In this document: positions 1 through 64,000 of the stretch, in pieces | Position numbering within the stretch: the first letter of the stretch is position 1 | Layout of the letters: each line of letters opens with the position of its first letter | From: Pseudomaricurvus alkylphenolicus | Lineage (GTDB): Bacteria > Pseudomonadota > Gammaproteobacteria > Pseudomonadales > Cellvibrionaceae | Assembly (NCBI RefSeq): GCF_011683955.1 | Contig: NZ_JAAQPI010000006.1 | Span: forward strand, 248,001 to 312,000 | Reading direction: 5' to 3' | Length of the DNA: 64,000 bases | The notes under the pieces: generated by a model | What the model saw: only the letters and a program-made list of their open reading frames with translations | Database searches by the model: none | Told to the model about the DNA's origin: nothing | Made by a program: the position numbers and the translations under genes

Positions 1-896
1 TAGGTGCGATTACCGTGCAGAACGCCGGGAATACCATCGTTCAACGGAGCCGCATGCTGCCCTGTCTCAACCCCGTATCCGCCGGCTTCCACCCCGTAAA
101 TCCTGACACTGTCATCGGACAGGAATGGATGAAACAAGCCGATAGCATTGGAACCACCACCCACACAGGCCACAAGGGCATCGGGCAGACGCCCCGTCAT
201 ATCCAGACACTGTTGGCGTGCCTCGCGGCCGATTACGCACTGGAAGTCACGTACCAGCTGCGGATAGGGATGTGGTCCGGCGACAGTACCAATAATGTAG
301 AAGGTGTCATCGACGTTGGTGACCCAGTCACGCATGGCTTCGTTCATGGCGTCTTTTAACGTCCGGGAACCGGATTCAACAGCGTGTACCTCCGCACCCA
401 GCAATTTCATGCGATAAACATTCAATGCCTGACGTTGAACGTCTTCGGCGCCCATGTAAACTTCGCACTTCAACCCCAATCGCGCGGCCACGGTGGCAGA
501 CGCCACACCATGTTGACCAGCACCGGTCTCGGCAATAATGCGGGACTTGCCACTGTATTTTGCCAACAGAGCCTGGCCGATTGTGTTGTTAACCTTGTGC
601 GCGCCAGTGTGGTTGAGATCCTCACGCTTGAGATAAATCTGCGCTCCACCCAGCTGCTCGCTCCATCGCTCCGCATGATAGAGCGGCGAAGGCCGGCCAA
701 CGTAATGGGCCAGATCCTTATCGAATTCAGCCTGGAAGGCCGGGTCGTCCTTCAGGCGAGTGTACATCTGCTCAAGCTCTTCCAGAGCCGGCATCAGCGT
801 TTCGGACACAAACTTGCCCCCGTAAGGACCAAAGTGGCCCCGGCTGTCCGGGAATTGGGAATAATCCACGGCTGCCTGCTTTTCTACTTCACTCAC
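1..896 (-). CDS. trpB: Tryptophan synthase beta chain, C-terminus cut by window edge
   Basis: PLP enzyme that condenses indole with serine to give tryptophan, acting in a complex with TrpA. The reverse strand is open from a GTG at 894-896 to the window edge, about 298 of the usual roughly 400 residues. The N-terminus reads [20 protein letters not shown] and continues into the typical [10 protein letters not shown]. The PLP lysine is K101 in [16 protein letters not shown] (lysine codon 594-596). The GTG start overlaps the trpF stop by 8 nt, so the two are translationally coupled. An ATG is absent nearby, which supports the GTG. trpA is expected just outside the window, by analogy with other proteobacteria. 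Confidence 0.95.
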
Positions 897-1524
897 TGTT
901 TTCTCCGGTTTTGGCGCGACGCACAAAGGTCGCTATCTTTTCGGCATCTTTTTGGCCTGGGCTGGATTCAACGCCACCGCTGACATCCACCCCGTAGACG
1001 CCAGTCGCTTGCACGGCGACGGCAACGTTTTCAGGGTTCAGACCTCCCGCCAACACCAGAGGGCGCGGAGGATTGCGAGGGACTCGCTGCCAGTCAAAAG
1101 TCTCTCCTGTGCCCCCCGGCACACCGGGGCGATAGGCATCCAGCAGAATACCAGCGGCACTGGGATACTGGTTGATCAAGGGAGCCACGTCCAGCTCTGG
1201 TTTCATACGCAGCGCTTTCATATAGGGTTGCCCAAAATGGCGACAATATTGCTCATCTTCATCGCCATGAAACTGCAGCAGGTGCAGGCCCACCTCATCG
1301 CAGAGTTGCTTGACCTGAGTCGCCGACTCATTGACAAACAAACCCACAACGGTGACAAATGGCCCCACGATTCTGGCGATAGCCGCCGCCTGCTGTGGCT
1401 CAACATAGCGAGGGCTCTTGGAGTAAAACACCAGGCCGATGGCATCCGCACCCGCCGCAACGGCCGCCTCTGCATCGGCCTCAGAGGTGATACCGCAAAT
1501 TTTGACTCTGACAGGGGAATTCAT
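889..1524 (-). CDS. trpF: Phosphoribosylanthranilate isomerase
   Basis: Catalyses the Amadori rearrangement of N-(5-phosphoribosyl)anthranilate in tryptophan synthesis, as a soluble TIM barrel. The 211 residues are of family length. The N-terminal VKICGIT carries the catalytic cysteine (C10). The catalytic aspartate lies in [15 protein letters not shown], and the phosphate-binding loops [10 protein letters not shown] and GVDVSGGVE follow near the C-terminus. The ATG start fits the alignment with the family. The stop overlaps the GTG of trpB by 8 nt, giving a trpF-trpB operon. Confidence 0.96.
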
Positions 1525-1625
1525 GAATAACTAAAAGGACTGTGTAAAACAAGAGCGCGATACTAGCAGATTTGTGCGGGAAATGCTTCCGCTCAATCAC
1601 CGCTATCGCCCGTGGTCAAAGGCAT

Positions 1626-2531
1626 TCATCGATTATGTTCATCACCGAATGCGCCCAGAGACTCGGCAAAAAATACCGGTCCGGGACTGGCGCTCGGCAG
1701 CTGAAAGGACACAGGGTAATCCACCGCCACCAGATGCAGGCCATTGGGCTTGGCGGTCACCCCACCTTTACGGCGATCACGATGCTCCAGCACCTCGCTC
1801 ACCCACTCAGAAGGCTGCTCTCCCTTGCCCACCGCCAGCAACACGCCCATGATGTTGCGCACCATGTGATGAAGAAACGCATTGGCCTGAATCTCAACCA
1901 CTACCAGCTCACCGCGCCTCGCAATATGCAGATAGTGGATCTCCCGCACCGGACTGCGCGCCTGACACTGGGAGGCCCGAAAGGAACTGAAGTCGTGCCG
2001 CCCGATCAGCACAGCAGCACCTTGACGCATGGCTTCCAGATCCAGTGAATGGCGAACCCAGGTTAACTGCTCAAACCCCAAGGCCGGACGACTGGGTCCA
2101 TTGTATATCACATAGCGATAGGTACGATTGCGAGCGCTAAAGCGCGCATGAAACCGGGGGGAGACCTCTTTCGCCCATTTGACGCTGACGGTGTCGGGTA
2201 TAAGTGCATTCACCCCCATGGTCCAGGCCTTGGATGGCCGGCAAGACAGGGTATCAAAATGCACGATCTGATTAGTGCCGTGAACACCAGTATCTGTGCG
2301 ACCGGCGCAGACCAGTGTCAGCGATTCATCCGCCACCTTGGAAAGTGCCGTTTCCAAACGCTGCTGCACGGTATCCACGCCGCTGGGCTGTTTTTGAAAG
2401 CCGTGAAAGGCCGCCCCATTGTATTCCACCCCCAGAGCAATCCGATGCATCTGTTCAGGGAATACCCCTTCTTCCAGGATTTCAACGTTACGGCTGTAGG
2501 GCTTTTGGGTGGGAGGATAAATATCGGACAT
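1626..2531 (-). CDS. truA: tRNA pseudouridine(38-40) synthase
   Basis: Modifies uridines 38-40 in the anticodon arm of many tRNAs. The core begins at HRIALGVEYNGAAFHGFQ, and the catalytic aspartate lies in CAGRTDTGVHGTNQIVHFDT. The C-terminal FLHHMVRNIMGVLL segment is also typical. The start is uncertain. The frame is open to a TTG at 2549, an ATG at 2531 gives a 301-residue protein with a 27-residue lead, and an ATG at 2450 begins directly at the conserved core. I chose 2531. It lies downstream of fimV and upstream of trpF on the same strand, an order shared with Pseudomonas. Confidence 0.93.
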   Translation of the reverse strand: MSDIYPPTQKPYSRNVEILEEGVFPEQMHRIALGVEYNGAAFHGFQKQPSGVDTVQQRLETALSKVADESLTLVCAGRTDTGVHGTNQIVHFDTLSCRPSKAWTMGVNALIPDTVSVKWAKEVSPRFHARFSARNRTYRYVIYNGPSRPALGFEQLTWVRHSLDLEAMRQGAAVLIGRHDFSSFRASQCQARSPVREIHYLHIARRGELVVVEIQANAFLHHMVRNIMGVLLAVGKGEQPSEWVSEVLEHRDRRKGGVTAKPNGLHLVAVDYPVSFQLPSASPGPVFFAESLGAFGDEHNR

Positions 2532-2556
2532 AGGATAGGGAACAGTCAAAGAAAGG

Positions 2557-2614
2557 GGTTATCATGGGGTCAGACTGCTTGTTTTCAAATTGAAGCGTCT
2601 GACCTCATGATACC
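2557..2614. repeat. GGGTCAGAC-type imperfect hairpin between fimV and truA
   Basis: The left arm (2557-2575) contains ATCATGGGGTCAGAC and the right arm (2597-2614) contains GTCTGACCTCATGATACC. They pair over about 18 bp with one mismatch and one bulge, and the stem extends inward through GCTT/AAGC. A further CTGACCC at 2615-2621 could compete for the GGGTCAG of the left arm. The minus strand has no T-run after the stem, so a plain terminator is unlikely. The shape and the GTCAGAC core resemble REP/REPIN-type palindromes associated with RAYT transposases, but no RAYT gene is in the window. Confidence 0.6.
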
Positions 2615-2649
2615 CTGACCCCTGATTCCGAGGGGGAAATAAAAAGTGA

Positions 2650-5600
2650 TTAGCCTATACGGGAAAGCAGCTCCTCGGCCTCCTGTTTTTGCTCGTCGCT
2701 GCCTTCCTGAACCACTTCATCGAGAATGTCTTTGGCGCCATCCTGATCACCCATATCAATATAGGCTCTTGCGAGATCCAACTTGGTCGCCGCCTCATCA
2801 GTATCTGCCAGAAAATCCAGCTCGGCGTCCAGGTCTTCATCCGTGAGGTCATCGTCGCCCGCGAGTGCATCTTCTGGTTCGGGTAACTCGGACAGTGCCT
2901 CACTGAAAACATCATCCTGCGCACTTTCAGCCGCCGGCAGTTCCGTCTCAACTTCCGGCTCACGCATCAGCGTGTCATCCAGGTCGTCAGACATATCAGT
3001 GACTGCTTCAACCGTTTCCGCACGCACCAAAGTGACATCATCGTCAACGGGTGCTTCTGCCAGCGTAGGAATATCGGTGCCTTCTTCCTCCGTTTCGACA
3101 TCCAGCACCGCATCCAAATCCAGATCACCTGACAGATCGGTGTCCAGGCTGAATTCCTCCAAATCAGCAGTCTGGTCGCCTTCGTCTTCGGAAGTGAGAT
3201 CCATATCGGATGCCAGGGCATCAACCTCATCATCCAGTGCCGAGAGATCAATATCGGCCTCAATTTTGTCATCATCGAGATCAAAAGCTTCGCCGAGCTG
3301 ATCATCCTCAGCGCTGAGATCCAACTCCGCTTCCAGGCTCTCAGACTCAAGCGCGTCGTCATCGCTGTCATCGGGAAACTCGAGGTCAAAGTCCGCCTCT
3401 GCGGGCTGCAGATCCGCCTCTGACTCTGTCTCCGTTTCCAGGTCCATGGCTTCGAGTTCAGCGTTAATGGCGTCGGCGTCGATGGCTTCGGTTGCCTCAT
3501 CGTCGAGTTCTAGAGCATCCTCGCTATCAAACTCTGCCGCCAACTCTTGCAGGTCGGCATCCAGGTCAGCGGAGGGCTCTTCATCGGCTGAGGGCTCTTC
3601 ATCGGCTGAGGGCTCTTCATCGGCCGGGGGCTCCTCATCGGCTGAGGGCTCCTCAAATTCCGTGGCAAATTCTTCAAATTCCGCTGAGGGCTCTTGATCG
3701 GCTGAGGGCTCTTCAACAGCTGAGGGCTCCTCAAAAGAGAGATCCTCGTCAAGCAAAGCGGATTCTTCTTCGAAGAACGCCGAAGGTTCTTCTTCGGACT
3801 CCGGTTCGGGTGGTTGCTCCTCAAATTCGGCAGACAGATCGAATTCGGCTTCAGGTTCCTCGTCGACTGAGAGCTCTTCCGATTCCTCAAGTGCTGGAGC
3901 TTCTGCGTCAAAATCCGCGTCGAGCGCGTTGTCCAACTCGTTCAGCTCTGCAGATAAATCCATCTCCGCACTGTCGGATTCCGAGGTTTCGACATCCCAG
4001 TCCAGAGAGAATTCCTCTTCAGCCGCAGAGCCTTCTTCTACAGCCCCCTCATCGCCTTGAACATCCAGATCAGCGCTGTCTTCCAGCTCTCCAAGATCTA
4101 ATTCGAGGGAAGTGTCTGCCGCCAGTTCCGACTCCGCCGATTCAGTTTCAGTGGCGAAGTCGTCTTCCAGATTAAGATCGAACGAAACCTCTGAACCATC
4201 CTCTTCGGTTTCCACATCACCCAAATCGAGATCGAGATCGAGAGCTTCTGAAGAATCCACCTCCAGATCGGTGAGATCAAGATCCAGCTCTTCGTCCTGA
4301 GCAGCTTCCACCCCGTCGTCGCCGAGATCAAAATCCATGGCGAAATCTTCGGACTGATCATCTGTCGCTGAGGGCTGATCTTCCAACGCTGAAGGCTGAT
4401 CTTCCAACGCTGAGGGCTGATCTTCCAAAGCTGAAGGCTCTTCCCCCAACAGGGCGTCATCAAATGCGGGGGCATCCTCGAACTGCATGCGCAGATCTTC
4501 GGCCCTGGCAGTGGCACCTGAATCATTAGCGGCCACAACCCGAGCGTATTGCTGATCAAACTTGTCCAGCTCTTTGGTCTCGGTGTAGACCTCCATCAAT
4601 TTCAAGCGAGCGGACAAATCATTTTCATCTGCTTCCAAAGACTTCAGCAGCATTTCCTCTGCCTGGTCCAATTTGCCGTAGGCGATATAGATATCCGCTT
4701 CGCCAACCGCGTCGCCGGTCTGAGACTCGGTAGACAACGAAGGTTCGGCTTCGGCCTCTGTTTCCTGCTCTTCAAACAGAGCGTCGGCATCCGCGTCCAA
4801 TTCAGACAAAATGTCCTCATCAACAGCCGCTTCTTCAACCAGCTCTTCAGTGGTCTCTGCCTCTGGCTCCTCAAACACCGGCTGCTCCGGCTCAGCAACT
4901 GGCGCTGGCACCAGTTCTGTTTCCTCCTCCTCAGACTGTCGTCGTCTCAGCAGTAACAATACCCCCACAACCACCGCGAGCAACCCCCCGCCGATGTACA
5001 GCAGGTTATCCATCAGCCTATCCATCAACGACGGCGGCTTCGGCTGGGACCGGACAACACTGGTTGGATCGGGCGTCGAAGGAGGTTTAGTGGCTGGAGG
5101 AGGTGTGGGAGTCGCTGTAACCGGCGGTGCCGCCGGCGTCGCACTGACAAGGGTATCGTCTTGTGTGGGAGCGGTAGCACCTTCAGAAACCGCCAGATCC
5201 CGTTCAGATTGCTGACTGGCCAATTGCAGGGCGCGCAGCTCCTGACTGGACACCTCAAGCAACCGCTCCATGGTACCTATCTGCTCTTCGAGCTCCCTCA
5301 CCCGATCAGTAAGTTCAGCGTTTTCCCTGCGAGACTTGTCAAGCTCCTCCAATGCGGAACTGAGCTCACCCTGAAGGCCCTCAGTATCGCCACCTGTCTC
5401 ACCGGCGGCGCGTCCAGATTCGGAATCATACGAAGACGAGCTGCCCGCCACCTTCAGGCGACCTGACACCTCTTCATTACTCTCAGCCCTGGTCGCGCGG
5501 CGTTTGCCCCCCGCCAGCTGCGCGCCGAGATTACCGCTGCTCCACTGCTCATTCTGGTAAGCCACTTCACTGACGGCCTGGCGGCTGTTGACACCGGCGA

Positions 5601-6369
5601 TATCGTCCGCACTGGGCACCCGGAGCACTTGCCCTTTGCGCAGCAGGTTGATATTGCCATTGATAAACGCCTCAGGATTAAGGCTCTGAATCGCCAGCAT
5701 CGTCTGATGGACACTGAACTCCCGGCTGGGGCGTACATTCAGGGCAATCTCCCACAAAGTATCGCTGGAACTGACGGGCCCATAGACATTGCCACCACGG
5801 GCGTCAGATCTGGCAACCTGACGGGGAGTGCTTTGACGCTCGGCTGCCGGCTCACGGCGGGAAACAGTCGCCGGCTGCTGAGAACGGGGCTGCACCTCGC
5901 GGCGCGGCTCACCCACAGGCGCTTGCGGTGCTGTGCGGGCGCTCTGCACCGGACGGACGTTGTCGTCGGAAAAGACGGGCAAATCCATCAACAGCGTATA
6001 TTCACGCAAGATACGGCCGCTGGGCCATTGGGTTTCGAGCAGAAAATTCAGGTAGGGTTCACGAACCGGCTTGCGGCTGGTCACTCGTACAAACGGCGCT
6101 GACGGCCCTTCGAGCACCACCTCAAAACGCAGCTCAGTCAGGAAAAACAGACGATCAATACCCGCTCGCTGGAAATCCTCACGGGACGCAATCGCGACCA
6201 GAATCTCATCTTTCGAGAGATCCCTCGCCTGAAGCAGCTTAATTTCTGCTTCCAGCGGCTGATTCAAAGTGGAATTGAGTTTTATTTCTCCAAGCCCCAG
6301 GGCACTGGCTAACTCTGCCCCCAAGGCTCCCGCCAAACCCACGGCTAACGCCAGCTTACGAAGACGCAT
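2650..6369 (-). CDS. fimV: FimV, polar inner-membrane hub with LysM and acidic repeat region
   Basis: FimV organises polar assembly of type IV pili, twitching motility and cAMP signalling in Pseudomonas, and binds peptidoglycan through LysM. In its 1239 residues I see an N-terminal signal sequence (residues 1-24), a conserved FimV N-domain (about 25-135), a LysM domain (about 195-252), a coiled coil (about 330-395), a proline-rich linker (410-450), one membrane helix (about 454-475, LLYIGGGLLAVVVGVLLLL), a cytoplasmic TPR-like segment near 550-620, a very long Asp/Glu/Ser region, and the C-terminal FimV motif LARAYIDMGDQDGAKDILDE. It is longer than many homologues because of the acidic repeats. 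Confidence 0.96.
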   Translation of the reverse strand: MRLRKLALAVGLAGALGAELASALGLGEIKLNSTLNQPLEAEIKLLQARDLSKDEILVAIASREDFQRAGIDRLFFLTELRFEVVLEGPSAPFVRVTSRKPVREPYLNFLLETQWPSGRILREYTLLMDLPVFSDDNVRPVQSARTAPQAPVGEPRREVQPRSQQPATVSRREPAAERQSTPRQVARSDARGGNVYGPVSSSDTLWEIALNVRPSREFSVHQTMLAIQSLNPEAFINGNINLLRKGQVLRVPSADDIAGVNSRQAVSEVAYQNEQWSSGNLGAQLAGGKRRATRAESNEEVSGRLKVAGSSSSYDSESGRAAGETGGDTEGLQGELSSALEELDKSRRENAELTDRVRELEEQIGTMERLLEVSSQELRALQLASQQSERDLAVSEGATAPTQDDTLVSATPAAPPVTATPTPPPATKPPSTPDPTSVVRSQPKPPSLMDRLMDNLLYIGGGLLAVVVGVLLLLRRRQSEEEETELVPAPVAEPEQPVFEEPEAETTEELVEEAAVDEDILSELDADADALFEEQETEAEAEPSLSTESQTGDAVGEADIYIAYGKLDQAEEMLLKSLEADENDLSARLKLMEVYTETKELDKFDQQYARVVAANDSGATARAEDLRMQFEDAPAFDDALLGEEPSALEDQPSALEDQPSALEDQPSATDDQSEDFAMDFDLGDDGVEAAQDEELDLDLTDLEVDSSEALDLDLDLGDVETEEDGSEVSFDLNLEDDFATETESAESELAADTSLELDLGELEDSADLDVQGDEGAVEEGSAAEEEFSLDWDVETSESDSAEMDLSAELNELDNALDADFDAEAPALEESEELSVDEEPEAEFDLSAEFEEQPPEPESEEEPSAFFEEESALLDEDLSFEEPSAVEEPSADQEPSAEFEEFATEFEEPSADEEPPADEEPSADEEPSADEEPSADLDADLQELAAEFDSEDALELDDEATEAIDADAINAELEAMDLETETESEADLQPAEADFDLEFPDDSDDDALESESLEAELDLSAEDDQLGEAFDLDDDKIEADIDLSALDDEVDALASDMDLTSEDEGDQTADLEEFSLDTDLSGDLDLDAVLDVETEEEGTDIPTLAEAPVDDDVTLVRAETVEAVTDMSDDLDDTLMREPEVETELPAAESAQDDVFSEALSELPEPEDALAGDDDLTDEDLDAELDFLADTDEAATKLDLARAYIDMGDQDGAKDILDEVVQEGSDEQKQEAEELLSRIG
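3569..3654 (-). repeat. 18-bp tandem repeats inside fimV (PSADEE units)
   Basis: About five tandem 18-bp units with plus-strand core CGGCTGAGGGCTCTTCAT encode PSADEE hexapeptides in the acidic domain of FimV. Units at 3585-3602 and 3603-3620 are identical and the neighbours differ by a few bases. In-frame gain or loss of units would change domain length without breaking the gene. Confidence 0.85.
4367..4450 (-). repeat. 21-bp tandem repeats inside fimV (QPSALED units)
   Basis: Four near-identical 21-bp units start at 4367, 4388, 4409 and 4430. The first three encode QPSALED-type heptapeptides and the last is more diverged. They lie about 700 bp from the 18-bp array in the same gene and share the PSA motif, so the two arrays may have a common origin. 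Confidence 0.85.
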
Positions 6370-6539
6370 AGAACGTTCCTTTTGTTATCCCCTCGCCCCA
6401 CAGAGCCATCATGACTGTAAACGACGATTGCGGTCGAAACGTGCTACTCCGACGCGATCATCGGTCTGGCTGCGAAGAATACCACCCGAAGTTGAAGAAC
6501 AAACCTCGAATGATTCTCCAGTAATGGCCGTAAGTATTC

Positions 6540-6567
6540 ATTATAAATAGCTTTTTAGCAACAACAG
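6540..6567 (-). promoter_or_regulatory. Possible sigma-70 promoter of fimV
   Basis: On the minus strand CTGTTG (6562-6567) and a perfect TATAAT (6540-6545) are separated by 16 nt. This would give a leader of about 165 nt before the fimV ATG. The -35 match is weak, so this is only a candidate. Confidence 0.4.
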
Positions 6568-6756
6568 GGCCATTCAGAACAGGTTGGGGGACTCCCCGGT
6601 CGCATAAAATTAGACCCAATGCACAAAACTCGGTTTTTTTCGCCGACCGATATCTATTGAGGATAGATCACTCGGAGCCATGCACAAGCACCGAAAACCG
6701 TGAGAATAGGGATATTTTGAGAAGTGCTCAAAGAGCGGCAGAAAAGCAAGAGAAGA

Positions 6757-6776
6757 CTGGCCGCGACAGCGGCCAG
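6757..6776 (-). terminator. Rho-independent terminator after asd
   Basis: A perfect 8-bp stem CTGGCCGC/GCGGCCAG with a 4-nt loop is followed on the minus strand by a T-rich tail (TCTTCTCTTGCTTTTC). It lies 11 nt past the asd stop codon. Confidence 0.75.
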
Positions 6777-6787
6777 CCCAGGCACAA

Positions 6788-7897
6788 TCAGGCCTCGCGC
6801 AAGATACGCAACATGCGGCGCAGAGGTTCAGCCGCGCCCCACAGCAACTGATCACCCACAGTGAAGGCGTTCAGATACTCAGGTCCCATATTCATTTTAC
6901 GGATACGGCCCACAGGAATGGACAAGGTACCGGTCACCTTGGTCGGGGTCAGATCAGACATAGTCAGGTCACGATCATTGGGAACAACCGTCGCCCACTC
7001 ATTGGCCTCAGCCAGGATAGACTCCACATCGGAAACAGGAACATCCCTGGTCAACTTGATGGTCAACGCCTGACTATGACAACGCATGGCCCCGATACGC
7101 ACACAGGTACCATCAATTGCGATCGGATTGCCGCTTCGACCCAGGATCTTGTTGGTCTCCGTCTGTCCCTTCCACTCTTCACGGCTCTGGCCGTTTTCCA
7201 ACTGAGTGTCGATAAACGGCAGCAGACTGCCAGCCAGAGGATGACCAAATTGATCCGTGGGGAATTCACCACTGCGCATGGTTTCAGCAATCTTGCGATC
7301 GATATCCAGAATCGCGCTGGCGGGATCCGCCAACTCGGTCGCCACACTGTCACGCAGAGCCCCCATCTGACTGATCAACTCACGCATATTCTGAGCACCG
7401 GCGCCACTGGCGGCCTGATAGGTCATGGCAGACACCCACTCCACCAGACCTTCCTGAAAGAGTCCGCCCAAGCCCATCAGCATCAAACTCACGGTGCAGT
7501 TGCCACCGATGTAGTTTTTAACGCCATTTGCGAGACCGTCTTTCACTACATTGGCATTAACCGGGTCCAGCACGATGATTGCGTCATCTGACATACGCAG
7601 ACTGGAAGCCGCATCGATCCAGTAGCCCTGCCAGCCGGAAGCCCTGAGATCACCAAACACAGACTTGGTGTAATCACCGCCCTGACAGGACACAATGGCG
7701 TCCATCGTCGCCAATTCTTTAATATCACGCGCGTCTTTCAATGTCGGAATGTCTTTACCAATCGTAGGGCCCTGACCCCCCACATTAGAAGTGGTAAAGA
7801 AAATCGGCTCGATATCCGCGAAATCATTCTCCGCCAACATCCGCTCCATCAAAACGGAGCCCACCATGCCACGCCAACCAACAAAACCTACACGCAT
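6788..7897 (-). CDS. asd: Aspartate-semialdehyde dehydrogenase
   Basis: NADPH-dependent reductive dephosphorylation of aspartyl phosphate, the branch enzyme for lysine, diaminopimelate, threonine and methionine. The 369 residues open with the Rossmann motif [14 protein letters not shown]. The catalytic cysteine is C134 in [17 protein letters not shown], and the C-terminal half has the dimerisation domain. This is the long Gram-negative form. It is encoded between leuB and fimV on the same strand, as in Pseudomonas, where asd also lies near fimV, truA and trpF. A terminator hairpin follows the stop. Confidence 0.97.
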
Positions 7898-8308
7898 TTT
7901 TTCAATCTCTAAAAGTCAGGGTTAAAAATAAATTCCCAAACTGCCGCCGGGGCAGAAAATTGGGGGCGAAATAATAGCACAGATTAGAGGGGCTGTGGGC
8001 TTGAGGATTGGCACATGGGACAACATACCCAATACCCGATGTTTCTCCATATTAACTATTTGAAGTTAAGACGTTCAGAACCATAAAGGCAGGGTACCTC
8101 GGTCCAAAGGGTGGCTGGGTGTCCCCTGGAGGGGCATTTTAAGCGAACGCCGAAAGAGCCAATGAGACAAGCGTTTCTCAGCTTGGCTCATTGGGGACTG
8201 AGGGAAGCCCGGAGGGCCGGTAGCGTGCCCCTCCAGGGGATTCCCAGCCGCCCGTTGTGGCACAAAATTATCAGTCCCTTTCGCCCTTTCCGCAAAGACA
8301 AAAGTGGG
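7898..8308. other. Intergenic region between leuB and asd (411 bp)
   Basis: No gene is seen. The part nearest leuB (8109-8263) is copy 1 of the covarying palindromic element. The part nearest asd contains a small hairpin CTGCC/GGGCAG near 7942-7956 and AT-rich sequence that probably holds the asd promoter, although no clear -35/-10 pair was found. Confidence 0.55.
8109..8263 (+). repeat. Covarying palindromic element, copy 1
   Basis: The outer stem pairs 8109-8136 with 8226-8253: 28 positions, all paired except a 2-nt mismatch-type step and one G-T wobble. The inner hairpin pairs 8159-8172 with 8181-8194 around an 8-nt loop, with a single A-G mismatch. A small hairpin GCCC-GGA-GGGC follows, then the outer right arm, then GGCAC at 8259-8263. 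The junction between the hairpins contains ACTGAGGGAAGCCCGGAGGG, shared with copies 2 and 3. This is the most diverged copy and lacks the upstream GGCAC at the spacing seen in the others. It begins 45 nt past the leuB stop when read on the leuB strand. Confidence 0.88.
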
Positions 8309-9385
8309 TCAAAGCGCCGCTACAACCGCATCACCCATCGCAGAAGTAGAAACCTGAGTCATACCATCAGACATAATATCCCCGGTACGCAACCCCTGAT
8401 CCAACACCTTACTCACAGCCGCCTCAATACGATCCGCAGACTCACTGGCATTCAACGAATAACGCAACATCATCGCCGCCGACATAATCGTCGCCAGCGG
8501 ATTGGCGACACCCTGCCCGGCAATATCCGGCGCACTGCCATGAGAAGGCTCATAGAACCCCTTATTGCCCTCATTCAGAGAAGCCGATGGCAACATACCG
8601 ATAGAGCCGGTCAACATAGACGCCTCATCCGACAGAATATCCCCAAACAGATTACCGGTGACAATCACATCAAACTGCTTCGGATTCACCACCAACTGCA
8701 TCGCCGCGTTGTCCACATACATATGGCTCAACTCAACCTCCGGATAATCCTTGGCGACCTCCTCCATGATCTCACGCCACAGCACCGTCACTTCCAGCAC
8801 ATTCGCCTTATCGACAGAACACACCTTCTTGCCGCGTTTCTGTGCCGCATCAAAAGCCACCCTGGCAATACGACGAATCTCAGACTCGCTGTAAATATCC
8901 GTGTTATAACCCTGACGCTCACCGTTCTCCAGCGTGCGAATACCACGTGGCTCACCAAAGTAAATGCCACCGGTCAACTCACGCACAATCAGAATATCCA
9001 AACCGGCAACCAACTCCGGCTTCAGAGGTGAGGCATCCGCCAACTGAGCGAATGTAATCGCCGGACGCAGATTGGCAAACAAATCCAGATCCGAACGAAT
9101 ATCCAACAGACCCGCCTCCGGACGCAGATGACGTTCGGTTTTGCCGTCCCACTTGGGGCCACCAACCGCACCAAACAAAATAGCGTCCGCAGCACGCGCT
9201 TTCTCACGGGTATCTTCGGGATAAGGATGCCCATGCTCGTCGTAAGCACGACCACCCAGCATACCCTCAATAAAATTCAGACCCAGCTGGTCTTTCTCAT
9301 TCACCGCCTCCAACACCTTGCGAGCTTCGGCGATGATCTCAGGACCGATACCGTCCCCTTCCATAATCAGTACATTGCGTGACAT
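8309..9385 (-). CDS. leuB: 3-isopropylmalate dehydrogenase
   Basis: Oxidatively decarboxylates 3-isopropylmalate with NAD in leucine synthesis. Its 358 residues match the family length. It starts [20 protein letters not shown], and shows the substrate-loop [16 protein letters not shown], the metal-binding aspartates around [19 protein letters not shown], and [18 protein letters not shown] for NAD. It is the last gene of leuC-leuD-leuB, with 18 nt separating it from leuD. The 3' side carries copy 1 of the palindromic element and no classical terminator. Confidence 0.97.
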
Positions 9386-9403
9386 AGCATAAATTCCAAA
9401 TTG

Positions 9404-10057
9404 TTATTCGGGCTGAATCGCACCAAACAGCCAGGGCGCCTGCTGCTTGCGACGGACTTCGTATTCGCGGATAGCATCGGCTTCCTGCAACGTAAGACCG
9501 ATATCATCCAAACCGTTCAGCAAACAGTGCTTGCGAAACTCATCCACCTCAAAGCCAAAACTCTCACCACTTGGAGTCGTCACAGTTTGGGCCTCAAGAT
9601 CGATATCCAGCTCGTAGCCTTCTGTGGCGTACATTTCCTGGAACAACTGTTCAACAATCTCAGCGGACAAAATGATCGGTAACAGTCCGTTCTTAAACGA
9701 GTTATTGAAGAAAATATCCGCATAACTCGGCGCGATAACGGCGCGAAAGCCATAATCGTCCAGCGCCCAGGGCGCATGCTCACGACTGGAGCCGCAACCA
9801 AAGTTTTCGCGAGCCAACAAGATACTGGCGCCCTGGTAACGAGGGAAATTCAGCGGAAACTCCTCGTTCAGCGGGCGACCACTGCAATCCTGATCGGGCA
9901 AACCCTCATCCAGATAACGCAGCTCATCGAACAGGTTTTTGCCAAAACCGGTACGCTTGATGGACTTTAAAAAATTCTTGGGAATGATCATATCGGTATC
10001 AACGTTGGCGCGATCCATAGGCGCCGCGATACCTTTTACCTGAGTAAAGCTTTTCAT
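9404..10057 (-). CDS. leuD: 3-isopropylmalate dehydratase small subunit
   Basis: Small swivelling subunit of isopropylmalate isomerase, partner of LeuC. Its 217 residues fit the long form. Typical motifs include [14 protein letters not shown] near the N-terminus and [24 protein letters not shown] in the middle. The start ATG lies 11 nt after the leuC stop, and leuB follows after 18 nt, consistent with one transcript. Confidence 0.97.
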
Positions 10058-10068
10058 ATGCGCAATCC

Positions 10069-11487
10069 TTACAAATCTCTAACGTCGACAAAATGACCGG
10101 CAATCGCTGCCGCCGCGGCCATAGCGGGACTCACCAGATGAGTGCGGCCACCGTAGCCCTGACGACCTTCAAAGTTGCGGTTGGACGTTGAAGCACAATG
10201 CTCGCCATTGCCCAACTTGTCGGCATTCATCGCCAGACACATGGAACAACCCGGCTCGCGCCACTCGAAACCGGCCTCCAACAGAATCTTGTCCAGACCT
10301 TCGGCTTCCGCCTGAGCCTTCACCTGGCCGGAACCCGGAACCACCATCGCCTGAATCACAGAGTCAGCCACCTGGCGACCTTTGGCAACTTCGGCTGCCG
10401 CACGAACATCCTCAATTCGAGAGTTAGTGCAAGAACCGATAAAGACACGATCAACACTAATGTCGGTAATCTTCTGTCCCGCCTCAAGCCCCATATACTC
10501 CAGCGCACGCTCAATGCCGGACTTCTTCACCGGATCATTTTCCTCGGCGGGATTGGGCACAGCGGCATCCACCGGCAACACCATCTCCGGAGACGTGCCC
10601 CAACTCACCTGCGGCTTGATACTGGCGCCGTCGATCTCGACAACCTTATCAAACACCGCATCATCATCACTGACCAACTGCTTCCAATCGGCAACAGCGG
10701 CCTCCCACTGGTCGCCGGAAGGCGCGTAAGTGCGGCCTTTCACATACTCAATGGTGGTATCGTCCACCGCCACCATACCGGCGCGGGCGCCCGCTTCGAT
10801 CGCCATGTTACAGACCGTCATACGGCCCTCCATGGACATATCACGGAACACCTGACCACCGAACTCCATGGCGTAACCGGTACCACCGGCAGTACCGATC
10901 TCACCAATAATCGCCAGGACCACGTCTTTAGAGGTCACACCCTCGCCCAACTCGCCGTCCACCTTGATCAGCAGATTCTTCATCTTCTTGGCCACCAGAC
11001 ACTGGGTCGCCATCACATGCTCAACCTCAGATGTACCGATACCGTGAGCCAAAGCCCCCAGCGCACCATTGGTGGCGGTATGAGAATCACCACAAACAAT
11101 GGTCATGCCCGGCAGGCAGGCACCTGTTTCGGGCCCAATCACATGGACAATACCCTGGCGCTTGTCGTTGATCTTAAATTCAACAATGCCAAACTCGTCG
11201 CAGTTATCATCCAGGGTCTGCACCTGAATCTTGGACACCGGATCCTCAATACCATCTACACCGGAAGCGCGCTCCTTCTGGGTCGTGGGCACATTGTGAT
11301 CAGGCGTGGCCAGAATACTGTCCACACGCCAGGGCTTGCGGCCCGCCATTCGCAGCCCCTCAAAGGCCTGAGGCGTGGTCACTTCATGAATAATATGGCG
11401 ATCGATATAAATCAACGCCGAGCCGTCATCCCGCTCTTTAACGAGATGGGCATCCCAGAGTTTGTCGTACAGGGTCTTGCCTGCCAT
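10069..11487 (-). CDS. leuC: 3-isopropylmalate dehydratase large subunit
   Basis: Aconitase-family [4Fe-4S] enzyme that isomerises 2- to 3-isopropylmalate with LeuD. Cluster cysteines lie in [19 protein letters not shown] and [15 protein letters not shown]. The substrate region [20 protein letters not shown] is present. I chose the ATG at 11487 (472 residues, [12 protein letters not shown]). A GTG four codons upstream is in frame, but the GAGG-type ribosome site within it is well spaced only for the ATG. It is the first gene of leuCDB and is divergent from a LysR gene. Confidence 0.96.
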
Positions 11488-11572
11488 TGGAAACCTCACA
11501 GGTGGCTAATGTCCGGTTGCTGGACGTTATTTTGGATACCGGGAGTCTGGTCACGGCTCCCTATGGTGGTGA

Positions 11573-11601
11573 ATTCTAGGCCTCCACAACCAATAAGACA
11601 A
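11573..11601 (-). promoter_or_regulatory. Probable sigma-70 promoter of leuCDB
   Basis: On the minus strand TTGTCT (11596-11601) and TAGAAT (11573-11578) are separated by exactly 17 nt, about 86 nt upstream of the leuC start. The LysR-type palindrome at 11623-11639 lies just upstream, where an activator of this family would bind. Confidence 0.6.
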
Positions 11602-11622
11602 ATTCATCTTTTTTATAAATTA

Positions 11623-11639
11623 CATTCCATTTGGGAATG
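11623..11639. promoter_or_regulatory. LysR-type operator palindrome
   Basis: A perfect inverted repeat CATTCC-ATTTG-GGAATG lies in the leuC/lysR divergent region. It contains a T-N11-A core, the usual LysR-family recognition pattern. It is about 57 bp upstream of the predicted leuC start of transcription, and 75 bp before the lysR ATG, so it could serve both activation and autoregulation. Confidence 0.65.
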
Positions 11640-11714
11640 CAATAATCTAACCTTATTCCTCGTGGAGGTCTGTGTTCTCGCCTCTGATCTCACCTCAAAA
11701 AGGAGCCAACTTGA

Positions 11715-12599
11715 ATGGATACCCAGCACCTCAAGGCCTTCCTGACCGTTGCGCAACTGAGCTCATTCACCCTGGCTGCGGAACAACTGCACCTGACCCA
11801 ACCCGCCATCAGCAAACGCATTGCCTCCCTGGAACAACAGCTCAATTGCAAGCTATTTGATCGTATCGGGCGGGACATCCACCTGACCGAAGCCGGCCGT
11901 GCCCTACTGCCTAGAGCGCGGACCATTCTGCAAACCGTCAAGGATACCGAACAGGCCCTATCCAACCTCAGTGGCCATATCAGCGGCACCCTGAAACTCG
12001 CCACCAGTCACCATATCGGCCTGCACCACCTGCCTCAGGTCCTCAAATACTTTACCCGCGAACACCCGGAAGTCGTGCTGGAACTCGAATTCCTGGACTC
12101 AGAGAAAGCCTATTCAGCCGTGCAGCGAGGTGAAGTGGAACTGGCCATGATCACCCTATCGCCCGAAGACACAGACAACACCACAGCCACCGTTCTCTGG
12201 CCCGACCCCTTGGCGTTTGTGGCCGCACCGGATCACCCTCTGACGAATGAACCCAATTGCGAACTCAAGAACCTGAGCCAATATCCGGCTATCCTGCCCG
12301 ATCCGCTGACCTACACCACCCAACTGATCCGAAAACGCTTCGACGCCAAGCGCCTGCCGTTGCAAACCACCATGGCCACCAACTACCTGGAGACCATCAA
12401 AATGCTGGTCTCAATCGGTTTGGGCTGGAGTGCCCTGCCCCGCACCATGCTGGATGAACAATTGCGGGAACTGAAAATCCCGGGGCAATCTTTGCAACGC
12501 AATCTCGGCAGCATCCACCACAGCGCTCGCACATTAAGCAATGCCGCCGAAGCGTTTCTGGGGGCTTTGAAGCAACAGCCGGCGACTTTGGCCGGCTAG
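11715..12599 (+). CDS. LysR-family regulator divergent from leuCDB
   Basis: A 294-residue LysR-type regulator. The N-terminal winged helix-turn-helix (residues 1-60) includes FTLAAEQLHLTQPAISKRIASLEQQLNCKLFDR split over helices 2 and 3, followed by a linker helix and a periplasmic-binding-protein-like effector domain (about 90-290). A divergent LysR gene next to leuC also occurs in Pseudomonas. The intergenic palindrome supports control of leuCDB, but the effector is unknown. A GGAG-like site (AAAGGAGCC) precedes the ATG. Confidence 0.92.
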   Translation: MDTQHLKAFLTVAQLSSFTLAAEQLHLTQPAISKRIASLEQQLNCKLFDRIGRDIHLTEAGRALLPRARTILQTVKDTEQALSNLSGHISGTLKLATSHHIGLHHLPQVLKYFTREHPEVVLELEFLDSEKAYSAVQRGEVELAMITLSPEDTDNTTATVLWPDPLAFVAAPDHPLTNEPNCELKNLSQYPAILPDPLTYTTQLIRKRFDAKRLPLQTTMATNYLETIKMLVSIGLGWSALPRTMLDEQLRELKIPGQSLQRNLGSIHHSARTLSNAAEAFLGALKQQPATLAG

Positions 12600-12717
12600 T
12601 GTAGTGCATCCGAAGTTGGTTTCAGAGTTGGTGCCAACACCCGTCGCGCTCAGAGCGCGCTGCTACAGCGTGAAATACGCACCAGTGCAAATTACCACCG
12701 AAACGAAATAACAATGA

Positions 12718-12900
12718 GGCACCACAATTGACGCACCGCGTTGTAAAAGGTGGCTGGGGTGCGGTTTCCGGAGCATTAAAGAGGGTGCCGAAGGAGTCAA
12801 AAAGACCGGCGTTTTTTGTCGGGCTTTTTGGTGACTGAGGGAAGCCCGGAGGGCCACCCGACTGCTCCGGAAACCGCACCCCAGCCGCCGCTTGAGGCAC
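12718..12900 (+). repeat. Covarying palindromic element, copy 2 (best formed)
   Basis: The outer stem pairs 12749-12775 with 12863-12889: 26 of 27 Watson-Crick pairs and one G-T wobble. The inner hairpin pairs 12798-12810 with 12818-12830 (CAAAAAGACCGGC with GTCGGGCTTTTTG), with the shared A-G mismatch plus one wobble-type difference. The small hairpin is GCCC-GGA-GGGC at 12844-12854. GGCAC occurs 26 nt before the left arm (12718-12722) and 6 nt after the right arm (12896-12900). Outer-arm sequence is largely unlike copies 1, 3 and 4, while junctions are alike. Confidence 0.93.
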
Positions 12901-12904
12901 CAGA

Positions 12905-13010
12905 CCTGCAGCCGCCTGAGCTCCGAACCTGCCACCGCTAGAGAACCAAACCTACCACCGTCTGAGCTCCGAACCTGCAATCGCTAGAGAACCAACCTGC
13001 AGCCTCCTGA
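12905..13010. repeat. 46-bp tandem repeat, 2.3 units
   Basis: Unit 1 is 12905-12950, unit 2 is 12951-12995 and a partial third runs 12996-13010. Shared blocks are CTGAGCTCCGAACCTGC and CGCTAGAGAACCAA. It begins immediately after the right end of palindromic copy 2. No coding potential is seen. Confidence 0.8.
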
Positions 13011-13214
13011 ACAACGATCAGCCCCAAAAAGTAACCCGATGAAGACTCGAATTGGTACAGAAAACCAAGATATGTGGCACAGATTCAAACAAAACGAACA
13101 CCAAACAACCTTCGCGAAAAAATAACGAACCAGTTAACAGCTTTGTCAGAAAAGATTAACTACAATCCCGCCACGTCTTCAAAGAAAGACGAACAAAACA
13201 ACAAGGAGAACACC

Positions 13215-13967
13215 ATGAAAACACATCAGACATTACTACTGGCGGCCGCACTCACCGCGACCACCGGACTCACACAAGCCGACACTGTATTGGGCGTCTA
13301 CGCCGGCGTCGGTATCTGGCAACCCGACATCAGCGGAAAACTGGGCGAAGTCCCCATCAGCGCCAGCGACCTGGACATCGACGACGATAACGCCAACTTC
13401 CTCTACGTCGCACTGGAACACCCCGTCCCGCTGCTGCCCAACATCCGCCTGCAACAGACCAGCATCGACAACAGCGGCAACTCCGCCATCAGCTCCGACT
13501 TCCGCCTCGGCGACATCAGCTTTGACAGCGGCGAGCAAGTCAGCACCAAACTCGACCTGACCCACCAGGACGCAGTCCTCTACTACGAAATCCTCGACAA
13601 CTGGGTCAACCTCGACCTGGGCCTTAACATCCGCCGCTATGATGGTCATATGAGCGTCACCAGCGCCAACGAAAGTGAACGCGTCAGCCTCGACGGTGTC
13701 ATTCCCATGATATACGGCAAGGCCCAATTCGATCTGCCCTTTACCGGCTGGTCTGTGGCTGGGGAAGCCAACGTCATCAGCTACAGTGGCGACGGCATCA
13801 CCGACTACACCGTTAAAATCGCCTATGCCAGTGACATCATCCCCCTGTTCGACGTCGGTTTTGAAGTGGGTTACCGCGATATGAGCCTCGACCTCGAAGA
13901 CCTGGATGACCTCGTTGCCGACGTCAGCATCGACGGCCCCTACGCCGCGCTGACAGTTCACTTCTGA
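13215..13967 (+). CDS. Outer-membrane beta-barrel protein, TIGR04219-like
   Basis: Secreted 250-residue protein. A signal peptide MKTHQTLLLAAALTATTG ends near TQA-DTVLGVYAG, and the mature protein has alternating strands typical of a small beta-barrel and ends in a hydrophobic-aromatic pattern (YAALTVHF), the usual BAM signal. The DTVLGVYAGVGIWQPDISG start resembles the TIGR04219 outer-membrane family. I used the ATG at 13215, preceded by AAGGAG at good spacing, rather than the longer frame from 13074. The function is unknown. It converges on glyA with a 15-nt gap. Confidence 0.85.
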   Translation: MKTHQTLLLAAALTATTGLTQADTVLGVYAGVGIWQPDISGKLGEVPISASDLDIDDDNANFLYVALEHPVPLLPNIRLQQTSIDNSGNSAISSDFRLGDISFDSGEQVSTKLDLTHQDAVLYYEILDNWVNLDLGLNIRRYDGHMSVTSANESERVSLDGVIPMIYGKAQFDLPFTGWSVAGEANVISYSGDGITDYTVKIAYASDIIPLFDVGFEVGYRDMSLDLEDLDDLVADVSIDGPYAALTVHF

Positions 13968-13982
13968 GACTGATCGTGGGGA

Positions 13983-15233
13983 TCAACCGTAAACCGGGAA
14001 ATCCCCACACAGCGCCTTCACTCGCTCACGCACCTGATCCACCACCTGCTGATCACCACGCGCATCAATCACATCACACATCCAACCCGCCAGCTCGGCA
14101 ACCTGCTGCTCCTTCATACCACGAGTCGTCACTGCTGGCGTACCGACGCGAATACCACTGGTGACAAACGGCGACTGAGGGTCATTGGGCACCGTGTTTT
14201 TATTCACGGTGATAAAGGCATCACCCAACCAGGCATCTACCTCCTTACCGGTCAACTGCTGCTCAATAAAATCCACCAAAAACAAATGATTGCTGGTACC
14301 ACCGGCAACCACCTTATACCCGCGTGCCTGGAATACTTCAGCCATCGCCTGAGCATTTAAGATCACCTGCTTTTGATACTCTTTAAACTCAGGCTGAAGC
14401 GCCTCCTGCAAGGCCACTGCCTTGGCAGCGATCACATGCATCAGCGGGCCGCCCTGGATACCCGGAAAAATCAGGGAATTAAACTTCTTCGCCAGCTCCT
14501 CACGATTGGTCAGAATCAGACCGCCGCGGGGTCCCCGCAACGTCTTGTGAGTCGTGGTGGTAACCACATCGGCAAACGGGACCGGATTCGGGTATAACCC
14601 GGCAGCCACCAGGCCCGCCACGTGAGCCATATCCACAAACAGATAAGCACCGACACTGTCGGCAATATCGCGGAAGCGCTGCCAATCCATCACTCGGGAG
14701 TAAGCCGAAAATCCAGCCACAATCATCTTAGGCTGATGCTCTTTGGCCAGCGCCTCGATCTGGTCGTAATCCAACTCACCGGTCTCGGGCACCACCCCGT
14801 ACTGAACCGCCTGATAAATCTTGCCGGAAAAATTTGGCTTGGCACCGTGAGTCAGATGACCGCCATGGTCGAGAGACAACCCCAAAAAGCAGTCACCCGG
14901 CTGCAACAGCGCCATGTAAACTGCGGCATTGGCCTGAGAACCGGAATGAGGCTGCAAGTTGGCAAACTCGGCAGAAAACAGTTCTTTCGCGCGATCAATA
15001 GCCAACTGCTCAACGGTGTCCGCGTGCTCACAGCCGCCGTAGTAACGCTTGCCGGGATAACCCTCGGCATACTTGTTGGTGAGCTTCGAGCCCTGGGCCT
15101 GTAGCACCCGCGCGCTGGCATAGTTTTCCGAGGCGATCAGCTCAATGTGCTGCTCCTGCCTGATATCCTCCGCCGCCATGGCCTGCCACAGATCACTGTC
15201 AAAATCCTGAATGGTATCGCTGAGCTTAAACAT
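13983..15233 (-). CDS. glyA: Serine hydroxymethyltransferase
   Basis: PLP enzyme that interconverts serine and glycine and charges tetrahydrofolate with a one-carbon unit. The 416 residues are of standard length. The PLP lysine lies in [16 protein letters not shown], and the N-terminal [20 protein letters not shown] and [16 protein letters not shown] are typical. A GAGGCGATCT site precedes the ATG. It stands alone, with an MFS gene upstream on the same strand 114 nt away. Confidence 0.97.
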
Positions 15234-15347
15234 AGATCGCCTCGTCTGCTGGAATGATGAAAACCAGCCAAAATCATACGAGCACCAATCAAATAAAGAT
15301 AATTAATAGTTGAAATCCGGTAATAAAATAAACTAATGGAGAAGAGG

Positions 15348-16508
15348 TCACGGGTTTGCGGACAAAGGCCCCCGCATCCCCCACCACACCAGCCCAAGGG
15401 CCAGTGCGGATGCAAAGCAACTGACAGCAAACGACAACACCGGGCTGCTTGACCACAGATAACCGCTGATCAGCGCCCCCAACGCCCCGCCGGCACCAAA
15501 ACTCGCAGCGCTGTACAGCGCCTGGCCCTGTCCCTGGATACGACCGGGAAAGTACCTGCGTACCAACTCGATAGCCACCGAATGGGCGCTACCGAAAGTG
15601 AACGCATGCAACACCTGGGCAAACACCATCAGAAGCAAGTGCTCAGGAAAGCAACCGATCAGAAACCACCGCAGCACAGCCATCGCCAGACTGAACTGAA
15701 AAATGGCCCGGGGGCCAATGTGTTTCATTACATGGTGCATGTACCAGAACACCAGCACCTCGGCCACCACGCCCAATGCCCAAAGCACGCCGATGGACGT
15801 GCGGCTGTAATTGAGCGATTCCAGAAACACACTGTAAAAGGTGTAATAGCTGCCGTGACTGAGCTGCAACAGCAGAGACGCCATCAAAAAACACAGCACA
15901 GGCTTTTGCAGCGCGACTGATAGAAATCCTTCCCCCTGATGCTGTTCATGTTGCGAGGACTGTGGCTCATCCAGCGCCAGTGCGCTAAGCCAGATGGCGA
16001 TTAAAAACGCCATTCCCACCCAGGGCAATGCAGCCACCGAGTATAGATCAAAGAGAACTCCCAGCAGTACCACTACCAGAATAAAGCCCACCGACCCCCA
16101 AAGCCGGATGCGGCTATAGAAATGGGGACGCCCGCCCAGGTAATTCAGCGTAATCACCTCAAACTGAGCCAACACGGCATTCCAGAAAAAACTGAAGACC
16201 ACAAATACGACAGCTACCCACCAGAAATCCTGGCGCCAGAACAGGAAGCCAAAGCAGATTGCCGCCATCAGACTGCCCAGACGAATCACCCACAACCGGC
16301 GACCACTGCGATCCGCCAGCCAGCCCCAGACATTGGGCGCCACCAGGCGGGTCAGCATCAAAGTCGATGCGACAATACCGATTTGTTCAGGGGAGAAATC
16401 CAGGGACTGCAGCCACAGCCCCAGAAAAGGCACCATGGTTCCCACCATGGCAAAGTAAAACGCGTAGAAGCCGGACAGTCGCCAGTATGGCAGCTGACCC
16501 GGATTCAT
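15348..16508 (-). CDS. MFS transporter, HcaT-like
   Basis: A 386-residue inner-membrane protein with about 12 hydrophobic segments in two halves. The MFS loop 2-3 motif is GWLADRSGRR, and the N-terminus (YWRLSGFYAFYFAMVGTMVP) resembles the 3-phenylpropionate/nucleoside-type MFS branch (MFS_1-like). The substrate is not determinable. Its ATG overlaps the aroC stop in a TGATG, so it is co-translated with aroC. A similar aroC-MFS pair is known in Pseudomonas. A direct role in aromatic metabolism is only inferred from the neighbour. Confidence 0.88.
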   Translation of the reverse strand: MNPGQLPYWRLSGFYAFYFAMVGTMVPFLGLWLQSLDFSPEQIGIVASTLMLTRLVAPNVWGWLADRSGRRLWVIRLGSLMAAICFGFLFWRQDFWWVAVVFVVFSFFWNAVLAQFEVITLNYLGGRPHFYSRIRLWGSVGFILVVVLLGVLFDLYSVAALPWVGMAFLIAIWLSALALDEPQSSQHEQHQGEGFLSVALQKPVLCFLMASLLLQLSHGSYYTFYSVFLESLNYSRTSIGVLWALGVVAEVLVFWYMHHVMKHIGPRAIFQFSLAMAVLRWFLIGCFPEHLLLMVFAQVLHAFTFGSAHSVAIELVRRYFPGRIQGQGQALYSAASFGAGGALGALISGYLWSSSPVLSFAVSCFASALALGLVWWGMRGPLSANP

Positions 16509-17614
16509 CAGGCTTCGGGGGCCTGTCCGGGAATCACAGGAATATTGTGCTCAACGCCGCCATTTTGACCTCGGTGGCGCAGCAGATGATCCAGAACCAC
16601 CAGCGCCATCATAGCCTCCGCAATAGGTGTCGCGCGGATACCCACACAGGGATCATGGCGGCCCTTGGTCACCACCTCAACCGACTCTCCCTGGACATTC
16701 ACGCTGCGACCGGGCAAATGCAGGCTGGAGGTAGGCTTGAGCGCTATGCTGGCCACCAGATCCTGCCCCGTGGAAATGCCGCCGAGAACACCACCAGCCT
16801 GGTTGGAGAGAAAACCTTCAGGGACAATCTCGTCCCGGTGCTCGGTACCCTTCTGTTCAACACAGTCAAAGCCGGCACCGATTTCCACGCCTTTCACCGC
16901 ATTGATACTCATCAGAGCATGGGCCAGATCCGCATCCAGGCGATCGAAGATCGGCTCACCCAATCCCGGTATCATACCGGTAGCCGTCACGGTGATGCGG
17001 GCACCAACGGAGTTACCCTCCTTGTTGAGCGCCTGCATATAGGTTTCCATCTCCGCCACCTTACTGGCATCGGGGCAGAAAAACGGATTATTGTCCACCT
17101 CGTTCCAATCCACGCTGTCGATTTTGATGGGCCCCAGTTGTGACAGGTAACCCTTCACTTCAATACCGTGAAATTGCTTGAGGAATTTTTTGGCAATGGC
17201 TCCGGCTGCAACCCGCATGGCGGTTTCTCGGGCTGAAGAGCGGCCACCGCCCCGATAATCCCGCACACCATACTTCTGCATGTACGGGTAATCAGCATGG
17301 GCGGGACGATAGAGATCTTTGATATTGGAGTAGTCCTTGGAGCGCTGATCGGTGTTTTCGATCAACAGCCCGATTGGGGTACCCGTGGTCTTGCCTTCAA
17401 ACACGCCGGAGAGAATCTTCACCATATCGGCTTCCCGGCGCTGAGTGGTGTAACGGGACTGCCCGGGCTTACGGCGGTCCAGGTCGCGCTGCAGATCCTC
17501 CTCGCACAGTTCCATCCCGGGAGGGCAGCCATCGACGATACAGCCCAATGCCAGACCGTGACTCTCGCCAAAGGTGGTTACAGTAAACAGCTTGCCAAAG
17601 GTATTACCGGACAT
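16508..17614 (-). CDS. aroC: Chorismate synthase
   Basis: Final shikimate-pathway enzyme. It needs reduced FMN and converts EPSP to chorismate. The 368 residues carry the signatures [19 protein letters not shown] near the N-terminus, [31 protein letters not shown], and [30 protein letters not shown]. The stop shares one base with the start of the MFS gene. It feeds the tryptophan genes at the window start. Confidence 0.97.
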
Positions 17615-17670
17615 ATCTCTCTCGTGAGCAGCAACTAGTGAATCATTGAAAGCGGCGCATTATACGCACA

Positions 17671-18588
17671 TTACGCCAACTCTGCTCGGTGCAGATCCAA
17701 CTGCTCCGCGGTCAGCACAAAAATCCCGTGGCCGCCCTGCTCAAATTCCAGCCAGGTAAAGGGGACTCCGGGAAAGGTCGCTTCCAGCGCCGGCCAGCTG
17801 TTGCCCACTTCCACCACCAGCAGGCCATTGTCGGAAAGGTGCTGGCGGGCTTCGCTCAGCAGGCGGCGGGTAAAGTCCAGACCATCTGCTCCGCTGCCCA
17901 GTGCCAGGGCCGGCTCCGCCTGGAATTCCGCCGGCATACTGGCGAGGTCTTCAGCGTTGACATAGGGCGGATTGCTAACGATGAGATCAAACACCTCACC
18001 CTGCAACCCGGCAAACAGATCCGACTCCACTGCCCTCACCTGATCCTCCAGGTGATGGCGTTCGATATTGGACTGCGCCACCTCAATGGCATCGGCGGAG
18101 ATATCACTCAGCACCACCTCCGCATCTGTAAAGGTGTGCGCGCAGGCTATCCCAATGCAACCACTGCCCGTGCACAGGTCGAGAATCCGGTGCGGATAGC
18201 TCGCCAGCCAGGGCTGAAACTCCTGCGCAATGGTTTCCGCCAGAGGGGAACGCGGTACCAACACCCTGTTGTCGACGTGGAATGCCAACCCCGCAAACCA
18301 CGCCGTGCCGGTAATGTATGGGGCCGGGATGCGCTCATTAATCCGGCGCTCGATGACATGCACCAGGTGCCGACGCTCGTCCGAGGTCAGGCGCGCATTG
18401 AGCAGATCAGGAGGACTGTCCCAGGGCAGATGCAAACTGAGCATAATCAACTGCACCGCTTCATCCCAGGCATTGTCTGTACCGTGACCAAAAAACAGGC
18501 CCTCGGAGTTAAAGCGGCTGGTGGCCCAGCGCAGATAATCGCGAATGCTCAACAGCTCATGAACCGGCGATTCCCGCTTTTCGATCAT
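17671..18588 (-). CDS. prmB: Ribosomal protein L3 N5-glutamine methyltransferase
   Basis: SAM-dependent methyltransferase for a glutamine in ribosomal protein uL3. The 305 residues show the N-terminal helical domain, an SAM-binding motif [15 protein letters not shown], and the catalytic NPPY in [15 protein letters not shown]. The pattern and the position next to aroC favour PrmB over PrmC, which usually follows prfA. The start has GGGAGA 9 nt upstream. A 56-nt gap to aroC suggests cotranscription. Confidence 0.93.
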
Positions 18589-18639
18589 GCTGGTGTTCTC
18601 CCATTGATTAAATTCGTAAGCCAGATAACGCCGCAGCGA

Positions 18640-19401
18640 TTACCAGAACAACGCCGCAGCACTGGCGCACAGGGTCATCACAAACAAAAACCACTTCAGC
18701 GCCCTCTGGCTCACCTTCAGCGCCAGACGAACGCCAAGTTTGGCGCCGGTCATGGTACCCGCCGCCAGGATCAGTCCCGGCACCCACTCCACCTGGCCGT
18801 TCCAGATAAATACGGCCAGCGCCACGGCGGTAAACGCCGCCGTGCACAACATCTTTAAGGCATTGGCCCTGACCAAATCGTAGCGTAAAACGCCGGCCAG
18901 CGCGGCGATAAGGATAAATCCGACACCTGCCTGTACAAATCCGCCATAGAATCCGGCCAGCATCAGCGCCCACCAGGCGCTGGTGTTCCCGCTGGCGCTC
19001 TTGGGATGTTCGTCAGGCCCGGGCATAACCGTGGCAGGACGCAGCAGGATAATCAATGACATGCCCACCATGGTTCCCAGCAACAAAGGCTTGAGCAGCA
19101 CGTTAGGCAACAGCGACGCACACAGTCCGCCAGCCAGTCCACCCATCAGGGTAGGCCAGAGGATGGCAGCCACGCCGCCAGTATCGAGTTTACCGTGACG
19201 GTCAAAATCCCTGACCCCCACCAGACACTGCAAGAAAACGCCCACCCGATTGGTGGCATTGGCAACATCGGCGGGCAGCCCCATCATCATCAGGGCCGGC
19301 AGCGTCAGGTTTGATCCGCCTCCGGCCAGGGTATTGATCACCCCCGCGATCAGCCCCGTCACCAGCAAAAGTGCAATAAAAGCAAAACTGATATCCAGCA
19401 T
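18640..19401 (-). CDS. TSUP-family (TauE/SafE) membrane permease
   Basis: A 253-residue protein with about eight hydrophobic helices and the duplicated TSUP glycine-rich motif: GLIAGVINTLAGGGSNLTLP in the first half and GFYGGFVQAGVGFILIAAL in the second. TSUP proteins export sulfite, sulfonates or organic anions; the substrate here is unknown. It precedes prmB by 51 nt on the same strand. The start has no obvious ribosome site. Confidence 0.9.
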   Translation of the reverse strand: MLDISFAFIALLLVTGLIAGVINTLAGGGSNLTLPALMMMGLPADVANATNRVGVFLQCLVGVRDFDRHGKLDTGGVAAILWPTLMGGLAGGLCASLLPNVLLKPLLLGTMVGMSLIILLRPATVMPGPDEHPKSASGNTSAWWALMLAGFYGGFVQAGVGFILIAALAGVLRYDLVRANALKMLCTAAFTAVALAVFIWNGQVEWVPGLILAAGTMTGAKLGVRLALKVSQRALKWFLFVMTLCASAAALFW

Positions 19402-19717
19402 TGAAGAAATCCAACCGAATTGAGGGCGCCCAGTCTACTGATTTGGCAATAAATGACCACCCGACATGGTCATTCGGGAGGTTCCAATGGCCGTTATTGA
19501 AACAAAAACCACTTTACCGGGGCCTGACCTTGTCGTAGGGTACGCCCCGAAGTTCCCATAGACAGTCTAAATCCCTTGTTTTACTGGGGTTAAGGGGGAA
19601 CTGGTGACCTGCTCGCCGGGGCTTGAACAGCAAACCGCGACCAAGGCAGCAAACCAAACGGCGGCGATTTGCGTACATCAGAAGCAAACGCTGACAACCA
19701 TGCCGAAGGAATTACCC
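19402..19717. other. Region upstream of folE with a leader hairpin
   Basis: This 316-bp divergent region holds the promoters of the TSUP gene and folE. A hairpin with ends CGGGGC (19518-19523) and GCCCCG (19544-19549) and inner ACC/GGT pairing may lie in the folE leader. I cannot match it to a named riboswitch. Short open frames here (from 19604 in the folE frame) have weak start contexts. Confidence 0.4.
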
Positions 19718-20257
19718 ATGAAAGAACAGTACGCCGACATTATCCGCGCGATTGGAGAAGATCTTGATCGCCCCGGGCTCCAGGACACTCCGGAACGGGC
19801 CGCCAAGGCCATGAAATTCTTGACTCGGGGTTACCAGCAGACCGTCGAGGATGTCGTCAACGGTGCGCTGTTTCCTTCAGACTCCAGTGAGATGATTATC
19901 GTCAAAGACATCGAGCTTTACTCCATGTGTGAACACCACATGTTGCCATTTATTGGCAAGGCACATGTGGCTTACATTCCCACTGGCCAAGTGGTGGGAC
20001 TGTCCAAGATTGCACGGATTGTGGACATGTTTGCCCGTCGCCTTCAGATCCAGGAACAGCTGACCGTTCAAATCGCCGAAACGATTCAGAGCGTAACCGG
20101 TGCAGAAGGGGTCGGCGTGATTATCGAAGCCAAGCACATGTGCATGATGATGCGCGGGGTGGAAAAGCAGAACTCAGCAATGAAGACCTCCTCCATGCTC
20201 GGCAGCTTTCGGGACAATATGGCCACCCGAAGTGAATTTTTGTCGCTGATTCGCTGA
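19718..20257 (+). CDS. folE: GTP cyclohydrolase I
   Basis: Zinc enzyme that converts GTP to dihydroneopterin triphosphate, the entry step to folate and related pterins. With the ATG at 19718 the protein has 180 residues, a normal length. AAGGA sits 7 nt upstream of it, inside the alternative start at 19700. Zinc ligands are seen in [17 protein letters not shown] and the later [10 protein letters not shown]. The frame stays open to 19604 but without homology to the family. A terminator hairpin follows. Confidence 0.95.
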
Positions 20258-20271
20258 ACCGTCCCGGCAGG

Positions 20272-20292
20272 GCTCCCAGATCTGACGGGAGC
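20272..20292 (+). terminator. Terminator after folE
   Basis: GCTCCC (20272-20277) pairs with GGGAGC (20287-20292), followed by TCATTTTAG. It lies between the convergent folE and DUF4892 genes. Confidence 0.6.
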
Positions 20293-21207
20293 TCATTTTA
20301 GTCTCACCAGGACCACCTCTACACTCACCTGCCCCCGGCTCTTCGCCCCAGGTACCAGACTACCCAAGCCTCTTGCCACCACGCGCCCTTCCGCCACACC
20401 GGCGTCAAGCAGCTGTTGCCGCACCGTCTTCGCCAGCTGCAAAGAGCGCTGTTGCTGCTGCTCAAGCGTACCGTCTTCAAAGTCGTGCGCCACCAGGGCC
20501 AGGTTCCAGCCTCTGTCACTGCGCAATGCCGCAACCAGTGCCGGTAAATGCGCCTCAGCCAGGGCGCGCTGATCGACAGCAATGCCCGGCAGCACAAAAC
20601 TGCGGCCATCCCTCAGGCGCTGCGCAATCACCTCCGGACTGCTGGATACCGCCAACTGCTCAGCGGTGCTGATGGTATCGATCTGAACATAGGAACGCTT
20701 GTTGCCACGCTGGACCGCATAAAGAGCGACGTAGCTGCGGTCACCGGCCGCCCCCACCTCAATGGCAGAATAAAACTGGTGTTGATCCAATCCATAGAGC
20801 TGTTTGATACCAAAGCGGATGTTGGCCCAGCTGTTACTGCTGCCACAGCGGCGGGACTGGCAGGCGAACAGTTCACGTCCGCCCATTTGCAGCAACTGCT
20901 GGCGAAAATAGTCAAACACCTCTCCCACGTCATACCCCTTTTCCAACTCCAGGGTCTTGCGCTGCAGTTCACCGGTGAGGCGCTGTTCGCGTTCGGGGCG
21001 CCACTGATTGTTGACCTTTTTCATCTCACCCAAGGTCAAACGATAGTCATCGGTGCTGGTAGTATTCAATTCAAATACCACTTTGGCGTGGGGATACGGG
21101 GCCAGGGGTAAGGCCGCCGCAATCGGGGACAGCAGCCACGTCACGAGCAGCAGGCCCATGCCCGCTATTGCGCTGCAAAAGATAGGATCATTCTGTAATT
21201 TCGCCAT
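20293..21207 (-). CDS. DUF4892-like exported protein with OmpA-like C-terminal part
   Basis: A roughly 304-residue protein with an N-terminal hydrophobic segment (GMGLLLVTWLLSPIAAALP) that looks like a signal peptide cleaved near AAALP. The rest is soluble and contains two cysteines in ACQSRRCGSSNSWANIRF, a segment typical of DUF4892 proteins. The C-terminus (QQRSLQLAKTVRQQLLDAG, VVARGLGSLVPG) resembles an OmpA-type peptidoglycan-binding fold. The function is unknown. The reading frame also opens at a TTG at 21255, but the ATG at 21207 places the signal peptide properly. It lies 62 nt after the alpha/beta hydrolase gene, a pairing also seen in Pseudomonas. Confidence 0.75.
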   Translation of the reverse strand: MAKLQNDPIFCSAIAGMGLLLVTWLLSPIAAALPLAPYPHAKVVFELNTTSTDDYRLTLGEMKKVNNQWRPEREQRLTGELQRKTLELEKGYDVGEVFDYFRQQLLQMGGRELFACQSRRCGSSNSWANIRFGIKQLYGLDQHQFYSAIEVGAAGDRSYVALYAVQRGNKRSYVQIDTISTAEQLAVSSSPEVIAQRLRDGRSFVLPGIAVDQRALAEAHLPALVAALRSDRGWNLALVAHDFEDGTLEQQQQRSLQLAKTVRQQLLDAGVAEGRVVARGLGSLVPGAKSRGQVSVEVVLVRLK

Positions 21208-21268
21208 AGCTACCGAACTAATATCCGTATTTCGAGTAGGTGTGTAGGCTGCCAATTACGCTGCCCGT

Positions 21269-22114
21269 CTAGCCAGCGTAAAACTGATTGAGGATCTCTG
21301 CAAGTTCAGCGCAGCTATCCGCCTCCATATGAAAGTGATGGCTGCCAGTAACAACGACCGGTTGTGGAGCACTCAAGCCGGATGTGCGCTGTTCAAACGC
21401 CTTGGCCATGCCCTCGCTTGCCAGGATCAGCTTGGTCTCAGCTGTGATGCGATCCATAAAGGCCGCAATGTGTTCGCGGGTCAGTTTAATGGCCGAAGCC
21501 GCCTTGAGGTGGGGATCGGAACTCCAGCAATAGCCGCCATCCACCGCTTTAACACCGCGCTCCACCAGTGTCTCTGCGGCCAGGCGTGACAGAGACCAGA
21601 AACCCTCCATCCGCACCTCAATCATGGGCTCCAGCGAATCATAGGTGCGGAGGCGTCGTTCGCGGCGGGTATCCTGGATGGATCGCGCCAGCTGTTCAGG
21701 TGCCTTTTGCGGATCCACCGGTTCCGGATACATGCCGTCGAGCAATGCCAGCTTGCGGATGCGTTGCGGAAATGTGCCTGCGGAGAGCATGGCAATCACC
21801 GCCCCGCGGGAATGTCCCATCAGGGAGAATTGTCCCCAACCCAGGGCATCAGCAATACCAAAGACCTCTCCGATATCGGCCCAGATATTGTAGGGTTCCA
21901 CACCCGGGCGGTGGTCACTCAGGCCGTGCCCCGCCATATCCAGCGCCACGACATAAAATTCTTTGGCCAGTAGCGGCGCCAGTCGAAAAAAGCTGGCGCT
22001 GTTGTCGAACCAGCCGTGCAGAGCCAAAATCGGTGGTTTGGAGGCTTGCCCCCAGGCCTGGGCAGCAAAGGTCATGCCCTGCAGATCAAACTGCAGTTGG
22101 GTCGGGGAAGTCAC
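21269..22114 (-). CDS. Alpha/beta-hydrolase
   Basis: A 281-residue serine hydrolase. The oxyanion region is ILALHGWFDNSASF, the nucleophile elbow is LMGHSRGAVIAML, and the catalytic histidine is probably in VVTGSHHFHMEADS. The fold is similar to SERHL-type hydrolases. Substrate unknown; a cytoplasmic location is likely because no signal peptide is seen. It is co-oriented with the DUF4892 gene and sixA. Confidence 0.9.
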   Translation of the reverse strand: MTSPTQLQFDLQGMTFAAQAWGQASKPPILALHGWFDNSASFFRLAPLLAKEFYVVALDMAGHGLSDHRPGVEPYNIWADIGEVFGIADALGWGQFSLMGHSRGAVIAMLSAGTFPQRIRKLALLDGMYPEPVDPQKAPEQLARSIQDTRRERRLRTYDSLEPMIEVRMEGFWSLSRLAAETLVERGVKAVDGGYCWSSDPHLKAASAIKLTREHIAAFMDRITAETKLILASEGMAKAFEQRTSGLSAPQPVVVTGSHHFHMEADSCAELAEILNQFYAG

Positions 22115-22133
22115 GGTTTACATTCTCAATAGA

Positions 22134-22592
22134 TTAATAATCCGGCTGGTGCAGCCACAACAGCTCTCCGCAGGAGCCCGCCATCACATCTGCTTCCACA
22201 TAGGCCAATGCGCTGGTACCCATGATATGGCGCCCTGGCGCCAGGCCACAGAGCCAATCGACAAAACTTCCCACCAAAGGCTGGTGGGTCACCAGTAAGG
22301 GAATATCGTCCTGAAGAGATTCCACAAATTCACCCAGCGGCATCAGGCGGGAATCCGGAGTCAGAAGATCAGAGGTCTCGACGGGTAACTCCAGCTGCTC
22401 AGCCGCCAGCTGCGCCGTCTGCTGGGCCCGGATGTAAGGGCTGGCAATAATCCGGGTCACCCTGGACAAATCCCCGGCGGAGCGGGAAAGAATATCCAGT
22501 GTCTGCTGGTGCCCCAGAGAGGTGAGAGCTCGTTCACGGTCGGTTTCCGCAAACAACTGGGCCTCACCGTGACGCAATAGAAAAGCCTGCAT
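22134..22592 (-). CDS. sixA: Phosphohistidine phosphatase SixA
   Basis: Small (152-residue) histidine phosphatase. The N-terminal FLLRHGEAQ holds the catalytic RHG, and the second histidine is in LLVTHQPLVGSFVDWL. SixA in E. coli dephosphorylates the nitrogen PTS protein NPr. The gene lies between DUF4389 and the hydrolase gene on the minus strand, 60 nt from the DUF4389 stop. Confidence 0.92.
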   Translation of the reverse strand: MQAFLLRHGEAQLFAETDRERALTSLGHQQTLDILSRSAGDLSRVTRIIASPYIRAQQTAQLAAEQLELPVETSDLLTPDSRLMPLGEFVESLQDDIPLLVTHQPLVGSFVDWLCGLAPGRHIMGTSALAYVEADVMAGSCGELLWLHQPDY

Positions 22593-22652
22593 AATGTATT
22601 TACTTCTACTCTGCTTCTACTGTCAGTTCCCTACCGCGCTTGATTACGGTTG

Positions 22653-22937
22653 CTATTCACTCTGGTCAGGCCAGTCCATAAACGGATAGGGCTTTTCCTC
22701 ACTATTGTAGGTCATAAAGCGCCAGATCTGGAAAATATAGGTCGCCAGACTCTGTCCGAATCCGCGCAGCTTGTCATTGTCACTGCCCGCCAGCAGAGAG
22801 AACAGGAACTGCACCACTACCACCACCCACATAACGGCCACCGCCACCTGCACAGCAATGGCAAACAGCAGCATAAAAATCAGCCGAATCCAGTGGCGGC
22901 TATTGGTGAGGTTGGTGCTCGATTGTGTCGTTTCCAT
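22653..22937 (-). CDS. DUF4389 membrane protein
   Basis: A 94-residue protein with two hydrophobic helices (about residues 17-47, containing a run of valines). It ends in the conserved pattern GFGQSLATYIFQIWRFMTYN and EEKPYPFMDWP, typical of DUF4389. Function unknown. Its ATG shares one base with the gpsA stop (TGATG), so the two are translationally coupled, as in Pseudomonas. Confidence 0.88.
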   Translation of the reverse strand: METTQSSTNLTNSRHWIRLIFMLLFAIAVQVAVAVMWVVVVVQFLFSLLAGSDNDKLRGFGQSLATYIFQIWRFMTYNSEEKPYPFMDWPDQSE

Positions 22938-23956
22938 CAGGACTTCCTTGAATATTCAACGTCGTAGTTTTGTTCACCCATCATCAGCCCTGTAGCCACT
23001 TCCGCCAAGGGCTTACTATCAAACAAAATAGCATACATGCCCGTCACCAGCGGCATATACACTCCCATTTCGTCAGCTTTTTGTTTGACAATGCGGACTG
23101 TGTTCACCCCTTCCGCCACCTGTCCGATCTCCGCAACGGCCTGCTCCAGAGTCTTGCCCTGACCGATCGCCTGGCCCACCCGGTAGTTGCGACTGAGGTC
23201 TGAGGTGCAGGTGAGAATCAGATCCCCAACGCCCGCCAGGCCGAGGAATGTCATCGGGTCCGCCCCCAACTCTCGGGCAAAGCGCCCCATCTCCGCCAGA
23301 CTGCGGGTCAAAAGCATGGCGTGGGTGTTGTGCCCGCAGCCAACGGCGGTGGCAAGCCCGGAAACAATGGCATAGATATTTTTCAGTGCACCACCCAGCT
23401 CCACACCGTAGCGGTCACGGTTGGCATAAACCCTGAACGTCGGTGAACTCAGGGCAGTTTGAATACTCTTGATGACAGTTTCGTCGTCGCTGGCGATTAC
23501 CGTACCCGTTTGTTGCTGTTGAACAATTTCCCGCGCGAAGTTGGGGCCACTGAGCACGCCGATACGAGCATCGCTCAGTTCCTGTTCCAGAATCTGGCTC
23601 ATCAAGGTGAAGCCTTCCGGCTCAATGCCCTTGGTGGTACTGATAACAATAGTGTCGGGCCGTAATAACGGCGCCACCTGGCGGGTAACCTCGCGAAAGG
23701 ACTTACTCGGAACTGATATAAACACCACATCACTGGCACAGACCGCCTGCTCCAGGTCGGCACTGATGCGAAGGTTATCGTGCAGTGCATAGCCGGGAAG
23801 ATATTCGGGGTTTTCGCGCTGCATCTGGCAGCGTGCTGCCCGCTCGGCGTCACGCATCCATAACCAGGTGTGATGACCATTGACCGCCAGGATATTGGCA
23901 ACGGCCGTACCAAAACTACCGCCACCCAGGACAGCGATGGTGAGCTCTTTCGACAT
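22937..23956 (-). CDS. gpsA: Glycerol-3-phosphate dehydrogenase [NAD(P)+]
   Basis: Makes sn-glycerol-3-phosphate for phospholipid synthesis. With the ATG at 23956 the protein has 339 residues. The NAD motif is [16 protein letters not shown], and the substrate region has [13 protein letters not shown] and [34 protein letters not shown]. The frame also opens at a TTG at 23974, but the ATG fits the family start. It precedes DUF4389 in an overlapping pair. Confidence 0.96.
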
Positions 23957-24063
23957 AGGGAAGCGCAGCAACAAATGAGGAGCCGCAAGTGTATCGGGAA
24001 ATGAGAGGGGGGAAAAGTGGTTGCAGATATTGCCTCAGCACCTATCTGCACTTATACCGAATT

Positions 24064-24098
24064 CAGGCTGAAGAACAATGACACCCTTCTTCAGCCTG
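24064..24098. terminator. Hairpin after htpG
   Basis: A perfect 12-bp inverted repeat CAGGCTGAAGAA (24064-24075) / TTCTTCAGCCTG (24087-24098) lies directly after the htpG stop. No T-run follows on the minus strand, so it may end or stabilise the message rather than act as a classical terminator. Confidence 0.6.
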
Positions 24099-24105
24099 CA
24101 ATCAA

Positions 24106-26013
24106 TCAGTTGCTCAGTTCAAGCAACAGCTTGTTGAGTTTGGCAACGTATGCGGCCGGATCGTCCAGACTGCCACCCTCTGCAAGACTGGCTTGATCAA
24201 ACAGAATGCTGGCCAGATCGGCAAAGCGGTCCTCGTCGGCTTCCTGATCCAGCTTTACCACCAGTGGGTGTTCAGGGTTAATCTCAAAGATGGGCTTGGA
24301 CTCCGGTACATCCTGCCCGGCCTGCTCCAGAATACGGCGCATTTGAGCGCCCATATCGTGCTCGCCCACTACCAGACACGCCGGTGAGCCAGTCAGACGA
24401 TTGGTGACGCGAACATCTTCAACCTGTGCCTCAAGCACGTCCTTAACCCGCTTGACCAGATCTTCGTGCTGCTTGGCACTCTCTTCCTGAGCCTTCTTAT
24501 CCTCTTCGGTATCCAGCTCGCCCAGATCCAACTGACCTTTGCCCACGTCCTGGAACTGCTTTTCCTTATAGTCCATCAAGTGGCCCATCAGCCACTCATC
24601 AACCCGGTCTGAAAGCAACAGAACTTCGATATTCTTTTTGCGCAGCGCCTCCAGGTGAGGGCTGTTCTTGGCAGTGTTGAAGTTCTCGGCTGCCACGTAG
24701 TAGATCTTGTCCTGGCCTTCCTGCATCCGTTCGATGTATTCATCGAGAGACTGATCCTGATCGGCCTTGTCGGTATGAGTCGAGGCAAAACGCAGCAGCG
24801 AGCCAATTTTTTCGCGATTGGCGAAATCTTCGGCAGGCCCCTCCTTCAATACTTGGCCAAACGCCGACCAGAAAGTCGCGTACTGCTCGGGATCATTTTT
24901 CGCCAGTTTTGACAGCATATCCAACACACGTTTGGTCAGTGCACTGCGCATGGCATCGATGTTGGGATCCTTCTGCAGAATTTCGCGCGATACGTTCAGG
25001 GACAGATCATTGGAGTCCACAATACCCTTCACAAAACGCAGGTACAGCGGCAGAAACTGTTCGGCGTCATCCATGATAAAGGTACGCTGAACATAAAGCT
25101 TCAGACCCCGAGAGGCGTCGCGGTTGTACAAATCAAATGGCGCTTTGCCGGGGATGTACAGCAAACTGGTGTAGTCTAGCTTGCCCTCGACCCGATTGTG
25201 GCTCCACTTCAGTGGATCTTCAAAGTCGTGGGAAACGTGCTTGTAGAATTCCTTGTACTCATCTTCGCTGATCTCGCTGCGAGAACGAGTCCAGAGTGCG
25301 GTAGCACTGTTAATGGTCTCATCTTCCGGCTGGGCGGGCTCCTCGCCTTCCGCAGGTGGCAGCGGATCTTTCTTCATGATTACCGGCAGAGAGATGTGAT
25401 CGGAGTACTTTTTGATCACTGAGCGTAAACGCCAGCCATCGGCAAATTCTTCGGCATCGGACTTCAGGTGCAAGACGATGCTGGTACCCCGCTTCTCTTT
25501 TTCAACCGTCTCAACCGTAAATTCGGCTTCTCCTGTGCACTCCCAGTGCACGCCCTCTTCAACGGCTGCGCCGGCGCGACGGGTAAAGACTTCAACGCGG
25601 TCGGCGACGATAAAGGCGGAGTAGAAACCCACACCAAACTGACCGATCAGCTGGGAATCTTTTTGCTCATCACCGGAGAGATTCTGCAGGAACTGGGCGG
25701 TACCGGATTTGGCGATGGTGCCCAGATGCTCGACAACTTCATCACGGTTCATACCGATGCCGTTGTCGCTGATGGTGATGGTCTTGGCTTCTTTATCGAA
25801 TTCGACGCGGATGGCCAGCTCGGAATCATCTTCGTAGAGGCTGCCATCGGAGAGGGCTTCGAAGCGCAGTTTGTCGGCGGCGTCTGAGGCGTTGGAAACC
25901 AGCTCTCGCAGGAAGATCTCCTTGTTGGAGTACAGCGAGTGAATCATCAAATGCAGCAGTTGCTTGGCTTCGGTCTGAAAGCCACGGGTTTCTTTATGCG
26001 CTTCCACAGTCAT
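24106..26013 (-). CDS. htpG: Chaperone HtpG (Hsp90)
   Basis: Cytoplasmic Hsp90 homologue of 635 residues. The N-terminal GHKL ATPase domain has [30 protein letters not shown] and [15 protein letters not shown]. The middle domain has [19 protein letters not shown], and the C-terminal dimerisation domain follows. The ATG is preceded by AGGAG at good spacing. A strong sigma-32-like promoter about 50-77 nt upstream supports heat-shock control. Confidence 0.98.
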
Positions 26014-26062
26014 GTTGGGCTCCTGAACGTCTTTGCGGAGGATTTATCGGTTAGTGACAGGG

Positions 26063-26090
26063 AGATGGGGTTGGGATTGGGGATTTCAAG
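26063..26090 (-). promoter_or_regulatory. Sigma-32 heat-shock promoter of htpG
   Basis: On the minus strand CTTGAAA (26084-26090) and CCCCATCT (26063-26070) are spaced by 13 nt, matching the established RpoH consensus almost exactly. Transcription would begin about 45 nt before the htpG ATG. Confidence 0.85.
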
Positions 26091-26511
26091 GGCTTTTGTT
26101 TGGTTGGTTTGGGGATATTGTGGTTTGTGACTGTTTTTTGTTCTGGGTTCATTTTTGGTAAGTGCTAATGTCGGTTCGTGGCTGCTTGTTCTTGGCGTCA
26201 CGCTGGGTGCCTCATAGCGACGATGAGAACACCCGGGTCCCCTGCCGCAGCACTGAGCTTCGTGGCATCCAAGTCGCTAGCAGAATTGCATTGTTCTTTG
26301 AATGGTTGGCCCCGCGAGCTTGGTGGTTCTAGCGCGCCCTTGAAATGGGTGGAGGTGGCGAGGGTGGTGGACGCTGCGTCGAACTTGCGGAGTATCCCCC
26401 ACCAAAATAACCGAAATGGCCCGCGGAGCAATCCTGCCAGCGATACAGTGAAATACGAAGTCAGAAATTCCAGCAAGGGAAACAAGCCTTCACAGCCATT
26501 TTGGTATGTAA

Positions 26512-26696
26512 GGCACCACCCCACGAGAACCGCGGTGTTGGAGGTGGTTGGGGGCAGTGTTTTCGGAGCGTTAAAGAGGAGCACCGAAGGAGCCAAAATG
26601 ACCGGCGTTTTTTGCCGGGCATTTTGGTGACTGAGGGTAGCCCGGAGGGCCGCCCGACAGCTCCGAAAATGCTGCCGCCAACCGCCTTTGAGGCAC
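26512..26696 (+). repeat. Covarying palindromic element, copy 3
   Basis: The outer stem pairs 26543-26569 with 26660-26686 (27 positions: 23 Watson-Crick, 3 wobble, 1 G-G). The inner hairpin pairs CCAAAATGACCGGC (26593-26606) with GCCGGGCATTTTGG (26614-26627) except for the A-G mismatch. The small hairpin GCCC-GGA-GGGC is at 26640-26650. GGCAC lies 26 nt before the left arm and 5 nt after the right arm. On the minus strand it begins about 55 nt past the stop of the thioesterase gene. Confidence 0.92.
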
Positions 26697-26751
26697 AAAA
26701 CCAGACCTGCCCAATCTCAACCTACTACATGAACTACAGGGTACCCAAAAA

Positions 26752-27189
26752 TCAATCAACCAACATCTGCGCCCGAGCCTTGGCAATCGGCTTAGCCTCA
26801 TCCTCCTGCCAGGCCTCAACACTCAAATTGACCAACTTGCGCCCAAATCGAACAATCTCGCAGCGGGCAAAAGTATCCTGATAGCGACCAGCCCGAACAT
26901 AATCGATGGAAAAATCCACCACCTTGGGTACCGCCACCGCATCCATGGATAACATCACATGGATAATCCCACACATTTCCATAAACCCGCCCAAGGCCCC
27001 ACCGTGCAGCGCCGGCAGCGTGGGATTACCGATATTGCTCTTCTTGGGCGGCAGGTGAAAACACCCCCGCTCCTTATCCACCCTTACGCCCAGCATCTTG
27101 GCGTAAGGGATATATTCAATAAACTCGTTGGGATCGCCACACTCGCGGGCTTTCGACAACATCTCGGCGATATTGGGCATATGTGTCAT
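26752..27189 (-). CDS. Hotdog-fold thioesterase (PaaI/YigI-like), second of a pair
   Basis: A 145-residue acyl-CoA thioesterase-type protein. The hotdog helix segment is ALHGGALGGFMEMCGIIHVML, followed by VVDFSIDYVRAGRYQDTFARC, typical of PF03061. The substrate is unknown. Its ATG overlaps the stop of the upstream thioesterase gene by 4 nt (ATGA), so the pair is coupled and may form a hetero-oligomer. Palindromic element copy 3 lies in its 3' region. Confidence 0.88.
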   Translation of the reverse strand: MTHMPNIAEMLSKARECGDPNEFIEYIPYAKMLGVRVDKERGCFHLPPKKSNIGNPTLPALHGGALGGFMEMCGIIHVMLSMDAVAVPKVVDFSIDYVRAGRYQDTFARCEIVRFGRKLVNLSVEAWQEDEAKPIAKARAQMLVD

Positions 27190-27698
27190 GCCGCACCTCC
27201 CTGCTCTGCCACCATTTTGGCATAAGCGCTCAGTACCCCTTCACGGAAATTGTCGAAGGTTCCCGGCTCCAGCGCCACAAAATTGCCCACCGCGTGGGCT
27301 ACAGGCCGAGACTCATCATCCTGAAACGCCACACCCCGGGTAAAAATCACATTCTTGGTCGTACGATAGACCTCGGCCTTGCCAATGATCGGCTTATGAG
27401 GTTCCGCCGCCCCCATATAATCGATGCGCAAATCAATCGTCGGCGTCAATCCCAGTTCATCCAGCACCGTACTGGCAGCAAATCCACAGCAACTGTCCAA
27501 CAACGCCGTAATCGCCCCGCCATGCACAACTCCCGTCGCCGGATCGCCCACCAGATCTTCATGGTATTCCAGCTTCATGGATGCACCGCCGCGAAAAATC
27601 TCCAGCACTTCTATACCCAGCGCATGGAAATGGTCACCGCGGTTGGCCTGGGTCATCAGCTCACAGAGCTTGCGTACATCGTCGAGATCGACTGCCAT
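27186..27698 (-). CDS. Hotdog-fold thioesterase (PaaI-like), first of a pair
   Basis: A 170-residue protein of the PaaI thioesterase type. GVVHGGAITALLDSCCGFAA is the characteristic HGG-containing helix, and TIDLRIDYMGAAEPHKPIIG follows. It has an AAGGA ribosome site 6 nt before the ATG. Paralogous with the next gene, which overlaps it by 4 nt. The physiological acyl-CoA is not evident. Confidence 0.88.
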   Translation of the reverse strand: MAVDLDDVRKLCELMTQANRGDHFHALGIEVLEIFRGGASMKLEYHEDLVGDPATGVVHGGAITALLDSCCGFAASTVLDELGLTPTIDLRIDYMGAAEPHKPIIGKAEVYRTTKNVIFTRGVAFQDDESRPVAHAVGNFVALEPGTFDNFREGVLSAYAKMVAEQGGAA

Positions 27699-27873
27699 CG
27701 AGAGTCCTTAAACAAGAGTCAGGTCGGCCCAACATAATAACGAAAGTCGCGCCAAAGATCCCGACCAGCCTGGCCAACCTGGTCAAGTGGATGTTCGCCC
27801 TACGGATACAGAGCCATTCAGAATGTGCACAGACAGAAAGCGGAGCGCGGCCTTTATTTGGCTCTTAAACGAA

Positions 27874-27897
27874 AAAGGGCTGCAGACGCAGCCCTTT
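27874..27897. terminator. Bidirectional terminator after sucD
   Basis: AAAGGGCTGC and GCAGCCCTTT form a 10-bp stem with loop AGAC, and T-runs flank both sides. It lies 26 nt past the sucD stop and would end the sdh-suc transcript. Confidence 0.85.
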
Positions 27898-27922
27898 TTT
27901 AACACTTAAGTCCGTCCCCAGC

Positions 27923-28795
27923 TTACCAGCCAGTGATTTCCTTCAGTGCATCACCGATACCGGCCAGAGAACGCACGGTCTTAACACCCGCGTCTTCCAG
28001 AGCAGCGAACTTCTCGTCCGCAGTACCCTTACCACCGGAGATGATGGCACCGGCGTGGCCCATACGCTTACCCGGAGGTGCAGTAACACCAGCAATGTAA
28101 GAAACCACAGGCTTGGTTACATTCTCTTTAATGTAAGCCGCCGCTTCTTCTTCCGCGGAACCACCGATCTCACCGATCATAACGATGGCCTCGGTCTGAG
28201 GATCGTTCTGGAACATTTCCAGAATGTCGATGAAGTTGGAGCCGGGGATTGGGTCACCACCGATACCAACACAGGTGGACTGACCGAAACCGTAGTCAGT
28301 AGTCTGCTTAACGGCTTCGTAAGTCAGAGTACCGGAACGGGAAACGATACCCACTTTGCCAGGCAGGTGGATATGGCCAGGCATAATGCCGATCTTACAC
28401 TCACCCGGAGTGATTACACCTGGGCAGTTAGGGCCAATCAGGCGAACACCCAACTCGTCACACTTAACCTTACACTCCAGCATGTCCATCACAGGAATGT
28501 GCTCGGTGATACAAACGATCAGCTTGATACCGCCGTTGGCCGCTTCCAGGATAGAGTCCTTACAGAAAGGCGCAGGTACGTAGATAACGGAAGCTTCAGC
28601 GCCAGTAGCCTCTACCGCTTCAGCAACAGTGTTGAAAACTGGCAGACCCAGGTGAGTGGTGCCACCCTTGCCTGGAGTTACACCGCCGACCATCTTTGTA
28701 CCATACTCGATGGCCTGCTCGGAGTGGAAAGTACCTTGACCGCCAGTAAAGCCCTGGCAGATCACTTTAGTGTCTTTGTTAATCAATACGCTCAT
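27923..28795 (-). CDS. sucD: Succinyl-CoA synthetase alpha subunit
   Basis: Subunit of the TCA-cycle enzyme that converts succinyl-CoA to succinate with ATP or GTP formation. The 290 residues include the CoA-binding [20 protein letters not shown] and the active-site phospho-histidine in [18 protein letters not shown]. It sits 12 nt after sucC and is the last gene of the block. AAGGGG lies 8 nt before the ATG. Confidence 0.98.
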
Positions 28796-28807
28796 TGTGC
28801 TAGCCCC

Positions 28808-29974
28808 TTATTCACCCTTAGCCGCTTTAACAACCTGCTCAGCAGCGTCGGTCAAGCTAGTTGCAGCAATAATGTTCAGACCGCTGTCGGACAGAACCTT
28901 GGCACCCAGGTCGGCGTTGTTACCTTCCAGGCGAACAACAACAGGCACCTTAACGCCCACTTCTTCTACCGCGCCCACAACGCCCTCAGCGATCAGGTCA
29001 CAGCGAACGATACCACCGAAGATGTTGATCAGAACGGCTTCAACCTTGTCGTCGGCCAAGATGATCTTGAAGGCTTCGATCACACGCTCTTTGGTCGCAC
29101 CGCCACCTACGTCGAGGAAGTTGGCAGGAGAACCACCGTGCAGATTAACGATATCCATGGTACCCATGGCCAGACCGGCACCGTTTACCATGCAGCCGAT
29201 GTTTCCATCCAGTGCAACGTAGTTGAGGTCCCACTGGGCCGCATGAGCTTCACGCTCGTCTTCCTGGGTGGGGTCGTGCATTTCTTTCAGGTCAGGGTGA
29301 CGATACAGCGCGTTGCTGTCCAGAACCACCTTGGCGTCCAGGCAGTGCAGATCGTCGGAAGGCGTGATCACCAGCGGGTTGATTTCCAGCAGGGCCAGGT
29401 CCTTTTCCTGGAACATTTTGGCCAGACCCAGGAAAATCTGGGTGAACTGCTTAACCTGCTTGCCGCTCAGGCCCAGTTGAAAGGCCAGGTCGCGAGCCTG
29501 GTAAGGCTGGGCGCCAGTCAGGGGATCAACGGTGGCTTTCAGGATCTTCTCAGGAGTTTCTTCCGCAACCTTCTCGATTTCCACGCCACCCTCGGTGGAG
29601 GCCATGAAAACGATGCGACGGGTGGAGCGATCTACAACCGCACCCAGGTACAGCTCCTGAGCGATGTCGGTGCAGGGCTCAACCAGAATACGGCTAACGG
29701 GCTGACCGTTGGCGTCTGTCTGGTAAGTCACCAGGTTGTTACCCAGCCAGCTCTTGGCGAAATCCTCGATTTCAGCCTTGGAGCTGACCAGCTTTACACC
29801 ACCGGCCTTACCACGGCCACCAGCGTGTACCTGGGCTTTCACAACAAATTTATCACCACCGATAATGTCGGCAGCAGCGGCAGCTTCCTGGGCAGTTTCC
29901 GCAGCGATACCCTTGGAAACAGGCAGGCCATACTGGGCGAACAGCTGCTTGCCCTGATACTCATGCAAGTTCAT
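28808..29974 (-). CDS. sucC: Succinyl-CoA synthetase beta subunit
   Basis: ATP-grasp subunit that binds nucleotide and partners SucD. The 388 residues begin [38 protein letters not shown] and the late signature [20 protein letters not shown] are seen. It follows lpd after a 132-nt spacer with two hairpins, and sucD follows 12 nt later. Confidence 0.98.
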
Positions 29975-29993
29975 GTCTACTTTCCATCCACTC

Positions 29994-30050
29994 GCGCCTT
30001 TGGCGCTCGATTATTCAATGACAACCCGATCGAAATCGGGCCATCGGGTT
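29994..30050 (-). promoter_or_regulatory. Two leader hairpins before sucC
   Basis: In the lpd-sucC spacer, AACCCGAT (30023-30030) pairs with ATCGGGTT (30043-30050), and GCGCC pairs with GGCGC across a TTT loop (29994-30006). The second hairpin lies about 20 nt before the sucC ATG. Rfam describes a sucC leader RNA in gammaproteobacteria; I cannot confirm that this is it. Confidence 0.5.
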
Positions 30051-30106
30051 TGAGACACACCTGAACTCTGTGGTCCTCGGCGTGTCCCCCGTGGTGCGCT
30101 GTAATA

Positions 30107-31561
<1,455 letters not shown>

Positions 31562-31593
31562 CTAGCTTAGTGAGGTTTGAATACTGTCTTAGC

Positions 31594-31632
31594 GACTTAT
31601 GATGACATGCAGATGAATCGTCAGCATAAGTC
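31594..31632. repeat. Intercistronic hairpin between sucB and lpd
   Basis: GACTTATGATGAC (31594-31606) pairs with GTCAGCATAAGTC (31620-31632) with a single A-G mismatch. It lies in the 113-nt gap. A second small palindrome, ATCCC/GGGAT-type, occurs at about 31641-31655. These may set differential stability of sucAB and lpd messages. Confidence 0.6.
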
Positions 31633-31665
31633 ACTTTGGAAATCCCTATAGGGGATATAAGCCGC

Positions 31666-32886
31666 TTACAATTCCAACAGGATGCGAGCGGGATCTTCGA
31701 TCATGTCCTTGATGGCCACCAGGAACTGTACAGCGTCCTTACCGTCAATCAGGCGGTGGTCGTAGGACAGCGCCAGGTACATCATCGGCAGGATTTTCAC
31801 TTCACCGTCAACGGCAACCGGGCGGTCCTTAATAGCGTGCATGCCCAGAATCGCGGTCTGCGGCGGGTTGATAATCGGAGTGGACATCAGTGAACCAAAA
31901 CCACCACCGTTGGTGATGGAGAAAGTGCCACCGGTCATTTCTTCCATGGTCAACTTGCCCGCCTGGGCACGGATCGCGTAGTCCTTGATGGTGTTCTCCA
32001 CCGCGGCCAGACTCTTGTGCTCAGCATCGCGAATCACAGGAACTACCAGACCACGATCGGTGGAAACCGCCACACTGATGTCCTGGTAACCGTGGTATAC
32101 GATATCGTCGCCGTCGATAGAAGCATTGACCGCGGGGAAACGACGCAGCGCTTCAACGGCAGCCTTCACAAAAAAGCCCATAAAGCCCAGACGGGTACCG
32201 TTGTGAGATTTCTCGAACTGATCTTTGTACTTTTTGCGCAATGCCATCACAGGTGCCATGTTCACCTCGTTGAAGGTGGTCAGCATGGCGGTGCCCTGGG
32301 AAGTTTCCATCAGGCGCTCTGCAATACGCTTGCGCATGCGGGTCATGGGTACACGCTTTTCAACACGCTCGCCGACAATCGCAGGCTCGGCAGCGGCAGG
32401 AGCGGCAGCCGGCGCAGCGGCTGGTGCCGGAGCGGGCACAGCAGCCGGTGCGGCGGCAGGCGTCTGAGCATTGGCGACGTCTTCTTTAGTGATACGGCCG
32501 TCTTTGCCCGTACCGGCAACAGACGCCAGATCGACGCCTTTTTCCTGAGCCAGTTTGCGGGCGGAAGGACTCGCAGCAGCAGCGCCTTCCGAGGTAGCCA
32601 CCTCTTCGGCGACGGTTTCAGCAACCGCCGGAGCGGCGGCGCTCGCTTCGCCGGCGGCAAATTGAGCAATTACCTCGTTACTCAGAATGGTGTCACCCTC
32701 TGCTTTGATGATTTCAGCGATGCTGCCATCCGCCGGTGCAACGACTTCCAAAACAACCTTGTCGGTTTCGATATCAACAATCAGCTCGTCGCGCGAAACA
32801 GGTTCGCCGGGCTGCTTGTGCCAGGTTGCTACAGTGCCGTCCTGTACGGATTCCGGAAAAGTGGGTGCCTTGATTTCGATAGTCAT
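31666..32886 (-). CDS. sucB: Dihydrolipoyl succinyltransferase (E2)
   Basis: Core of the 2-oxoglutarate dehydrogenase complex. The 406 residues hold one lipoyl domain (lysine in [15 protein letters not shown]), an alanine-rich linker, an E3-binding domain ([20 protein letters not shown]), an Ala/Pro linker, and the catalytic domain with [17 protein letters not shown] (active-site His and Asp) near the C-terminus. AAGGA precedes the ATG. It lies between sucA and lpd. Confidence 0.98.
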
Positions 32887-32929
32887 TCTTCTGATCCTTT
32901 AGCCTTACGCTAATAAATTTTGCCTTAGC

Positions 32930-32948
32930 TGGCCCGCCTGGCGGGCCA
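32930..32948. repeat. GC-rich hairpin between sucA and sucB
   Basis: TGGCCCGC and GCGGGCCA (32930-32937 and 32941-32948) form an 8-bp stem with a 3-nt loop in the 90-nt gap. No T-run follows, so it is an intercistronic stem rather than a terminator. Confidence 0.6.
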
Positions 32949-32976
32949 TAATGTTGTTGGGTTTTGCTCAGTCAGT

Positions 32977-35811
32977 TCAACCGATGGTCAACGCCTCGTT
33001 GATAAAGCGATTCTGCTCTTCCACATGGATCGACATGTAGCCGGCCGCCGGAGCAGCAGAGGCTTCACGCCCGACAAAATTGAGATAGAGCTTCGGATTA
33101 ATGTCGTGAATCACACGACGCATGTGGTGCTGACTGCTGTACCAGGCACCCTGGTTCATGGGTTCTTCCTGACACCAAACCACTTCCTGAAGATTGGTAA
33201 ACGGCTCCAATGCCGCTTTCAGTTCCACTTCAGGGAATGGGTAGAGCTGCTCGAGACGTACCAGGGCGACATCGTCCTGCCCCTGCTCCATTCGTGCCTC
33301 CAGCAGGTGGTAGTACACCTTGCCGCTGCACAATACGACGCGCTTAACGTTCTCGGGTTTGAGCTCGTGCTCACCAATAACATTGTGGAACTTGCCCTGT
33401 GCCAACTCTTCCAGCGAGGAGGTGGCCAGCTTGTGACGCAAAATCCACTTCGGACTCATAACCACCAGCGGACGACGCATGGGGCGCACCGCCTGGCGAC
33501 GCAACATATGGAACACCTGCGCCGGCGTGGTGGGGATACAGACTTGGATGTTGTGCTCGGCACACAACTGCAGGTAGCGCTCCAGACGTGCAGAAGAGTG
33601 CTCGGGCCCCTGCCCTTCATATCCGTGCGGCAGCAGCATCGTCAGGCCGCACAGGCGTCCCCACTTGTGCTCTCCACTGGTAATAAACTGATCGATCACC
33701 ACCTGGGCACCGTTGGCAAAATCACCAAACTGAGCTTCCCAGATCACCAGAGCATTTGGCGTAGTAGTGGCATAGCCGTATTCAAATGCCAACACCGCCT
33801 CTTCCGACAGGAACGAATCGTAGATGTCGAACTCAGGCTGATCCTCGCGCAGGTGACGTAGCGGCTGGTAGCTGCTACCGTCCTTCTGATTGTGAATCAC
33901 CGCGTGACGGTGAGAGAAGGTACCGCGGCCAACGTCCTGTCCGGTCAATCGCACACGGGTGCCTTCATCCAGAATTGTGGCATAAGCCAGGGTTTCCGCC
34001 ATGCCCCAATTAATAGGCTGGGCACCACCGGCCATTTTGCGGCGGTCATCATAGATTTTTTGCACCTGGCGCTGTACCTGAACACCGTCTGGTACTTCGC
34101 ACATCTTCTGGGCCAGCTCCTGCAGACGCTTGAGCTCGAAGCCGGTGTTTGCCGGGGTGGTCCAGTCGTGGCCGATAAAGGGCGTCCAATCCACAAACAG
34201 GGATTTGTCCGGCTCACTGACCAGCCCCTGGGCCACGTGTTCGCCCGCATCCAACGCATCACGATAGGCGTTGGACATTTGATCGGCCTCCGCCTTGCTC
34301 ACCACGCCCTGGGCTACCAGATAGTCAGCATACAGCGTGCGGGTGGTCTTGTGCTTGCGAATGGTCTTGTACATCAACGGCTGAGTGGACGAAGGCTCGT
34401 CGGTTTCATTGTGACCGCGACGACGGTAACAGACCAGATCAATAACCACGTCTTTCTTAAACTCGTAGCGGTAGTCCATCGCCAGCAGAGTCACAAACAG
34501 AACCGCTTCGGGATCGTCCGCGTTGACGTGGAAGATCGGCGCTTCAATAACCTTGGCCACGTCGGTGCAGTACTCGGTGGAGCGGGCATCTTCACGACGG
34601 CTGGTGGTAAAGCCAACCTGATTATTGATCACAATGTGCAAGGTACCGCCCGTGCTGTAGGCGCGGGTCTGGGACATCTGGAAGGTTTCCATCACCACAC
34701 CCTGACCGGCAAAGGCCGCGTCACCGTGTACGGAGATTGGAACCACCTTATTGCCGAGCGGATCGTCACGGCGATCCTGGCGGGCACGGACCGAACCTTC
34801 CACCACCGGCGAAACGATCTCCAGGTGAGAGGGGTTAAAGGACATCGCCAGATGCACTTCACCGCCGGGGGTCATCACGTTGGAAGAGAAACCCTGGTGG
34901 TATTTCACATCACCGGAGCTGTCGATGATGCGCTTGCCCTCGAACTCGTCAAACAGGTCGGCTGGATTCTTACCCAGGGTGTTAACCAGGGTATTGAGGC
35001 GACCACGGTGGGCCATACCCAGAACAATCTCCTTGGCACCGTGCTCGCCGGCGCGACGAATCAAGCCGTCGAGCAATGGAATAAAGCTCTCGCCACCTTC
35101 GAGACCGAAACGTTTGGTACCCGGATACTTGCTGTCCAGGTGACGTTCAAGGCCTTCGGCCGCCGTCAGACGCTCAAGGATACGCTTGCGAAAATCCGGT
35201 TCGTAATGGGGGTTGGAGCGAACACTTTCGAGGCGCTGCTGCAGCCACTGTTTCTCGGCGAAGTTGGTGATGTGCATGATCTCCGGGCCAACAGAACCGC
35301 AGTAGGTCTGCTCCAGAGAATCGATGATTTCACGCAATGTGGCTTCTTCTTTGCCGAAGAAGGTATTACCGGTCTGGAAAGTGGTATCCAGGTCGGCGGG
35401 TGTGAGGCCGTGAAACGACAGCTCCAGGTCGGGCACCTTTTCACGCTGCATCAAACCCAGCGGATCAAGGCTGGCCTTTTGGTGACCGCGGAAACGGTAG
35501 GAGCTCATCAACTGAACGACTTTAACCTGCTTGCGTTCATGTTCGATGTTGGCGCCGCCGGAACCAGGTGCCGCCAGAGGACGTGCACGGTTTTTACCCA
35601 GCAGTTCAAAGTGCTCTCGAATTACAGAATGGGGTGTATCCTGGGACACGACGCCTTCGACACGGGGAAGCTGGTCGAAGTAATTACGCCATTCTTCAGG
35701 AACGCCGTTGGGATCGTATAAATAGGTATCGTAGAGTTCCTCGACATAGGCCGCATTCCCACCGGATATATGGGAGGTCGCCCACAGTCGCTCCATGATG
35801 CTTTCTTGCAT
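32977..35811 (-). CDS. sucA: 2-Oxoglutarate dehydrogenase E1
   Basis: Thiamine-diphosphate enzyme that decarboxylates 2-oxoglutarate in the TCA cycle. The 944 residues are of family length. The N-terminal segment NAAYVEELYDTYLYDPNGVP is typical. The centre has GMAHRGRLNTLVNTLGKNP and HGDAAFAGQGVVMETFQMS, and the C-terminal transketolase-like part has LLPHGYEGQGPEHSSARLER. AGGTGG lies 6 nt before the ATG. A gap of 505 nt separates it from sdhB, so it may have its own promoter. Confidence 0.98.
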   Translation of the reverse strand: MQESIMERLWATSHISGGNAAYVEELYDTYLYDPNGVPEEWRNYFDQLPRVEGVVSQDTPHSVIREHFELLGKNRARPLAAPGSGGANIEHERKQVKVVQLMSSYRFRGHQKASLDPLGLMQREKVPDLELSFHGLTPADLDTTFQTGNTFFGKEEATLREIIDSLEQTYCGSVGPEIMHITNFAEKQWLQQRLESVRSNPHYEPDFRKRILERLTAAEGLERHLDSKYPGTKRFGLEGGESFIPLLDGLIRRAGEHGAKEIVLGMAHRGRLNTLVNTLGKNPADLFDEFEGKRIIDSSGDVKYHQGFSSNVMTPGGEVHLAMSFNPSHLEIVSPVVEGSVRARQDRRDDPLGNKVVPISVHGDAAFAGQGVVMETFQMSQTRAYSTGGTLHIVINNQVGFTTSRREDARSTEYCTDVAKVIEAPIFHVNADDPEAVLFVTLLAMDYRYEFKKDVVIDLVCYRRRGHNETDEPSSTQPLMYKTIRKHKTTRTLYADYLVAQGVVSKAEADQMSNAYRDALDAGEHVAQGLVSEPDKSLFVDWTPFIGHDWTTPANTGFELKRLQELAQKMCEVPDGVQVQRQVQKIYDDRRKMAGGAQPINWGMAETLAYATILDEGTRVRLTGQDVGRGTFSHRHAVIHNQKDGSSYQPLRHLREDQPEFDIYDSFLSEEAVLAFEYGYATTTPNALVIWEAQFGDFANGAQVVIDQFITSGEHKWGRLCGLTMLLPHGYEGQGPEHSSARLERYLQLCAEHNIQVCIPTTPAQVFHMLRRQAVRPMRRPLVVMSPKWILRHKLATSSLEELAQGKFHNVIGEHELKPENVKRVVLCSGKVYYHLLEARMEQGQDDVALVRLEQLYPFPEVELKAALEPFTNLQEVVWCQEEPMNQGAWYSSQHHMRRVIHDINPKLYLNFVGREASAAPAAGYMSIHVEEQNRFINEALTIG

Positions 35812-36316
35812 TTGTGCCCACCTTTAAACAGGGCATCGCTTCCTGCATGAGCAAATACAACGTGTCTATCAGCTCTGACACGGCTTCACCGTCTGCAACT
35901 CATCACACCGCTTCTATGCCAATGAGACCTCGATATTGGCAGCGCGAGTTGCTTCAGCCAGCACAGACGTCGGCAAGTTTCACCAAACGCCACATAAGTG
36001 CGTGAACCCCGTGAGAAACAAGCAGACTTGCTTATCTACCTCACACAGTTAGCCCGGGACTCGATTTTATCAAGCGACCCGAAATACCCCTGCTATTACT
36101 AGCAATTAGCTAACAGTTAAAACCAAATCTTTTGGATCGGTTTCGTTCTTTGTCGGATCGTCACCCCAACCAGGGTGCGCCCAAATCTATAATTCTTATT
36201 GAGCAAGCCGGTCGCTAGTCTGTATCGATGTCACGGCCGGCCGGCTGGGTCTCTGCACTAAATACGGTACCTGATAAAGAGGCCACCTCTGTGGGCGGCC
36301 TTCTTTGACAGCGCTA
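35812..36316. other. sdhB-sucA intergenic region (505 bp)
   Basis: No gene is seen. A bidirectional terminator-like hairpin is near the sdhB end (36280-36301). The rest would be the promoter and long leader of sucA on the minus strand. A sucA leader RNA class (sucA-II) is described for Pseudomonadales, but I could not verify it by eye. Confidence 0.5.
36280..36301 (-). terminator. Terminator-like hairpin after sdhB
   Basis: On the minus strand AGGCCGCC pairs with GGTGGCCT (8 bp including one G-U) across a 6-nt loop, followed by CTTTATC. It lies 16 nt past the sdhB stop and may end or attenuate the sdh message before sucA. Confidence 0.6.
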
Positions 36317-37021
36317 TTAGGTTCCGCTTTGAATCAACATGTTACGGATATGCCCGATAGCGCGAGTGGGGTTCAACCCCTTCGGGCACACGGAAACACA
36401 GTTCTGGATGCCGTGGCAGCGGAATACGCTGAACGGATCATCCAGATTGGCCAGTCGGGCTTCAGTCGCTGTGTCACGGCTGTCCGCGAGGAAGCGGTAT
36501 GCCTGCAACAGGCCGGCCGGGCCAATAAATTTATCTGGGTTCCACCAGAACGACGGACAGCTGGTAGAACAGCAAGCGCAGAGAATACACTCGTACAATC
36601 CATCCAGTTTAGCCCGGTCTTCGGGAGACTGCAGGCGCTCGATCGCCGGAGCCGGCGTGTCGTTCTGCAGGTAAGGCTCGATCTTCTTGTACTGGGCGTA
36701 GAACTGGCTCATGTCGATCACCAGGTCGCGAATCACCGGCAGGCCGGGCAGCGGACGCAGGATCAGCGTGTTGCCTTCAACACACTCGGACAGGGGTTTA
36801 ATACAGGCCAGGCCGTTCTTGCCGTTGATGTTCATGCCGTCGGAGCCGCACACGCCTTCACGGCAGGAGCGACGAAACGCCAGTGAAGGGTCCTGGGCCT
36901 TGAGCAACTCCAGCACATCCAGCACCATCAGGTCTTTACCCTGCGTGTCCACCTCATAGCTTTGCATGTAAGGGGCGGAATCCGTCTCAGGGTTATAACG
37001 ATAAACTTCTACTTTCAACAT
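36317..37021 (-). CDS. sdhB: Succinate dehydrogenase iron-sulfur subunit
   Basis: Carries electrons from the SdhA flavin to quinone. With the ATG at 37021 the protein has 234 residues. [2Fe-2S] cysteines are in CREGVCGSDGMNINGKNGLAC (split over C-x4-C and the later C), and the [4Fe-4S] and [3Fe-4S] sets are in CILCACCSTSCPSFWW and CHGIQNCVSVCPKGLNP. GGGGGA lies 9 nt upstream of this ATG; a TTG three codons earlier is in frame but unlikely. Confidence 0.97.
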   Translation of the reverse strand: MLKVEVYRYNPETDSAPYMQSYEVDTQGKDLMVLDVLELLKAQDPSLAFRRSCREGVCGSDGMNINGKNGLACIKPLSECVEGNTLILRPLPGLPVIRDLVIDMSQFYAQYKKIEPYLQNDTPAPAIERLQSPEDRAKLDGLYECILCACCSTSCPSFWWNPDKFIGPAGLLQAYRFLADSRDTATEARLANLDDPFSVFRCHGIQNCVSVCPKGLNPTRAIGHIRNMLIQSGT

Positions 37022-37039
37022 TGTCTGCAATCCCCCGGT

Positions 37040-38812
37040 TTAGTAGGTACGAACCTTAGGTTCGAACGCTTCCATGGTCTTCGGTGCGAAGTTAACTGCA
37101 CGTTTGCCAACGCGCTTCTCGCCCGGGAAGTACATGGAGTGGCACAACCAGTTTTCGTCGTCACGATCCTGGAAGTCTTCACGGGCGTGAGCACCGCGGG
37201 ACTCTTTGCGCTCTTCAGCGGCGATAGCAGTTGCCTCGGCCACTTCCAGCAGGTTTTGCAGTTCCAGCGCTTCAACACGTGCGGTGTTGTAGGCGTTGGA
37301 TTTGTCAGCCAGCTTGACGTTCTCAATGCGCTCGCGCAGATCGGCCAGCTTCTTGATGCCTTCCTGCATGAACTCGCCCTTACGGAACACACCGAAGTGA
37401 TTCTGCATGGTGTTCTGCAGTTCTTTACGCAGCTCAGCAGCGCCTTCACCGTTGTTGGTGTTGTTAACGCGGTTGAGGCGATCCATGGCGGCTTCCAGGT
37501 CGGACTCGGAAGCTTCGCGGTGCTCGATACCTTCGCGCAGGGCCTTCTCGATAAACAGGCCGGAGGCGCGACCGAATACCACCAGGTCAAGCAGCGAGTT
37601 ACCACCCAGGCGGTTGGCACCGTGTACGGATACACAGGCAACTTCACCACAGGCGTAGAAACCGTCGATCACCTTGTCGTTACCGTCGGCATCTGTGGTC
37701 AGAGCCTGGCCGTCAACGTTGGTGGGGATACCCCCCATCATGTAGTGACAGGTTGGAACAACAGGAATCGGCTCTTTAACCGGATCAGCGTGAGCGAAGG
37801 TACGGGACAGTTCCAGAATGCCAGGCAGTTTGGCGTTCAGGGTCTCTTCACCCAGGTGGTCCAGCTTCAGGAATACGTGGTCGCCTTCCTCACCACAGCC
37901 ACGGCCGTCGAGGATTTCCAGAACCATGGATCGGGCCACAACATCACGGCCGGCCAGGTCTTTGGCGTTAGGCGCATAACGCTCCATAAAGCGCTCGCCA
38001 TCTTTGTTGATCAGGTAGCCACCTTCACCGCGACAACCTTCGGTGACCAGTACACCGGCGCCGGCAATACCGGTCGGGTGGAACTGCCACATTTCGATGT
38101 CCTGCACCGGGAAGCCGGCACGCAGGGCCATACCGACACCGTCGCCGGTGTTGATGTGGGCATTGGTGGTGGACGCGTAGATGCGGCCGGCGCCGCCGGT
38201 GGCGAATACAGTGGCTTTGGACTTGACGTAAACCACTTCACCATCTTCGATGTTCATGGCGATCACGCCGGTCACCACACCGTCCTGGTTCTTGACGATG
38301 TCGATGGCGAACCACTCATTCAGGAACACGGTGTCGTTCTTAACATTCCCCTGGTACAGGGTGTGCAACAGAGCGTGGCCGGTACGGTCGGCTGCTGCAC
38401 AGGTACGGGCTGCCTGGCCACCGCGGCCAAAGTCTTTGGACTGACCACCGAAAGGACGCTGGTAGATGCGACCATTTTCCTTACGGGAGAACGGCAGGCC
38501 CATATGGTCCAGCTCGAATACAGCCTCGGGGCCTACGGAACACATGTACTCAATCGCGTCCTGGTCACCGATGTAATCGGAACCCTTGACGGTGTCGTAC
38601 ATGTGCCAGCGCCAATCGTCGTTGGGATCTTCAGAGGCGATTGCACAGGTGATACCGCCCTGGGCGGAAACCGTGTGAGACCGGGTTGGAAACACCTTGG
38701 TAATTACAGCGGTCTTGTAGCCGGACTGGGCCAGCTGCAGTGCGGCGCGCATACCAGCGCCACCGCCACCAATCACAATACCGTCAAAAGAAATCGTTCG
38801 CATATTAGCCAT
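37040..38812 (-). CDS. sdhA: Succinate dehydrogenase flavoprotein subunit
   Basis: Covalent-FAD subunit that oxidises succinate. In its 590 residues the FAD motif is [19 protein letters not shown], and the flavinylated histidine is in [13 protein letters not shown]. The active-site and substrate segments include [19 protein letters not shown]. It follows sdhD by 3 nt and precedes sdhB by 18 nt. Confidence 0.98.
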
Positions 38813-38815
38813 TAC

Positions 38816-39184
38816 TTAAAACCCCCACAGAATTTCGATACCCCAGACGGTGTAAGTCACAGTGACTACACCCAGCGCCATTTGCGCCAATACTCGCAGC
38901 ACAGTGGCCTTGGAGCCCATCATGCGAGTGGTGAGGTAATCGGTCAGAACGGCCCACAAACCAATCCAGGCGTGTGCGGCCAGGGAGATCAGGGTGACCA
39001 GGCTAAAGACGCGCATCCACAGGTGGCTGTAGAGTTCTTGCCAGGCTGTGTAAGTCACTTCAGGTGTGCTGAGAATAAAACCTACAATAAAGAAGGTGTA
39101 AGCGGCCATTACCACGGCGCTTACGCGCTGAATCATCCAGTCGTAGAGGCCACTACGACCAAAGCTTGTTACTGCGGTTACCAT
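38816..39184 (-). CDS. sdhD: Succinate dehydrogenase membrane anchor subunit D
   Basis: Small inner-membrane subunit (about 122 residues) with three helices. It begins MVTAVTSFGRSGLYDWMIQR, and LAAHAWIGLWAVLTDYL holds the heme/quinone-side histidine region. Its start overlaps the sdhC stop by 7 nt. I used the ATG at 39184, two codons inside the longest frame. Confidence 0.93.
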   Translation of the reverse strand: MVTAVTSFGRSGLYDWMIQRVSAVVMAAYTFFIVGFILSTPEVTYTAWQELYSHLWMRVFSLVTLISLAAHAWIGLWAVLTDYLTTRMMGSKATVLRVLAQMALGVVTVTYTVWGIEILWGF

Positions 39185-39552
39185 ACCCAAACCCCCGCTA
39201 ATGCAATCAATACGACGGCAACAACCAGGGCGATCTTCGCGCCGGACTGTCCACCCTCAAGAGTTTCTCCGATGCCCATATCCATAATCAGGTGACGAAT
39301 ACCGGCTACCATGTGGTAGGCCAGCGCCGCCAGGGTTCCCCAGATGAAGAACTGATAGATTGGATTCTGCAGCCCTTCCTTCAAAGCGGCGAAGCTTTCT
39401 GGCGACTCCAGGCTGGCGTCGAGCATGCACAGCAGAATCGCCACACCGGCAAACAGGATGACACCTGAAACACGGTGAAGGATGGATACATAGGCGGTTA
39501 TGGGAAGTTTTATCGTGGCAATGTCAAGATTGACAGGTCTGTTCTTGTTCAC
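39178..39552 (-). CDS. sdhC: Succinate dehydrogenase cytochrome b556 subunit C
   Basis: Membrane subunit that binds heme b with SdhD. It starts at a GTG at 39550-39552 giving VNKNRPVNLDIATIKLPITA, the usual SdhC opening, and has 124 residues with three helices. SILHRVSGVILF holds the quinone-site region, and AYHMVAGIRHLIMD has the heme-ligand histidine. A longer frame to 39663 adds a cysteine-rich lead not seen in the family, so the GTG is preferred. Confidence 0.92.
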   Translation of the reverse strand: MNKNRPVNLDIATIKLPITAYVSILHRVSGVILFAGVAILLCMLDASLESPESFAALKEGLQNPIYQFFIWGTLAALAYHMVAGIRHLIMDMGIGETLEGGQSGAKIALVVAVVLIALAGVWVW

Positions 39553-40079
39553 GGTCGAGTCACACCTTTTTTCGCCCAATAGACAGGCATTTGTAGTCTG
39601 CAGCCGACCCAGGGCCGAACCGCACATCCCCCAGCATAGGTAGTAAACACAAACCGTGCCCAATGGTTAACACGCCTTGTGAAAATTAGCCCCATGAAAG
39701 ACGCGCGAAATTATAGAGATCCCCCTGTAAAAAAACAACAAATACACACAATTTCAGCCACTTAGTTCGACTAAAGTCCCATTCCCCGGTCTTTGTTGAG
39801 GTGTAAAAATCCACGATGTGACCAACAATCCACCGACTGCACCAGTTTGACCCGCCCCGCACCAATTGTGACCAACAAATTACAAACCTGCGCGAAGCCA
39901 CCAGAATACGGCGTTTTCGGGGAAAACAAGGGGAATATCTCGATTTTTACAGACTGATTTCAATTGACAATCCCAATGGGCGCCTTATAGTGTGCCCCGC
40001 CTCACAGTCCTTATAAACGGCTCAAAAGGCCGGTACTATAGAGGGCTTGTACACACATTTCTTACAACAGGAGTCCGTA
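39553..40079. other. Divergent promoter region of sdhC and gltA (527 bp)
   Basis: It separates the two TCA operons and has no gene. It holds a strong gltA promoter (39964-39991) and probably the sdhC promoter on the other strand. The segment near 39800-39890 contains two copies of TGTGACCAACAA (about 39816 and 39868), a possible direct-repeat operator. Confidence 0.55.
39964..39991 (+). promoter_or_regulatory. Strong sigma-70 promoter of gltA
   Basis: A perfect -35 TTGACA (39964-39969) and a -10 TATAGT (39986-39991) are spaced by 16 nt. It would give a leader of about 80 nt. Confidence 0.75.
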
Positions 40080-41369
40080 ATGACTGATAAGAAAGCGCAC
40101 CTTTCGGTCGACGGTTTGGATGAATCCATCGAATTACCGATTTACTCTGGTTCCACAGGCCCGGACGTCATCGACGTTACCAGCCTGACCAGTAAAGGCT
40201 ACTTCACCTACGACCCCGGATTCATGTCCACCGGGTCTTGCGAGTCCAAGCTGACCTACATCGACGGCGCCAAGGGCGTTCTGTTGCACGGCGGCTACCC
40301 TATCGAAGAGCTGGCGGCCAAGTCGGACTACCTGGAAACCTGCTACCTGCTGCTCAACGGCGAACTGCCCAACGCCGAGCAAAAGAAAGAATTCGTTGAC
40401 ATCATCACCAACCACACCATGGTGCACGAGAACATCGCCCGCTTCTTCCGCGGCTTCCGCAGCGATGCACACCCCATGGCCATCATGTGTGGCGTGGTTG
40501 GCGCCCTGTCTTCCTTCTACCACGACTCTCTGGACATCAACAATCCCGAGCACCGCAAGATCTCCGCTCACCGCCTGATTGCCAAGATGCCCACCCTGGC
40601 CGCCATGTGCTACAAGCACCACGTGGGCCAGCCGTTCATGTACCCCAACAACAAGCTGGGTTACGCAGAAAACTTCCTGCACATGATGTTCGGCACCCCC
40701 TGTGACGATCCTGAAGTGAACCCTGTTCTGGCCCGTGCCATGGACAAGATCTTCCTGCTGCACGCCGATCACGAACAGAACGCCTCCACTTCAACTGTGC
40801 GTCTGGCTGGCTCTTCCGGTGCCAACCCCTTCGCCTGTATCGCAGCCGGCATCGCCACCCTGTGGGGCCCCTCTCACGGCGGCGCCAACGAAGCGGTTCT
40901 GGCCATGCTGGAAGAGATTGGCTCTGTCGACCGTATCGATGAATACGTCGCCAAGGCCAAGGACAAGAACGATCCGTTCCGCCTGATGGGCTTCGGCCAC
41001 CGCGTCTACAAGAACTTCGACCCGCGTGCCAAGGTCATGAAGGAGTCCTGCGACGAGGTTCTGCAGGAACTGGGCCTGGAGAACGATCCTCTGCTCGCCA
41101 TCGCCAAGCGTCTGGAGCAGATCGCCCTGGAAGACGAATACTTTATCGAGAAGAAGCTGTACCCCAACGTCGACTTCTACTCCGGCATCATCATGAAGGC
41201 CATCGGTATCCCCACCGATATGTTCACCGTGATCTTTGCTACCGGCCGCACCGTAGGCTGGATTGCCCACTGGCACGAGATGATCTCCAATCCCTACAAG
41301 ATTGGTCGTCCCCGCCAGCTGTACACCGGCTACACCCCGCGCACATTTGTGCCTGTGGAAGAGCGTTAA
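40080..41369 (+). CDS. gltA: Citrate synthase (type II)
   Basis: First enzyme of the TCA cycle. With the ATG at 40080 the protein has 429 residues, the size of the hexameric NADH-sensitive Gram-negative form. The catalytic histidines are in [20 protein letters not shown] and [22 protein letters not shown] lies 7 nt upstream. It is transcribed away from sdhCDAB-suc and is followed by a strong terminator. Confidence 0.98.
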
Positions 41370-41404
41370 TTCGCTTAAAAATGGGGTTTACCCCTCACAA
41401 AAAA

Positions 41405-41420
41405 GGCCGCTTACGCGGCC
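41405..41420 (+). terminator. Terminator after gltA
   Basis: GGCCGC and GCGGCC with a TTAC loop, flanked by A-runs and a 7-T run, form a classic Rho-independent terminator 36 nt past the gltA stop. Confidence 0.9.
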
Positions 41421-41486
41421 TTTTTTTGTGTTTTATTGATTATCTTTCTCTGAAAAATCAACTGCTTAGCAAGCATTCACCATTCT

Positions 41487-41792
41487 TCAACTGAGCCCAT
41501 GTAGTGAAACTACCAAAAGGGCAATTAATCCCACCAGCAGCATCCCCGCCTCCCAGAGAAACTGACGTTGCCGACGATTGAGGGCAGCAATGATTTCTTC
41601 CTGATCACAGGCCCGCGCCTGCGGATTTCTCAAGATCTCCTGGCAACGCAGCCGGGCATATTCCAGGCGCTGTCGCGTACCTTTGCTTCTGGCCAGCACT
41701 TTGGCCTGCGCCCAGATATCGAGCTTAAAACGCTGCAGGCGAATCTCCTCCGCCGCCACCTTCACCGCTTTTCTGCGAGAAACCCTAGTCAT
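41487..41792 (-). CDS. Small membrane-anchored hypothetical protein
   Basis: About 101 residues. The N-terminal 75 residues are basic and helical, and one hydrophobic helix (AGMLLVGLIALLVVSLHGLS) ends the protein, suggesting a tail anchor. I do not recognise a family. The start could also be an ATG at 41807. Tandem repeats lie directly upstream. Confidence 0.6.
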   Translation of the reverse strand: MTRVSRRKAVKVAAEEIRLQRFKLDIWAQAKVLARSKGTRQRLEYARLRCQEILRNPQARACDQEEIIAALNRRQRQFLWEAGMLLVGLIALLVVSLHGLS

Positions 41793-41813
41793 AAGCCTTA
41801 AACCCATCGCCTC

Positions 41814-41945
41814 TAGAGAGTCTTCAACCTGTCTCTTCTAATTCTAAAGAGTCTTCAACCTGTCTCTTCTAATTCTAAAGAGTCTTCAACCGGTCTCTTC
41901 TAAAGAGTCTTCAACCTGTTTTTTCTAAAGAGCCGTCAAAATTCC
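41814..41945. repeat. Tandem 31/25-bp repeats between two divergent genes
   Basis: Four full units and one partial unit, all beginning TAAAGAGTCTTCAACC (the first reads TAGAGAG). Units 1 and 2 have 31 bp (41814-41844, 41845-41875), units 3 and 4 have 25 bp (41876-41900, 41901-41925), and a partial unit ends near 41945. Each unit can form a small AAGAG/CTCTT hairpin. The array sits about 120 bp before the chemoreceptor ATG. Confidence 0.85.
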
Positions 41946-42063
41946 GTCGAATTGCATTTATTTTAACCGCCCATCGTGTTTGTGCAAAATTTACACCCAC
42001 TGATCTCAAACTATACTTTGATTGCCGGATGCCGGCGAAAATTGGGATGAGGAAAAGACAACC

Positions 42064-43689
42064 ATGAAAGTCGACGGTCACAGCCTGCAAATAAAACTGA
42101 TTCTTCTGGTCATGGGAGGCCTGATTTGTCTCCTGGCGGTCTCTCTCGGTGCAATGATCGCACTCAATGGCAGTCTGGGTGACTATCGAACGCTGCTGAA
42201 GGAACACGTGCGTATAGAAAACGCGATCAACCATATGAACTTCAGTTTTAAAGTGCAGGTACAGGAATGGAAAAACACATTGCTGCGCGGCTACGACGAC
42301 GGCAACCGGGAAAAATACTGGGGGCGTTTCAACAAGCATCAGGTGGACATTCAAAATCAGGGAGAAGCACTGATCGCCAGTATCGATTCGGCGGAGAAAA
42401 GAGATAAGGTGGAAGGCTTTATCAGTGCGCATCGCGAAATGGGTCTGAAATACGCCCAGGGCTATGAAGCATTTGTAGCCGCCAGCTACGACTCCAAGGC
42501 GGGCGATCAAGCCGTTAAAGGCATTGACCGGGCTCCTTCCAAGCTACTGACACAGGCTGCCGAAGAATTCACCAATGAACGCCAGGCATTCAGCCGGGAG
42601 GTCGAAGAACAAAGCCAGACCGTCAGCCGTTGGTCCACGATTGCCGTATTTTGTGTGACAGCCCTGGTCATTATCTTTTTATGGCTGGTCCTGAAGAACA
42701 CCTTTTTAACGCCCTTGCGCCGGGTTATGGAAAAGATCAGTGAACTCTCAGATGGCAACTTTACAACCTCCATAGATACCACAAGGCGCGACGAGCTTGG
42801 CCAACTGTCCGAAAACCTAAGCCATATGCAATCGGAAATTGTCGCCATTTTACGCAAGGTCCGGGATACATCGACCGAACTCCAGGACGCTTCCCGTTCC
42901 ATTAACCACACCGCCAGTAATATCGCCGAACACACAGGGGCCACCGAGAAATACACCGATCAGGTATCCACGGCCATCCAGGAAATGTCGGATACCGTGC
43001 AGGATGTGGCCTCCAACGCCGCCGGTGCGGCGGATGCCGCCTCCCAGGCAGACAGCAACGCCCAAAGCGGTCTTAAAGTCATGGACGAAACCATCCACTC
43101 CATCAGTCACCTCTCCAGCGAGGTGGACCAGGTAGCGACAGCCATGGATCAGCTCGAACAAGACACTGCCAGCGTTGGTGCCGTGTTGGATGTGATCAAG
43201 GGCATCGCCGAACAAACCAACCTGTTAGCCCTTAATGCTGCCATCGAAGCCGCCCGCGCCGGAGAACAGGGCCGAGGCTTCGCCGTTGTGGCCGATGAGG
43301 TCCGTGCGCTGGCTCAACGCACCCAGGAATCCACAGAGGAAATTCAGCACATCATTGAAACGGTACAAAACGGCGCCTCACAGGCGGTGCGTGCCATGCA
43401 CAGCAGCCGGGAGCAAACTCGCAACACCGTGGAACTGGCCACCAATGCCGGAGGCTCCATCGAGGAAATCACCGGTTCGGTCAGCAGCATTCGCGACATG
43501 AACACTCAAATCGCCACGGCTGCCGAAGAGCAAAGCTATGCGGCTGCGGAAATCCGCAAGAACGTGGTGAGCATGGCGGAATTGGCCCGTGAAGCCCACA
43601 GCAGCGCGCAGGACTCCACCGCTGTGGCCAATCGACTGGATGTCGCTTCCCAGGACCTCAATTCGCTGATTTCGCGCTTTAAGATGTAG
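42064..43689 (+). CDS. Methyl-accepting chemotaxis protein
   Basis: Receptor of 541 residues. An N-terminal transmembrane helix ([22 protein letters not shown]), a helical periplasmic sensor (about 35-195, of the four-helix-bundle type), a second helix ([21 protein letters not shown]), a HAMP domain, and a signalling domain with the hairpin tip [20 protein letters not shown]. No C-terminal CheR-tether pentapeptide is seen. The ATG at 42064 has GAGGA upstream. The ligand is unknown. Confidence 0.93.
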
Positions 43690-43697
43690 TCAAGGGG

Positions 43698-44414
43698 TTA
43701 CTGGACCTCGGCCTCCGGCGTTTGTCGAACTTCCAGCTCCTTGAGCATGCGCTCATTCACCTGCCGCCACTGGGGCAAGCTCTGCTGAGAGTTGCCCTTG
43801 AGTTTGCGCCCCCGGGCTTTCGCCAGCCACAAGCCTTCACCGTTAAAACTGTAAATCGGCAGCAAATCCGTTCTCTGGGAGGCCGGCAAAATCGTCTTGT
43901 TGATATTGTCGAGAATCAGGGGTTCGGCGTCGGGTGATGGATAATAAGCCAGCACCATATGCGCCTGGTTGTACTCCAGCGCCTTGACGTAGGTGATACG
44001 GATTTTCTCATTGTCCACACCGGTTTCATTCAGGGTGAAATACTTGCCGATGGAAAAGTCCTCGCAGTCACCGCCATTGGTGGCCAGGGTTTCTATCGGT
44101 GTGGCCCAGTAATCCTCCACCTGCCAATGCTCCAGATCGCTGATCCAGCGAACCTGATTAAAGAAATCATTGGCGGCCCGGGTTTTTTCCGCGTCGGTGA
44201 GTTGCGGTTGCAGATTGGTTTCCTGCATCAGCGATTGCCAGTTTTCCACCCGTTCCCGGGCCGGCCTGTCGTATTTTTCTTCAATATACTGATAGACCCG
44301 CTCATCCAGCCCTAGAAATTGGGCCGAGGCAACGGCAACGGCAAAGCTCAACACCACACCTCCGGGCCATCGCAGCCTCGCTCCCCATGATGTGTTGTAT
44401 CCGCTGCGCAGCAA
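43698..44414 (-). CDS. LapG-type transglutaminase-like cysteine protease
   Basis: A 238-residue periplasmic bacterial transglutaminase-like cysteine proteinase (BTLCP). It has an N-terminal hydrophobic export segment, then Cys-His-Asp residues C117 (TNGGDCEDFSIGKYF), H152 (NQAHMVLAYY) and D169 (LILDNIN). LapG cleaves large adhesins such as LapA when c-di-GMP is low. The usual partner LapD is not seen in this window, so its control is unclear. It converges with the chemoreceptor gene. Confidence 0.87.
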   Translation of the reverse strand: MLRSGYNTSWGARLRWPGGVVLSFAVAVASAQFLGLDERVYQYIEEKYDRPARERVENWQSLMQETNLQPQLTDAEKTRAANDFFNQVRWISDLEHWQVEDYWATPIETLATNGGDCEDFSIGKYFTLNETGVDNEKIRITYVKALEYNQAHMVLAYYPSPDAEPLILDNINKTILPASQRTDLLPIYSFNGEGLWLAKARGRKLKGNSQQSLPQWRQVNERMLKELEVRQTPEAEVQ

Positions 44415-44593
44415 AGCGACCTTCCTGGACTGATGTGGAAAAGAACGTCATGGCATTATAGACGTGTCAGCCCATTATAGAAGATCCGAATAAACGAAAA
44501 AGAACTGAGTCGCAAATTGGCCAAACCCTTCAACTTTGATGACCAATTCAATCAATCGCCCCTATCCCTTTGCATTCCCCCCGACGAGTCTCT

Positions 44594-44638
44594 AGTGTCC
44601 TGTCTGGTTAATTCGATGAATTAGCCTGATAGGACACT
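44594..44638. repeat. AGTGTCCT inverted repeat
   Basis: A 21-bp imperfect inverted repeat: left arm 44594-44614, loop GAT, right arm 44618-44638. Eighteen Watson-Crick pairs, two G-T wobbles and one T-T. It lies 38 bp upstream of the crotonase ATG. Resembles a mobile palindromic repeat, or an operator; the sequence alone does not decide. Confidence 0.7.
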
Positions 44639-44675
44639 AAAGTCCAGTCAAGCTGTTGATTTATGAGGAATTCCC

Positions 44676-45470
44676 ATGACCACCACCGTTGAACTGCAGA
44701 TCCGTGATGGTATAGCGCAGGTCACCCTGAATCGCCCCGATAAAATGAACGCCCTGAGCCGCGAGTTGTTTAAGGATTTGCTGACTGTGGGTGCGCAACT
44801 GAAGAATGACACTCATATTCGAGCTGTGGTCCTGCACGGTGCCGGTAACGCCTTCTGTGCGGGCCTGGATATGGGCTTCTTCGGCGACCCCGAATCCATG
44901 AACACGGATTTAACGCAACGCAGCTATGACATCACCAATGATTTTCAGCAGGTGGCCTGGGTCTGGCACGAAATTCCCGTGCCTGTTATCGCCGCTGTGC
45001 ACGGCACCTGCTTTGGTGGTGGTCTGCAGATTATGTGTGGAGCGGACATGCGCTATGTTCACCCCGAGACCCGTCTGAGCATCCTGGAAATAAAATGGGG
45101 CCTGGTACCAGATATGGCAGGCACCCAGTTATGGAAAACCTTTGTCCGTGAAGACATTATTCGCGAATTGACCTACACCGGGCGTATTTTCAGTGGTGAG
45201 GAAGCCCAACAGCTGGGCTTTGCCACTCGACTTTGCAACCAACCACTGGAGGCCGCCCTGGAAACGGCGGCTGTTATCGCCGCAAAGAGCCCCGACGCCA
45301 TTCGCGCCGCAAAGCGCCTGATCAATCAACAGAGTGAACTTGATGTGCCTGCGGGCATGATGGCCGAAAGCGTTGAACAACAGGCGCTCATGGGCAGCCG
45401 CAATCAGATAGAAGCCATCATGGCCAATATGGAAAAGCGCTCCCCCAGATTCAGCGATCCGCAATCCTGA
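44676..45470 (+). CDS. Enoyl-CoA hydratase/isomerase family protein
   Basis: Crotonase-fold protein of 264 residues. The oxyanion-hole segments are HGAGNAFCAGLDMGFF and HGTCFGGGLQIMCGADMRY. The region where hydratases carry the first catalytic glutamate reads GGLQIMCGAD, with no glutamate, and the second reads EIKWGLVPDMAGTQ, with an aspartate. That pattern points to an isomerase or other crotonase-type reaction rather than a classical hydratase. GAGGA lies upstream of the ATG. Confidence 0.9.
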   Translation: MTTTVELQIRDGIAQVTLNRPDKMNALSRELFKDLLTVGAQLKNDTHIRAVVLHGAGNAFCAGLDMGFFGDPESMNTDLTQRSYDITNDFQQVAWVWHEIPVPVIAAVHGTCFGGGLQIMCGADMRYVHPETRLSILEIKWGLVPDMAGTQLWKTFVREDIIRELTYTGRIFSGEEAQQLGFATRLCNQPLEAALETAAVIAAKSPDAIRAAKRLINQQSELDVPAGMMAESVEQQALMGSRNQIEAIMANMEKRSPRFSDPQS

Positions 45471-45537
45471 CGGCGCAAATGCTCCTTCCAGGGGATCGGG
45501 TGGGATATAATGCCGGGCTTTTGTCCGGTATTCCCTG

Positions 45538-46455
45538 ATGAGCAGACCCCAGGTCATGAACACTGCCGAGGCCGAACCCTCCGTTGCAGCTGTCGACAAC
45601 GTCAAACTCGGCGTAATTTTCGCACTGGCCACCGCGCTGGTGGGCAGTAGCGCCGCAGCAGCAGGCAAGCTGGCTACCGAACAACTGCCTATCGGTTTGA
45701 TCGTCTTTATCCAGTTTGGTATCTGTCTGCTGGTTATGCTGCCGAGGTTGCTGCATAAGGGTGTGCGTGCGCTGGCCACTCAACGAGTCGGCACGCATTT
45801 GATTCGAGGCGCTGGGGGGTGGGTCAGCTTTTTCGCCTTCTACCATGCTCTCGGCCATATTCCCTTGGTGGATGCCAATCTGTTGCGCAACACGGCGCCG
45901 CTGTTTGTACCTCTGGTGGTGTGGCTCTGGGCCGCCATTCTGATTCCCAAAAACCGATGGCTGCCCATTGTCATAGGCTTTATTGGTGTGGCGATTATTT
46001 TGCGACCCCAGGCTTCCAACGGTGGCGGGTTTAACCTGGCTTATCTCTCAGGCCTCGCCTCCGGGGCGCTGCTGGCAATTTCCATGGTAGGCACTCGTCT
46101 GCTTTCCCGAACTGAAAGCAGTTTCACCATCATGTTCTATTATTTCCTGCTGTCTTTTGTTCTGAGTGTGCCTCTGGCGATACAGCAATGGCAACCCATC
46201 TCCATCGAGAGTTGGCCCTCGCTGATTTACATCGGCTTGTCGATCTTTCTGGCGATGTGGCTCTACACCAAAGCCTACAGTCATGCCAAACCGAGCGTCG
46301 TATCGCCCATCAGCTATTTTTCCGTAGTGTTCTCCGGATTATTGGGGTGGGTATTGTGGGGCCACATCCCCTCCCCGTTGTCCTTTGCTGGCATTGCCAT
46401 GGTAGTGGCCGCCGGCGTCTGCACTGTGTATCTGGGCAACCGGGAGGAGAGTTGA
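45538..46455 (+). CDS. EamA/DMT-family transporter
   Basis: A 305-residue protein with about ten transmembrane helices in two EamA repeats (about residues 25-150 and 165-300). Substrate unknown. No ribosome site is clear; an ATG at 45556 is an alternative start. It converges with the DAHP synthase gene with a 7-nt gap. Confidence 0.88.
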   Translation: MSRPQVMNTAEAEPSVAAVDNVKLGVIFALATALVGSSAAAAGKLATEQLPIGLIVFIQFGICLLVMLPRLLHKGVRALATQRVGTHLIRGAGGWVSFFAFYHALGHIPLVDANLLRNTAPLFVPLVVWLWAAILIPKNRWLPIVIGFIGVAIILRPQASNGGGFNLAYLSGLASGALLAISMVGTRLLSRTESSFTIMFYYFLLSFVLSVPLAIQQWQPISIESWPSLIYIGLSIFLAMWLYTKAYSHAKPSVVSPISYFSVVFSGLLGWVLWGHIPSPLSFAGIAMVVAAGVCTVYLGNREES

Positions 46456-46462
46456 GTTCCGC

Positions 46463-47800
46463 TTAGCGCAGCAACTCGGACACTTTGAAGGCCATCTCAA
46501 GAACCTGATCAGCATTCAGACGAGGATCACATTGAGTACGATAACAATTGGCCAGGTCCTCTTCAGAGACCCGATAGGCACCGCCCACACACTCCGTAAC
46601 CTGCTGACCGGTCATTTCCAGATGTACGCCACCCGGGTGAGCGCCTTCGCTGCGCAGCACTGAGAAGAACTGTTGGATTTCCGTAAGGATTCGATCAAAT
46701 GAGCGGGTCTTGAAGCCGCTGCTGGCTTTGACCGTGTTACCGTGCATCGGGTCACTGGACCAAACCACATGGCGACCTTCACTGGTGACAGCCTTCGCGA
46801 GAGCGGGCAGTTTTTCAGCCAGGGTATCGGCACCCATACGGGTGATCAAAGTAAGGCGGCCGGGATCGTTATCGGGGTTCAGGGCATCGATCAGCTTCAG
46901 CAACTCATCGCTGCTGATGCTCGGCCCCACCTTGACGCCCACTGGATTGTGAATGCCACGCATAAACTCAATGTGAGCGCCGTCGAGCTGACGGGTTCGT
47001 TCACCGATCCAGAGCATGTGCGCCGCACAGTTGTACCACTGCCCGCTCAGGCTGTCGCGCCGGGTCAGCGCCTCTTCATAATTCAGCAGCAACGCCTCGT
47101 GCGAGGTATACAGATCAGTTTCACGCAGCACCGGTGTGTTCTCGCTGTTGATCCCCATGACTTCCATAAACGAGAGCGCATCCTGGAGATCGTGCGCCAG
47201 GCGCTGATACTGTTCGCACTGAGGGTGACCGGAAACGAACCCCAGATTCCAGCGGTGAACCTGATGCAAATCCGCCAGACCGCCGTGGGCAAATGCCCGC
47301 AACAGGTTCAGCGTGGCAGTAGACTGATGATAGGCTTTCAGCATACGCTGGGGATCGGGGACCCGAGCGTCGGCAGTGAATTCCGAGCCATTGATGATAT
47401 CGCCGCGAAAGCTAGGCAGCTCCTCACCGTCACGCTGCTCTATATCCGCTGAACGCGGCTTGGCAAACTGCCCGGCGATACGCCCCACCTTCACCACCGG
47501 CTTGCGGCCGGCGTAGGTGAGTACCACCGCCATCTGCAGAATCACCTTAAAGGTGTCGCGAATGTTGTTTGCGGAGAAGTCGACAAAGCTTTCGGCGCAA
47601 TCCCCACCTTGCAACAAAAATGCCTCGCCTTTGGCGACGGCGGCCAGCTGTTTACGCAACTGGCGGGTTTCCTCGGCAAAAACCAGCGGCGGCAATGCAG
47701 CGAGTTCGTTTTCGGCATCCGCCAGTGCCAGGGTGTCGGTGTAGCGCGGTTGTTGCAATGCTGTTTTGTCGCGCCAGGAGTCGGGGGTCCAGGAGGTCAT
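46463..47800 (-). CDS. Class II 3-deoxy-7-phosphoheptulonate (DAHP) synthase
   Basis: First step of the shikimate pathway, joining PEP and erythrose-4-phosphate. The 445 residues are of the plant-type (AroAII) class, recognised by the N-terminal [35 protein letters not shown] and [16 protein letters not shown]. The later [15 protein letters not shown] holds metal and phosphate ligands. It supplies chorismate for trp and aromatic amino acids. Confidence 0.95.
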
Positions 47801-47953
47801 AGGAGTATCTCGGAACTTGATTTAATTCGTTATTGCCAAGCAGCGGATCATACAGAATCCAGCGCACCACGAACAGTTTAGCACCCGGAGTTAGGGTTAC
47901 ACGGGCGGTTTTTGCTGGCTATACTCAGACAAATTGCAACGAACGGACACGCC

Positions 47954-48154
47954 ATGGCTCACATCTGTCTGGACTGCAGCTATAAAGGCACGCGCTTCCC
48001 CCAGGGGGCCTGTCCCGCCTGTGGCTCGAGAAATATCAGTAGCGGAGAAAAAGACACGCAAGCAAAACCTCCTTCTCGCTGGTCACTGTTTGTGCTGTTT
48101 GCCCTCTGGGCCTACCTGTTTTATGCCATCGCGATGAAACTGCTGGTCGACTGA
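47954..48154 (+). CDS. Small zinc-ribbon membrane protein
   Basis: A 66-residue protein with a zinc-ribbon C-x2-C ... C-x2-C (ICLDCSYKG and GACPACGSRN) and one C-terminal transmembrane helix (LFVLFALWAYLFYAIAMKLL). Short, with no recognised function. The ATG at 47954 is preferred over 47912 because the ribbon begins there. Divergent from the DAHP synthase gene. Confidence 0.72.
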   Translation: MAHICLDCSYKGTRFPQGACPACGSRNISSGEKDTQAKPPSRWSLFVLFALWAYLFYAIAMKLLVD

Positions 48155-48264
48155 TTGCGGACAGTAAAAACAGATTGCAGACAGGGTAAAAGCAGACAGC
48201 ATGGCCCTTGCCCAACGGCTCCAGTGGGGTAGAATCAAAGAGATGTTTTTACAGAGGATGTATC

Positions 48265-48888
48265 ATGGCACACCCCCGCCCACCGCGGCTGATGTTTATT
48301 CGCCACGCCGAAACCTTCGCCAATATCAACCGCGTCTGGCACGGTCAAACCGATACCGCGCTCACCGATAAGGGCCATCGACAGGCCGATAAGCTGGGTC
48401 GGCATTTTCCTCAGGTGATGCGCCCCCACGCTCTCTACGCCAGCCCCTTGCAGCGCACGCGCCACACCGCAGAAGCCATTGCCCGGCAACAGGGCTTGAA
48501 GCTCAATCTGGACGAACGCCTGATGGAATTCCACTTAGGAGACTGGGAGAACACCTCCTTCGATGAACTGCGCGATAAAATGGATATTCCCCGCCGACTG
48601 AGAGATGAACCCGATTTTGCGGCCCCCAACGGGGAATCCCAGGCCATGGTGCGGCGACGCATGGTGGAGGCCATAGAGGAAATCATCCAACAGCACCCGG
48701 GAGAAGACATTGCCATTGTCTCCCACGGCGTTGCCATTGGAGTGGCCCTCGCCCATTACCTGCACGACGATACTACCCGCTGGGTCAACTACAATATGAA
48801 CAACACTGCTTTTTCGGAGCTGTGCCTGGAAACCCGCTCCCTGAAGGCCTTTAACGAGACGCCACACCTGGACGACGAATCGGAGTAA
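48265..48888 (+). CDS. Histidine phosphatase family protein
   Basis: A 207-residue phosphoglycerate-mutase-like protein. MFIRHAETFANINRVWHG carries RHG-type catalytic residues (RHAET), and the second histidine is in IAIVSHGVAIGVALAHYL. The catalytic glutamate region is MEFHLGDWENTSFDEL. Substrate unknown. GAGG lies 8 nt before the ATG. DUF1631 follows 7 nt later, so an operon is likely. Confidence 0.88.
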   Translation: MAHPRPPRLMFIRHAETFANINRVWHGQTDTALTDKGHRQADKLGRHFPQVMRPHALYASPLQRTRHTAEAIARQQGLKLNLDERLMEFHLGDWENTSFDELRDKMDIPRRLRDEPDFAAPNGESQAMVRRRMVEAIEEIIQQHPGEDIAIVSHGVAIGVALAHYLHDDTTRWVNYNMNNTAFSELCLETRSLKAFNETPHLDDESE

Positions 48889-48895
48889 CGTTTGC

Positions 48896-50683
48896 ATGCC
48901 AATCGATTCCCCTCCTGATGCCGACGTCGAAGCGTTGGCGATCAGAGATATCCTCCGAGGTCACACCCAAAGCCTGCACCAAGCCCTGCGCCTGTTGCAT
49001 GAGCACGATCCCAGTGCAACTGCTCAGGGCATCAAGGGGGATATTACCCTTCCGATTCTAAACCAGTTAATTCAGGAAACACCGGTAACTGACGAGAAAC
49101 TGTTGCTGACGGGGTTGTTAAAACAACACCCCAAACGACGGCTGGTGGAAGAGCTGAGACCGGCATTGCCATTTGTTGATCTATTGATCTCCCAATTGTG
49201 GGCCCAGGCCAAAGTCCATAACCAGGTGAAACCCCAGGCGCTCCAATTCAGCCTGCTGCTCACCGCCCGTTTACTGCAGCGCCCCGACATTGCCATTGAT
49301 GGCGGCCATCCCCTGACGCAGCTGGCGTTCGCTCTGTTTCGCCACTTCAGTATCTGGGAACCCGGCAGCGGTCGCAGTGGCAAGGTGTTTCCGCAATGGC
49401 TGCAGGCGTTCAACCTCACACTACCGGATCTGGACATCAGTTCGAGCCCCACAATGCAGCAGGCTGTGGACAATTTTCGGCAATATCGCAATCGCGAACG
49501 CGAGAGAACCCACCGCTTTGAAGAACGTCTGAAACAGAGCGAAGCCGGTTCCGTGGATCTGGAGCAAGTCAGAAGCACCGTGGTGGACTTCGTTGGCCGT
49601 CGCCTCAGCGGTCAGCTGTTGCCCGAATCCATAAGTGCCTTCATTCAGACCCAACTGTTAGGGGACCTGCAATATCTGGTGATTCACGAGGGTGTGGGCT
49701 GCCCGACCTGGAAAAAATGGCAACGCTTGTTGCAGGTATTATCCTGGGCCTTCAGTCCTGACAACACGCCAGCCCATCGCCGCAAGGTGATGACGCTGCT
49801 GCCTCCTCAGATCGAACAACTTAACGAGAGCTATTGGCAATCCTTTACGGATCCGGACAAATATCAACCTTTTCTCCAGGACCTGCACGAGGCTTTTGTT
49901 GCCGTTCTTCAGTCCCTGCCCCTGGAGCTGGAGGCCTTTCCGGCACTGGTCGGTGCCCGTCAGGAAGCGGGGGAAAACCGCATAGAAGCCGGCCACCTGG
50001 AGGATCTCGATGCACATCAGGAAGGTGACTGGTACCTGTTTCAAGATATGGAAAACCGTGAAGTCGCCGGCAAATTGTTGCTCAAGAGCCCACAAAAGGA
50101 TCTCCTGCTGTTCACCAACTACGCGGGTAAAACCCTGGCCCGCTACGGTTTTGAGGAATTCGGTCTGGCGCTGATCTCCAAGATCGTGCGACCGCTGAAA
50201 TTGGATCTGCTCTATCCGGGTTGCCTGAGGGCAACCTGGCAACACCTCAATAATCGACATCTCTATAACCTGAAGATTCACCAACGACTTCAGGAATCCA
50301 ATGCCCGAGAACAGGCTGCTCAAAAAGCCCGGGAGGAAGCTCAGGTGCTGGCGGCTCAGCAGCAAAAGCCTGTCGCTGCGCCACTGGAGGTCGGTCAGGC
50401 GCGCGAATTGCAGCAGTCGATCGACTCCCTGCAGGTGGGGGCCTGGCTGGCGGTGAGCAAAGAAGATGGCGCTTCCCAACATATCAAGCTTTCAGTAAAA
50501 CTCCAGGAGGCCGACAAATACATCTTCACCGATCGTGTCGGACAACGGGCAGCGGAATTTAACCGCGCTAAATTGATGGAACTCATGGCAAGCCGCCAGC
50601 TGAAAATTCTCAGTCGCGGTGAAAACTTCGACAGCAGCCTGGAAAAGGTCGTGCGCGGACTCAGGAAGAAACAACATGAATGA
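48896..50683 (+). CDS. DUF1631-family protein
   Basis: A 595-residue soluble protein, mostly helical, whose C-terminal part (LQVGAWLAVSKEDGASQHIK through RQLKILSRGENFDSSLEKVV) matches the DUF1631 pattern and looks PilZ-like. Homologues are often over 700 residues. Function unknown. It overlaps the next PilZ gene by 8 nt, which suggests shared work in c-di-GMP-linked control. Confidence 0.75.
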   Translation: MPIDSPPDADVEALAIRDILRGHTQSLHQALRLLHEHDPSATAQGIKGDITLPILNQLIQETPVTDEKLLLTGLLKQHPKRRLVEELRPALPFVDLLISQLWAQAKVHNQVKPQALQFSLLLTARLLQRPDIAIDGGHPLTQLAFALFRHFSIWEPGSGRSGKVFPQWLQAFNLTLPDLDISSSPTMQQAVDNFRQYRNRERERTHRFEERLKQSEAGSVDLEQVRSTVVDFVGRRLSGQLLPESISAFIQTQLLGDLQYLVIHEGVGCPTWKKWQRLLQVLSWAFSPDNTPAHRRKVMTLLPPQIEQLNESYWQSFTDPDKYQPFLQDLHEAFVAVLQSLPLELEAFPALVGARQEAGENRIEAGHLEDLDAHQEGDWYLFQDMENREVAGKLLLKSPQKDLLLFTNYAGKTLARYGFEEFGLALISKIVRPLKLDLLYPGCLRATWQHLNNRHLYNLKIHQRLQESNAREQAAQKAREEAQVLAAQQQKPVAAPLEVGQARELQQSIDSLQVGAWLAVSKEDGASQHIKLSVKLQEADKYIFTDRVGQRAAEFNRAKLMELMASRQLKILSRGENFDSSLEKVVRGLRKKQHE

Positions 50684-51044
50684 ACAGGACAATCGCCAGG
50701 AATACCGCCTGACCAGCAACGAAACCGTGTTTATTGAAGTGGCCGCCGCCAGCCCGGATGGCTTGCAGCCGGCCGAGATTTTGGTAAGCAACAGCCTCGA
50801 TATTTCCGCCAACGGACTGCAGGTAAAGGTCAATCAACCCATTGAACTCAACACACTCCTGCAAGTGGCCATCCAGTTGCAGGACCAACCCAGGCGTATT
50901 CATCTAACCACCGAAGTTAAATGGGTGGGACAAATCTCGCAAAAGCAAGAGTGGATGTTGGGGTTACAGGTTTTGGCGTCAGACGACACGGGGTTGGCGG
51001 AATGGAAAAACCTGGTCGCAGACCGTCTTAGTCCAGAATTCTAA
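50676..51044 (+). CDS. PilZ-domain protein
   Basis: A single-domain PilZ protein of 122 residues. The c-di-GMP-binding motif RxxxR is RQEYR (residues 7-11), and the second motif (D/N)xSxxG is DISANG near residue 45. Both are intact, so c-di-GMP binding is likely. The ATG lies inside the end of the DUF1631 gene (8-nt overlap). Confidence 0.9.
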   Translation: MNEQDNRQEYRLTSNETVFIEVAAASPDGLQPAEILVSNSLDISANGLQVKVNQPIELNTLLQVAIQLQDQPRRIHLTTEVKWVGQISQKQEWMLGLQVLASDDTGLAEWKNLVADRLSPEF

Positions 51045-51075
51045 GACAATGCACACCGACCAGCGCTAGTGGGCC

Positions 51076-51333
51076 TCAGGGCGCCGTATCTGACTCCAGA
51101 AAACTGAGTATTTGCTGAGCCTGCTCGCGACTGTCACCACAGAAGGCCCGTTCGGGCTGAAAGCCTCGGCAGAATTCGGGGTAGGCATCCGTACCCCAAA
51201 TGCGACAGGCATCGGTGCCCTCTTCCAGATTGACACAACGCTGACCCGCGGCCTTGCCATTGGGCATGCCTGGTAACGACTGAGAGATTGAAGGGGCGAT
51301 GCAGCACATACCGCATTGGGATCGACATTCCAT
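51076..51333 (-). CDS. YkgJ-family cysteine-cluster protein
   Basis: An 85-residue protein that starts MECRSQCGMCCIAPSISQSL and has further cysteines in GQRCVNLEEG, DACRIWG and PEFCRGFQP, the YkgJ/UPF0153 pattern thought to bind zinc or Fe-S. The frame continues upstream to 51522 but without cysteine-cluster homology. Divergent from the XRE gene. Confidence 0.85.
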   Translation of the reverse strand: MECRSQCGMCCIAPSISQSLPGMPNGKAAGQRCVNLEEGTDACRIWGTDAYPEFCRGFQPERAFCGDSREQAQQILSFLESDTAP

Positions 51334-51423
51334 AGGGGCTATTGTGCGCAATGGGCATTTGTCACGCAAACAATTATCATAGTGGCCAAATATCCAGTAT
51401 CCAGGAAGTGGGAATCCGCTATC

Positions 51424-52005
51424 ATGAGCGAAAACGGTAAAAACCAGATCGACCCCGCCAGTCAGGCGCTGTGCCACCGGGTGACAGAACTGCGCAAGAA
51501 AAACAAGCAGACCCTGGACCAACTGGCCGCCGCCTCAGGCGTCAGCCGCTCCATGTTAAGCCAGATTGAACGCGGGCAGGCCAACCCCACCCTGGCGGTC
51601 ACCTTTCGTATCGCTCAGGCGTTTGGTATCACCATCGGCGAGCTGGTGGACCAACCCTGGGCCAGCTCCACCATTGAGATCGTACACGGTGACGACGCCA
51701 ACAATCTCTTCCGCTCAGACGATGAAGTGCAGATCCGCACTCTGTCACCGCTGCACATGGAGAAAAACATCGAGTTCTATGAGATTCGTATTGCCCCCAA
51801 TGCCAGTCTCGACAGCGCACCCCACTATGAAGGCACCAAAGAGCTGCTGACCGTCACCGCCGGCAGTTGCGTGGTTCATTCCGGCGACAGCCAATGCAAG
51901 CTCAGCGCAGGTGATTCTGCCCATTATCGTGGCGACCTCAATCACACCATCGCCAATAGCGGCGATGGTGAACTGTTGTGTTATCTGGTGGTAACAAGCA
52001 CTTGA
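51424..52005 (+). CDS. XRE-cupin transcriptional regulator
   Basis: A 193-residue regulator with an N-terminal HTH (QLAAASGVSRSMLSQIERG, residues about 37-55) and a C-terminal cupin (about 105-185, PHYEGTKELLTVTAGSCVVH). Similar proteins control amino-acid and sulfur metabolism genes in other bacteria. It converges on methionine gamma-lyase with a 7-nt gap, but its target is unknown. Confidence 0.9.
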   Translation: MSENGKNQIDPASQALCHRVTELRKKNKQTLDQLAAASGVSRSMLSQIERGQANPTLAVTFRIAQAFGITIGELVDQPWASSTIEIVHGDDANNLFRSDDEVQIRTLSPLHMEKNIEFYEIRIAPNASLDSAPHYEGTKELLTVTAGSCVVHSGDSQCKLSAGDSAHYRGDLNHTIANSGDGELLCYLVVTST

Positions 52006-52012
52006 TTCGCCG

Positions 52013-53242
52013 TTAGGCCACCACGGCCACCTGGCTGCGGCGATCCAGACCGTCCAGCGCTCGCTGAATATCCTCCTGAATATCGTCGAGTGTTTCCAGC
52101 CCAACTGACAGCCGCACCAATCCATCGCTGATACCAAACTCAGCGCGTTCCTGCGCTGAATAGGGCGAGTGAGTCATGGAAGCCGGGTGTTGCACCAGGG
52201 TCTCCGCATCGCCCAAACTCACGGCGCGAGTCGCCAGCTTTAGCGCATCCATAAAGTGCACACCGGCTTCCATACCGCCCACCAGCTCAAACGCGATCAT
52301 GCCGCCAAAGTTTCGCATCTGTCGGCACGCCAGCTCGTGTTGATCAAAACTGTCCAAGCCGGGGTAGTGAATGCGCTCAACCAGCGGATGCATTTGCAGC
52401 TGTTGTGCCACCGCCATGGCACTGGCGCAATGCCGATCCATACGCAACTCCAGAGTTTTTAAACCCCGCATGATCAGAAAGGCATCCAGCGGCGAAATCA
52501 CCGCGCCAGTCATGTCCTTGAGTCCTTCCAGGCGAATCTGGTCGATGTCTTGCTGAGATCCCACCACGGCTCCGGCTACCAGATCTCCATGACCGCCCAG
52601 GTATTTGGTGGCCGAGTGGACAACCAGGTCGGCTCCCAACGAGATCGGCTGCTGCAAATAGGGTGTGCAATAGGTGTTGTCGACAATCACTTTTAGGTCG
52701 CGACTGTGCGCTATATCCACGAGAGCCTGAATATCCACCAGGCGGTTGTTGGGGTTTGAGGGGGTTTCGAAGTATACCACGCGGGTCTTATCAGTGATTG
52801 CGGCGGCGAGCGCCTCGGGCTGGGTCATATCCACATAACGGACGTTGACACCAAATTTGCTCATACCGTGCTGCAAAAAGGCGAAGGTACAGCCATAGAG
52901 GGTTTTGTCCGCGATAATCTCATCTCCCGCCTTAACCAGAGACCAAAGTGCCGAGGTGATGGCCCCCATGCCCGAGGCGGTGGCCAGTGCGGCTTCGCCG
53001 CCTTCCAGCGAGGCCATGCGTTCCTCCAGCAACGTCTGGGTCGGGTTGCCCAGGCGCCCGTATATATAACCCTCCTGTTCGCCGGCAAAGCGGTTGCCGC
53101 CGTTGGCGATATCCGGAAAAGCAAAGGTCGACGTCATGTACACCGGAGGCGCCAGAGCTCCCTGATGGTCCAACGGGTCATAGCCCTGGTGGATGGCGCG
53201 GGTGGCAAAACCCTGGTTTGAATTGGATGTCATTTCCTTCAT
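52013..53242 (-). CDS. Methionine gamma-lyase
   Basis: PLP enzyme that splits methionine to methanethiol, ammonia and 2-oxobutyrate. The 409 residues closely follow the Pseudomonas putida enzyme: N-terminal GFATRAIHQGYDPLDHQGAL, C118 in LYGCTFAF (the residue that marks methionine gamma-lyases), and the PLP lysine K213 in VHSATKYLGGHGD. The start ATG has AGGA 8 nt upstream. It is divergent from the TyrR-type regulator, with TyrR-box-like sites in the 245-nt gap. Confidence 0.93.
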   Translation of the reverse strand: MKEMTSNSNQGFATRAIHQGYDPLDHQGALAPPVYMTSTFAFPDIANGGNRFAGEQEGYIYGRLGNPTQTLLEERMASLEGGEAALATASGMGAITSALWSLVKAGDEIIADKTLYGCTFAFLQHGMSKFGVNVRYVDMTQPEALAAAITDKTRVVYFETPSNPNNRLVDIQALVDIAHSRDLKVIVDNTYCTPYLQQPISLGADLVVHSATKYLGGHGDLVAGAVVGSQQDIDQIRLEGLKDMTGAVISPLDAFLIMRGLKTLELRMDRHCASAMAVAQQLQMHPLVERIHYPGLDSFDQHELACRQMRNFGGMIAFELVGGMEAGVHFMDALKLATRAVSLGDAETLVQHPASMTHSPYSAQERAEFGISDGLVRLSVGLETLDDIQEDIQRALDGLDRRSQVAVVA

Positions 53243-53362
53243 GGTAACCGTCCTGTCTCAAGTCAGATAATGACCCATCTCTTTTCAAGCTTCGCGCCAG
53301 ACCTCAAATCTCCTTTTAAATCAACAAGTTAACAGACTATCATTTAATTCACATCGACTTGT

Positions 53363-53380
53363 CGTAAGATATTTCTTACA
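53363..53380. promoter_or_regulatory. TyrR-box-like operator 1
   Basis: CGTAAGATATTTCTTACA has half sites CGTAAG and CTTACA spaced by 6 bp, matching the TyrR box TGTAAA-N6-TTTACA with minor changes. It lies 121 bp upstream of the methionine gamma-lyase ATG and 108 bp upstream of the tyrR-like ATG. Confidence 0.75.
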
Positions 53381-53431
53381 TTAAGAGCAAACTGACTGGT
53401 CACTACCCTACAAGATAAGGCGTTACAGAGA

Positions 53432-53449
53432 TGTAAGATATTTTGTACA
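53432..53449. promoter_or_regulatory. TyrR-box-like operator 2
   Basis: TGTAAGATATTTTGTACA repeats the GTAAGATATTT core of operator 1 69 bp away, and a further TGTAAGAT half-site follows at 53451. It lies 39 bp before the regulator ATG, a place where autorepression would be expected. Confidence 0.75.
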
Positions 53450-53487
53450 CTGTAAGATAAACCTGACAAGCGGAAATCCACTCTTCC

Positions 53488-55005
53488 ATGAGAATTGAAC
53501 TGATCGGCGAAAACCGCGTTGGCATTACCCAGGAAGTACTGGCGTGCCTGAGCCAGCACAATCTTGATCTGGCAGCTGTCGAAGTCGTGGCAGGATACAT
53601 TTATCTCAATATTCCTCAGTTGGAGACCGACCGGCAACAAGCGCTGTTCTCCCTGCTGATGAACGTACCCGGTATCAGCCAGATCCGCCGTATTGAATGG
53701 CTACCCAACGAGCGTCGAAGACTGCATCTGGATGCTCTGCTTTCCAGCCTTCCCGATCCGGTATTTGCCGTGGATTCCAGCGGCAGGGTTCTTTCCGCTA
53801 ATCGCGCGGCCACCATAGCGCTCGACACCTCTGAGTCCAATTTGATCAGTACTCACATTGAAGGCTGGGTGAAGAGCGGCAACGGCGGTCTGCTGGAGAG
53901 CTCGATGCTCGAAAAAGAAGTGACCCTCGCAGGGCAACCCTATTGGCTGGAACAAATTGCCATGGTTGGCCCCACGCAGAGCGACCGCATGCTGATATTG
54001 CAAGCTCCCAATCGATTGGGACATCAGGTATCGCGTGTTCATATGGGAGAACGCAGTGGCTTTAATGCCATCATCGGGCAGTCGGAAGCTCTGAACCGGG
54101 TAAAGGAGCAAGCTCGCCGTTTTGCCGCGATTCCAGCGCCGCTGCTTATTCAAGGGGAAACCGGCACCGGCAAGGAACTGTTTGCTCGCGCGGTTCACTT
54201 AAGCAGCCCATGGCATGAGGCTCCCTTTCTGGCCCTGAACTGCGCGGCACTGCCGGAGAACCTGGTGGAAAGCGAACTGTTTGGATACGCGCCCGGTGCG
54301 TTCAGTGGCGCCAGTCGCGGCGGCAAGCCCGGGCTGCTGGAACTGGCCGACGGCGGCACCGCCTTTCTCGACGAGATCGGAGAAATGTCACCCTATGTGC
54401 AGGCCAAATTATTGCGATTTATTCAGGATGGCAGCTTCCGGAGGGTTGGCGGTAAAGAGGAACGACGGGTAAACGTTCGCGTCGTCTGCGCCACTCATCG
54501 TAATCTTCAGCAGTCTGTCAAGGCCGGTCACTTCCGCGAAGATCTGATGTATCGGCTCAATGTATTGAATCTGGAGCTGCCTTCGCTGCGGGAAAGACCG
54601 GCAGATATCGCACCACTATCCGACTTGTTTGTCACCCGTGCCCGCGAACAGATTGGTTGTCCTCCCACCAGCTTGACCCGGGAAGCCCGCACGTTGTTGA
54701 GTCGACACCCCTGGCCTGGCAATGTTCGACAGCTGGAAAATCTGCTGTTTCGAACCGTGGCCCTGCATCCCGGCAAGACGCTGGGCACGGAAGAACTGCA
54801 ACAGTCAGGGCTCGACACTGAGGAGCTGAATCAGGATAACGAACCCGAAAATTGGAAGACCGCCCAGGCAACATTTGAAAAAGACTTGCTAAGCCGCATG
54901 ATCAAGTCCTACCCCAGCACCCGCAAGCTCGCCAGACGACTGGGGGTGTCCCATACCACCATCGCCGACAAGCTCAGAGCTTACGACATCAAGACGGACG
55001 CATGA
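53488..55005 (+). CDS. TyrR/PhhR-type enhancer-binding regulator
   Basis: A 505-residue regulator with an N-terminal ACT-like domain (1-70), a PAS domain (about 80-180), an AAA+ domain (190-420; Walker A GETGTGKE at 223-230, Walker B DGGTAFLDEIGEM), and a C-terminal Fis-type HTH (TRKLARRLGVSHTTIADKLR). The sigma-54 contact motif is GAFSGA at 270-275, close to GAFTGA, so it may activate sigma-54 promoters as PhhR does, unlike E. coli TyrR. It sits between methionine and aromatic catabolism genes. Confidence 0.92.
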   Translation: MRIELIGENRVGITQEVLACLSQHNLDLAAVEVVAGYIYLNIPQLETDRQQALFSLLMNVPGISQIRRIEWLPNERRRLHLDALLSSLPDPVFAVDSSGRVLSANRAATIALDTSESNLISTHIEGWVKSGNGGLLESSMLEKEVTLAGQPYWLEQIAMVGPTQSDRMLILQAPNRLGHQVSRVHMGERSGFNAIIGQSEALNRVKEQARRFAAIPAPLLIQGETGTGKELFARAVHLSSPWHEAPFLALNCAALPENLVESELFGYAPGAFSGASRGGKPGLLELADGGTAFLDEIGEMSPYVQAKLLRFIQDGSFRRVGGKEERRVNVRVVCATHRNLQQSVKAGHFREDLMYRLNVLNLELPSLRERPADIAPLSDLFVTRAREQIGCPPTSLTREARTLLSRHPWPGNVRQLENLLFRTVALHPGKTLGTEELQQSGLDTEELNQDNEPENWKTAQATFEKDLLSRMIKSYPSTRKLARRLGVSHTTIADKLRAYDIKTDA

Positions 55006-55006
55006 T

Positions 55007-55702
55007 TCAAACCAACCCCACTTTAAGATTTGCAGGTACGGCAATATCCATCTGTTTGGGTCGCGCAAGGTTCAGCGAATGCATAAGCCTGGCATATTCT
55101 TCCGCGCTACTGACCTGCAGTCGCGGATTACAACGCTTCTCCTCACCGATTGATGAAACCGTCATACCGCTATAATCGTGACCCGGATAAACCAGCGTAT
55201 GCTCCGGCAGCGTCAGCAGTCGGCTGAAAATACTGTGGTACTGTTGAGTGGCATTGCCATGCTGAAAATCCGTGCGACCGGTGCCGCGAATTAACAAGGT
55301 ATCACCGCTAAACAAAAACTGTCGATCTTCATGTTTCAACAGGTAACAGTAGGAATCGTCGGTATGACCTGGTGTGTGCAGGGTTTCCAGAGATAAACCA
55401 CCCAACTTAAGTACTTCGCCGTCTCTCAGATAACGGGTAACTCCCGTCGCTTTTGAACACTCTCCATGAACCGTTTCGCACCCAAACACTTCTCTCAGCT
55501 TACCCAGTGCGGTGATATGATCGGCGTGTACATGAGTATCCAACGCATAGACCAGGGTAAGATCCAGCTCTTGCAATAAACGTTGATAGAGAGGTATTTT
55601 CTCCAGCACGGGATCAATCAGAAGCGCCCTGCCACCGTCGTGCTCAGCAATCAAATAGGTATAGGTCCAGGAGCTTTCATCGAACAATTGTCGAAACAGC
55701 AT
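55007..55702 (-). CDS. Persulfide dioxygenase (ETHE1-like metallo-beta-lactamase fold)
   Basis: Oxidises glutathione persulfide to sulfite. The 231 residues have metal ligands in THVHADHITALGKL, a second histidine in TLHTPGHTDDSYCYL, and GRTDFQHGN, the ETHE1/PDO signature. It ends near the stop of the TyrR-type gene with a 1-nt gap. The TSUP gene upstream on the same strand fits export of the sulfite product. Confidence 0.9.
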   Translation of the reverse strand: MLFRQLFDESSWTYTYLIAEHDGGRALLIDPVLEKIPLYQRLLQELDLTLVYALDTHVHADHITALGKLREVFGCETVHGECSKATGVTRYLRDGEVLKLGGLSLETLHTPGHTDDSYCYLLKHEDRQFLFSGDTLLIRGTGRTDFQHGNATQQYHSIFSRLLTLPEHTLVYPGHDYSGMTVSSIGEEKRCNPRLQVSSAEEYARLMHSLNLARPKQMDIAVPANLKVGLV

Positions 55703-55796
55703 ACTTTCTTCTCCAATGGGGCTACGTCAAATTCAGCCAACGCCGTTATCCAATTTTTGGCGAAGGAATTTTTCAAGAAACTTCGGATTCACGACA

Positions 55797-56567
55797 CTAG
55801 ATCCAGGAACGGGTTAAGGTCAGCGCCATCAGACTGATAACACTGAATGCAAATATTTTTTGTAACCGAGCTCCGGCTACACGGGTGGCAACCAAAGTCC
55901 CGACTAAAATGCCGGCGGTGCTTCCCACTGCTGTTTCAAACAACATCATGGGAGCAACTGTCGACGCCTGATGAATATGAAACGCAAAACCGGAAGCACT
56001 CACCAGAGCAATCACAAACAAAGAGGTCGCCACGGCCTGATGAATTCGCAAACCGGCAAACAGCGTTAACACTGGCACCACCACAAAGCCACCGCCGACA
56101 CCAAACAACCCCGACAACAATCCGCAGACCCAACCGGCGACAGCCATAGGAATGGGCTTAGGCACCCTGTTTTCGATCTCGTGACCATCGTCCTGCGCCA
56201 GCGACGCTCGCACCACCTCGGTGTCCGCCTGTCGCCACATACGCAGGGCCAGAGTCGTTGCCATGACCACAAACCCGACAAGCAACAGCTGTTCCGGCAA
56301 CTGGGCTGCCATCCAGCGTCCAACGGGCGCGCTGCTCATACCGGCCAGAGCCAGCAACAAGGCCGGCAACCACGCCAGATCACGTCCGGGCAACCTTAAC
56401 AAGACGCCAACAAAAGCGGCAACACAGACCGCACCCAGGCTGATGCCCGTTGCCTCATTGATCGGCAGCCCCAACAGCAGCATCAGCAGTGGCACGGCAA
56501 AAATAGAGCCGCCGGCGCCGGTCAGCCCCAGGACCAGACCGATGCACAAGCCAACCAAAAGCGTCAC
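55797..56567 (-). CDS. TSUP-family sulfite-type exporter
   Basis: A 256-residue membrane protein with about eight helices and the TSUP repeat (GLVLGLTGAGGSIFAVPLL and GLLSGLFGVGGGFVVVPVL). Adjacent to a persulfide dioxygenase, which in many bacteria is paired with such exporters. Its ATG overlaps the upstream PLP gene by 4 nt. Confidence 0.9.
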   Translation of the reverse strand: MTLLVGLCIGLVLGLTGAGGSIFAVPLLMLLLGLPINEATGISLGAVCVAAFVGVLLRLPGRDLAWLPALLLALAGMSSAPVGRWMAAQLPEQLLLVGFVVMATTLALRMWRQADTEVVRASLAQDDGHEIENRVPKPIPMAVAGWVCGLLSGLFGVGGGFVVVPVLTLFAGLRIHQAVATSLFVIALVSASGFAFHIHQASTVAPMMLFETAVGSTAGILVGTLVATRVAGARLQKIFAFSVISLMALTLTRSWI

Positions 56568-58291
56568 CCGATTGCCACCTTAGACAAGTCACCATTGGTT
56601 TCTTGAGCGGGCATAACCTCTTGCGGTAACACAAACCAACGCAAGGCTTCTGCGGCCGGCGGCAACTGCAAATGATAGACACTGTTCTCGGATCTCTCTC
56701 TCGTGAGTTCCTTTTCGGCCAGGGCCGTGAGAGCATTCAGATCAACTGTCGCGTCTGTCTCGCAAACGCTTGCATCGGATTCAGCGAAGCGGATATCTGT
56801 CAACCGGGTCGCCAGCCGGCGCTCGGAATCCTGATAACGCCACACTCCTGCTGCGGGATCAAAACGATAATACGGCAGCAATTTCCATCCGTGCTGTGCC
56901 ACCAGTTCGATGGCACGCAGGAGGTACTCAAACGTATCTTCATCGATAAAATAATTAAAATTCAGTCGCACCCAACCCGGGCGCAGAATCATCTGACCCT
57001 CAAGCATCTGAGTTTCCAAGGCTTTACTGTAGGCCATGTCCATGCCCAGCAGACTGTGCCCATAGGGTCCGGCACAGGAACAGCCGCCACGGGCCTGAAT
57101 ACCAAACAAGTCATTGAGCAAGGCCACCACAAACCCATAGTGCAGATCCTTCCCGTGGTGCCTGATACGCAGTGATGTGATGGAAAGCCGAGGCACATCC
57201 GGATTACCCAAAACTTCAATATTTTCGCAGAGCCCCCAGCGTTCGGTGGCACGGCGTACAAACTCCTCCTCCCGCCGCTCGATCTCATCAGTACCCACAT
57301 CCTGCTGCAGCTTAAACACCAAACCGGCGCGAATTGACTCAACGATGGCCGGCGTACCCCCCTCCTCGCGACGTTCGGCAGCGTCGATATAACGGTGATC
57401 TTCGGGAGTAACGTAAACCACAGTGCCGCCACCGGGAACGGCGGGCACCCGATTGTTCAGCAAGGCTTTCTTGACCACCAGAACGCCCGGAGTGCCGGGA
57501 CCGCCAATAAATTTATGCGGTGAAATAAACACCGCATCCTTGCTGGTGTCCCCCTGTTCATTCTGGACACCGGTCATATCAATGCTCACATAAGGAGCCG
57601 CTGCCGCATAATCCCAAAACGAGAGCGCCTCGTGCTGATGCAGCAAACGGGCGACCGCTTGCACATCGGTTTTCACACCGGTGACATTGGACGCCGCCGA
57701 AAAACTGCCAATTTTCAGCGGGCGCTGACGATAACGTTTCAATTGCTGTTCCAGAACAACCGTATCCAGCTGACCTTGGGCATTTAACGGAATCGTTACC
57801 AAGTCTGCGATACTTTCCCGCCAGGGCAACTCATTGGAGTGGTGCTCATAGGGGCCGATAAAAACCACCGGCCTTTCTGCTTCCGCAATCCGCTGCCTGA
57901 ACTGATGGCGTTGATCCAGATCCGCCGGCAGACGCAGATTCAGAATATCAATCAGTTTGTGAATGGCGGCGGTCGCACCGGAGCCACAAAAAATCACCGC
58001 ATCCTGCTCCCCCGCATTCACTGCCGTGCGAATCATGTCGCGGGCCTGCTCGCGCAGGGCGGTTGTCTGAGCGCCAGTGTATGAGGTCTCGGTATGGGTA
58101 TTGGCGTAATACGGCAACACCTGGTTGCGAATAAAGTCTTCGATCTGCGTGAGACTGCGACCAGAGGCCGTATAGTCGGCATATACAAGGGGCTTGCGGC
58201 CAAAGGGCGTATCAATGGGTTGACGCTCGCCAATAACGGAACGTCGGATACTGCGGATAAGAGCGCTGTTTGCTGGTGTCTGCTCGGACAT
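56564..58291 (-). CDS. Class V aminotransferase / cysteine-desulfurase-like enzyme
   Basis: PLP protein of 575 residues, about 170 longer than SufS-type desulfurases. The PLP lysine is K260 in FISPHKFIGGPG, and cysteines C404 and C406 lie in ARGGCSCAGPYGH in the active-site loop region. It has a C-terminal extension of about 130 residues. Its substrate is not known; sulfur chemistry is suggested by the adjoining persulfide dioxygenase and exporter. The fold and loop cysteines also leave a different lyase role open. Confidence 0.75.
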   Translation of the reverse strand: MSEQTPANSALIRSIRRSVIGERQPIDTPFGRKPLVYADYTASGRSLTQIEDFIRNQVLPYYANTHTETSYTGAQTTALREQARDMIRTAVNAGEQDAVIFCGSGATAAIHKLIDILNLRLPADLDQRHQFRQRIAEAERPVVFIGPYEHHSNELPWRESIADLVTIPLNAQGQLDTVVLEQQLKRYRQRPLKIGSFSAASNVTGVKTDVQAVARLLHQHEALSFWDYAAAAPYVSIDMTGVQNEQGDTSKDAVFISPHKFIGGPGTPGVLVVKKALLNNRVPAVPGGGTVVYVTPEDHRYIDAAERREEGGTPAIVESIRAGLVFKLQQDVGTDEIERREEEFVRRATERWGLCENIEVLGNPDVPRLSITSLRIRHHGKDLHYGFVVALLNDLFGIQARGGCSCAGPYGHSLLGMDMAYSKALETQMLEGQMILRPGWVRLNFNYFIDEDTFEYLLRAIELVAQHGWKLLPYYRFDPAAGVWRYQDSERRLATRLTDIRFAESDASVCETDATVDLNALTALAEKELTRERSENSVYHLQLPPAAEALRWFVLPQEVMPAQETNGDLSKVAIG

Positions 58292-58456
58292 ATTCCCGGA
58301 TCCTCAAAGTTGTCCTGTACGCTGTCGGCACAAGACCATGGCAATGACGGGAAAAATTGTAGGCGTGTCAGAGGAGCACAATGTTCCTATTTGGACCGGA
58401 AATACAAGAAAAATCGGTACGCTGTTTCGAAATAGAGAGCTGAAGCTAGAAAAGCA

Positions 58457-58490
58457 CCCGCTGCATGGACCTCAAATGGTCCACCGCGGG
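58457..58490 (-). terminator. Hairpin after the aromatic aminotransferase gene
   Basis: CCCGC pairs with GCGGG and inside it GGACC pairs with GGTCC across a 6-nt loop; the minus strand then reads TGCTTTTC. It may end the lrp-hpd-aminotransferase transcript. Confidence 0.5.
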
Positions 58491-58549
58491 ATAAAGGGCA
58501 CCACAGAGAGCACCCAAGAACAGACAAAACGTCAATCCGTAAGACGCAA

Positions 58550-59785
58550 TCAGAGACTGCCGATGGCCGCCACTGCGTGCTCAAAATTCAGATCATTAAA
58601 GCCGGACAGATTTACCCGCCCGTTATCCACGATATAAAGCCCGTGCTCACTGCGCAGATAGCGAATTTCGCTCACGGACAGTGGGAACAGAGCAAACATA
58701 CCCTTGCCCTTGAGCAGGAACTCCCATTTGCGCCCACCGGCCGCTTCAGAAAGCGAGTGAAACAGTCGGCGACGCACCCCACGAATGCGATCACCGATGG
58801 ACTCCAACTCACCTTGCCATTCCAGGCGCAACTGTTCGTGATTGAGGATGCGTCGCACAAGGCTGGCGCCATGGGCCGGGGGTGTAAAGTAATGGCGGGT
58901 CGCCAGCTGCATCCACTGCTTTTCCACAATGCCGCGCTGTGTCTCTCCCGCGGTCATCGCCATCACCATGCCCGTGCGGTCCCGATAGAGACCAAAATTC
59001 TTAGAGCAGGTATAGCAAAGCAGCAATTCGGGCATACGCTCAGCCATAATCCGCAAACCCTGACGGTCGGCGTCCAGGCCGTCGCCAAGGCCGTGATAGG
59101 CCATATCAATCAGCGGCAACAGCCCGTGCTGCAAGCAGAAATCCGCGAGCCGCCCCCACTCTTCAAGATTCAAGTCCAACCCCGTCGGATTGTGGCAACT
59201 GACCTGAAGCAGAACCGCATCGCCGGCCTTGGCAGCTCGCAGACTTTCCAGCATCGCCTCAAAGCCCAGTGGACCCAGTTCGGGATCATAATAGGCGTAA
59301 TTTTGCTGCCGCAGACCCGCCGCAGACGCAATCGGGCGGTGAACCTGCCAAGTGGTGTCACTTAACCACAGGGTGGTATCGGCATTGTTTTCAGCAAGCA
59401 GTTCGAACGCCAGACGCAGTGCCCCAACGCCGCCGGGCGTCTGAGCGCAGGCCAGACGGCCCCTGACCTCACTGGCCAGGTCTTCACCCATGGCCAGCCC
59501 TGTGATCGCCTCGCAAAATGCCAGATCCCCGAGAGGGCCGATATAAGCCTTATCTTCTTCAGTATCCACCCGCCATTGCTCCGCGTGCTTGACCGCGCTG
59601 AACACCGGTGAACGGTTAAGGTGATCGCGATAAACACCGATCCCCAGATCAATCTTGTTATCGCGGGGATCCTGGCGAAACTGCTGCAACAATTCAAAAA
59701 TCGGATCTTCGCCGACCTGGGCGCTGCTCGCTCCCAACAGCGGCGCCTGAGTGACAGCCTGTGAAATATTCATAAATGAATTCAC
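58550..59785 (-). CDS. tyrB: Aromatic amino acid aminotransferase
   Basis: PLP class I aminotransferase (411 residues) that would convert tyrosine to 4-hydroxyphenylpyruvate, the substrate of the upstream hpd product. The PLP lysine is in CSKNFGLYRDRTG, and VSCHNPTGLDLNLEEW is typical. It starts at a GTG at 59785, 4 nt after the hpd stop, or at an ATG four codons in. PhhC-type role in phenylalanine/tyrosine catabolism is likely; aspartate aminotransferase activity is possible. Confidence 0.88.
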   Translation of the reverse strand: MNSFMNISQAVTQAPLLGASSAQVGEDPIFELLQQFRQDPRDNKIDLGIGVYRDHLNRSPVFSAVKHAEQWRVDTEEDKAYIGPLGDLAFCEAITGLAMGEDLASEVRGRLACAQTPGGVGALRLAFELLAENNADTTLWLSDTTWQVHRPIASAAGLRQQNYAYYDPELGPLGFEAMLESLRAAKAGDAVLLQVSCHNPTGLDLNLEEWGRLADFCLQHGLLPLIDMAYHGLGDGLDADRQGLRIMAERMPELLLCYTCSKNFGLYRDRTGMVMAMTAGETQRGIVEKQWMQLATRHYFTPPAHGASLVRRILNHEQLRLEWQGELESIGDRIRGVRRRLFHSLSEAAGGRKWEFLLKGKGMFALFPLSVSEIRYLRSEHGLYIVDNGRVNLSGFNDLNFEHAVAAIGSL

Positions 59786-59788
59786 AAC

Positions 59789-60871
59789 TCAGCTCGCCTT
59801 TTTGTCGCCGATGACGCCACGCTCCAGCTGGTCGCGCTCGATTGATTCAAACAGGGCTTTAAAATTACCTTCGCCGAAACCTTCGTCGTGCTTGCGCTGG
59901 ATAAACTCAAAGAACACAGGCCCTACCAGGGTATCGGAGAAAATCTGCAGCAACAGACGCGGTTGACCACCTTCGGTGGTACCGTCTAACAGAATACCGC
60001 GGCTTTCGAGTTCGGAAACCGGCTCACCATGACCGGGCAAACGCTCTTCCAGCATTTGGTAATAGGTGGCGGGCGGTGCCGGCATAAACTTCATGCCCTG
60101 AGCCTTCAACTTATCGTAGGCTAGCAGCAGATCGTCACAGGCAAAGGCGATGTGCTGAATGCCCTCGCCGTTGTAGGCCATCAGAAACTCTTCAATTTGG
60201 CCGCCGTGGGAGGCCTCTTCGTTCAACGGAATACGAATGCGGCCATCAGGCGCGGTCATGGCCTTGGACAGCAAACCGGTGTATTCGCCTTTGATATCGA
60301 AATACCGGATTTCCTTGAAGTTAAAGATCCGCTCGTAGAAGTTAGCCCAAAACTCCATACGACCGCGATAAACATTGTGGGTCAGATGATCGATCACCTT
60401 AAAGCCACACCCCTCGGGCTTGCGATCCACGCCGTCAAGAAAGACAAAATCAATGTCATAGATAGAGGAGCCTTCCCGGTAGCGATCAATCAGGTACAGC
60501 GGCGCTCCACCAATACCTTTGATGGCCGGCAATCGCAGTTCCATGGGACCCGTGGGGACGTCGATGGGCTGGGCACCCAGCTCCAGGGCTCGCTTGTAGG
60601 CCGCCTGGGCGTCTTTGACCCGAAACGCCATGCCACAGGCGGATGGACCGTGTTCTTCGGCGAAGTAGCTGGCGTTGCTGTTGGGCTCGTAGTTGAGGAT
60701 GAAGTTGATGTCACCCTGACGATAGAGCACGGTATCTTTGGAGCGGTGCTTGGCGACCAGGGTGAAACCCAGGGCCTCGAAGATAGGCTCCAAAACGCCC
60801 CTTTCCGTCGATGCGAATTCCACAAATTCGAAACCATCCAATCCCATTGGGTTTTCAAACAAGTCAGCCAT
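59789..60871 (-). CDS. hpd: 4-Hydroxyphenylpyruvate dioxygenase
   Basis: Fe(II) enzyme that makes homogentisate from 4-hydroxyphenylpyruvate. With the ATG at 60871 ([20 protein letters not shown]) the protein has 360 residues, preceded by GGAGGAG. Metal ligands include H in [26 protein letters not shown] and the late [20 protein letters not shown] glutamate. The frame stays open to 60919 but the extra lead has no family support. Confidence 0.95.
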
Positions 60872-60924
60872 AGTCTCCTCCCGGACAAAGTCAGATGATA
60901 AGTATGAGGTACTTATCAATGATT

Positions 60925-60962
60925 AGTTGCTATGCCAACAATTATCAGTTGGGAGAGCAACT
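60925..60962. promoter_or_regulatory. Inverted repeat upstream of hpd
   Basis: AGTTGCTATGCCAAC (60925-60939) and GTTGGGAGAGCAACT (60948-60962) match at 13 of 15 paired positions around an 8-bp spacer. It is 54-91 bp before the hpd ATG and may be an operator, perhaps for the adjacent Lrp protein. Confidence 0.55.
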
Positions 60963-61042
60963 AATGTCAAGCATTGTGGTTATCTGTACGTGAACGGAGT
61001 GGCAAGTCTGGTCATTTTACCCCATTCAAAGAATAACAATGG

Positions 61043-61226
61043 GGCACAAAACTCGACCTGCTGCTGTGTAGAAGGTGGCCGGGGTGTTGTTTTCGGTGCG
61101 TAAAAGAGGAGCGCTGAATGAGCAAAAGAGACCAGCGCTTTTTGCTGGGCTCTTTTGGGAATGAAGGAACCCCGGAGGGGCGCCCGACAGCACCGAAAAC
61201 AACACCCCTGCCGCCGCTTGAGGCAC
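61043..61226 (+). repeat. Covarying palindromic element, copy 4
   Basis: The outer stem pairs 61074-61099 with 61190-61215 (24 Watson-Crick pairs, one wobble and one C-T in 26). The inner hairpin pairs CAAAAGAGACCAGC (61123-61136) with GCTGGGCTCTTTTG (61144-61157) except for the A-G mismatch. Its small hairpin is CCCC-GGA-GGGG (61170-61180), a compensatory change from GCCC-GGA-GGGC. GGCAC lies 26 nt before the left arm and 6 nt after the right arm. On the minus strand it begins just after the lrp stop. Confidence 0.92.
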
Positions 61227-61254
61227 AAAACCAGAAGCCACGAACACCAAAAAC

Positions 61255-61761
61255 CTACTTGGCAAACGGCTGCTGACTCAAAAGCTCCTTGATAGGATAC
61301 CCGGAAAACACCTTACTCTGCTTCATAATCACATGCGTCACTACATTGGAAATCTCCGGACACTCCTGAATCAGCGAATTGGTCAAGGTCATATAATGAC
61401 TCATATGGGTACAGGCAAAACGCACTATAAAATCGCAGCCACCACTCACCGTAAACGCCTCCAGCGCCTCCGGCATTGCCTCCACCCGCTTCTCCAAAAA
61501 CCGAAAGGCATCCGGCGCATGAGTGCCCAGGGAAATTGTGGCGATACACTGTACCGGCGCGCACAAACGCTCGATATTCACCATCCCCATAAACCCCATC
61601 AGCCAGCCATCATCCTGCAGCTTCTGCAACCGCTGATGACAGGCACTGGCCGACAGATTCACCTGCTCCGCCAACTCTTTGTTGGTCATACGCCCGTTGT
61701 CCTGCAAAGTCTGCAAGATCTTCAAATCCAGGCGATCAAGGGATTGTGCCGTATTATTCAT
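61255..61761 (-). CDS. Lrp/AsnC-family regulator
   Basis: About 168 residues with the ATG at 61761. The HTH (MTNKELAEQVNLSASACHQRLQKL) lies near residues 25-50, and the RAM ligand domain follows (ISLGTHAPDAFRFLEKRVEA). Located upstream of hpd on the same strand, so regulation of tyrosine catabolism is plausible. Alternative starts reach 61800. Confidence 0.9.
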   Translation of the reverse strand: MNNTAQSLDRLDLKILQTLQDNGRMTNKELAEQVNLSASACHQRLQKLQDDGWLMGFMGMVNIERLCAPVQCIATISLGTHAPDAFRFLEKRVEAMPEALEAFTVSGGCDFIVRFACTHMSHYMTLTNSLIQECPEISNVVTHVIMKQSKVFSGYPIKELLSQQPFAK

Positions 61762-61834
61762 AAAGGGTTTTCCAGTCAAAATCATCCGGGATGCTGCCAT
61801 CCCACAAAGAAGTATAGTGAATACGCCGCCATAA

Positions 61835-61852
61835 TTGATCAGTTTCGATCAA
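61835..61852. promoter_or_regulatory. Palindrome upstream of the lrp-type gene
   Basis: TTGATC and GATCAA spaced by 6 bp at 61835-61840 and 61847-61852. It lies 74-91 bp before the lrp ATG and could be an autoregulatory site. The sequence alone gives limited support. Confidence 0.45.
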
Positions 61853-62013
61853 CATAAATGACAGTTTTCCCTGCCAGTCTATGCCCTGTTGATGCCACCG
61901 CCTCGGCTTCGCTGGACTTCGCCACCGGCCAAAACCGGGCAGTGTGCATCAACCTTGCTATGCTTAAGTTCAAACAACAGGGGCACTCCTTCCAGCAAGG
62001 AGCACGAGTTAGG

Positions 62014-64000
62014 ATGACAAAAAAACAACGCAAACAACCCGGTTGGTGGTCGCTGATCTTCGGGGTCATCTTCCCCGCCGCCGTCATACTGTTGGAACTC
62101 GTTTTCAAACTTTGCGCCGAAGCCTTCTTCGACCCCATTCCCACGCTGTTGCATAAACTTATCGTCTTTATCGTGCCCCTCGCCAACCTGATGTTGTGGT
62201 TGCGGCTGCGCAAAATCCACATAGGTGATACCCGCCTGCTGGGGTTGCTCGCCAGTGTGTCATTGGGGGTCTCCGGCTTTTACGCATTAATCTTCCTGCC
62301 ATTATCACCACTCGCCGTTATCGCCATCCTGGTCTACGGTATGGGGTTGTTACCTCTTGCACCTCTGATCTCCTTCGGCATCAACAGCAACCTCTATCGC
62401 CGCTTTCGTGCCGCCCAGGAAGCTGACTCCCCGAGCTACCTGTGGCACGGCATCGGTCTGGCCCTGCTGGTTCTGATCGCCCTGGATATTCCCGGCACTG
62501 CCACCCAGCTGGGTATGCAGTGGGCCGCCGAACACGACAGCGACGTCAGCCGCAGAGGCATTAAAATGCTGCGCCTGATCGGTGACGAAGACATCCTTCT
62601 GCGCCACTGCTATGTGGGAACCCGGCAGATCACCGGCCCCCTCGGGATCGCCATGCTGTTAACCCAACGCAAGCACATTCCCGAATCCAAATCCCGGGAG
62701 ATTTTTTACCGGGTTACCGGCGAACACTTTAATACCCGCCCCGTCCCCTACCGCGGCCGCCAGTGGGCCCGCTTCGGCGATCTGCGCTTTGATACCGACC
62801 AGGGCGGCTCCCGGGTGGGTGGTCGCGTCAAAGATTTGAATCTATTGTCCTCCCGACTCGACGGCTCTTTAAGCGCCGAACACGGCGTTGCCTATATGGA
62901 GTGGACGTTTGAGTTCGGCAATGACTCACGTCGCCAGCAGGAGGCGCGCCTGCAGTTGGCTCTGCCTCCCGGAGCCGTTGTCTCCCGCGCTACCCTCTGG
63001 ATCGAGGGCGAGGAACGGGAGGCGGCCTTTGCCGGTCGCGGTCAGGCCCGGCAGGCCTACCAAAGCATCGTGCGCGCCCGAAGAGACCCACTACTGGTAA
63101 CCAATGCCGGCCCCGACCGAATTCTGGCGCAGGCGTTTCCTATTGCCCCCAACGGCGGTCGTATCAAATTTCGTCTCGGTATCACTGCCCCTCTGGGCCT
63201 GCAACAACAGGGTAACGCCCGCCTGGTGCTGCCGGCCATTGTCAATCGCAATTTCAATATCAATCGATCATTGCGTCACGCCATCTGGTTCGAAAGCGAA
63301 ACACCAGTGAGCAGCAGTGTGCGCGACATCCAGTTACATCGCCCTGATGGGAAACAGCATCGCCTGACCGCCGAGCTGACCGATGCCGCGATGACGTTTC
63401 CCAGGGTGACCCTCTCCAGTGTTCGTGACACCACCAACAGTAAATGGCTCAGTCGCTTCAAAGGCGGCGCAACCGTTAAACAAGTGGCGACAGAAATTCC
63501 CAATCAAGTTCCCGACGCATTAATGCTGGTGGTGGACGGCTCAAAAACCACCGCTGCCGCCAGAGGCCAAATCCAGGATGCACTTAAGGCGATCCCGGTC
63601 GGAACCCGTGTCGGCCTGCATATCGCCGGCGAGCACCCGGTGGCACTGCCTCCGCAACCCTGGGCGGACATCCATCGCGATCGGGTGTTAGACCATATCG
63701 CTGCAGCCGAATTTGTCGGCGGGCAGGATAACGGCGAAGCACTGGCCAACGGCATTTTGGCGCTGGAGCCATACCCGAATGCCCTGCTGCTTTGGATCCA
63801 TGGTCCGCAGCCCGTTCGTTTCAGCCACAGCCAGGCAAAACTCACGCAGTTAATGGACCGTTTACATCGATTCCCACGTATCGCCCTATACAGTTTGCAG
63901 CCCGGCCCCAACCTCCTTGTGGAAGACCCCCAATGGAGCCTGTGGGCTGGTAACTGGCCCAGGCTCTCCACACCCGATAGCGACCTTGCCTATTACCTGA
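62014..64000 (+). CDS. VIT-domain membrane protein with vWA-like region, cut by window edge
   Basis: The frame is open from the ATG at 62014 to the window end, about 662 residues. The N-terminus has four to five hydrophobic helices within about residues 10-170. A VIT domain follows (about 285-405; LWIEGEEREAAFAGRGQARQ continuing to RAFP-type PIAPNGGRIKFRLGI), then a vWA-like segment beginning LMLVVDGSKTTAAARGQ (DxSxT). The C-terminus is outside. VIT proteins with an N-terminal membrane domain occur with exosortase systems, but no exosortase is seen here. Confidence 0.8.
   Translation, partial: MTKKQRKQPGWWSLIFGVIFPAAVILLELVFKLCAEAFFDPIPTLLHKLIVFIVPLANLMLWLRLRKIHIGDTRLLGLLASVSLGVSGFYALIFLPLSPLAVIAILVYGMGLLPLAPLISFGINSNLYRRFRAAQEADSPSYLWHGIGLALLVLIALDIPGTATQLGMQWAAEHDSDVSRRGIKMLRLIGDEDILLRHCYVGTRQITGPLGIAMLLTQRKHIPESKSREIFYRVTGEHFNTRPVPYRGRQWARFGDLRFDTDQGGSRVGGRVKDLNLLSSRLDGSLSAEHGVAYMEWTFEFGNDSRRQQEARLQLALPPGAVVSRATLWIEGEEREAAFAGRGQARQAYQSIVRARRDPLLVTNAGPDRILAQAFPIAPNGGRIKFRLGITAPLGLQQQGNARLVLPAIVNRNFNINRSLRHAIWFESETPVSSSVRDIQLHRPDGKQHRLTAELTDAAMTFPRVTLSSVRDTTNSKWLSRFKGGATVKQVATEIPNQVPDALMLVVDGSKTTAAARGQIQDALKAIPVGTRVGLHIAGEHPVALPPQPWADIHRDRVLDHIAAAEFVGGQDNGEALANGILALEPYPNALLLWIHGPQPVRFSHSQAKLTQLMDRLHRFPRIALYSLQPGPNLLVEDPQWSLWAGNWPRLSTPDSDLAYYL

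Follow-up and report, generated by a model that had tools for sequence, protein, structure and literature searches.

Among the described bacterial repeats that come closest to the element reported here, REP/REPIN sequences are linked to TnpA_REP (RAYT), and one class of Y1 enzymes goes with structures that have a CnGA foot, as described in excerpts of PMC6006769. ERIC and YPAL repeats, besides their description in PMC2229807, are also tabulated in PMC2267715 (excerpts in both cases). According to the excerpted text of PMC5371812, an orientation that follows replication is known for IS200/IS605, Tn7 and other insertion sequences, a preference for the terminus for IS200/IS605 and Tn7, and similar biases for other IS families with clamp-binding transposases. 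The window analysed in this study is a stretch of 64,000 nucleotides of the Pseudomaricurvus alkylphenolicus genome, and it contains four copies of a palindromic element that Rfam searches miss and for which no description was found in the open-licence literature searched. We know of few bacterial repeat families in which a long stem with paired letters that are swapped from copy to copy goes together with a replication-strand polarity of 94%. The element lends itself to testing what happens when folded single strands encounter replication forks, and whether the spread of palindromic repeats goes by single-strand DNA or by RNA, or selection sorts them afterwards.

The initial annotation had placed the four copies on the plus strand of the window, and all four were recovered at those positions by a covariance-model search. 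Copy 1, of a second subfamily, spans 8109..8263 (core 8110-8252, E 2.8e-28, 128.8 bits) and is part of the 31-copy alignments; the match of copy 2 lies at 12749-12889 (E 1.3e-37); copy 3 spans 26512..26696 (core 26543-26686, E 1.2e-31, 142.6 bits) and copy 4 spans 61043..61226 (core 61074-61215, E 4.8e-34, 152.6 bits). These E-values are so low partly by construction, as the four copies are among the 31 rows of the model. Independently of the covariance model, blastn with the single copy at 12.7 kb as query gave 41 copies longer than 140 nt and three 27-nt matches in the host genome. The RNA folding energies of copies 1 to 4 were below those of dinucleotide shuffles, with z values of -7.75, -9.69, -9.39 and -8.16, respectively, and none of 200 shuffles was as low as the real copy in any of the four; the reverse strands also scored z -7.3 to -9.0, which is typical of palindromes. 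That the element belongs to no named Rfam family was upheld, since Rfam 15 at the gathering threshold gave no match in the window or in six further loci, five of them with copies. Matches below the threshold were attributed to chance similarity among long hairpins, the best being MIR1437 at 31.8 bits against a cut-off of 168. The neighbours of the four copies are ordinary: dehydrogenases of the semialdehyde and the isocitrate/isopropylmalate types at copy 1, a LysR regulator at copy 2 with ORFs lacking a Pfam match on the opposite side, HSP90 and a thioesterase type at copy 3, and HPPD and AsnC types at copy 4. The window also contains tandem repeats of 18 bp at 3548-3753, inside a large reverse ORF (2650-6369), and of about 31 bp at 41794-41928, where a short ORF on the reverse strand (41487-41807) has its edge.

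With copy 2 as reference, the unit reads, 5' to 3', as a AATAACAATGAGGCACCAAAC-type end, a possible small hairpin, the outer stem, a ATTAAAGA-type linker, P2 and CCGAAGGAG, followed by the inner hairpin, GGGACTGAGGGAA, the GGA-loop hairpin, P2', the outer arm and a TTGAGGCACCAAACC-type tail, all on the plus strand. The 5' part (12707..12748), defined from 31 oriented and aligned copies, comprises a AATAACAATGAGGCAC-type end and perhaps a small hairpin whose conserved loop is of the ACYRCGG type; the hairpin was picked out by eye in individual copies, and no clear covarying helix emerged there from a scan of columns. The outer stem, with its 5' arm at 12749..12774 and its 3' arm at 12864..12889, has 98.9% of its cells paired and double changes in 19 of 27 pairs, and it encloses the P2 stem (5' arm 12783..12787, 3' arm 12855..12859), with 91.6% of cells paired and double changes in four of five pairs; the 3' arms of both were placed from the structure alignment of the 31 host copies. 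Between the 5' arm of P2 and the inner hairpin lies the purine-rich junction CCGAAGGAG (12788..12796), whose CCGA columns are at least 95% conserved in other genomes, CCGA being found in 50 of 61 host copies and 56 of 61 copies of other genomes. The inner hairpin (12797..12831; 98.8% of cells paired) consists of an A-run, a G+C stem and a T-run (AAAAAGACCGGCG-T run-GCCGGGCTTTTT), 13 bp in all with one constant A.G mismatch. It is terminator-like, and in copy 2 it was flagged as such on the plus strand, one of two in the stretch where 0.6 would be expected. It is followed by a second purine-rich junction, TGACTGAGGGAA (12832..12843), in which the GAGGG columns reach a conservation of 95% or more in other genomes, and by the GGA-loop hairpin (12844..12854), in which 93.5% of cells are paired in the 31 host copies and 96.2% in the alignment of other genomes. 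The layout proposed in the initial annotation was borne out, with an outer stem of 26-27 bp, an inner hairpin of 13 bp and a GGA hairpin of 4 bp. Its limits for copy 2, 12718-12900, gave the right place and too short an extent. Conservation of the flanks fades near -40 to -47 and near +28 in 61 host copies, which makes the unit about 210 nt long, and together with the alignment it puts the whole conserved unit with both end motifs at roughly 12707..12916. The 3' tail (12890..12916, from flank conservation) carries the GCTTGAGGCAC motif, a direct repeat of the 5' end motif, so that a motif of about 14 nt (TTGAGGCACCAAAC type) stands at both ends of the unit, as judged by eye. A local tandem array of 23-nt units, picked up by repeat-family detection, starts in this tail (12899..12990). 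Other REP-like palindromes, of the GTCGGATTAGC and GTCGCGCTC.GAGCGCGC types, were seen near copies (upstream in L083 and L086, and near 12640 of the window) and are apparently a separate repeat family.

That the four copies form one structured family, in which pairing is retained while the letters vary, is supported by two alignments. The first holds 31 host copies, i.e. 30 loci and the 8109 copy, on which RNAalifold predicted 46 pairs, 30 of them with double changes. When the P2 stem and the GGA hairpin were added, the refined structure of 49 pairs had 97.7% of cells paired and double changes in 34 pairs (161 cells). None of 500 shuffles of this alignment was as high on any measure, although such shuffles lose relatedness and overstate covariation; when columns were slid by 1-3, a control that retains relatedness, pairing fell to 38-56%. 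The second alignment, of 61 matches from ten other genomes (60 distinct, orthologs included, and fitted to the model), had 94.3% of cells paired and double changes in 43 of 48 pairs (927 cells), against 52.4% or less when slid. The outer stems differ widely between copies of other genomes, orthologs apart. Selection on structure and not on sequence, as had been claimed, is the simplest reading of these data; it is not the whole story. In 13 ortholog comparisons, double changes yielded another Watson-Crick pair in 26 cases and left a mismatch in three, and of the one-sided changes 18 went between Watson-Crick and G.U and 17 created or repaired a mismatch. These comparisons are not independent, 18 of the 26 double changes coming from two comparisons with the same L145 copy, and the near equality of 18 and 17 means that recent one-sided changes in the stem are not strongly filtered. 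At two sites the middle of the stem was replaced as a block between matched flanks 88-97% alike (L145 against L125/L134, and L146 against L111), and the source of these blocks was not found. From the ortholog changes and these two sites, the outer stem seems to evolve by both compensated drift and block replacement. A chimeric tandem copy in L203 (66 bits) has arms from two different stems. Beside a full copy in L125, at about 6500-6580, there is a solo outer-stem palindrome with the core missing; in L204 of R2S4C1D, at about 740-1080, the inner-hairpin loop of a copy is interrupted by an inverted repeat of about 200 nt, a palindrome within a palindrome; and short-repeat arrays of the TTAGACGTGAGACGT type lie just before the element upstream in L111, L143 and L146 and in L204 (Pseudoteredinibacter, R2S4C1D).

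The alignments also bear on which strand folds. On the given strand, G.T or T.G occupied 62 cells and A.C or C.A three cells in the 31 host copies, and 95 and 31 cells, respectively, in the 61 copies of other genomes; these cells share ancestry and are not independent events. The excess of G.T over A.C indicates that the folding of the given strand is the better kept. This suggests that it is the given strand that folds, an asymmetry compatible with RNA or with single-stranded DNA.

By the covariance-model search, the host genome of 8.9 Mb has 62 copies or more. This count is a lower bound, as 150 of 3,000 candidates were scored; from 97 rows, 32 mirror matches on the reverse strand were removed, along with C16:79235 at a contig end and the 62-74-nt palindromes C55:342634 and C68:16321. 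One of the 62, C8:53675, is partial, and the flank scan used 61 of them. Among 58 genomes of the genus, family and order, four had a match: the host, G014 with 12 copies, G039 with four, and G015, whose weak match (E 7e-5) was judged false as the core was missing. None of five other congeners had a match under strict filters with 55 candidates scored per genome. A degenerate pattern run over 84,980 species matched 46 stretches, and every one came from a record with the title Gammaproteobacteria, Pseudomonadales, Cellvibrionaceae or Pseudoteredinibacter, the last two of which lie within Gammaproteobacteria in the NCBI taxonomy; an exact pattern misses divergent copies, so that this result does not establish absence outside Gammaproteobacteria. 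Ten other genomes with gammaproteobacterial titles had 3 to 39 copies each, in tallies that include weak and chimeric matches: Baikal-deep-G147 39, Co_bin.231 15, Pseudoteredinibacter sp. 4-665-3Z 13, Pseudoteredinibacter sp. 208 12, Cellvibrionaceae R2S4C1D 9, UBA7449 5, OFTM290 4, S4_Bin_50 4, 8_bin.44 4 and P. isoporae 3. With one copy as query there was no match in phages and plasmids, and none by blastn (E 1e-3) among 20,395 records of E. coli; viral contigs gave no exact match to the pattern.

The shared orientation of the four window copies is real and correlates with the replication strand. By GC skew, our stand-in for fork direction, 58 of the 62 host copies are on the C-rich strand (p=2.6e-13, treating copies as independent), the skew being taken from 10 kb on each side, or less where the region ended. 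Two of the four exceptions are in head-to-head pairs (C55:180668 and C34:303070, 176 and 446 nt apart), and on C11, where the skew switches near 930 kb, four copies switch along with it. In other genomes, with a noisy 8-kb skew, single copies were on the C-rich strand in 30 of 39 cases and paired copies in 11 of 22. The nine single-copy exceptions include three orthologs between prpB-like and prpC-like genes (named by eye), three with a skew of less than 0.01 in size, and one that is half of a pair, the OFTM290 copy, whose partner is at the very end of the locus or beyond it. Genes in the same regions showed only a mild strand bias (424 vs 343), and in co-directional gaps 14 copies run along the genes and 17 against them; the strand polarity is not explained by gene direction. 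None of the 62 host copies is inside a gene predicted by our own simple gene caller. The two contigs with an origin-like skew switch have few copies, one on the 784 kb of C23 and four on the 1,387 kb of C11, and 2.0 Mb on other contigs, which are unplaced, also hold no counted copy. The two switches, near 545 kb on C23, close to dnaA at 573 kb, and near 930 kb on C11, are an observation in their own right that two chromosomes or a mixed assembly would explain. A dif-like pattern gave two matches with three mismatches on C19 and was not used.

Several observations speak for movement. Four host copies have identical 142-nt cores, and their pairwise similarity extends over 204-620 nt at 88-98% and then stops. 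Three copies of Pseudoteredinibacter sp. 208 lie in regions where P. isoporae has no more than about 45 and 140 nt left between BLAST matches, with rough alignments across the gaps and only 74-78% identity to P. isoporae there. In inverted orientation, two of these three copies lie on either side of a pair of overlapping ORFs, and part of that block matches another place in P. isoporae. The comparison suggests insertion in sp. 208, with loss in the distant P. isoporae as the other possibility. Co_bin.231, Baikal and S4_Bin_50 have head-to-head pairs, with 51-123 nt between the two copies in the nine examples shown, and the 3' tail is repeated in tandem at some copies. Orthologous sites are common to several species, which means that many copies are old. 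No target-site duplication stands out: the best case was 5 of 61 copies against 0.38 expected, for one 4-mer setting of 24,000 scanned and with exact ends uncertain. No specific gene family recurs beside the copies in the 46 named loci (8 kb at most), the 14 host loci of 20 kb and the window; the families that do recur look common, as judged by eye. A Y1 transposase was rejected as partner: it is present in 9 of 10 genomes with the element but also in 5 of 14 controls, and none is close to a copy.

The explanation that we favour, and hold to be rather probable, is a mobile element, non-autonomous and about 210 nt long, of the MITE/REPIN/ERIC kind and without a gene of its own, which would be moved by a fold-recognising enzyme acting in trans and whose spread or survival would be linked to the replication fork. 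The folded single strand would be the substrate of this enzyme, which may read the core (CCGA..GA, the A.G mismatch, GAGGG.A and the GGA loop) and need the outer stem merely as a stem. Insertion, or survival afterwards, would take place at forks with one polarity, and the terminator-like inner hairpin may limit harm to neighbouring genes. In favour are the 62 or more host copies, the identical cores, the patchy spread, the empty-looking sites, the bias to the C-rich strand and the intergenic placement, in which convergent gaps are favoured and divergent ones avoided. Against it are the null searches for a partner gene and for a target-site duplication and a polarity of the better-folding strand opposite to that of IS200/IS605, as well as the age of many copies and the chance that an empty-looking P. 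isoporae site is a loss; the identical cores could stem from gene conversion.

An unlikely alternative is a structured RNA that is transcribed and serves in regulation or processing (a 3'-UTR element, an sRNA or an RNase site), spread by duplication and kept for its RNA fold. The strong covariation in both alignments, the single folded strand indicated by G.T over A.C, and the terminator-like inner hairpin in the copy tested would all suit it. So would the preference for convergent gaps: of the 60 copies with both neighbours, 26 are in convergent gaps, which make up 25.7% of the intergenic length (p 0.003), three in divergent gaps (23.3%, p 0.0003) and 31 in co-directional gaps (51.0%). There is also a precedent in ERIC RNA, which is reported to affect mRNA stability in an orientation-dependent manner (PMC2229807, excerpt). 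However, the gene neighbours are not consistent, the copies in co-directional gaps run along the genes in 14 cases and against them in 17, no sigma-70-like promoter was seen in 401 bases at one copy, and presence among genomes is patchy.

The polarity itself may arise in other ways. If insertion were random in orientation, and selection then disfavoured a lagging-strand template with the more stable hairpin, nothing about the mechanism of insertion would follow from the polarity. When folded as DNA, the given strand was more stable than its complement in all 30 host copies tested of the 62, with mean energies of -51.2 and -45.3 kcal/mol, respectively, a comparison that does not tell RNA from DNA; this agrees with such selection, as the reverse strand is the one that sits in the lagging template, and the core-deleted palindrome, the chimeric tandem copy and the local 3' duplications show that copies undergo rearrangement. 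On the other hand, the stem of about 26 bp is common to both strands, and 6 kcal/mol seems small for a 94% bias; we hold this account to be improbable. We likewise give little credence to a SINE-like retroelement, in which a short structured RNA from the given strand would be copied into DNA at forks by a reverse transcriptase acting in trans. The G.U-tolerant fold of the given strand, a cDNA strand within the G-rich strand and the tandem repeats of the 3' tail would fit. We know of no RNA-moved short element of this kind in bacteria. Very improbable is a polar chromosome mark, like KOPS and other architecture sequences, read by a replication or segregation protein and kept in orientation by selection. 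In its favour, 58 of 62 copies lie on one replication strand and C23 and C11 are poor in copies (as are the 2.0 Mb elsewhere); against it, all five other congeners had no match, Pseudoteredinibacter species apparently differ in presence and absence, and inverted pairs in several genomes hold both orientations.

To return to the non-autonomous mobile element, its comparison with known systems starts with two readings that had been suggested for the fold and that were not supported. For an integron attC site, RYYYAAC and GTTRRRY occurred together anywhere in 3 of 61 copies and in flanking order in none; for a retron ncRNA or group II intron, the genome has two RVT_1 (reverse transcriptase) matches, whose 3-kb loci gave one 81-nt match at E 0.91 and no convincing element. 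The IS200/IS605 family is alike in an orientation that follows replication and, on the reading favoured here, in a folded single strand as substrate (PMC5371812 and PMC6006769, excerpts). In contrast to that family, the element has no transposase gene, and by GC skew its better-folding strand is outside the lagging-strand template: for a MITE of IS200/IS605, what was found is that the given strand is on the C-rich strand in 58 of 62 copies and that both strands can fold, the given one better. REP/REPIN sequences resemble the element in being intergenic and numerous, with single-strand hairpins, inverted doublets and reported compensatory changes (PMC3116915, excerpt). A further likeness is that the base of the outer stem contains a paired GTGG or GTAG in 46 of 61 host copies, though this is true of only 2 of 61 others. 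The 5' GT[AG]G of the REP/REPIN foot was generally lacking at the hairpin feet. Of the 61 host copies, two have GTRG within 10 nt before the outer stem and six at core positions 83-102; for the 61 copies of other genomes the figures are eight and three, and neither set has it in the junction ahead of the inner hairpin. With respect to the Y1 class with a CnGA foot (PMC6006769, excerpt), the conserved CCGA of the element is before the inner hairpin and not at the hairpin foot. GTRG in the stem base of 46 of 61 host copies and the likeness of CnGA to CCGA are two leads towards a possible Y1 enzyme. No TnpA_REP gene flanked by copies was found. About 1.5 kb around 22 Y1 loci of other genomes contained one chance-level 36-nt match (E 0.08), three host Y1 loci (L033-L035) had no copy up to E 1, and P. 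isoporae has three copies and no Y1 match; in C21 of Baikal-deep-G147, a Y1 match with an internal stop about 5 kb from a pair of copies counts against this negative finding. The element also differs from REP/REPIN in being more than twice as long and in its conserved core and variable stem, whereas REPINs have conserved ends and a variable spacer. Classical MITE ends, with terminal inverted repeats and a target-site duplication, were not seen; the end motif is direct (by eye), and the test is a weak one as the exact ends are uncertain. By sequence the element is not ERIC/RU-1, the 127-bp enterobacterial repeat, one copy having no match in E. coli. ERIC/RU-1, YPAL/RU-2 and other MITE-like repeats are nevertheless similar in their 100-200 bp, their long paired stem and their position between genes (PMC2229807, excerpt), and differ from the element in its three-way-junction core, its direct and not inverted end motif and its replication-strand polarity. 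In anatomy and polarity it is a variant for which no counterpart was seen in the literature searched, while by kind it belongs with the short palindromic repeats of bacteria.
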